Shown: one piece after another, positions 1 to 33,115 of the stretch | Layout: each line of letters begins with the position of its first letter | Position numbering within the stretch: the stretch's first letter is position 1 | DNA from: Actinomycetota bacterium | GTDB lineage: Bacteria; Actinomycetota; Actinomycetes; S36-B12 | Reading direction: 5' to 3' | Length of the DNA stretch: 33,115 nucleotides | Assembly (NCBI GenBank): GCA_017856385.1 | Contig: JAFMFD010000017.1 | Coordinates: forward strand, 1 to 33,115 | Program-made: the position numbers and the translations under genes | Notes under the pieces: generated by a model | The model's database searches: none | Told to the model about the DNA's origin: nothing | What the model saw: only the letters and a program-made list of their open reading frames with translations

Positions 1-2
1 AG

Positions 3-290
3 ATCGACCGGATCGTCGAGGCGGCGGACATCGAGTCCGTCATCGACCGCGTGCCGATCGTGGGGATCGCTGAGTACGTCATCGACGAGATCGACCTCCC
101 GCAGATCATCCGTGACTCCACCAGTGGTGTTGCCGGGGAGGCGCTGGACTCCGTGCGTCGACAGGGGGTAGGTGCCGACCTGCTGCTCGCCGGGCTGGTC
201 GACCGGATCGTCCGGCGTCGGTCCCGCGACCTGGAGTCACCCGCCGAGCCTGAGTCGCTGCAGGAGCGCACCGTGGAGCCTCCGGTATGA
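3..290 (+). CDS. C-terminal end of a repeat-containing hypothetical protein (5' truncated)
   Basis: The frame is open from the left edge to a TGA at 288-290, giving 95 residues of a protein whose start lies outside the window. The visible part begins with short amphipathic repeats of the kind IDRIVEAADIESVIDRV, then a DLPQIIRDST segment and an arginine-rich end. From memory, proteins with many VD-x-VV-x-RVD-like repeats often precede RDD-domain genes in actinobacteria, and this tail fits that type; their function is not known to me. The stop overlaps the ATG of the next gene (ATGA), suggesting translational coupling. No catalytic motif is visible. Confidence 0.75.
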   Translation: MDRIVEAADIESVIDRVPIVGIAEYVIDEIDLPQIIRDSTSGVAGEALDSVRRQGVGADLLLAGLVDRIVRRRSRDLESPAEPESLQERTVEPPV

Positions 291-874
291 CCACCTTCCG
301 CGAGTACCGCGAGGCCGTGTCGCAGGGTCGGCATCCCGGCCTCGACCTGCCGTCCCTGCCGACGGATGCGGTCGCCTTCCAGGGTGAGCGTGCGGGCCTG
401 GTCAGTCGCGCCGTTGCTGCAGGCATTGACGTGGCCATCGTGTTCGTCGTCGTCCTTGCCACCGTGGCCGCGCTGTGGATGCTGTCCTTCCTGGTCAACC
501 CGACCAACGCGGACCTGGCGAGCTCGTTCCAGAGTGCGGCGAGCCGTACCGACCGGCTGCCCTCGGTCTTCTCGATGGTGGTCTACGGGTACGTGTTCAA
601 CGTGCTGTACTGGACGGTGTTCTGGGCCATCTCCGGGCGCACCATCGGCAACCTCGTCATGGGACTGCGCGTCGTCAATCGCAAGGGTCGTCACCCGGGC
701 TGGTTCGTCTCCCTCGTGCGGGCGCTGCTCTGCACGGCGTTCCCGCTGGGCCTGCTGTGGGTCCTCGTCAGTGGAGCGAATCGCTCGGTGCAGGACCTCC
801 TCCTGCGCACCAGCGTGACCTACGACTGGGTCGTCGGAATCCCGTGGCTCACCAAGGATCCGAAGCGGTCGTAG
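287..874 (+). CDS. RDD family membrane protein
   Basis: This 195-residue protein has the three features of the RDD family: an arginine and aspartate flanking the first helix (R41 and D48 in RAVAAGID), a GRTIGNLVMGLRVV segment after the second helix (about 118-130), and a conserved aspartate in RSVQDLLLRT (D170). Hydrophobic segments lie at about 46-70, 95-115 and 140-162, so it should sit in the cytoplasmic membrane. RDD proteins are poorly characterised; some have been linked to ion transport, but no substrate can be inferred here. The ATG at 287 overlaps the stop of the preceding gene by 4 bases, so the two are probably one transcript. Confidence 0.85.
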   Translation: MTTFREYREAVSQGRHPGLDLPSLPTDAVAFQGERAGLVSRAVAAGIDVAIVFVVVLATVAALWMLSFLVNPTNADLASSFQSAASRTDRLPSVFSMVVYGYVFNVLYWTVFWAISGRTIGNLVMGLRVVNRKGRHPGWFVSLVRALLCTAFPLGLLWVLVSGANRSVQDLLLRTSVTYDWVVGIPWLTKDPKRS

Positions 875-964
875 GCGCGTCTCAGGGAGCGCGGCGAGGG
901 TGCTCGGCGTAGCGTGGAGGCCGTCCGTCCTCTGAACTGCTCGTCCTCATGGTTGGGAGTCGTC

Positions 965-1849
965 ATGCGCATGCGCACCCTGTCCGCCCTGGCCGGTGTG
1001 GCCGGACTCGCCCTCGCGTTCGCCGCACCTGCCCATGCGGCCGACGTCCCTGACTCGTCCTACCGCGCGGAGGCGACGACCTGGGCGGACGCCGCGAACG
1101 AGCTCGGCCCGGCAGGGTCCCTGTGGTCGCCCGCGTTCACCGCGGGACTCGCGCAGCGGGGCGGCGTCGACGTGGTCGCGGACGCGATCACGGTCGCGAA
1201 CGGCACCGCAACAGGGGGCCAGACCTTCGCGGGCGCGAGCTATCGGCAGGGTCAGCGTCGGATCGACCTGGTCGAGAGGTGGGCGCAGACCGGCTGGGCC
1301 GCCGAGCCGTCGACCGATATCCGCCGCGTCCTGGTGCGTCGGGTGAGCCTCCCGATGGGCGATCCGGGCATGCGCTACACGGTCCGCGCCGAGGTCTTCG
1401 CCAACTGCTACACGCAGGCGCTCAGCGGTGATGCCCCGCCGCCGCCGGCATCCCTGCGCTGCTCGGAGTCCGATGTGCGCAAGCACGGGGGCACCCTGCG
1501 GATGACCATGCGACCGGGCTCGACGATGACGGAGCCGGGCCGCACGACCATCCAGATCGACACGACCGGCCTGACCTACGCCCAGCTGCTGCGCATGGCA
1601 CGCTCGCTCGAGCAGGCGCAGGGCGCGCCCACGGTCGCCGGATCGGCCCAGATGCTCGGCATGTGCGCGCAGATGGTCGACGGGCGCATGACGGAGCAGC
1701 AGGCGGGTGCCTTCGCGAAGTCGAACGGCTACATCCTGCGCGTGACCACGATCGACGGGGTTCCCCAGCCGGCGACGCTGGACAACCGGACGGAGCGCTT
1801 CAACGTGTCGACCGTGGGTGGCGTCGTCACCCGATGCAACTACGGCTGA
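965..1849 (+). CDS. Secreted protein with an I78-like C-terminal segment
   Basis: The frame is open from a GTG at 914, but the ATG at 965 is preferred. It has GGGAG about 5 bases upstream and gives a classical Sec signal peptide: MRMR, a hydrophobic core, then AHA-ADV with cleavage near residue 23. The mature protein is about 270 residues with four cysteines (in NCYTQ, LRCSE, GMCAQ and TRCNYG), which could form two disulfides. The last 53 residues (242-294) resemble the potato-inhibitor/I78-like pattern: a helix, then LRVTTIDG, then a T-x-D-x-R-x-x-R-x-N-V strand and VVTRC. The larger N-terminal part was not recognised. The gene is convergent with the ABC permease, with a 10-bp gap. Expression is certain only by inference. 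Confidence 0.75.
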   Translation: MRMRTLSALAGVAGLALAFAAPAHAADVPDSSYRAEATTWADAANELGPAGSLWSPAFTAGLAQRGGVDVVADAITVANGTATGGQTFAGASYRQGQRRIDLVERWAQTGWAAEPSTDIRRVLVRRVSLPMGDPGMRYTVRAEVFANCYTQALSGDAPPPPASLRCSESDVRKHGGTLRMTMRPGSTMTEPGRTTIQIDTTGLTYAQLLRMARSLEQAQGAPTVAGSAQMLGMCAQMVDGRMTEQQAGAFAKSNGYILRVTTIDGVPQPATLDNRTERFNVSTVGGVVTRCNYG

Positions 1850-1859
1850 GCCGACGTCG

Positions 1860-2732
1860 TCAGCTGGTGATGTCCTTGCGGTCGAACCGCAGCACGGCGA
1901 TGACCACCAGGAGCGTGAACAGCACCACGCTGTAGGACGCGCCGATCGCCATCTGCTCCCAGGCGATGGTCGGGGCGAGCGCATCGACCCACGCGTTGCC
2001 GTAGTCGGTCGGAAGCAGCCGTCGCAGGTCGCCGAGCGCCTCGATCGCGTCGAGGATGTTGGCGACGATGACGATGACGACGGCGGCGCCCACGGCACCC
2101 AGCGGAACATCGGTGAGCACGCTCATCAGGAACGCGATGCCCGCCGGGATCAGCATCATCAGCCCGATGTAGCCGGCGACGATGGCGAGGCGGTACGCCG
2201 ACTCGGCGGTGTCCCATGACCCGCCGAGCGGACTCGACAGTGGTGCGACGCCGAACGCGAGCGCGCCGATGATCCACGAGGCGAGCACGAGGATCGCCAG
2301 CGTGATCGCCGTGAGCAGGAGTCCGACGATCGCCTTCGCGCGCAGCAGTCGGCGCCGGGGCACGGGAGCGGCGAGCAGGTAGCGCAGGGTCGACCACGAT
2401 GCCTCGCTGGCCACGCTGTCGCCGAGGAACATCGCGGCGATGATCGTCAGCAGGAAGCCGGAGCCGAAGAACAGCATCGTCAGCGCGAAGTTCCACGCTC
2501 CCGAGGTGGCCAGGCCGACGAGGTCGAGGTCACCGTCGCCGAAGCCGCCTCCGCCGCTGGACGACGATGGGCCGAGGGTGACGGCGGCTACGACGATGAG
2601 CGGTAGGGCGATGGCCACGCCGAACGCGATCAGGGTGCGACGGCGGCGAAGCTGGCGCACCAGCTCCACGCGCACGGTGAGCGTGCGTCGCGGCTGGTAC
2701 CGGTGGGCGGTGTCGATCACCGGGGTGGTCAT
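1860..2732 (-). CDS. ABC-2 type transporter permease
   Basis: This 290-residue membrane protein has about six hydrophobic segments. The first (about 35-53) follows a cytoplasmic, arginine-rich N-terminus. A Ser/Gly-rich external loop follows it, and a long amphipathic stretch containing SEASWSTLRYLLAAPVPRRR lies after the second helix. That serine/threonine-leucine-arginine and PVPRRRLL pattern is typical of ABC-2 permeases, where it contacts the ATPase. Its ATG overlaps the stop of the upstream ATPase-hydrolase fusion gene by 4 bases, so the two products are very likely subunits of one transporter. The substrate is unknown; ABC-2 systems are usually exporters. Confidence 0.85.
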   Translation of the reverse strand: MTTPVIDTAHRYQPRRTLTVRVELVRQLRRRRTLIAFGVAIALPLIVVAAVTLGPSSSSGGGGFGDGDLDLVGLATSGAWNFALTMLFFGSGFLLTIIAAMFLGDSVASEASWSTLRYLLAAPVPRRRLLRAKAIVGLLLTAITLAILVLASWIIGALAFGVAPLSSPLGGSWDTAESAYRLAIVAGYIGLMMLIPAGIAFLMSVLTDVPLGAVGAAVVIVIVANILDAIEALGDLRRLLPTDYGNAWVDALAPTIAWEQMAIGASYSVVLFTLLVVIAVLRFDRKDITS

Positions 2733-5293
2733 CCGGCGCCTCCTCGGGTCGTCACCTCATGGCCTACGCCGACAAGGTCGAGGAAGACGTCCTCCAGCCT
2801 CTTCTCGTGGTACTCGCCCAGCAGCGCCTCGACGGTGCCCTGGGCGATCACGCGGCCGGCACCCATGACGACGACCTCGCGACATGTCTGCTCGACCTCG
2901 CTGAGCAGGTGCGAGGAGACGATCACGGTGCGGCCGTCGGTGGCGTACGCCTTCATGACCTCGCGCATCTCCTTGATCTGCGGCGGGTCGAGGCCGTTGG
3001 TGGGCTCGTCGAGGATCAGCAGGTCGGGCAGGCCGAGCATGGCCTGTGCGATGCCCACGCGCTGGCGCATGCCCTGGCTGTACGTGCGCACCCTGCGATC
3101 GATCGCCGAGCCGAGTCCGGCGATGCTCAGGACGTCGTCCATGCGCGGATCGCCGGTGCGGCCGGAGGCGCGCCAGAACAGGTCGAGGTTCTGCCTCCCG
3201 GTCAGGTGCGGCAGCAGCCCCGGGCCCTCGATGAAGCAGCCCACCCGCGCGAGTGCCGCCGCGCCCGGGCGAACCCGCTCGCCGAAGATGCGAACCTCGC
3301 CGGAGGTCGGCGTGATCAGGCCCATCATCATCCGCATCGTTGTGCTCTTGCCTGCACCGTTGGGTCCGAGGAGTCCGAGGACGGTGCCCCGGGGCACGAC
3401 GAAGTCGACTCCGTCGACCGCACGCACTCCTCCGGGGTACTGCTTGACCAGTCCGGTGACGACGATTGGCTCGTCGTCGAGTCGCGCGGGATCGCCCGCT
3501 GCCCTGCGTCGTCGGCCGGTAAGGAGCAGGACGAGGGCGAGGATCGCGACGGCCCCGAGGGCGAGCAGCGGCCAGGTCCACACCGGCCGCGTTCCGCCGA
3601 CGGGCGTGCCGGTGACGGTCGGGACGACCACGGTCGGGTCGGCGAGGGCGATCGAGTAGACCGCGGGGCCTGCGGGCATCCGGTACGCCTGGTCGGTGGT
3701 CGTGAGCGTCAGGGCGATGCGCGAGCCCGCAGCGACGTCGGCGACAACGGCAGGCAGCTCGATCCCGACCTCGACGGGCTCGGGGCCGAGGGCGTCGAGG
3801 CGCACGGGTGCGACGAGGCCGGCCGGCAGCCGCGGGAGTCCGGCGCCGTCCAGGACGCGGACCGCTGCGAAGACGGTGGCGCCCTCGACGGGACGGTCCG
3901 CTGCGATGGTGATGCGGGCGCGCGGCGAGCCCACGATCGAGAGCGGTGCCACCAGGGGCTCGGAGACGAAGGTCGCGGTCTGCTGCTCGCCGCCCAGGGC
4001 CGTACCCACGCCGGCGAGCCCGAGCAGACCCCCCACGCCGCCCAGCCCCGGAACCGACGAGATCGCTGACGGCAGGCCGCCCGCTGGCGCGAGCACCTGC
4101 TGAGGCGGTCCGGCGAGGGCGGCCTCCTGGGTCGAGGTGCCCTGCAGGCCCGGGAACTGCGGCGCCGCGATGACGTCGAACGTGCCGGCTGCGCGGTCGC
4201 TGAGCGCCGAGCCCTCCGTCCGGGCGAACAGGAAGTCCGTGCTCACTGCCGGGCCGTCCGCGAGATGGTCACGGAACCAGTCGATGGTCAGGCTGCGCAG
4301 CTGGTCGGTCACGGCGTCCGGAGAGGCGAGGCCGCCGTCGTGGCCCCCGGCATGCCACACGACCTTGACCGGTGCATCCGGATGCGCCGCGCGGATCTGC
4401 TCGGCGTTGGCACTCACCTGGGCGAGCGGGAACAGCGAGTCGGCCTGGCCGCCGCCGAGCAGGGTCGGTGCGGTGATGCGGTCGGTGATGCTCATGGGTG
4501 ACGAGCGGCGCATGAGCGCGGCCCCGTCGGCGTCGACCGTGCCCGTCGTCGCCGCGCGCACGTACGCCGCGCACCACGCGTCGGTGAACCTGCCGCACTC
4601 GGTCACGTCGTCGCCGGGGCGCGGCGCTTGACCGGAGCTGAAGAACAGCCCGGACCACAGCGACTTGTACGCACCGAGGTCGTCGGAGTCGAGTGCCGAT
4701 TGGCCGAAGAGCGAGTCCTCGAGCGAGTTCCAGGTGATGTCGGCGGCGATCGCGTCCACGCGCGGGTCGTATCCGGCCGCCATCAGCGCGAGGGCGCCGC
4801 CGTACGACCCGCCCGCGATGCCCACGCGCGGGTCGTCGGGCGCATCGACGACGACCTCGGGCACGGTCGCCAGGTGGGAGATGAGCGCGGACGCGTCAGC
4901 CACCTCGAAGTCCGGGTCGTTCATTGAGATGTCGCCCGTCGATGCGCCGAACCCGCGAGCGGAGTAGGCGAGGACGACGAAGCCGGCCTCAGCGAAGGCC
5001 GTCGCGTCCTGCGCCACCGACGCCTTGCTCCCGCCGAACCCGTGGGCGAGCAGCAGTGCCGGGGCGCGCTGCTCGGGCGCAAGGCCGGGGGGCAGGTACA
5101 GATCGGCTTCGAGCTGCACCGGCGTGGGGTCGCTTGCCGAGGTCGCCGCCCCGGGGAGCGTGAGGGCCGTGGGAGTGACGGCAGGCGCAGCCGCCTGCCG
5201 GACGGCCAGTCCGGCTACGAGGACGACGGCGAGGACGCCGAGGGCGAGGACGATGACCCGGCGTCGCGTGAACCAGCGCCGGAGTCGTCCCAC
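2729..5293 (-). CDS. Fusion of secreted alpha/beta hydrolase (S15/CocE-like) with ABC transporter ATPase
   Basis: The 854-residue protein has two unrelated enzymes in one chain. Residues 1-32 are an arginine-rich start plus a membrane helix. Residues about 55-345 form an alpha/beta hydrolase with nucleophile elbow GGSYGG (Ser163), probable acid Asp285 (GGQADSLF) and His318 (HAGGHDGG). Residues about 350-560 look like the beta-sandwich that follows X-Pro dipeptidyl-peptidase/CocE hydrolases. A second helix lies at 574-592. The rest is a cytoplasmic ABC ATPase: Walker A GPNGAGKST (643-651), signature YSQGM (738-742), Walker B LLILDEP (758-764) and H-loop His795. Predicted topology therefore puts the hydrolase outside and the ATPase inside. 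The GTG at 5293 is the only start that keeps the first helix, and it lies 79 bases inside the preceding lipoprotein gene. The permease follows with an ATGA overlap. The fused architecture has been seen in actinobacterial annotations as far as I recall; substrate and reaction are unknown. Confidence 0.88.
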   Translation of the reverse strand: MGRLRRWFTRRRVIVLALGVLAVVLVAGLAVRQAAAPAVTPTALTLPGAATSASDPTPVQLEADLYLPPGLAPEQRAPALLLAHGFGGSKASVAQDATAFAEAGFVVLAYSARGFGASTGDISMNDPDFEVADASALISHLATVPEVVVDAPDDPRVGIAGGSYGGALALMAAGYDPRVDAIAADITWNSLEDSLFGQSALDSDDLGAYKSLWSGLFFSSGQAPRPGDDVTECGRFTDAWCAAYVRAATTGTVDADGAALMRRSSPMSITDRITAPTLLGGGQADSLFPLAQVSANAEQIRAAHPDAPVKVVWHAGGHDGGLASPDAVTDQLRSLTIDWFRDHLADGPAVSTDFLFARTEGSALSDRAAGTFDVIAAPQFPGLQGTSTQEAALAGPPQQVLAPAGGLPSAISSVPGLGGVGGLLGLAGVGTALGGEQQTATFVSEPLVAPLSIVGSPRARITIAADRPVEGATVFAAVRVLDGAGLPRLPAGLVAPVRLDALGPEPVEVGIELPAVVADVAAGSRIALTLTTTDQAYRMPAGPAVYSIALADPTVVVPTVTGTPVGGTRPVWTWPLLALGAVAILALVLLLTGRRRRAAGDPARLDDEPIVVTGLVKQYPGGVRAVDGVDFVVPRGTVLGLLGPNGAGKSTTMRMMMGLITPTSGEVRIFGERVRPGAAALARVGCFIEGPGLLPHLTGRQNLDLFWRASGRTGDPRMDDVLSIAGLGSAIDRRVRTYSQGMRQRVGIAQAMLGLPDLLILDEPTNGLDPPQIKEMREVMKAYATDGRTVIVSSHLLSEVEQTCREVVVMGAGRVIAQGTVEALLGEYHEKRLEDVFLDLVGVGHEVTTRGGAG

Positions 5294-6144
5294 CCTTGGA
5301 CTCTACGTCGGCGGCGCGAGCGCCGCACCAGCACGATGACCAGCGGCACCGCGATGAGCGCGGCCACGATGAGGAACGGCACGAGGAAGCCCAGTGCGGT
5401 GATCCCGAAGGCGATCAGGGTGAGGAAGGCGGACCAGCCGGTCTCCAGGCCGGACAGGAAGCCCGGCAGCTCGATGTCCGACACCACGGTCACGGGGAGC
5501 AGGGAGACGGTGACCGTCGACATCGCGACCTGGTTGGCCAGGTAGGCGCGCTGGGAGTTCAGCGAGTCCAGCTCAGCCTGTCGGGCCGACAGCTCGGCCT
5601 CGATGGCAACGATGTCCGCCACCTGCTGCGCCTCGGCGAGCAGCTCCGTCAGTCGCGCGATGCTGTCCTCGAGGACGGTGATGCGCGCGTCGAGGTCGAT
5701 GACCTGCATGGTGACGTCGCTCGCGGTGACCTCGAGGGAGTCGACGCTCCCGAGTGCGCTGACGTCCTCGAGGAAGGAGTCGAGGCCGTCGGCGGGCACC
5801 TGGACCGTCAAGGTCGCGCTGGCATTGCCCTCGGTTCCTGCGACCGTCTCGGAGACGATGACCCCCTTGGCGGACGCGGTGAGCGCGCGCACCTCCGCGA
5901 CGGCGGTGTCGACAGCATCCACGCGCAGCCAGAGCCAGGCCGTGCGGATGACCGAGCGATCCGCGACGGTCTTGGTGTCCATCGGGGCGCCCTCGGCCAT
6001 AGGCATCTCGGCGGTCATCGCCATGTCGGCGGACATCGCGCCGTCCCCCATGGCGTCCGAGCTCCCGGACCCACCGCAGCCGGCGAGCAGGATGCCTGCC
6101 GTCACCAGGCCGGCGACGGCCATCAGCCTGCGGGATCGTGACAT
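5215..6144 (-). CDS. DUF4349 family lipoprotein
   Basis: The ATG at 6144 is preceded by GAGGAGG (spacing about 5) and gives a lipoprotein signal with lipobox LLAGC (Cys23); the open frame extends further upstream but without such a signal. After the lipobox is a methionine-rich segment (residues 32-55, seven Met, including MAM and MPM). The DUF4349 domain follows (about 65-275): a beta-rich part, an SxxxLTVQVPADGLDSFL-type strand, a long coiled coil with repeated heptads (DLDARITVLEDSIARLTELL), and a C-terminal membrane helix followed by an arginine-rich and serine-rich tail. The role of DUF4349 proteins is not established; the domain resembles periplasmic or extracytoplasmic proteins anchored at both ends. 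Its last 79 bases overlap the start of the hydrolase-ATPase gene, which suggests coupled expression. Confidence 0.88.
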   Translation of the reverse strand: MSRSRRLMAVAGLVTAGILLAGCGGSGSSDAMGDGAMSADMAMTAEMPMAEGAPMDTKTVADRSVIRTAWLWLRVDAVDTAVAEVRALTASAKGVIVSETVAGTEGNASATLTVQVPADGLDSFLEDVSALGSVDSLEVTASDVTMQVIDLDARITVLEDSIARLTELLAEAQQVADIVAIEAELSARQAELDSLNSQRAYLANQVAMSTVTVSLLPVTVVSDIELPGFLSGLETGWSAFLTLIAFGITALGFLVPFLIVAALIAVPLVIVLVRRSRRRRRVQGWDDSGAGSRDAGSSSSPSASSPSSS

Positions 6145-6277
6145 GGTGCCTCCTCGGTGTGCTGCTGCGCAGGCAGCAGGACGAGCATGACTGGGACGCC
6201 TGCCTCCCGCCTGCTGTTTCGGCACGTTCGCAACGATTCTGCAACGGTCGATCGTGGGAGTCCTGCTGGTGAGCGGG

Positions 6278-8356
6278 TCACTCCACCAGGGTCACGAGGT
6301 GGAGCGTCTGGGTCGCGCGAGTGCAGGCCACGTAGATGTCGGCTCCGCGGGGGGCCTGGCGGGCGATGGCGTCGGGCTCGATGACGAACACGTGGTCGAA
6401 CTCCAGGCCCTTGGTCTCCCGGGCAGTGAGCACCGCAATGGGCGCGTCGACGGCGTCGTCCCCGCAGGCGAAGCGCGGGTCGGCGTCCGTGAGCCATGCC
6501 GCAAGGGCATCCGCATCCGCGTCGGGGATGACGACGCCGATGCGTCCGTCGTCCGACCGCGCGAGGATCGCCGGCACGAGGTCGGCGAGGCGCAGCTCGA
6601 GCTCCTCGGTCGGCGCGCCCTCGCGGATCGGATGCAGGATCGGGGCGTCGCCGCCGGCACTGGTCAGCAGCTCGGTCGCGGTGTCGGCCACCTGCCGTGT
6701 GATGCGGTAGGTCACGGTGAGCACGTGCACGTCGATGCGGTCGCCTGCCCACGCCAGGGCCTCGTGCCAGTCGCGGGCCCCGGCCGGGTGGGCCGCCTGC
6801 TGGAGATCGCCGACGACGGTCATCGACCGCCGTGAGCACCGTCGGGAGAGCGCACGCCAGGCCATGCGCGACAGCTCCTGCGCCTCGTCGACGACGACGT
6901 GCCCGTAGACCCACGAGCGGTCCTCGAGCGCACGCTCCGCGACCGTGGTCGTGGGGCGGTGCCGCGCGAAGGGATCCTCGACCCGCAGCTCCCCGTAGTC
7001 CGGGTCCTCGCGCTCGACCTCGGCGGTCGGCCGCACGAAGTCCCCGAGGCGGTCCGCGGCCTCGTCGAGCAGGGGGGCGTCGTCGACCGTCCAGGGTGAG
7101 CCGGGCGGACGGAGGAGCAGCTGCTGCTGCCGGGGGGAGAGCACGCCACGCGCTGCGCGGGCGAGGGTGTCGGCGTCGGTCAGCAGCAGCGAGACCAGTC
7201 GCTCCGGCGTGATCGGCAGCCACATGAGGTTCAGGGTGCGCCGGACGCTCGGCTCCTCGACGAGGTCGACCAGGGCGTCGAGCCGATGGTCCGGATCGCC
7301 CGGGTCCTCGCCCCGGCGGCGGACGCGATCGCGGCACAGGTGGTCAAGGGCCCGGCGCAGGAAGGGCTCGCGATTGGCGTGGAACGTGCCATTGCGCGGT
7401 ACGCCCTTGCGGGCGTCGGCGAGCTGGGCCGCGGTGATGGTCACGTCCGAGCCGTCGGACAGGCGGATGGTCACGTCGTGGTCGGGCACGCGGATGCGTG
7501 AGCGCACCGCATTGGCGATGACCGTGGCCATCGCAAGGTCGCCCTTGATCGCCGCGACCGCGGGTGCATCCGGTCGCGTGGCGGAGACGCCGGGGTAGAG
7601 CTGCCCCGGCGTCAGCAGCACCACGTCTGTCTCGCCCAGGCTCGGCAGCACCTGATCGATGTAGCGCAGGAACACGCTCGAGGGCCCGATGACGAGGACA
7701 CCGTCGCGTGCAAGTCGCTCCCGGTGCGTGTAGAGGAGCCATGCGGCGCGGTGCAGCGCCACGACGGTCTTGCCGGTGCCGGGCCCGCCCTGCACGACGG
7801 TCACCTGGTTGAGCGATGATCGGATGATGCGGTCCTGGTCGCCGGCGATCGTGGCGATGATGTCGCTCATCCGGCCATCGCGCGGTGCGTCGACCGCGCG
7901 CGCAGCGGCGTCGACGGCGATCACCGTCGGGTCGCTGAGGTCCTCGTCCTCCGTGTGCGTGACCGTGCGGTCGCGGGTGATGATGCGACGACGTCGGCGC
8001 AGGCCCATGGGATCGACCGTCGTTGCCTGGTAGAAGCCCGCGGCATTCGGGGCCCGCCAGTCGAGCAGGACGGGCTCGCCGTCCGCGTCGCGAAGGCCGA
8101 TGCGGCCGATGCGGTGCACGCGTCCGTCATCGTGGTCGACACGACCGAAGCACAGGCGCTGACGGGCCGCCTGCGCGCTGCGCGACTGCTGGGCGAGGGC
8201 GTCGAACAGAGCCTGCCGCTCGAGCAGGTCCTGGCCGGTGCCGGTCGCGGGAGCGGCGGCGATGGCGCGCACCCGCTGGGCGAGGGACTCCTCGAGGTCC
8301 GCGAGCAGGTGATAGGCGCGGTCGACGAATGCTTGCTCCTCGGCGACCGGCTCCAC
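6278..8356 (-). CDS. helD: HelD/HelR-like RNA polymerase-recycling ATPase (superfamily 1 helicase fold)
   Basis: The product (692 residues from the chosen start) is an SF1 UvrD/Rep-type ATPase. It has an N-terminal helical hairpin (EEQAFVDRAY and following heptads), Walker A GGPGTGKT (190-197), a VVVDEAQE motif II, and C-terminal motifs KGLEFDHVFV and YVACTRA. The DWRAP segment and the insertion between the helicase halves are typical of HelD, which binds RNA polymerase, removes stalled complexes and, in some actinobacteria (HelR), protects from rifampicin. The frame is open to a GTG at 8407 and has an ATG at 8377. I chose the GTG at 8354-8356 because GGGGAG stands 7 bases before it and homologues begin near the EEQAFVDRAY helix. 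The gene is divergent from the RmuC gene. No rifampicin-associated element was found upstream. Confidence 0.85.
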   Translation of the reverse strand: MEPVAEEQAFVDRAYHLLADLEESLAQRVRAIAAAPATGTGQDLLERQALFDALAQQSRSAQAARQRLCFGRVDHDDGRVHRIGRIGLRDADGEPVLLDWRAPNAAGFYQATTVDPMGLRRRRRIITRDRTVTHTEDEDLSDPTVIAVDAAARAVDAPRDGRMSDIIATIAGDQDRIIRSSLNQVTVVQGGPGTGKTVVALHRAAWLLYTHRERLARDGVLVIGPSSVFLRYIDQVLPSLGETDVVLLTPGQLYPGVSATRPDAPAVAAIKGDLAMATVIANAVRSRIRVPDHDVTIRLSDGSDVTITAAQLADARKGVPRNGTFHANREPFLRRALDHLCRDRVRRRGEDPGDPDHRLDALVDLVEEPSVRRTLNLMWLPITPERLVSLLLTDADTLARAARGVLSPRQQQLLLRPPGSPWTVDDAPLLDEAADRLGDFVRPTAEVEREDPDYGELRVEDPFARHRPTTTVAERALEDRSWVYGHVVVDEAQELSRMAWRALSRRCSRRSMTVVGDLQQAAHPAGARDWHEALAWAGDRIDVHVLTVTYRITRQVADTATELLTSAGGDAPILHPIREGAPTEELELRLADLVPAILARSDDGRIGVVIPDADADALAAWLTDADPRFACGDDAVDAPIAVLTARETKGLEFDHVFVIEPDAIARQAPRGADIYVACTRATQTLHLVTLVE

Positions 8357-8501
8357 GCACCCACTCCCCACGCTCATAAGGGGCCAAGAGTCTGCCACGC
8401 CTGCCACAGCACCCGAGGAGCAGGTGCCCCGTCGCTGCCGTCATGCTTCGCGACGTCGTGTCGTCACACCGATGTCAGGGGCTCCTGCGAGCATCAGGAT
8501 C

Positions 8502-9548
8502 GTGGACCAGGTGCTGATCGGTGCGGTAGCTCTCCTTGTCGGTGTGATCATCGGCGTACTGCTCGGGATGGCGGTCATGCGCGCCCGGACCCGTCCGTCC
8601 ACCACCTCCGTCGTCGAGCTCGACGCGCTGCTGGCCCCGGTGCGCGAGAACCTCGAGAGCCTGCGCCGATCGGCCGAGGGTGCCCATCGTGATCGGGCCG
8701 TGGCGGAGGCCGCCATCACCGCGCAACTGTCCGCGGTGCAGGAGCGGTATGCGGGGCTCGAGGAGGCGACGGCGCAGCTGCGCGCCGCCATGGCCGGTGG
8801 CCAGACGCGCGGGCAGTGGGGCGAGATGCAGCTGGAGAGTCTGCTCGATCACGCGGGGATGGTCGAGGGCGTGCACTACCGCAGGCAGGACATCCGCGAC
8901 TCGGGCACTCGTCCGGATGTTGTCGTAATTCTCCCGGGCGGGGGAGAGGTGCTCGTCGACGCGAAGTTCCCGTTCGACGCCTACTGGCAGTCCATCTCCG
9001 AGACCGACGAGTCTCGACGATCAGAGCTGCTGAGCAAGCACGCGAGCGATGTGCTTGCTCGGGCTCGTGAGCTCGCGGGCAAGGGCTACTCGGACGTCTC
9101 GACGTCACCGGACTTCGTCGTGATGTTCCTGCCGCTCGAATCCCTCCTGTCGGTGTCGCTCGAGGCCGACCCGCTTCTGCTGGAGAAGGCGTTCGAGCGC
9201 CGCGTCGTCCTGGCGACGCCGACCTCGATGGTGGGCCTGCTTCGGACGATCGCGTTCGGGTACCAGCGCAAACTGATGGCCGACAACGCCGAGGAGATCC
9301 GTGCGGCAGGTGCAGAGATGCTCTCGCGCCTGGCCACGCTCACCGATCACATCGACGGGATGCGGCGAGGACTGGAGCAGGCGGTCAGGGGCTACAACGC
9401 GTTCGTCGGGTCGTACGACCGCCAGGTCGTGGTGCAGGCACAGCGCCTGCATGAGATGGGCGTCGAGGCGCCCAAGGGGGTCGCGAGCGCCGACGTCGTG
9501 TCGGCGGATCTGCGTGTGTCCGACCCGGCCGCGCTGCGGTCGCCCTGA
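8502..9548 (+). CDS. rmuC: RmuC family DNA recombination protein
   Basis: The 348-residue product has an N-terminal membrane helix (VDQVLIGAVALLVGVIIGVLL), a coiled coil (about 35-95), then the RmuC nuclease-like core: RGQWGEMQLESLL, a YRRQD strand, RPDVVVILPGG and VDAKFPFDAY, where the D-x-K signature of PD-(D/E)xK-like folds is visible, and later VVMFLPLESLL and VLATPTSMVGLLRTI. RmuC limits inversions at short inverted repeats in Escherichia coli; its biochemical activity is unresolved. The start is uncertain. The GTG at 8502 places the helix at the N-terminus as in homologues, while an ATG at 8472 in the same frame adds ten residues, and neither has a strong ribosome site. The gene ends 9 bases before the convergent DUF3048 gene. 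Confidence 0.85.
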   Translation: MDQVLIGAVALLVGVIIGVLLGMAVMRARTRPSTTSVVELDALLAPVRENLESLRRSAEGAHRDRAVAEAAITAQLSAVQERYAGLEEATAQLRAAMAGGQTRGQWGEMQLESLLDHAGMVEGVHYRRQDIRDSGTRPDVVVILPGGGEVLVDAKFPFDAYWQSISETDESRRSELLSKHASDVLARARELAGKGYSDVSTSPDFVVMFLPLESLLSVSLEADPLLLEKAFERRVVLATPTSMVGLLRTIAFGYQRKLMADNAEEIRAAGAEMLSRLATLTDHIDGMRRGLEQAVRGYNAFVGSYDRQVVVQAQRLHEMGVEAPKGVASADVVSADLRVSDPAALRSP

Positions 9549-9557
9549 GGGGGGGCC

Positions 9558-10751
9558 TCAGGACGGCGTGCCGCTCGGCGTCGCGCCGGGGCTCGATGCC
9601 GTGGTCGACGGTGACGGGGCGGGGGCGAGGGGATCCGTCCACGGGGTGACGGTCGCCTTGCGCTCCTTGTCGAGCAGCACCACCCACACCTGACCGGGCT
9701 TGAACGGCATCGGCTGGCCGTCCTCCATCGTGAAGGTCGTGCCCACCTTGCCCTTCGGCCGCTCCCATCGGACCTTCCAGCCCAGTCCGTCGCGCAGCAC
9801 GATGGCCCGACCGCTGCCGATGGTCTCCGCATGCGGGGTGTTGCCGCCGCCCTTGTCGTAGAAGATCGAGGGCCTCTGCTCGACGTACTGGATGACGACG
9901 GTGTCGGCTTGCTGGCCGGCCTTGAGCTCCTCGGCCCCGGCGCGCTCGTCATTGAGGCTCACCGCGTAGGTGCCGCGCCTGGGCTTGTACTCGAACCCGG
10001 CGGAGGCGTAACTCCACTCCATCTGCGCGTCGGTGGCGATCCGGCCGCCGGCGGGGATGTCCGGGGAGAACACGAATCCGATGTCCCGGGACACGCTCGC
10101 CTCCTTCGCGTGGGCGAGGGCGGCCGCTCCGTCGAGGAAGTAGTTGTAGGGCGCACGCCGAGCGGAGTCGCGGCTGTAGCCCGTCGCCCAGCGGCGCGGG
10201 GAAACGTCGATGATCGATGCAGAGTCCAGGCTCTCGAACATCTTGCGCTGCGCGCCCGAGTAGGCGAACGCCGGTTTGCCGTACTGCGCGACGAGGTCGA
10301 TGTCGGTGATGCGCGCTGACCGCACGGGGCCAATCCGCTCCGGGACGGTGCTGGAGAACACCGCCGCCAGTCGCGTGATCCCGTACTCCACCTCCTCGAC
10401 GTAGACGACGTCCGCATCGATCAACCCGGCGTGCGGCTGGGCATTGCGGGTGTTGTCGAGCTTGACGATCAGGACGGGCTGGTCGGTGACGCCCTCCGGA
10501 CCGGGCAGGCCCGTGAACGGGGACACCCACGAGGGCGTGGGGGTCGGCGTGGGCGTGGGGGTCGGCGTGGGGGTGGGCTCGACCGGCTCCTGCGCGAGGG
10601 GGGCCGTGGGGGAGGGCTCGGGCGCCGGCGTCGTGGGTGCCCCGGCGGTCGGCGCACTGGTCGCGGTCGTGGGGAAGTTCCCGGTGCAGGCGGCCAACAG
10701 GCCGGTGGCGCTCAGGAGCAGAAGGGCTCCGGCCAGGCCACGCGTGCGCAC
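9558..10751 (-). CDS. DUF3048 domain (YerB-like) lipoprotein
   Basis: The 397-residue protein starts with a lipoprotein signal (lipobox LLAAC, Cys22). A Thr/Pro linker (about 25-75, including a run of TP dipeptides) follows. Then comes the DUF3048 domain: PVLIVKLDNTRNAQPHAGLIDADVVYVE-type opening, ERIGPVRSARITDIDL, and YNYFLDGA, with the C-terminal DUF3048 half ending in QVWVVLLDKE. Bacillus YerB belongs to this family, but its function is unknown to me. The C-terminal tail is Ser/Thr/Pro-rich. The GTG start has no Shine-Dalgarno sequence. A TACCCT hexamer ends exactly 6 bases before the start codon, which would make the mRNA leaderless. The gene is divergent from mraZ. Confidence 0.87.
   Translation of the reverse strand: MRTRGLAGALLLLSATGLLAACTGNFPTTATSAPTAGAPTTPAPEPSPTAPLAQEPVEPTPTPTPTPTPTPTPSWVSPFTGLPGPEGVTDQPVLIVKLDNTRNAQPHAGLIDADVVYVEEVEYGITRLAAVFSSTVPERIGPVRSARITDIDLVAQYGKPAFAYSGAQRKMFESLDSASIIDVSPRRWATGYSRDSARRAPYNYFLDGAAALAHAKEASVSRDIGFVFSPDIPAGGRIATDAQMEWSYASAGFEYKPRRGTYAVSLNDERAGAEELKAGQQADTVVIQYVEQRPSIFYDKGGGNTPHAETIGSGRAIVLRDGLGWKVRWERPKGKVGTTFTMEDGQPMPFKPGQVWVVLLDKERKATVTPWTDPLAPAPSPSTTASSPGATPSGTPS
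10533..10577 (-). repeat. Thr-Pro codon repeat in the DUF3048 lipoprotein
   Basis: On the plus strand the repeat shows as alternating GGCGTGGGGGTC-like units, and it encodes the (TP) run at residues about 59-73 of the lipoprotein. It is a flexible linker between the lipid anchor and the folded domain, and such runs can vary in length between strains. Repeat units are 6 or 12 bases, so changes would keep the reading frame. Confidence 0.8.
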
Positions 10752-10757
10752 CCGTGC

Positions 10758-10763
10758 AGGGTA
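10758..10763 (-). promoter_or_regulatory. Candidate -10 element for a leaderless DUF3048 mRNA
   Basis: On the minus strand the hexamer TACCCT fits the actinobacterial -10 consensus TANNNT. Six bases separate it from the GTG start (10749-10751), so transcription would begin at the start codon itself. No Shine-Dalgarno sequence is present, which fits. I see no convincing -35 element, so the call rests on the -10 and its spacing only. Confidence 0.4.
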
Positions 10764-10851
10764 CGGGGTCCGCGGCGCGGCACCGGACCGGCTCGCCCAG
10801 CGGGGACCTGAGGGTCGTGGTGGAGGAATGGGGGAGATTTGCCCTCACAAG

Positions 10852-10885
10852 GTGGTTGACGGTGGAGGAAAGTGGAGTACAGTGG
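10852..10885 (+). promoter_or_regulatory. Four MraZ-box repeats (GTGG, 10-bp period)
   Basis: GTGG occurs at 10852, 10862, 10872 and 10882, exactly 10 bases apart, on one face of the helix. MraZ is known to bind TGGG/GTGG-type direct repeats with 5-6 base spacers upstream of its own gene. This array is 55 bases before the mraZ start and covers the -35, spacer and -10 of the promoter, so MraZ binding should block RNA polymerase. The repeat phase is direct observation; binding is inferred from the family. Confidence 0.8.
10856..10883 (+). promoter_or_regulatory. Promoter of the mraZ/dcw operon
   Basis: A TTGACG -35 (10856-10861) and a TACAGT -10 (10878-10883) are separated by 16 bases. Transcription would start near 10890 and give a leader of about 50 bases before the ATG at 10940. 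The two hexamers interleave with the MraZ boxes. This is the best sigma-70-like promoter I can see in the window. Confidence 0.72.
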
Positions 10886-10939
10886 CGTCACTTGGTGAGG
10901 CCAAGGGGACGTCTGGTGCCTAAGGGGAGGAGGGGACGC

Positions 10940-11377
10940 ATGTTCCTCGGTTTCCTGGGCACCCATACCCCCAAACTGGACGACAAGGGGCGGCTGGTGC
11001 TGCCGGCCAAGTTCCGGGAGGGCTTCGCCTCCGGCCTCGTCCTCACCAAGGGCCAGGACCGAGCGATCGTCGTCTGGCCCGCGGCCGAGTTCGCCTCCTA
11101 CGCCGAGCGCCTCAATGAGGCCTCGCGCTCCGATCCGCGGGTTCAGGCGTACCAGCGCGTCCTGTTCTCGGGTGCCTTCGACGAGATCCCCGACCGGCAG
11201 GGCCGGATCACCGTGCCGCCGGCGCTGCGGGAGTACGCCGGTCTGGACCGCGACGTCGTCGTCGTCGGCAAGAACACCACCGCGGAGATCTGGGACGCCC
11301 AGGCGTGGGCCGCCTACCTCTCCGCCCAGGAGACCGCCTTCTCGGACCTCTCCGAGGAGGTGCTTCCCGGCATCTGA
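10940..11377 (+). CDS. mraZ: Transcriptional regulator MraZ
   Basis: The 145-residue product is a double SpoVT/AbrB-type DNA-binding protein. Two copies of the DxxxR motif are visible: DDKGR in LDDKGRLVLPAKFR (14-18) and DRQGR in PDRQGRITVPPALR (85-89). MraZ forms a ring-shaped oligomer and controls the dcw operon from repeats before its own gene; four such boxes are present at 10852-10885. The ATG at 10940 is chosen because it follows GGGGAGGAGGGG and matches the conserved MFLGxxxH start; the open frame reaches further upstream but that part is not MraZ-like. A 181-base gap follows before the next gene. Confidence 0.96.
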   Translation: MFLGFLGTHTPKLDDKGRLVLPAKFREGFASGLVLTKGQDRAIVVWPAAEFASYAERLNEASRSDPRVQAYQRVLFSGAFDEIPDRQGRITVPPALREYAGLDRDVVVVGKNTTAEIWDAQAWAAYLSAQETAFSDLSEEVLPGI

Positions 11378-11429
11378 CGCGACCCGTGCGGTGAGGTCTC
11401 CTCCCGCTCCTCGCTCCTGACGCGACTTC

Positions 11430-11480
11430 CCCCGCGCCAGGCACCGCTGGAAACGGCGGGCGGGGACCTGACCGCAGCGG
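11430..11480 (+). other. Competing GC-rich hairpins between mraZ and the rest of the cluster
   Basis: The 181-base gap 11378-11558 holds no gene I can support. Within it CCCCGCGCC (11430-11438) can pair with GGC and GCGGGG (11455-11465) with a two-base bulge. CCGCTG (11444-11449, in the loop of the first) is the exact complement of CAGCGG (11475-11480). The two pairings could compete or form a pseudoknot. No U-tract follows, so this is not a classical terminator. The last 40 bases before the next start are C/A-rich and look unstructured. GC-rich DNA pairs easily by chance. Confidence 0.3.
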
Positions 11481-11558
11481 AGCGCAGCACCACCCGCAGA
11501 ACCCGAGCCAGCCGAACGAACCGCACGACCCGACCGCGAACCTTCCGAGGGGGAGACC

Positions 11559-11690
11559 ATGAGCAGCCTCGACCTGCCACACGCACCGGTCCGCAGCACC
11601 CTGCGGTCCACGGCGGTGCTGGCACTGGCCCTGGCGATGACCGGCGGGGTGCTCGTGCTCGCATCTTCCGTCGTGGGGACGTGGAGCTGA
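11559..11690 (+). CDS. Unrecognised 43-residue single-pass membrane microprotein
   Basis: An ATG at 11559 is preceded by a strong GAGGGGGAG ribosome site (11547-11555) and opens a 43-codon frame ending in TGA at 11688-11690, two bases before the rsmH start. The product has a short polar N-terminus ([16 protein letters not shown]) and one hydrophobic helix of about 23 residues (about 18-41), then ends. Topology by the positive-inside rule would be N-in. It resembles no family I know. The strong ribosome site, the fit between mraZ and rsmH and the tight junction to rsmH support a real gene; no homologue could be checked. A role in division or wall synthesis is only suggested by position. Confidence 0.65.
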
Positions 11691-11692
11691 CG

Positions 11693-12646
11693 ATGAGTAC
11701 CCCCGCCCACATCCCGGTCATGCGCGATCGGGTGCTGACGCTGCTCGCACCGGCCCTGGAGGAGCCGGGTGCGGTGCTCGTCGACGCGACGGTCGGCCTG
11801 GGTGGGCATGCTGAGTGCGCCCTCGAGCGCTTCCCCGAGCTGCGGGTCGTGGGCCTGGACCGCGACGAGGACGCCCTGCGCGCCTCGGGAGAGCGGCTCG
11901 GCGCCTTCGGGGAGCGCATCACGCTGGTGCACGCGGTGTATGACGAGCTGCCCGAGGTGCTCGATCGGCTGGGCCTGCACCAGGTGCAGGGGATCCTCTT
12001 CGACCTCGGGGTGTCGTCCATGCAGCTCGACGAGGCCGGGCGCGGATTCGCCTACTCGCAGGACGCCCCGCTCGACATGCGCATGGACCAGACCACCGGG
12101 CCGACCGCGGCAGACGTGCTGAACACCTACTCCGCGGCCGAGCTCACCCGCATCCTCCGCCAGTACGGGGAGGAGCGGTTTGCCAGTCGCATCGCCGCCC
12201 GCGTCGTGGCGGAGCGTGCGCAGCAGCCGTTCACGACATCGGCCCGCCTCGTCGACCTCATCCGCGCGTGCATCCCCGCGCCTGCGCGTCGCACCGGCGG
12301 CAACCCGGCCAAGCGGACCTTCCAGGCCCTGCGCATCGAGGTCAACGGCGAGCTCGACGCCCTGCGCAGCGCACTGCCGCAGGCGCTGGCGGCGCTCTCG
12401 GTCGGCGGGCGCATCGTGGTGATGTCGTACCAGTCTCTCGAGGACCGCATCGTCAAGCAGGCACTTGCTGCAGGCGCGAAGGTCGACGTTCCCGTCGGGC
12501 TGCCCGTCATCCCCGAGGGGCGCGGCCCGTGGCTGCGCCTGCTGACGCGCGGCGCCGAGACCGCGCCCGAGGCCGAGGTCGAGGTCAACCCGCGCGCGGC
12601 GTCGGTGCGCGTCCGGGCGGCCGAGAAGATCGCGGTGGCCGCATGA
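11693..12646 (+). CDS. rsmH: 16S rRNA (cytosine(1402)-N(4))-methyltransferase RsmH
   Basis: The 317-residue protein (also called MraW) methylates N4 of C1402 in 16S rRNA with S-adenosylmethionine. It shows HIPVM at the N-terminus, the SAM-binding loop DATVGLGGH (31-39), [22 protein letters not shown], the [15 protein letters not shown] motif, the [17 protein letters not shown] helix and a [12 protein letters not shown] motif. These are diagnostic of the family. The ATG at 11693 is taken over a GTG at 11681 in the same frame, since it gives the usual start ([10 protein letters not shown]) and has GGAG 7 bases upstream, inside the end of the microprotein gene. Its stop overlaps the ftsL ATG (ATGA). 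Confidence 0.97.
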
Positions 12647-13434
12647 GCAGCGCAGCACGCAAGCCCGTGGAGACGCCGGTCGCGGACACCGCGGTCGATG
12701 CGCATGACGCCAGCGACCTCGTGCTGCCTGCCAAACCTGAGGGCACGGAGTACGCGACGCGCGGAGCCCGTGGCAGGCGGGCGTCGCGGCCGCACCTGCG
12801 CGTGGTGTCGCCCCTGCGCCCGGAGCGCGCCAGCCGCGGAGTCTTCGCCCTCGTCGTTCTCGGCGGCCTGGCCGTCGGGATGGTCGCGATCCTGCTGATC
12901 AACACCTCGCTCGCGCAGGGCGCCTTCACCATCAGCGCCCTGAAGGCTGAGCAGGGCCAGCTGCTCGAGCAGGAGCAGGCGCTGATCGAGTCCGTCGCTG
13001 CACTGGGCGCGCCCGAGTCGCTCGAGACGCGTGCCCGCGAGCTCGGCATGGTGCCCAGCGAGAACCCCGTCTTCCTCGACGTCACCACCGGCGAAGTCAT
13101 GGGCAAGCCCAAGCCCGCCCCCGGGCGGCGGTCGACGATGCCGCGGCTGCTCACCCCGGCCGATGCCACGTCCGCGGAGGCCGTCGACAACGGCCTGGCC
13201 GGGCTGCCGGTGGTGGCCGACCCGAACCTCGATCCGGCGGCGGTCGATGCGGCAGCGGTGGATGCCGCAACTGCGCAGGCCGCAGAGAACCAGGTCGGGG
13301 AGCAGGGGGCCGGCCGCAAGCGGGACCGGAACCCCAACGCGGAGAACAACCTGTGGCAGGACACCGTCGTGCTCGACGTCACCGACGACCTGGCCAGCGG
13401 TGACGCCGGCCTGGAGGCGGTGCCGGTGCCGTGA
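12643..13434 (+). CDS. ftsL: FtsL-like septum protein with a long C-terminal tail
   Basis: The gene occupies the ftsL position between rsmH and ftsI. The 263-residue product has a cytoplasmic N-terminus rich in basic residues (41-64), one membrane helix (about 66-86), a short coiled coil (about 97-122) and the motif [14 protein letters not shown] (126-138), typical of FtsL/DivIC-type proteins. FtsL links FtsQ/FtsB with FtsI/FtsW. After about residue 160 a low-complexity Ala/Asp-rich tail of about 100 residues follows, longer than in classic FtsL (100-150 residues total). Start and stop overlap rsmH and ftsI by 4 bases. Sequence identity in FtsL is always low, so position carries much of the weight. 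Confidence 0.85.
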
Positions 13435-15266
13435 CGGCGTCGACGCGCACGACCGCCCGTGGTCCGCGGACCACCGGCGGTTCGCAGCGTCGACCCCCGG
13501 CGACCCCGCAGCGCGGGCACGATGGCGGACGCGGCCGCGTGCCCGCCGGAGTCGTCGTGATGGCCGATCCGCGCAAGCGCGGCACGATCCTGCTGATCGT
13601 CACCGGCCTGATCCTCACGCTGTTCGCCGGTCGCCTGATCGAGATCCAGGCGGTGCGCGGTGAGACGCTCGCCGCCGAGGCCATGGGCCAGCGCATGCGA
13701 GTGGTCGAGCTGCCGGCGCAGCGCGGATCGATCACCGACCGATCGGGTGAGCCGCTGGCAGTCACCGTCGAGGCGCGCAATCTGACCGCGGACCAGACGC
13801 TCGTCACGGACCCGGTCGCGGTCGCGACCGCGCTCGCGCCCGTCCTCGGGGTCGACGCAGCCGTGCTCGTCCCCCGGCTCACTGGCGAACGGCGTTTCGT
13901 GTACCTGGCGAAGGCGCTGACCCCTGAGACATGGAACCGGATCAGCGAGATGCGCCTTCCGGGCATCTTCAGCGAGCCCACGTCGCGTCGCATCTACCCC
14001 GCGGGCGACCTGGCCGCAAACGTCGTCGGATTCGTCGGCGACGAGGGCCACGGCCTCGCCGGTCTGGAGTTCGCGTATGAGGAGTCGCTGGTGGGGACCG
14101 CCGGCGAGGTGGCGTACGAGCGAGGCCCGGGCGTCGGCGCGATCCCGACGGCAGCACAGGCGAGCACCGACCCGGTCGCGGGATCGGACCTGCGACTGAC
14201 CATCGACCGCGACATCCAGTTCGTCGCGCAGGAGACCCTCGCGGCCCAGGTCGCGGCCTCCCGCTCGGACAGCGGCACCCTCGTGGTGATGGACCCGCGC
14301 ACGGGCGACATCCTGGCCCTCGCTACGGCACCGACCTTCGATGCCAACGACCCGGGTGCGTCGGACGAGGCGAACCTCGGCAACCGCGCCCTTACAGAGG
14401 TCTTCGAGCCCGGCTCGACGGCCAAGCTCATGACGCTGGCCGCGGTCGTCAACGAGGGCGCTGCGAATCCCTACACATGGTTCAAGATCCCGCCAGTTCT
14501 CAAGCGCGGCGGTGAGCAGTTCCAGGACCACACACCGCACGGCACCCTGAACCTGACACTCACGGGCGTCATGGCGAAGTCGAGCAACATCGGCACGATC
14601 ATCGCCGCCGAGCGGATCGGCGGAGGGACCCTCGAGCGCTACCTGCGCAAGTTCGGCGCAGGGGAGAAGACCGGCATCGGCTTCCCGGGCGAGGTGGCGG
14701 GCATCCTGCCGAAGCGCGACACGTGGTCGGCCACGTCCTTCCCGACGATCGCCTTCGGCCAGGGCTTCAGCATGAACGCGGTGCAGGCGACCAGCGTCTT
14801 CTCGACGATCGCGAACGACGGGGTCCGGCTCCCACCGCGGCTGGTGGACGAGGTGGTCAACGCCGACGGAACCGTCGAGGACCCGACGAAGGGCAAGCCG
14901 ACGCGCGTCGTGTCGGCCGCCACGGCACGTCAGGTGCGGGCCATGCTCGAGGCAGTCGTCGGCCCCGGCGGCACCGCGCCCAATGCCGCGATCCCGGGGT
15001 ACCGCGTGGGCGGCAAGACCGGCACGGCCCAGGCGTGGAAGGCGTCCTGCAGGTGCTACAGCGGCGTCGTCGCCTCGTTCGTCGGCATGGCGCCCGCGGA
15101 CGACCCGGCCCTCGTGGTCGGCGTGTTCCTCGTGAACCCGAGGCAGGGCCGCTACGGCGGCGAGCTCGGCGGCCCGGTATTCAAGCGTGTCATGACGTAC
15201 GCGCTGCAGGCGCGTCAGGTCCCGCCGACGGGCATGCCCGCCTCGCGGCTGCCGCTTGGGGGCTGA
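13431..15266 (+). CDS. ftsI: Septal peptidoglycan transpeptidase FtsI (PBP3)
   Basis: The 611-residue class B penicillin-binding protein has a disordered, Arg/Pro-rich cytoplasmic start (1-48), one membrane helix (about 51-68), a dimerisation domain, and the transpeptidase domain. The latter shows the three active-site motifs: SxxK as STAK (Ser329 nucleophile), SSN (384-386) and KTG (529-531). It cross-links septal peptidoglycan with FtsW. The GTG start overlaps the ftsL stop (GTGA), and GGAGG lies 13 bases upstream, somewhat far. A cysteine pair (SCRCYSG, about 539-545) follows KTG; a comparable CxCY occurs in other actinobacterial FtsI proteins I remember. A 3-base gap leads to murE. Confidence 0.96.
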   Translation: MTASTRTTARGPRTTGGSQRRPPATPQRGHDGGRGRVPAGVVVMADPRKRGTILLIVTGLILTLFAGRLIEIQAVRGETLAAEAMGQRMRVVELPAQRGSITDRSGEPLAVTVEARNLTADQTLVTDPVAVATALAPVLGVDAAVLVPRLTGERRFVYLAKALTPETWNRISEMRLPGIFSEPTSRRIYPAGDLAANVVGFVGDEGHGLAGLEFAYEESLVGTAGEVAYERGPGVGAIPTAAQASTDPVAGSDLRLTIDRDIQFVAQETLAAQVAASRSDSGTLVVMDPRTGDILALATAPTFDANDPGASDEANLGNRALTEVFEPGSTAKLMTLAAVVNEGAANPYTWFKIPPVLKRGGEQFQDHTPHGTLNLTLTGVMAKSSNIGTIIAAERIGGGTLERYLRKFGAGEKTGIGFPGEVAGILPKRDTWSATSFPTIAFGQGFSMNAVQATSVFSTIANDGVRLPPRLVDEVVNADGTVEDPTKGKPTRVVSAATARQVRAMLEAVVGPGGTAPNAAIPGYRVGGKTGTAQAWKASCRCYSGVVASFVGMAPADDPALVVGVFLVNPRQGRYGGELGGPVFKRVMTYALQARQVPPTGMPASRLPLGG

Positions 15267-15269
15267 GCG

Positions 15270-16820
15270 ATGTCGGACGCACTGCGCCCCGACCTCCGCC
15301 CGACATCGCTCACGGACCTGTGCGCTGCCCTCGCCGCTGGTGCCGTTCATGCCCTGGACGTCCCCTCGCTCGCGGACGTGGCGTCGCCGGACGCGGTCAT
15401 CGTCACCGGGATCACGCATGATTCGCGCTCGGTGCTGCCCGGTGACCTCTACCTCGCATTGCCCGGCCGCACGACACATGGGGCCGTGTTCGTCGACCAG
15501 GCGGTGGCGGCAGGGGCGGTCGCCGTCGTCACCGACACAGCGGGCGCACGACTCATCGGCAATGCACCCGTGCCCGTCCTCGTCGTCGCCGATCCTCGGC
15601 GGATCAGCGGCCCGATCTCCGCAGCGGTGTATGCCTGGCCGGCACGCAGCCTGCAGCTGCTCGGGGTGACCGGGACGAATGGCAAGACGACCGTCGCCGC
15701 GATGGTCGAGTCCGGACTGCGCGCGGCAGGGCTGCGCGCGGGAGCCATCGGGACGACGGGAGTCCACCTCGATGCGGAACGACGCCCGCTGCCGCGCACG
15801 ACGCCCGAGGCGGCGGACCTGCAGGCGATTCTCGGGCGGATGCGCGATCGCGGCACGCAGGCGGTGGTGATGGAGGCGAGCTCGATCGCGGTCCGCGAGC
15901 ACCGGCTCGACGGCTTCCGCTTCGACGTCATGGGCTTCACGAATCTCACGCAGGACCACCTCGACTACCACTCCGACATGGAGGACTACTTCGCGTCGAA
16001 GGCGCAACTGTTCGACGAGCGGCACTCCTCGATCGGAGTCGTCGGTATCGATGACGCGTACGGTCGTCGCCTCGCCCGGCAGGCGACGGTCCCGGTCCTC
16101 ACGTGGTCCGTCCACGACACGCAGGCAGATTGGCACGCGGCACGTGTGGAGTCGTCCGTCACCGGATCCGAGGTGGATGTCCTGGGCCCCCGCGGCGAGC
16201 GGACATGGTTGAAGGTCCCCCTGCCCGGGGAGTACAACGTCGCCAACGCGCTGTGCGCTCTCGGCATCCTGCGCACCGCGGGGATCGGCGCTGACGCGGC
16301 GGCACGGGGTATCGCCGCGGTGCACGTGCCCGGTCGCATGGAGGTCGTGCCTGCCCCCGTAGGAGCCCTGCGAGCAGTGGTCGGGATCGTCGACTACGCC
16401 CACACGCCCGACGCCATCACGCGCGCGGTCGGCGCCGTGAGGGCCCAGGGCACAGGCCGCGTCATCGTGGTCATCGGCGCCGGCGGCGATCGCGACCCGG
16501 GCAAGCGTCCGCTCATGGGCCGGGCTGCGGCGCGCCTCGCCGACGTCCTGATCGTGACCGACGACAATCCTCGCAGCGAGGAGCCGAGCATCATCCGGGC
16601 GGCGGTCCTGCGAGGGGCGCTGGACGAGGCCTCGCGGTGCGCGGTCATCGAGCAGGGGGGTCGGGCCGAGGCGATCGGCCGGGCCGTCGACCTCGCCGGA
16701 GACGGCGATGTCGTGCTGGTCCTCGGCAAGGGACATGAGACCGGGCAGGAGGTGGCCGGGGTGGTGACCCCGTTCGACGATGTCGCCGTCCTGACCCGGG
16801 CGCTCCGGGAGCGGACATGA
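15270..16820 (+). CDS. murE: UDP-N-acetylmuramoyl-tripeptide synthetase MurE (meso-DAP type)
   Basis: The enzyme adds the third amino acid to UDP-MurNAc-L-Ala-D-Glu, using ATP, in the cytoplasm. The 516-residue protein has the Mur ligase ATP loop GTNGKTT (135-141), the carbamoylated-lysine region (DYFASKAQLF), HVPGRMEVV (352-360), DYAHTPDAI (375-383) and GAGGDRDPGKRP. The substrate signature DNPR (432-435) marks meso-diaminopimelate ligases; lysine enzymes have DNPA-like motifs. This predicts a meso-DAP wall. Four bases of its stop overlap the murF start. Confidence 0.96.
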   Translation: MSDALRPDLRPTSLTDLCAALAAGAVHALDVPSLADVASPDAVIVTGITHDSRSVLPGDLYLALPGRTTHGAVFVDQAVAAGAVAVVTDTAGARLIGNAPVPVLVVADPRRISGPISAAVYAWPARSLQLLGVTGTNGKTTVAAMVESGLRAAGLRAGAIGTTGVHLDAERRPLPRTTPEAADLQAILGRMRDRGTQAVVMEASSIAVREHRLDGFRFDVMGFTNLTQDHLDYHSDMEDYFASKAQLFDERHSSIGVVGIDDAYGRRLARQATVPVLTWSVHDTQADWHAARVESSVTGSEVDVLGPRGERTWLKVPLPGEYNVANALCALGILRTAGIGADAAARGIAAVHVPGRMEVVPAPVGALRAVVGIVDYAHTPDAITRAVGAVRAQGTGRVIVVIGAGGDRDPGKRPLMGRAAARLADVLIVTDDNPRSEEPSIIRAAVLRGALDEASRCAVIEQGGRAEAIGRAVDLAGDGDVVLVLGKGHETGQEVAGVVTPFDDVAVLTRALRERT

Positions 16821-18319
16821 TCCCCCTGTCCCCGCACGAGGTGGCGGCCGCGGTCTCGGGTGTGCTGCACGGCGTGCCGGACGACGCGGTCGGCCGAACC
16901 TCCATCACGTCCGTCGTCGCCGACTCGCGCGCGGTCGTGCCTGGTGCGCTGTTCGTCGCGATCCCTGGTGAGCGCGTCGACGGTCACGACTTCGCTGCGT
17001 CTGCCGTCGAGTCGGGCTCGCCTCTCGTGCTGTGCAGTCGGCCCGTGCGCGATGCAGACGGAGCCGATCTGCCCTGCGTCGTCGTCGAGGATCCGGTGGC
17101 CGCGCTCGGCGCGCTCGCCGCCTGGTACCGGACTGCACGGCTGACGTGCTCTGTGGTGGCCGTCACCGGATCGAGCGGCAAGACGAGCACGAAGGACCTC
17201 ATCGCGCGGGTCCTCGCCACGGCCGGGCCGACGGTGAGTCCCCAGGGGTCCTTCAACACGGAGGTCGGTCTCCCGCTGACCGTCCTGCAGGCCGACGCGA
17301 GCACGCGCTTCCTGGTGCTCGAGATGGGCATGCGCGGGGAGGGGCACATTGCCTACCTGGCCGGGCTGGTGCGACCGGACATCAGTGTGCTCCTCAACGT
17401 GGGCTCCGCCCACCTGGGGCTCCTCGGCTCGCGCGAGGCGATCGCCCGGGCCAAGGGCGAGATCATCCGCGACCTGCCGGCGTCGGCGACGGCCGTCCTG
17501 AACACCGACGATGCGCTCGTCGCCGCCATGTCAGGTCACACCGCTGCGCACGTCGTGCGCTTCGGCGAGTCATCCGATGCGCGCGTGCGGGCGACAGACG
17601 TGCGGCTCGACGAGCGCGCGCGAGCGCGGTTCACGCTCGTTGACACGGCCGATGCAGGCGCCGATGCCGTTGCCTCGACGGCGCCTGTGCAGCTTCTGCT
17701 GAGCGGAAGGCACCACGTCTCCAACGCCCTCGCCGCCGCTGCCGTGGGGGTGGTGAGCGGCCTGTCTGTGCATCAGGTCGCCGGTGCCCTCGGGCTCGCC
17801 GTCCCCGACAGTCGATGGCGGATGGAGGTCAGCGAGGCACCCGGCGGCTGCACCGTCATCAACGACGCCTACAACGCCAATCCCGAGTCCATGCGCGCGG
17901 CGCTCGCATCCCTGGCCGCCATGTCCGGGGGCCGCCGCACGTGGGCAGTCCTCGGCGAGATGCGCGAGCTGGGCGATGCCGCCGAGTCGGCGCACGCAGC
18001 CGTCGGCTCGTTCGCTGTGCAGGAGGGCGTGGCGCGACTGGTGTGCGTGGGCGAGGCGACGCGCGCCATGCACCGTGCCGCGTGCGACGAGTGGGCCCGC
18101 GTCGCGGGCAGCGACACCACTGATGGAGACGGCGAGCCGGTGCTCGTGCCCGATCCCGCCGCGGCCATCGCCCTGCTGACGGCCCAGGTGCGCCCCGAGG
18201 ACATCGTGCTGGTCAAGGCCTCGCGCTCGATCGGGCTCGAGGTCGTGGCCGAGGCGCTGCTCGAGGCTGACGCGTCGCGAGTGGCCGTGCGTGAGGCCGA
18301 CGAGGTGCCGCGCGCATGA
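16817..18319 (+). CDS. murF: UDP-MurNAc-pentapeptide synthase MurF
   Basis: MurF adds D-Ala-D-Ala to the UDP-MurNAc tripeptide. The 500-residue protein shows VTGSSGKTSTKD (117-127, the ATP loop), the VLEMGMRG motif, the GSAHLGLLGS segment, NALAAAAVG and VINDAYNANPESM, all typical of MurF. Its start overlaps the murE stop and its stop overlaps the mraY start, so it sits in the middle of a coupled operon. No ddl (D-Ala-D-Ala ligase) gene lies in this window, so the dipeptide must come from an enzyme encoded elsewhere. Confidence 0.96.
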   Translation: MIPLSPHEVAAAVSGVLHGVPDDAVGRTSITSVVADSRAVVPGALFVAIPGERVDGHDFAASAVESGSPLVLCSRPVRDADGADLPCVVVEDPVAALGALAAWYRTARLTCSVVAVTGSSGKTSTKDLIARVLATAGPTVSPQGSFNTEVGLPLTVLQADASTRFLVLEMGMRGEGHIAYLAGLVRPDISVLLNVGSAHLGLLGSREAIARAKGEIIRDLPASATAVLNTDDALVAAMSGHTAAHVVRFGESSDARVRATDVRLDERARARFTLVDTADAGADAVASTAPVQLLLSGRHHVSNALAAAAVGVVSGLSVHQVAGALGLAVPDSRWRMEVSEAPGGCTVINDAYNANPESMRAALASLAAMSGGRRTWAVLGEMRELGDAAESAHAAVGSFAVQEGVARLVCVGEATRAMHRAACDEWARVAGSDTTDGDGEPVLVPDPAAAIALLTAQVRPEDIVLVKASRSIGLEVVAEALLEADASRVAVREADEVPRA

Positions 18320-19383
18320 GGCTCGTCGTCATCTCGATGGCCATCGCCGCCGCGGTGGCGCTGGTCGGCACGCCTCTGCTGATCGCGCTGCTGCGCAGGC
18401 GCGGCTACGCGCAGGCGATCCGGCAGTCCACCGAGGGGGAGCCCTACCCCGCGCACGAGGGCAAGCGAGGTACGCCGTCGATGGGCGGGCTGGCCATCAT
18501 CGTCGGGGTACTGGCGGGCTACCTGATCACCCACCTGGTGACCTGGCGCCCGGTGACGGCGTCCGGCCTGCTGCTCCTCTACCTGATGGTCGGCCTCGGC
18601 CTGGTCGGCATGGCGGACGACTACCTGAAGATCTTCAAGCAGCGCAGCACCGGGCTGCGCGCGCGGACGAAGCTGATCGGCCAGGCGGTCGTCGCGGTGT
18701 CGTTCGCCCTGCTGGCCATCCAGTTCCCCAACGAGTCTGGCGAGACGCCGGCGAGCATGGCGGTCTCCTTCCTGCGCGACACCCCGCTCGTGCTCCCACT
18801 CGGCCTGTTCGTCGTGTGGATCTGGTTCCTCATCACCGCGACGACGAACGGCGTCAATCTCACCGACGGCCTCGACGGCCTTGCCACTGGCGCCGCATTC
18901 ATGGCCTTCCTCGCATACGTGCTGGTGAGTATCTGGCAGTACGGGCAAAGCTGCTTCTTCGAGCAGACGTCGTTCTGCTACACGACCGCCAATCCGCTCG
19001 ACCTCGCCATCGTCGCCGCCGCAGGGGCAGGGGCGACCTTCGGCTTCCTGTGGTGGAACACCGCTCCGGCACGGATCTTCATGGGCGACACAGGCTCCCT
19101 CGCCCTCGGCGGCGGCATCGCCGGCCTGGCGGTCTTCACCCGCACCGAGCTCCTCCTGCCGTTCATCGCAGGCCTGTTCCTGATCATCTCGGTCTCGGTG
19201 ATCCTGCAGGTCGGGTCGTTCAAGCTGACCGGTCGGCGCGTGTTCCGCATGGCGCCCCTGCACCATCACTTCGAGATGCTGGGCTGGCCGGAGATCCAGA
19301 TCGTCGTGCGCTTCTGGATCATCCAGGGCCTGTGCATCGGCGCGGGCCTTGCCCTGTTCTACGCCGAATGGGTCCGGTCATGA
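18316..19383 (+). CDS. mraY: Phospho-N-acetylmuramoyl-pentapeptide transferase MraY
   Basis: MraY transfers phospho-MurNAc-pentapeptide to undecaprenyl phosphate to make lipid I. The 355-residue, about ten-helix protein shows the catalytic features: ADDYLK (Asp101, Asp102), NLTDGLDG (181-188), FMGDTGSLALGG (Asp258) and the HHHFE histidine cluster near the C-terminus. It also has the GTPSMGGL loop. Length fits the family. It overlaps murF and murD by 4 bases each. The murD reading frame happens to stay open across all of mraY, which is an artefact of GC-rich codons. Confidence 0.97.
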   Translation: MRLVVISMAIAAAVALVGTPLLIALLRRRGYAQAIRQSTEGEPYPAHEGKRGTPSMGGLAIIVGVLAGYLITHLVTWRPVTASGLLLLYLMVGLGLVGMADDYLKIFKQRSTGLRARTKLIGQAVVAVSFALLAIQFPNESGETPASMAVSFLRDTPLVLPLGLFVVWIWFLITATTNGVNLTDGLDGLATGAAFMAFLAYVLVSIWQYGQSCFFEQTSFCYTTANPLDLAIVAAAGAGATFGFLWWNTAPARIFMGDTGSLALGGGIAGLAVFTRTELLLPFIAGLFLIISVSVILQVGSFKLTGRRVFRMAPLHHHFEMLGWPEIQIVVRFWIIQGLCIGAGLALFYAEWVRS

Positions 19384-20858
19384 CCCGCGATGCCACGCAC
19401 CTTGATCGCGGATCCGACTGGTCGACGTGGCACGTGACTGTCCTCGGGCTCGGCATTGCGGGCTACTCCTGCGCGGACGCGCTCATGCAGCTCGGCGCCC
19501 GTGTGTGCGTGGTCGACGAGTCTGCCGGGGAGCGGCAGCAGCAGCGGGCCGACATCCTGCAGAGCCTGGGTGCCATGGTGCTGCTGGGACACACGGGTGA
19601 CCTGCCGACCGCCACCGAGCTCCTGGTTGTCTCACCGGGCCCGCGCCCCTCCCATCCGCTGATCCGCGAGGCCCAGGCCCGGGGCATCACCGTCTGGGGG
19701 GAGCTCGAGCTGGCCTGGCGCCTGCGCTCGCCGGAGTCCGCTGCCGCGTGGCTGTGCATCACGGGCACCAACGGCAAGACAACGACGACCCTGATGCTGG
19801 AGTCGATGCTGCGCGCGGCCGGCTACCGCACATGCTCGGCGGGCAACATCGGCACACCGCTGGTCGATGTCGTGATGCACGACCAGATGGACGTCATCGC
19901 AGTCGAGGTCGGGGCACCGCAGCTCCCGTTCGTGGAGACCATGAGCCCGGTCGCGTCGGTGTGCCTGAACATCGCGGACGACCACATCGATCACTTCGGC
20001 GGGTTCGATGAGTACGTGCAGGCCAAGGCGCGCATCTACGAGCGCACGCAGGAGGCCGCGGTGTACAACGTCGAGGACCGCGTGACGCGCACCATGGTCC
20101 AGGATGCGGACGTCGTGGAGGGCTGCCGTGCGATCGGTTTCACGCTGGACATTCCCGACGTGGGCATGGTCGGCGTGGTGGACGACCTGCTCGTCGACCG
20201 TGCCTTCATCGATGATCGCCACGATGCGGCTCAGGAGCTCGCGTCGGTCCACGACGTGCACCCGCTGGCCCCGCACAACATCGCCAATGCGCTTGCCGCA
20301 GCCGCCCTCGCGCGTGCGTTCGGAGTGCCGGCCCACGCCGTGCGCGACGGCCTGCGCGACTTCACCCCGGCGGCGCACCGCATCGCGCAGGTCGGCAGCG
20401 TCGGAGGAGTCCAGTTCGTGGACGACTCCAAGGCGACGAACGCCCACGCTGCGCAGACCTCGCTGGCGGCCTATGCCCCCATCGTCTGGATCGCCGGCGG
20501 GATGGCGAAGGGCCAGGAGTTCGACGAGCTCGTGATGGCCAGCGCCGGGCGCCTGCGCGGCGTCGTCCTTCTCGGAGTCGACCGCGGGGCCATCGCGGAG
20601 GCCCTCGCACGACACGCGCCCGATGTCCCCGTGATCGATGTGGCGAGCACCGAGACTGGGGCCATGGCCGAGGCGGTACGGCAGGCACATCTGCTTGCGC
20701 GTCCCGGCGACACGGTGCTGCTGGCGCCCGGATGCGCGTCGTGGGACATGTTCACCGACTACACCGACCGCGGCCGACGCTTCGCTGAGGCCGCCGCCGC
20801 CCTCGAGGGCTTCCAGCCGCCCTCGCACGAGGACACGAAGCGTGCGGGGGAGGCATGA
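19380..20858 (+). CDS. murD: UDP-N-acetylmuramoylalanine--D-glutamate ligase MurD
   Basis: MurD adds D-glutamate to UDP-MurNAc-L-Ala. The 492-residue protein has an N-terminal Rossmann-like uracil-binding part (VLGLGIAGYS), ATP loop GTNGKTTTT (129-137), NIADDHIDHFG, the HNIANALAAAA helix, DDSKATNAHA and GGMAKGQEF, all MurD hallmarks. The ATG at 19380 overlaps the mraY stop by 4 bases and matches the family start. The frame is open far upstream, but the longer product would include sequence antisense in meaning to mraY and is rejected. The stop overlaps ftsW. Confidence 0.96.
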   Translation: MTRDATHLDRGSDWSTWHVTVLGLGIAGYSCADALMQLGARVCVVDESAGERQQQRADILQSLGAMVLLGHTGDLPTATELLVVSPGPRPSHPLIREAQARGITVWGELELAWRLRSPESAAAWLCITGTNGKTTTTLMLESMLRAAGYRTCSAGNIGTPLVDVVMHDQMDVIAVEVGAPQLPFVETMSPVASVCLNIADDHIDHFGGFDEYVQAKARIYERTQEAAVYNVEDRVTRTMVQDADVVEGCRAIGFTLDIPDVGMVGVVDDLLVDRAFIDDRHDAAQELASVHDVHPLAPHNIANALAAAALARAFGVPAHAVRDGLRDFTPAAHRIAQVGSVGGVQFVDDSKATNAHAAQTSLAAYAPIVWIAGGMAKGQEFDELVMASAGRLRGVVLLGVDRGAIAEALARHAPDVPVIDVASTETGAMAEAVRQAHLLARPGDTVLLAPGCASWDMFTDYTDRGRRFAEAAAALEGFQPPSHEDTKRAGEA

Positions 20859-22060
20859 GCGCCCCCGAGCTCGAGGAGGAGCGCGCGTCCGCCGAACCAC
20901 GCGTGGCCGGGCTGCTGAACCATCCGCTCAGCACCTACTACCTGATCCTGGGCACCACCCTGCTGCTGCTCGTCCTCGGCCTGGTGATGGTCCTCTCGGC
21001 ATCGAGCATCGAGAGCTTCCGGGTCCACGGCTCGCCTTACACGCTGGCGCAGCGGCAGGCGTTCTTCGCGGTGCTGGGGGTCGTCGGCATGTTCGTGGCG
21101 GCCCGAACGTCGCTCCAGTTCTGGCGCGGCCTCGCCTGGCCCATCCTCGGCGTCTCGTTCACGTTGCTGGTGGTCGTGTTGGTGATCGGCGTGGAGGTCG
21201 CCGGGCAGCGGAACTGGATCGAGATCGTCGGCCCATTCCGACTGCAGCCCTCGGAGTTCGCCAAGCTCGCCCTCGTCGTGTGGGGGGCGACGCTGCTCTC
21301 GCGCCACGGTCGGCAGGTCGCCGGATGGCGCGACCTGCTGGTGCCCGTCCTGCCGGTCGCGGCGGCGATGATGCTGCTGGTCCTGCTCGAGGGCGACTTC
21401 GGCAACACGATCATGCTCGCCGCCATCACTACCGGCATGCTGTTCGCAGCCGGCGCACCCCTGCGCCTGTTCGCGGTGCTGGGTGCACTGGGCGCTGTCG
21501 CGATCGTCCTCATCACGCTCATGGCCCCGTATCGCATGCAGCGCTTCTCCTCGTGGCTGGACCCTGACGCGGATCGCCTCGGCTTCGGGTGGCAGGTCAG
21601 CCAGGGCCAGTACGCCCTCGGCACCGGCGGCTTCTGGGGGGTCGGGCTCGGTGCCAGCCGCGAGAAGTGGGGCTCCCTGCCCGAGGCGCACACCGACTTC
21701 ATCTTCCCGGTGATCGGCGAGGAGCTCGGCCTCGTCGGCACGCTGTCGGTCCTCGTGCTGTTCGCCGTGCTCGCTTTCGCGGTCTTCCGCCTGTCGCGCA
21801 ACACCCGTGACAGGTTCGTCCGGCTGGCATCGGCGGGCGTCGGCTCGTGGATCGTGGTGCAGGCGGTCATCAATATCGGCGGCGTCCTCGGACTCCTGCC
21901 CGTCACCGGCGTCACGCTGCCGCTCGTGTCCTACGGAGGCTCGTCGCTGATCTGGACCCTCGCGGCGATCGGAATGCTGCTCGCCTTCGCGCGTGCGGAG
22001 CCGGAGACCCGTCGCGCGCTGCGGCGGCGCAGCACGGCCCTTTCTCTGCGACGGCGCTGA
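20855..22060 (+). CDS. ftsW: Septal peptidoglycan glycosyltransferase FtsW
   Basis: FtsW is a SEDS-family membrane enzyme that polymerises lipid II at the septum in complex with FtsI. The 401-residue protein has about ten hydrophobic segments and conserved SEDS features: GQRNWIEI with the FRLQPSEFAKLAL motif, ATTGML-type helices, and the FGWQVSQGQYALGTGG plus EAHTDFIFPVIGEELG loops. The C-terminus is short and basic (RRALRRRSTALSLRRR), without the long tail known from mycobacterial FtsW. It overlaps murD by 4 bases, and murG starts 1 base after its stop. Confidence 0.95.
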   Translation: MSAPELEEERASAEPRVAGLLNHPLSTYYLILGTTLLLLVLGLVMVLSASSIESFRVHGSPYTLAQRQAFFAVLGVVGMFVAARTSLQFWRGLAWPILGVSFTLLVVVLVIGVEVAGQRNWIEIVGPFRLQPSEFAKLALVVWGATLLSRHGRQVAGWRDLLVPVLPVAAAMMLLVLLEGDFGNTIMLAAITTGMLFAAGAPLRLFAVLGALGAVAIVLITLMAPYRMQRFSSWLDPDADRLGFGWQVSQGQYALGTGGFWGVGLGASREKWGSLPEAHTDFIFPVIGEELGLVGTLSVLVLFAVLAFAVFRLSRNTRDRFVRLASAGVGSWIVVQAVINIGGVLGLLPVTGVTLPLVSYGGSSLIWTLAAIGMLLAFARAEPETRRALRRRSTALSLRRR

Positions 22061-22061
22061 C

Positions 22062-23129
22062 GTGCATGTGCTGGTGGCAGCCGGGGGGACGGCAGGTCAC
22101 GTCGAGCCGGCCCTGAATCTCGCCGACGCGATCGTGGCGATGCACCCATCGGCGCGGATCACCGTGCTCGGCGGGGAGCGCGGGCTGGAGGGCACGCTGG
22201 TGCCAGCGCGCGGCTATCGCCTGGTGACGGTGCCGAGTGTGCCCATGCCGAGGCGCCCCGGACGCGACCTGGTTGCCCTCGGCCCTCGGGTGCGGCGAGC
22301 TGTGGAGCAGGCGACTGAGCTGATCAGGCGCGAGGGCGTCGACGTCGTCGTCGGCTTCGGCGGCTATGCCGCCGTACCCGCGTACCTTGCGGCGCGACGC
22401 ACCGGGACACCGCTGGTCATCCACGAGGCGAACGGCCGTCCGGGCTGGGCCAACCGGCTGGGGGCCCGGCTGACACGGCATGTGCTCGCCACCGACCCGA
22501 CCGTGCTGCCGCATGCGCAGCGGATGGCCCTGCCCCTGCGTCCGGCGATCGCGTCACTGGATCGCGCAGCCCGGCGCGACGAGGCGCGTGCGGCCTTCGG
22601 GCTGCCGGCCGAGGGCCCGGTCCTGCTCGTCTTCGGCGGGTCGCAGGGCGCCCAGCGGGTCAACGCCGCCCTGGCCGGTGCCCTACCCCTCCTGCATGAA
22701 CGGGGCATCGCCGTGCTTCACTCCTATGGCGCGCGCAACGAGCCGCCGGTGCCGGTGGAGGGCTGCGTCGCGGTGCCCTTCATCGACCGGATGGACCTCG
22801 CCTACGCCGCAGCAGACCTCGCGGTGACGCGCGCAGGGGCCATGACATGCGCCGAGCTCACCGCGGTGGGGCTTCCCGCGATCTACGTGCCCCTGCCCAT
22901 CGGGAACGGGGAACAGCGCCTGAATGCGCTCCCGATCGTGCGCGCCGGCGGTGGGCTCATGGTCGCTGACGCCGACCTCACCTCGGAGTGGCTCGCCGAT
23001 TCCGTCGCTTCGGTGATGCACGATGAGGCCAGGCTCGCAGCCATGGGATCGGCTGCGGCCCGACTCGGGGTGCGCGATGCCGACCGGCTGCTCGCGGACG
23101 TCGTGGTCTCGGCGGCTGCGGGAGGGTGA
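22062..23129 (+). CDS. murG: UDP-GlcNAc:lipid I N-acetylglucosaminyltransferase MurG
   Basis: MurG converts lipid I to lipid II at the inner face of the membrane. The 355-residue protein opens with HVLVAAGGTAGHVEPALN, the glycine-rich loop of MurG, then has GFGGYAAVPAYLAA, HEANGRPGWANRLGA, VFGGSQGAQRVN and a UDP-GlcNAc-binding stretch around AMTCAELTAVGLPAIYVPLP with NGEQ. The GTG at 22062 is chosen because it places the loop at the N-terminus and follows the ftsW stop by one base (TGAcGTG). The longer frame back to 21993 would lie inside ftsW. The stop lies just before the murC start. Confidence 0.95.
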   Translation: MHVLVAAGGTAGHVEPALNLADAIVAMHPSARITVLGGERGLEGTLVPARGYRLVTVPSVPMPRRPGRDLVALGPRVRRAVEQATELIRREGVDVVVGFGGYAAVPAYLAARRTGTPLVIHEANGRPGWANRLGARLTRHVLATDPTVLPHAQRMALPLRPAIASLDRAARRDEARAAFGLPAEGPVLLVFGGSQGAQRVNAALAGALPLLHERGIAVLHSYGARNEPPVPVEGCVAVPFIDRMDLAYAAADLAVTRAGAMTCAELTAVGLPAIYVPLPIGNGEQRLNALPIVRAGGGLMVADADLTSEWLADSVASVMHDEARLAAMGSAAARLGVRDADRLLADVVVSAAAGG

Positions 23130-23131
23130 CG

Positions 23132-24538
23132 ATGGCGGACGCCATGGCTCATCCCAGGCGCGTGCACATCGTCGGCATCGGCGGTGCCGGCATGTCGGGG
23201 ATCGCCCGGATCATGGCTGCCCAGGGCGTCCAGGTGTCGGGCTCCGATGCGAAGGACTCCCGGCGGTTGCAGGCCCTGCGCGCCATCGGTGTCGACGCGC
23301 GCGTGGGGCACGACGCGGCAGCGGTCGCGGGCATCGATGCGCTGGTCGTCTCGACAGCGATTCCTGAGCGCAATCCCGAGCGCGTCGCGGCCCGCGAGGC
23401 AGGGATACCCGAGTGGAGCCGCGCCCGCGCGCTTGCCGCGGTGATGAGCGGCCACCGTGGCGTCGCGGTGTCCGGGACGCACGGCAAGACGACCACCACG
23501 TCGATGCTGACGGTCGCGCTCCAGCGCTGCGGCGCTGATCCGTCCTTCGCCATCGGCAGCGAACTCAACGAGTCAGGCTCGAATGCCTACCTCGGTTCGG
23601 GCGACCTCTTCGTCGTCGAGGCGGACGAGAGCGACGGTGCGTTCCTCGAACTGCGACCCGTGGCCGCGATCGTCACCAACGTCGAGCCCGACCACCTCGA
23701 CCACTGGGGCACCTTCGCTGCGATCGAGGACGCCTTCGTGGACTTCGTGAGGGGGATCTGCGGGCGCGGTGGGTTCGCCGTCGTGTGCGCGGATGATCCG
23801 GGTGCCGTCCGCCTGACGGTGCGGGCCCGTGCGGAGGGCCTCGACGTGCGGACCTACGGCGAGGCCGAGGACGCCGACTTCCGGCTCGTCGATGCCCACC
23901 TCGTTGGCCAGGGCTGGACCTTCGACACCGTCCATCATGGGGACCGGCTCGGCACGATCGCGCTGGCGGTCCCGGGCCGGCACAACGCCCTCAACGCCCT
24001 CGCCGCGCTCGCCTGCGGGATCGGCCTCGGATTCGCCGCGGAAGACCTGCGTGCGGGGCTCGTGGGATTCAGCGGAACGCGCCGCCGTTTCGACTTCAAG
24101 GGTGAGGTCGCGGGCGTGCGCGTGTTCGACGACTACGCCCATCACCCGACCGAGATCGCCGCGACGCTGGCCGCCGCTCGCGAGGTGGTCGCGGACGGCC
24201 GACTGGTCGTCGCCTTCCAGGCGCACCACTACTACCGGACCGCGATGTTCGTCCGGGAGTTCGGCGAGGCGCTCGGCCTGGCGGACGACGTGGTCGTCCT
24301 GGAGGTCTTCGCGCCCGGCGAGGAGCCGATTCCCGGGGCCAGTGGCCAGACCATGGCAGCGAACGTGCCGCTCGGACCTGAGCATGTGGTGTTCGAGCCG
24401 TCCTGGTCGGCTGTCGCCGGACACCTGGCCGGCCGGGCGCAGGCAGGCGACATCGTCATGACGCTGGGCGCGGGCGACATCGGCATGATCGGCAGCGAGG
24501 TTCTGGAGCTGCTGCGCGAGCGGGAGGCCCGGTCATGA
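23132..24538 (+). CDS. murC: UDP-N-acetylmuramate--L-alanine ligase MurC
   Basis: MurC joins L-alanine to UDP-MurNAc, the first peptide step. The 468-residue protein shows the N-terminal HIVGIGGAGMSGIA loop (12-25), ATP loop SGTHGKTTTT (114-123), an EADESDGAFL strand, TNVEPDHLDHWG, FSGTRRRFDFKG and DDYAHHPTEI. A GGAGG at 23121-23125 lies 6 bases before the ATG at 23132, so I prefer that start to the GTG at 23126, which overlaps the murG stop and adds two residues. The stop overlaps ftsQ by 4 bases. Confidence 0.96.
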   Translation: MADAMAHPRRVHIVGIGGAGMSGIARIMAAQGVQVSGSDAKDSRRLQALRAIGVDARVGHDAAAVAGIDALVVSTAIPERNPERVAAREAGIPEWSRARALAAVMSGHRGVAVSGTHGKTTTTSMLTVALQRCGADPSFAIGSELNESGSNAYLGSGDLFVVEADESDGAFLELRPVAAIVTNVEPDHLDHWGTFAAIEDAFVDFVRGICGRGGFAVVCADDPGAVRLTVRARAEGLDVRTYGEAEDADFRLVDAHLVGQGWTFDTVHHGDRLGTIALAVPGRHNALNALAALACGIGLGFAAEDLRAGLVGFSGTRRRFDFKGEVAGVRVFDDYAHHPTEIAATLAAAREVVADGRLVVAFQAHHYYRTAMFVREFGEALGLADDVVVLEVFAPGEEPIPGASGQTMAANVPLGPEHVVFEPSWSAVAGHLAGRAQAGDIVMTLGAGDIGMIGSEVLELLREREARS

Positions 24539-25245
24539 CCGCGCCGCCGATCGAGCGCCCTGCCGAGGTAGACCTCGGCGGGCCCCGTCGTCACCGTCGT
24601 CGACGGGCGCTGGTCGCCGCACTCGCGCTGCTCGTCGTCGCGGCGCTCGTGTGGGGGGTGTGGTTCTCGCCCCTGCTCCAGGTGCGCCAGACGAGGGTCG
24701 TGGGCGCCGAGGGCATGCGTGCCGAGGAGGTGCTGACCGCCGCGGCCGTGCCGGTCGGGGTGCCGCTCGCGCGCATCGACGCCGGTGCCGCTGAAGTCCG
24801 CGTGCGCGACCTGACCTGGGTCTCCTCGGTCGAGGTCCGGCGCGGCTGGCCGTCGGAAGTCGTGGTCGCCGTGCAGGTCCGCGAACCGGTTGCGGTGCTC
24901 GCGGCCGATCCGCGTCGCTCCGGCATCTCGGCGGACGGCGTGGTGTTCGAGGCGACCGACCTGCCCAAGGGCCTGCCGCGCATCACCGCCGAGGGGCCGG
25001 CCCTGGCTGCGGCGGTGTCGGTGCTCACCGGCCTGCCGGAGGACCTGCGGCGTCGCGTCGTGGCCATCGCGGCGACGACGCGCGACGACATCGACCTGAC
25101 CCTGCGCTCGGGTGACCTTGTCCGCTGGGGGAGTGCCGAGCAGGGCGACATGAAGGCCGAGGTCCTGCGGGTCCTACTGACGCGACGTGCCGACCTCTAC
25201 GACGTCTCGGCTCCCGAGCTGCCCACCACGTTCCGTCTCGGGTGA
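24535..25245 (+). CDS. ftsQ: Cell division protein FtsQ
   Basis: The 236-residue bitopic protein has a short cytoplasmic, arginine-rich N-terminus (PRRHRRRRALV), one membrane helix (about 26-45), a POTRA domain beginning at VRQTRVVGAEGMRAEEV, and an FtsQ beta domain containing RRGWPSEVVVAVQVREPVAV and the GISADGVVFEA segment. FtsQ recruits FtsB/FtsL to the divisome. The ATG has GGGAGG 7 bases upstream and overlaps the murC stop. It closes the tightly coupled part of the cluster; a 212-base regulatory region follows before ftsZ. Confidence 0.93.
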   Translation: MTAPPIERPAEVDLGGPRRHRRRRALVAALALLVVAALVWGVWFSPLLQVRQTRVVGAEGMRAEEVLTAAAVPVGVPLARIDAGAAEVRVRDLTWVSSVEVRRGWPSEVVVAVQVREPVAVLAADPRRSGISADGVVFEATDLPKGLPRITAEGPALAAAVSVLTGLPEDLRRRVVAIAATTRDDIDLTLRSGDLVRWGSAEQGDMKAEVLRVLLTRRADLYDVSAPELPTTFRLG

Positions 25246-25264
25246 CCGCCCCGGCAGGAAAAGG

Positions 25265-25309
25265 CCTCAAGTGAGGGTCGAGACTTTGGTCCTCGATTTG
25301 GACCGTCTC
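25265..25309 (+). promoter_or_regulatory. Paired inverted repeats upstream of the ftsZ promoter
   Basis: CCTCA-AG-TGAGG (25265-25276) is a small inverted repeat. Next to it, GAGAC-TTT-GGTCC (25280-25292), a 7-base loop, and GGACCGTCTC (25300-25309) form a 10-pair interrupted dyad with a 3-base bulge. TTTGGTCC and TTTGGACC also form direct repeats 12 bases apart. The position, just after ftsQ and 4 bases before the candidate ftsZ -35, fits either an operator or an RNA hairpin that ends the upstream transcript. No U-tract follows. Confidence 0.4.
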
Positions 25310-25312
25310 ACC

Positions 25313-25342
25313 TTGCGCAACTCCTGTCACACCGTCTAACCT
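25313..25342 (+). promoter_or_regulatory. Candidate ftsZ promoter
   Basis: TTGCGC (25313-25318) and TAACCT (25337-25342) are separated by 18 bases and match actinobacterial -35 and TANNNT -10 elements loosely. Transcription would begin near 25349, giving a leader of about 110 bases. An own promoter for ftsZ between ftsQ and ftsZ is usual in actinobacteria, which supports the call; the -35 is weak. Confidence 0.45.
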
Positions 25343-25397
25343 CCCGCCGGCCAGCGGCCCGGAAATGTCTGGGTCTTCAGTAGAGGTTGAGGGTTGC

Positions 25398-25432
25398 CGG
25401 CCACGGCACGCGTCGGGTGAAGTGCCCGGCCG
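25398..25432 (+). other. Hairpin in the ftsZ leader
   Basis: CGGCC-AC-GGCAC (25398-25409) can pair with GTGCC-C-GGCCG (25422-25432) to give a 10-pair stem with a small internal loop and a 12-base loop. It ends 8 bases before the GAAGGGAAG ribosome site of ftsZ (25441-25449). It could affect mRNA stability or initiation; a chance structure is possible at this GC content. Confidence 0.35.
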
Positions 25433-25457
25433 CAGCGGACGAAGGGAAGCAACAGCC

Positions 25458-26564
25458 ATGGCGGCTCCGCAGAACTACCTGGCAGTGATCAAGGTCGTCG
25501 GCATCGGTGGGGGCGGCGTCAATGCCGTGAACCGCATGATCGAGGTCGGACTCAAGGGCGTGGAGTTCATCGCCATCAACACCGACGCACAGGCCCTGCT
25601 GATGAGCGACGCCGATGTCAAGCTCGACATCGGGCGCGAGCTCACGCGCGGGCTCGGTGCCGGTGCCAACCCCGAGGTCGGCAAGAAGGCGGCCGAGGAC
25701 CACCTGCAGGAGATCGAGGAGGTGCTCAAGGGCGCCGACATGGTCTTCGTCACCGCAGGCGAGGGCGGTGGCACGGGCACCGGCGGCGCCCCCGTCGTCG
25801 CGCGCGTGGCCCGGTCGCTCGGCGCGCTCACCATCGGCGTCGTCACGCGACCCTTCGGCTTCGAGGGACGTCGTCGCCAGTCGCAGGCGGAGGCCGGGGT
25901 CGACTCCCTCCGCAGCGAGGTCGACACCCTCATCGTCATCCCCAACGACCGACTGCTGTCGCTGGCGGACCGGAACATCAGCGTGATCGACGCATTCCGG
26001 CAGGCGGACCACGTCCTGCTGCAGGGTGTCTCCGGCATCACCGACCTGATCACGACCCCGGGCCTGATCAACCTCGACTTCGCCGACGTGAAGAGCGTCA
26101 TGCACTCGGCTGGCTCCGCGCTCATGGGCATCGGCTCGGCGCGCGGTGAGAACCGCGCAGTTGAGGCCGCTGAGAAGGCCATCTCGAGCCCGCTGCTCGA
26201 GGCCGGCATCGACGGTGCACACGGCGTGCTGCTGTCGGTCTCCGGTGGCAGCGACCTGGGCCTGTTCGAGATCAACGAGGCAGCACGGCTCGTCGCCGAC
26301 GCCGCGCATCCGGATGCCAACATCATCTTCGGCGCGGTCATCGACGACACCCTCGGCGACGAGGTGCGCGTGACGGTCATCGCTGCTGGGTTCGAGGGCG
26401 GCGAGCCGCCCGCGCGCCGGGTGTCGTCCGCCGGTGCGACGGCACGCCTGCGCGACAGCGACTCGGGCGAGATCCCGGCCGTCGTCGCTCCCGGTGGCCC
26501 GACCCGCACGATCGTTTTCGACGACGCCGACGACGATCTCGACGTGCCGGACTTCCTGAAGTAG
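25458..26564 (+). CDS. ftsZ: Cell division GTPase FtsZ
   Basis: FtsZ polymerises into the cytokinetic Z-ring. The 368-residue product contains [15 protein letters not shown] (13-27), the tubulin signature GGGTGTG (103-109), the guanine-contact region and the T7-loop NLDFADV, plus a conserved C-terminal tail [10 protein letters not shown] that binds partners such as SepF and FtsW. The spacer between core and tail is short (about 45 residues). The ATG at 25458 is chosen over earlier codons in the same frame because [15 protein letters not shown] is the actinobacterial FtsZ start and GAAGGGAAG precedes it. The TAG stop overlaps the pgeF GTG by one base. Confidence 0.97.
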
Positions 26565-27340
26565 TGCTCCGTGAAGAAGTGACGAAGGCGTGGCCCCGAA
26601 CCGGAGTGCTCGCGCCTGTCGCTCCTGGTGGCCGTCCAGCATCCTGGGCGGCCACCGGTCGTTACGGCGGCGTGAGCCGGCCGCCGTTCGACGCGCTGAA
26701 CCTCGCCGCCCATGTGGGCGACGACCCCGATGCCGTGGCCGCCAACCGTGAGCTCGTGCGGCGCATGCTCGGTGCCGACGACCTCGTCGTCCTGACCGCC
26801 GCGCATGGCGCCGATGTCGTGAGCACCGATCGCGGCGGACCCGCACCCGAGGCGGATGCGGTGATCGTGCGCTCCCCGGGGCTCGGCGTGCTCGCCCTGG
26901 GTGCCGACTGCGTCACTTTGGCCCTGGCGGGCGACGACGACACCTGCGTGGCCGCGGTTCACTGCGGGTGGCGCGGACTCGTCTCGGATGTCGTGGGCGG
27001 TGCGCTCCGGGCCCTCGCCGACCTCGGGGCCGGGCCGGGAGCGGTGGTGGTCGGTCCGGCCATCTGCGGCGCGTGCTACCCGGTGCCACCGGAGCGCATC
27101 GTCGAGGTCCGGGACTCCTGCGCGCCCGCGGTCGCGGCAGCAGCGGTGGTCAGGTGCCCGGATGGACAGCCGGGCCTGGATGTGCGAGCGGGCGTGCTCG
27201 CGCAGCTGGCGGAGTGGGGAGCCGACGGGTCCATCATCACTCACCTGGGGGGCTGCACCGCCGAGGATGCGGACCTCTTCTCGCATCGGCGACATGGCCG
27301 TACCGGGCGTCAGGGGCTGGCCATCGTGCGGCATGCCTGA
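26564..27340 (+). CDS. pgeF: Peptidoglycan editing factor / laccase-domain protein PgeF (YfiH family)
   Basis: The 258-residue protein belongs to the multicopper-polyphenol-oxidase-like YfiH/PgeF family: GGVSRPPFDALNLAAHVGDD near the N-terminus, HGADVV, the ADCVTLAL motif, the HCGWRG metal-site segment and GPAICGACYPV, with conserved cysteines and histidines. In Escherichia coli PgeF removes misincorporated L-serine muropeptide precursors; related proteins have purine nucleoside activities. Its place directly after ftsZ is common in actinobacteria. The GTG at 26564 overlaps the ftsZ stop (TAGTG); an alternative GTG at 26579 would shorten it by five residues. Confidence 0.88.
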   Translation: MLREEVTKAWPRTGVLAPVAPGGRPASWAATGRYGGVSRPPFDALNLAAHVGDDPDAVAANRELVRRMLGADDLVVLTAAHGADVVSTDRGGPAPEADAVIVRSPGLGVLALGADCVTLALAGDDDTCVAAVHCGWRGLVSDVVGGALRALADLGAGPGAVVVGPAICGACYPVPPERIVEVRDSCAPAVAAAAVVRCPDGQPGLDVRAGVLAQLAEWGADGSIITHLGGCTAEDADLFSHRRHGRTGRQGLAIVRHA

Positions 27341-27405
27341 CGCGCTGGGCTGACGCGGCGGCGAGCAGCGCCATCCGCGCAGCAACGGCGTGGCAGAGTG
27401 CGGCC

Positions 27406-28119
27406 GTGGACCGCCGCATCGAGATCGAGGAGGCCCTGGCCCGCACCCGCGAGCGCATCGACAGGGCCCGGGCCGCGTGCGGGCGGGCCACGCCCGTGCG
27501 ACTCGTCGTCGTGACCAAGACCTTCCCGGCGAGCGACGTCGTTCTGCTGGACGCGCTCGGCATCACTGACGTGGGGGAGAACCGCGATCAGGAGGCCCGT
27601 GCCAAGTGCGAGGAGGCCGCTCGGCAGGGTGCCCGGCCGACCTGGCACATGATCGGCCAGCTCCAGCGGAACAAGGCCCGCTCGGTCGCCCGCTGGGCCG
27701 ACGTGGTCGAGTCCGTCGACCGGGCCGAGCTGGTCGCCGCGCTCGGGCACGGCGCGCAGGCGGCCGACCGCGACCTGCAGGTGCTCATCCAGGTGGCCCT
27801 CGACCCGGAGCCCGTGCGTGGTCGGGGCGGAGCGCACCCGCACGACGTGCTGCCGCTGGCCGCCCAGATCGCGGCCCAGCCCGGCCTGATCCTGCGCGGC
27901 GTGATGGGCGTCGCACCCCTGGCCCCTGAGGATCCCTCGGCCGCGCGTGCGGCGTTCGAGCGCCTCGCCGGTGTGGCCGAGCGCCTCCAGGTCGAGCACC
28001 CGGCCGCCCTGGAGGTGTCCGCGGGCATGAGCGGCGACCTCGAGGAGGCCATCGCAGCCGGGGCGACACAGGTCAGGGTGGGGGGCGCGGTACTCGGGGG
28101 TCGGCCCCCCGTCGAGTAA
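27406..28119 (+). CDS. yggS: YggS/PROSC family PLP homeostasis protein
   Basis: The 237-residue protein is a PLP-binding alanine-racemase-fold protein without racemase function, involved in pyridoxal phosphate homeostasis. The PLP lysine lies in VVVTKTF (Lys38), followed by GENRDQEARAK, HMIGQLQRNKAR, the VDRAEL strand, RGVMGVAPL and the phosphate-binding SAGMSGDLEEAI and TQVRVGGAVLG. The open frame extends far upstream within pgeF; the GTG at 27406 is chosen because MDRRIEIEEALARTRERI is the usual start. No Shine-Dalgarno sequence is visible; CAGAGT lies 6 bases before the GTG, so a leaderless mRNA is possible but weakly supported. Confidence 0.9.
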   Translation: MDRRIEIEEALARTRERIDRARAACGRATPVRLVVVTKTFPASDVVLLDALGITDVGENRDQEARAKCEEAARQGARPTWHMIGQLQRNKARSVARWADVVESVDRAELVAALGHGAQAADRDLQVLIQVALDPEPVRGRGGAHPHDVLPLAAQIAAQPGLILRGVMGVAPLAPEDPSAARAAFERLAGVAERLQVEHPAALEVSAGMSGDLEEAIAAGATQVRVGGAVLGGRPPVE

Positions 28120-28127
28120 CGTCAGGT

Positions 28128-28178
28128 CGTCACGACGACACAATTCGTCACGGCGACGCAGGTCCATCACGACGACGC
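28128..28178 (+). repeat. Three 14-bp direct repeats upstream of sepF
   Basis: CGTCACGACGACAC (28128-28141), CGTCACGGCGACGC (28146-28159) and CATCACGACGACGC (28165-28178) are near-identical direct repeats with starts 18 and 19 bases apart. They fill most of the 82-base gap between yggS and sepF and stop 23 bases before the sepF ATG. The array could bind a regulator or be a decayed duplication. I found no clear promoter in the gap. Confidence 0.6.
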
Positions 28179-28201
28179 GGAACGCAGGAAGGCGGCAGGA
28201 G

Positions 28202-28783
28202 ATGGCTGGCGCGATGCGCAAGATGGCCGTGTACCTGGGCCTGGTCGAGGACCACGGCGACGAGCACGACGACTACGACGACTACGAGGATGCCCGGCGC
28301 AGCAGCCGTGACCAGCGCTCCCGGGGCGCTGACCCGTACGCCTCGAGCAACGTCTCGGCCTACGACGATGACCGCTACGCATCGCGCAGCGTGCGCCCCA
28401 TCCCCGACACCCGCGCGGTGCGCACCTTCCGCAGTGACGCCCCCCCTCCCAGCAATCCGACGTCCGCCCCGCTGGCGGACCGCCGTCCGGGACCGGTGAT
28501 GGACCTCTCGCGCATCGAGACCATCCATCCCCGCAGTTACAACGACGCCCGGCGCATCGGCGAGAACTACCGCGAGGGCATCCCCGTCATCATGAACCTC
28601 TCCGAGCTGGACGACCCCGACGCCAAGCGGATCATCGACTTCGCGGCCGGCCTCGTCTTCGGGATGCGCGGGTCGATCGAGCGCATCACCAGCAAGGTCT
28701 TCCTGCTCTCCCCGGCGAACGTCGACGTCGGCGATGCGGCGCGTGCCCAGATCGCGCAGGACGGCTTCTTCAACCAGAGCTAG
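28202..28783 (+). CDS. sepF: Z-ring anchor protein SepF
   Basis: SepF links FtsZ to the membrane and is essential in many actinobacteria, which lack FtsA. The 193-residue protein starts MAGAMRKMAVYLGLVED, the conserved amphipathic membrane-binding helix, followed by an Asp/Tyr-rich linker (about 18-100) and the SepF domain (about 105-185) with DARRIGENYREGIPVIMNL and DFAAGLVFGMRGSIERI, the beta-alpha core that binds the FtsZ tail. The ATG is preceded by GGAAGG and AGGAG, though AGGAG is directly adjacent. Its upstream region holds three direct repeats. The position after yggS is the normal actinobacterial one. Confidence 0.95.
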   Translation: MAGAMRKMAVYLGLVEDHGDEHDDYDDYEDARRSSRDQRSRGADPYASSNVSAYDDDRYASRSVRPIPDTRAVRTFRSDAPPPSNPTSAPLADRRPGPVMDLSRIETIHPRSYNDARRIGENYREGIPVIMNLSELDDPDAKRIIDFAAGLVFGMRGSIERITSKVFLLSPANVDVGDAARAQIAQDGFFNQS

Positions 28784-28845
28784 GCTCGTGGTCCAGCACG
28801 TGCGCGTTCCTCAGTGGTGCGCGTGAACATTGCTAAGGGGTGGGT

Positions 28846-29145
28846 GTGTCGGTCGTCTTCGAGGTGATCGCCCTCGCACTGCTCGTGTTCTGGTTCTTCC
28901 TGCTCGCACGCCTGGTCTTCGACCTCGTGCAGGCGTTCGCCCGGAGCTGGCGGCCGCGGGGCCCGCTGCTGGTCCTGCTGGAGTTCGTCTACACGGTCAC
29001 CGACCCGCCCCTGAAGCTGCTGCGCAGGGTGATCCCGCCGCTGCGCATCGGGCAGGTCTCCTTCGACCTCGCCTTCCTGATCCTGCTGCTCGGCACCAAC
29101 ATCCTCATCAGCGTCGTCCGCGGCGTGGGGGCCTCTTTCGCCTGA
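28846..29145 (+). CDS. YggT family membrane protein
   Basis: The 99-residue protein has two hydrophobic stretches (about 3-25 and 70-95) around a FVYTVTDPPLKLLRRVIPP segment, the hallmark of YggT proteins, which sit in the membrane and have been linked to osmotic stress or, in cyanobacteria, to nucleoid and Z-ring placement. The GTG at 28846 is favoured over the GTG at 28840 because AAGGGG (28835-28840) then lies 5 bases upstream as the ribosome site. In actinobacteria this gene stands between sepF and divIVA, as here. Confidence 0.88.
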   Translation: MSVVFEVIALALLVFWFFLLARLVFDLVQAFARSWRPRGPLLVLLEFVYTVTDPPLKLLRRVIPPLRIGQVSFDLAFLILLLGTNILISVVRGVGASFA

Positions 29146-29172
29146 GGTCGCCCGCCACGAGAGGAGTCCGAC

Positions 29173-29634
29173 ATGCCCCTCACCCCCGCTGAGGTCCGCG
29201 GCGTGCAGTTCGGCACCACGCGCCTGCGCTCGGGATACGACATGGACGAGGTCGATGCGTTCCTCGACATCATCGAGGCCGACGTGGCGCAGCTGACGGA
29301 CGACCTGCAGCGCTCGCGCGACGGCGAGGCCGTCCTGCGCACCCAGTGCGAGCAGCTGCAACAGCGGGTGGCCCTCGCTGAGCGCCGCGTCGCCGAACTC
29401 GAGGCGTCCACTGTCGCGCCGGTGGCGACATCGGCGCCCGTGCCTGCCCCCGTGCGCGTCACGCAGGAGCTGATGGACGCCCTCGCTGGCCACGCGGAGG
29501 CGGCGGAGATCCTGACTGCGGCACAGCGCACCGCCGAGCAGATCGTCGGCGATGCGCAGCAGCAGGCCGATGGCGTGCGGGCGGTCATCCGCAGACTGCT
29601 GGACGACCAGAGGTCACTGCTGGATCGCGCGTAG
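29173..29634 (+). CDS. Short DivIVA/Wag31-like protein
   Basis: The first 35 residues (MPLTPAEVRGVQFGTTRLRS... through GYDMDEVDAFLD) are the conserved lipid-binding DivIVA N-terminus that senses negative membrane curvature. A coiled coil follows (about 35-77), then a Val/Ala/Pro-rich linker (about 78-97) and a second short coiled coil (about 98-150). The total is 153 residues; polar growth proteins DivIVA/Wag31 usually have 250-400. The ATG has GAGAGGAG upstream and a 27-base gap from yggT. The product may be the main polar protein in a shortened form or one of two paralogues. The stop lies 9 bases before the convergent ileS end. Confidence 0.85.
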   Translation: MPLTPAEVRGVQFGTTRLRSGYDMDEVDAFLDIIEADVAQLTDDLQRSRDGEAVLRTQCEQLQQRVALAERRVAELEASTVAPVATSAPVPAPVRVTQELMDALAGHAEAAEILTAAQRTAEQIVGDAQQQADGVRAVIRRLLDDQRSLLDRA

Positions 29635-29643
29635 CGAGCCAGG

Positions 29644-32778
<3,135 letters not shown>

Positions 32779-32836
32779 GGATCCTCCTGTCTGCGCGGTC
32801 GCGGGGGACGCCCGGAGTGCCCGGGCCCGGCCGGTC

Positions 32837-32842
32837 AGGATA
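32837..32842 (-). promoter_or_regulatory. Possible -10 of ileS
   Basis: On the minus strand TATCCT fits TANNNT and lies about 60 bases before the ileS ATG. No good -35 is found at 16-18 bases, so the call is weak. The gap to the divergent gene (32779-32955) must hold promoters for both. Confidence 0.25.
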
Positions 32843-32878
32843 TCGGCGCGCCAGCATGTGGCCGCCGCGGCATGGCCC

Positions 32879-32884
32879 TACCAT
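32879..32884 (+). promoter_or_regulatory. Possible -10 of the repeat-protein gene
   Basis: TACCAT fits TANNNT; transcription would start near 32891, about 65 bases before the ATG at 32956. The -35 region is poor (GTGG-like bases at about 17 bases distance). Confidence 0.28.
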
Positions 32885-32955
32885 CAGCCGGACACGACGG
32901 GGGTCGAGGTCGGGGGCGGGGCGCCCCCGAGCATCGCGACGGACAGGGGAGTCCC

Positions 32956-33115
32956 ATGGCGAAGGCAGCCACGAGCCGGACGGGGCGTGCGCCGGCGAAG
33001 AAGGCGGCCCCGGCGAAGAAGGCGGCCCCGGCGAAGAAGGCGGCCCCGGCGAAGAAGGCGGCCCCGGCGAAGAAGGCCGCCCCGGCGAAGAAGGCCGCCC
33101 CGGCGAAGAAGGCCG
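32956..33115 (+). CDS. N-terminus of a PAKKAA-repeat protein, probably DksA/TraR-type (3' truncated)
   Basis: An ATG preceded by GGGGAG (32946-32951) starts MAKAATSRTGRA and then runs into (PAKKAA)n; the frame stays open to the window end, so only 53 codons are seen. Such Lys/Ala/Pro tails bind DNA or RNA non-specifically and occur in actinobacterial HU-like (HupB) proteins at the C-terminus and in DksA/TraR zinc-finger proteins at the N-terminus. In actinobacterial genomes I know, the gene next to ileS and before lspA is such a zinc-finger protein, so that is the likeliest identity. No folded domain is visible here. It is divergent from ileS. Confidence 0.7.
   Translation, partial: MAKAATSRTGRAPAKKAAPAKKAAPAKKAAPAKKAAPAKKAAPAKKAAPAKKA
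32992..33115 (+). repeat. 18-bp tandem repeat encoding PAKKAA
   Basis: Six full 18-base units begin at 32992, 33010, 33028, 33046, 33064 and 33082, with a partial seventh at 33100. Units read CCGGCGAAGAAGGCGGCC; from 33064 on, the fifth codon changes from GCG to GCC, a silent difference shared by all later units. This suggests two expansions. Frame is kept because the unit is six codons. The array may continue beyond the window. Confidence 0.9.

Follow-up and report, generated by a model that had tools for sequence, protein, structure and literature searches.

The window, that is, the whole stretch of 33,115 nucleotides analyzed here, carries on its minus strand a gene in which a hydrolase is fused to an ABC ATPase and, directly downstream, a permease gene. 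The features of this region are as follows.

5215–6225, minus strand: DUF4349 gene, the end of which overlaps the start of the fused gene by 79 nt
2729–5293, minus strand: fused hydrolase-ABC ATPase gene, 854 aa, GTG start
5195–5266, minus strand: N-terminal hydrophobic helix (residues 10–33), a predicted export signal or signal anchor, with a lipobox in some homologues
4244–5173, minus strand: predicted extracytoplasmic alpha/beta hydrolase with cap (residues 41–350), S15/CocE/PaL-type
4805–4807, minus strand: catalytic Ser163 in GGSYGG, present in 89/89 alignment rows
4571–4597, minus strand: Cys233 to Cys241 in the cap, the only Cys residues of the ectodomain, likely a disulfide, 89/89 rows
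4439–4441, minus strand: catalytic Asp285, 89/89 rows
4340–4342, minus strand: catalytic His318, 89/89 rows
3599–4243, minus strand: jelly-roll (PepX_C-like) domain (residues 351–565)
3518–3577, minus strand: second TM helix (residues 573–592), inward positive side in 87/87 rows
2768–3469, minus strand: predicted cytoplasmic ABC ATPase domain (residues 609–842)
2729–2732, minus strand: ATGA stop/start overlap of the fused gene and the permease gene, kept in most homologues
1860–2732, minus strand: ABC-2 (type V-like) permease, 290 aa, 6 TM

Composition and Conservation of the Fused Protein

The fused gene is a single unbroken open reading frame of 854 codons running from 5293 to 2729. Three Pfam families match one chain, each above its curated cut-off: Peptidase_S15 at residues 59–318 (84.7 bits against a cut-off of 23), PepX_C at residues 437–538 (28.1 against 22.5) and ABC_tran at residues 627–766 (103.9 against 25). 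Thus, the proposal of an earlier sequence-only reading that a hydrolase and a complete ABC ATPase share one polypeptide is borne out. Within the first 60 codons, the sole other in-frame start is at residue 59, past the signal segment; because its use would drop that segment, the GTG at 5293 is retained as the start codon. The AlphaFold model of the chain (mean pLDDT 81.7) consists of a helix, a two-domain ectodomain, a second helix and the ATPase. The jelly roll harbors a Gly-rich insert at residues ~405–437 (window ~3983–4081, minus strand), for which model confidence is low; this region comprises a conserved PxGGxPAxISxxPG segment and, after it, a Gly/Leu-rich stretch of varying length, and as a loop it might contact lipid or the permease.

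Both active sites are intact throughout an alignment of 89 rows, two of which are the window's own protein and some of which are near-duplicates. Ser163, Asp285 and His318 are invariant (89/89), and the nucleophile lies in the GxSYxG motif typical of S15/CocE-type enzymes, so that the catalytic triad predicted by the sequence-only reading is confirmed, the Ser is retained in all homologues and a degenerate hydrolase is ruled out. The ATPase likewise retains Walker A Lys649, the signature SQG, Walker B Asp762/Glu763 and the H-loop His795 in every row (89/89), which is the full set of ABC ATPase motifs. Pairwise identity averages 0.66 over the first part of the hydrolase, 0.50 over the jelly roll and 0.76 over the ATPase.

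The Partner Permease

The gene at 1860–2732 matches both ABC2_membrane_4 and ABC2_membrane_2 above the Pfam cut-offs, and its six TM helices accord with a type V assignment. In the structural model, a short helix at residues 20–29 and two helices ahead of TM6 (residues 231–239 and 247–252) correspond to the predicted N-terminal elbow and the re-entrant helices between TM5 and TM6, respectively, that are features of type V permeases.

The permease is an obligate partner of the fusion in the sequences compared. Among 88 loci, three end at the fused gene; in each of the 85 informative loci, the next gene on the same strand is a homologue of the permease, with 44.9–100% identity to that of the window. 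The start codon is in the 4-bp overlap register in all but 8 of these 85 loci, and the arrangement of an adjacent permease encoded with such an overlap extends well beyond the window. Among 59 related genomes, the fusion is found in 27 and the permease in 26, the sole mismatch being G024, in which the fusion sits at a contig edge; none of the 59 has the permease without the fusion. More distant fused loci that were fetched also have the permease, and the gene pair, with an identical 4-bp overlap, is annotated in a RefSeq record for Tsukamurella as well.

Distribution and Evolution of the Fusion

Searches of related genomes and of GTDB contigs yielded 88 different open chains of full or nearly full length, in agreement with the earlier statement that similar proteins exist in actinobacteria, and homologues of full length also occur in more distant members of the phylum. 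Holders include Nanopelagicales-type MAGs, Nonomuraea, Herbidospora, Planobispora, Sphaerisporangium and Streptomycetaceae, with genomes ranging from 1.3 Mb to more than 10 Mb. Among 394 genomes of the class, 115 give a match at E ≤ 1e-60, as do 34 among 396 of the phylum; these counts include a minority of ATPase-only or hydrolase-only matches. Because dozens of independent genomes, together with the separate RefSeq annotation of Tsukamurella, contain the fusion, a frameshift, misassembly or other sequencing artefact joining two genes is ruled out. A phage origin is rejected, since none of 17 pattern matches in viral contigs was confirmed, and so is a defence system, since PADLOC matches concerned the ATPase part only. 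Several public MAGs titled as Bifidobacterium breve group (L045, L048 and L049) have Nanopelagicales-type sequences, and their titles look mislabelled.

Relatives of the components also occur unfused, as ATPase-permease pairs that stand alone and as separate secreted hydrolases. Of the 76 rows in an ATPase tree, 52 are fused proteins; 51 of the 52 form one supported clade (98/80) that groups by lineage, and the remaining fused protein is weakly placed among the stand-alone pairs. The fusion is therefore old and mostly vertically inherited, and the tree is compatible with a single origin. Neither fission nor loss of either active site was seen in the fused clade, and no hydrolase was detected near the stand-alone ATPase-permease pairs. 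The gene neighbourhoods compared contain no conserved biosynthetic neighbours and no hint of the substrate.

Topology and Linkers

An arrangement with the hydrolase outside and the ATPase inside, as proposed in the sequence-only reading, is supported by three signatures in the sequences: charge bias, lipoboxes and a Cys pair. Helix 2 has an excess of Lys/Arg on the ATPase side in all 87 rows, and helix 1 has more Lys/Arg before than after it in 81 of 87. In L026, L028 and L029, helix 1 ends in a lipobox-like LGAC or LSAC, and in other homologues it looks cleavable, which suggests that the N-terminal segment serves for export and is not a functional helix under conservation. Consequently, although a membrane helix is indeed found on each side of the hydrolase, as that reading had it, only the second appears to be a constant membrane anchor. 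The ectodomain contains exactly two Cys residues at fixed positions (89/89), and Cys233 and Cys241 likely form a disulfide, as would be expected outside the cytoplasm. The signals thus place the two domains on opposite sides of the membrane, not on the same side.

The two linkers that flank the second helix behave differently. The outer tether, from P558 of the jelly roll to TM2, is 13–18 residues long in all rows, and such a short, constant tether would keep the hydrolase near the membrane at a fixed reach. The inner linker, from TM2 to the ATPase, measures 14–168 residues, and its long forms are of low complexity; in L107, L111, L112 and other Nonomuraea loci, it exceeds 100 residues and is partly repeated. 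Because of this variability and low complexity, a rigid push through the shared chain appears impossible, and any coupling must run via the permease or the substrate. The combination of a constant outer and a variable inner linker favours a hydrolase parked at the outer mouth of the transporter over a lever.

Structural Relatives and Known Systems

In fold comparisons, the modelled ectodomain matches the lipase PaL along its whole length (Z 33.2, rmsd 3.0 over 437 residues, 23% identity), followed by cocaine esterase (Z 27), X-Pro dipeptidyl aminopeptidase (25.7) and alpha-amino-acid ester hydrolases (25), and a profile search also places PaL first (E 1.3e-28). By profile and by modelled fold, the hydrolase is thus nearest to PaL rather than to X-Pro peptidases, a match that does not fix its function. 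Although Peptidase_S15 and PepX_C score above cut-off, the S15 label is misleading as to chemistry, because the closest proteins of solved structure are a lipase and other esterases, not X-Pro peptidases. PaL (PDB 8yzn/8yzo) and the CocE, PepX and alpha-amino-acid ester hydrolase entries share the two-domain alpha/beta plus jelly-roll fold, and PaL also shares the GxSYG nucleophile motif, but these entries have no fused ATPase or TM helix.

The permease model is nearest to NosY (Z 17.3), followed by ABCG-type drug/sterol transporters and a mycobacterial efflux pump; the matches span Z 15–17. For the ATPase, ABCA lipid transporters and the mycobacterial pump Rv1218c are among the closest proteins of solved structure. 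The closest relatives of the ATPase and of the permease are stand-alone ABC-2 pairs of Actinomycetota (L132, L133, L135 and L136), which differ in that their chains contain no hydrolase and that none was detected in their vicinity.

The closest working model is YbbAP-TesA of E. coli, an ABC system for which extraction of hydrophobic molecules and their delivery to a bound esterase have been proposed (PMC12646458). Both systems pair an ABC transporter with an extracytoplasmic serine esterase/lipase. However, the YbbAP permease is of type VII (MacB-like) and carries large periplasmic domains, and TesA is a separate protein of the GDSL family, whereas in the module of the window the permease is a 6-TM protein of the ABC-2/type V-like kind and the hydrolase, of S15/CocE/PaL-type, shares a chain with the ATPase. 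The module is thus not a member of that system and may be regarded by analogy as its type V counterpart.

The domains are already present separately in domain databases, and the fusion is apparently undescribed: no description of this domain order was found in the literature searched, which mostly lay outside subscription papers, so that absence is not proven. NCBI names the Tsukamurella homologue simply "alpha/beta fold hydrolase", and systems of this kind are easily overlooked under such a name.

A Proposed Model for Coupled Transport and Hydrolysis

In the model that we prefer, two fused chains and two permeases would assemble into a type V (ABC-2) transporter. The hydrolase would be exported by way of the N-terminus and kept on the outer face by TM2, with the ATPase acting inside. 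The substrate of the transporter would be a hydrophobic ester, thioester or amide of lipid-like or peptide-like character, which would be extracted or exported and then, as it emerges, cleaved by the tethered hydrolase of lipase/esterase type; cleavage would make the step one-way and release the product from the membrane. We give an about even chance to such coupling of extraction or export to hydrolysis by the two-gene machine. The direction of transport may differ, because type V systems include importers too (PMC8386196). More tentatively, and with a probability somewhat short of even, the family may represent an undescribed, phylum-wide class of type V ABC machine whose motor subunit bears the external enzyme, so that membrane extraction and hydrolysis of a lipid-like substrate become a single ATP-driven reaction. 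Actinomycetota would then have arrived independently, and for a second time, at the principle of YbbAP-TesA.

The passing of substrates from an ABC transporter to an outside hydrolase has been described only recently, for YbbAP-TesA of E. coli. A phylum-wide single-chain fusion that keeps both active sites argues strongly, on genetic grounds, for the two activities belonging together, and the presence of so compact a system in cultivable actinomycetes makes the coupling of transport to hydrolysis directly testable with single-residue mutants.

The NosY-like fold of the permease points to a different possibility, namely that no substrate crosses the membrane and that ATP turnover and permease movement switch or position the external hydrolase. 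NosY is the nearest solved fold, NosF is among the ATPase matches (34% identity), and NosDFY has an external protein partner, as given in the titles of its PDB entries (7o0y and 7znq). Action on external partners also has a precedent in FtsEX, which regulates peptidoglycan hydrolases (PMC7668044, PMC11491553). However, drug and lipid transporters match the permease at almost the same Z as NosY, and NosD is a separate protein and not a hydrolase of this fold. The module also differs from NosDFY in that its external domain is a fused hydrolase and that it has no conserved third gene. Moreover, an inner linker of 14–168 residues bars rigid force via the chain and leaves the permease as the only route of coupling. 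We consider such mechanotransmission unlikely.

The nearest one-chain design is that of the prodrug-activating proteins ZmaM, EdeA and PamJ, in which an extracytoplasmic serine hydrolase of peptidase type is likewise joined in one chain to an ABC half-transporter with its cytoplasmic ATPase (PMC9889268, PMC4234257), and by analogy an inactive precursor of a dedicated metabolite might be exported and trimmed outside. These proteins differ from the fused protein in that their peptidase belongs to the beta-lactamase family (PF00144/S12), the TM domain lies within the chain and the genes are linked to biosynthetic clusters; the window's protein has no PF00144 match, and its permease is a separate gene. 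In addition, the family is old, follows taxonomy and occurs in 1.3-Mb genomes without conserved biosynthetic neighbours. The last two features make a dedicated secreted natural product less likely, and maturation of this type is rather improbable.

A toxic amphiphile, such as an antibiotic or a lysolipid, might instead be pumped out and destroyed outside by the hydrolase for detoxification or self-protection. The best-scoring models for the ATPase are those of lantibiotic-protection proteins and DrrA, but these matches are far below the curated cut-offs, and lineage-following inheritance together with strong constraint on the hydrolase suggests a fixed, perhaps endogenous, substrate; detoxification is accordingly given a low probability. 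An equally low probability attaches to the transporter being a mere membrane anchor or expression partner for an unrelated surface hydrolase, since, although long flexible inner linkers make tight mechanical coupling via the chain unnecessary and one TM helix could anchor the hydrolase just as well, the parts exist separately, yet the fused clade shows neither fission nor active-site loss.

Flanking Genes

A larger conserved operon is rejected, because the flanking genes change with lineage and no other gene travels with the pair. In Streptosporangiaceae, the flanks are copper genes, an ATPase regulator and a terpene cyclase-like gene, and in the window they are DUF4349 and HelD. Among the loci compared, only the close relative L039 has a homologue of the DUF4349 gene in the same position, and this gene is no general partner. 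The gene at 6278–8407 on the minus strand of the window encodes a homologue of HelD/HelR-type RNA polymerase recycling ATPases that does not reach the curated cut-offs set for the named subfamilies. L039 and the more distant L162 likewise have a HelD-like gene upstream of their fused gene.
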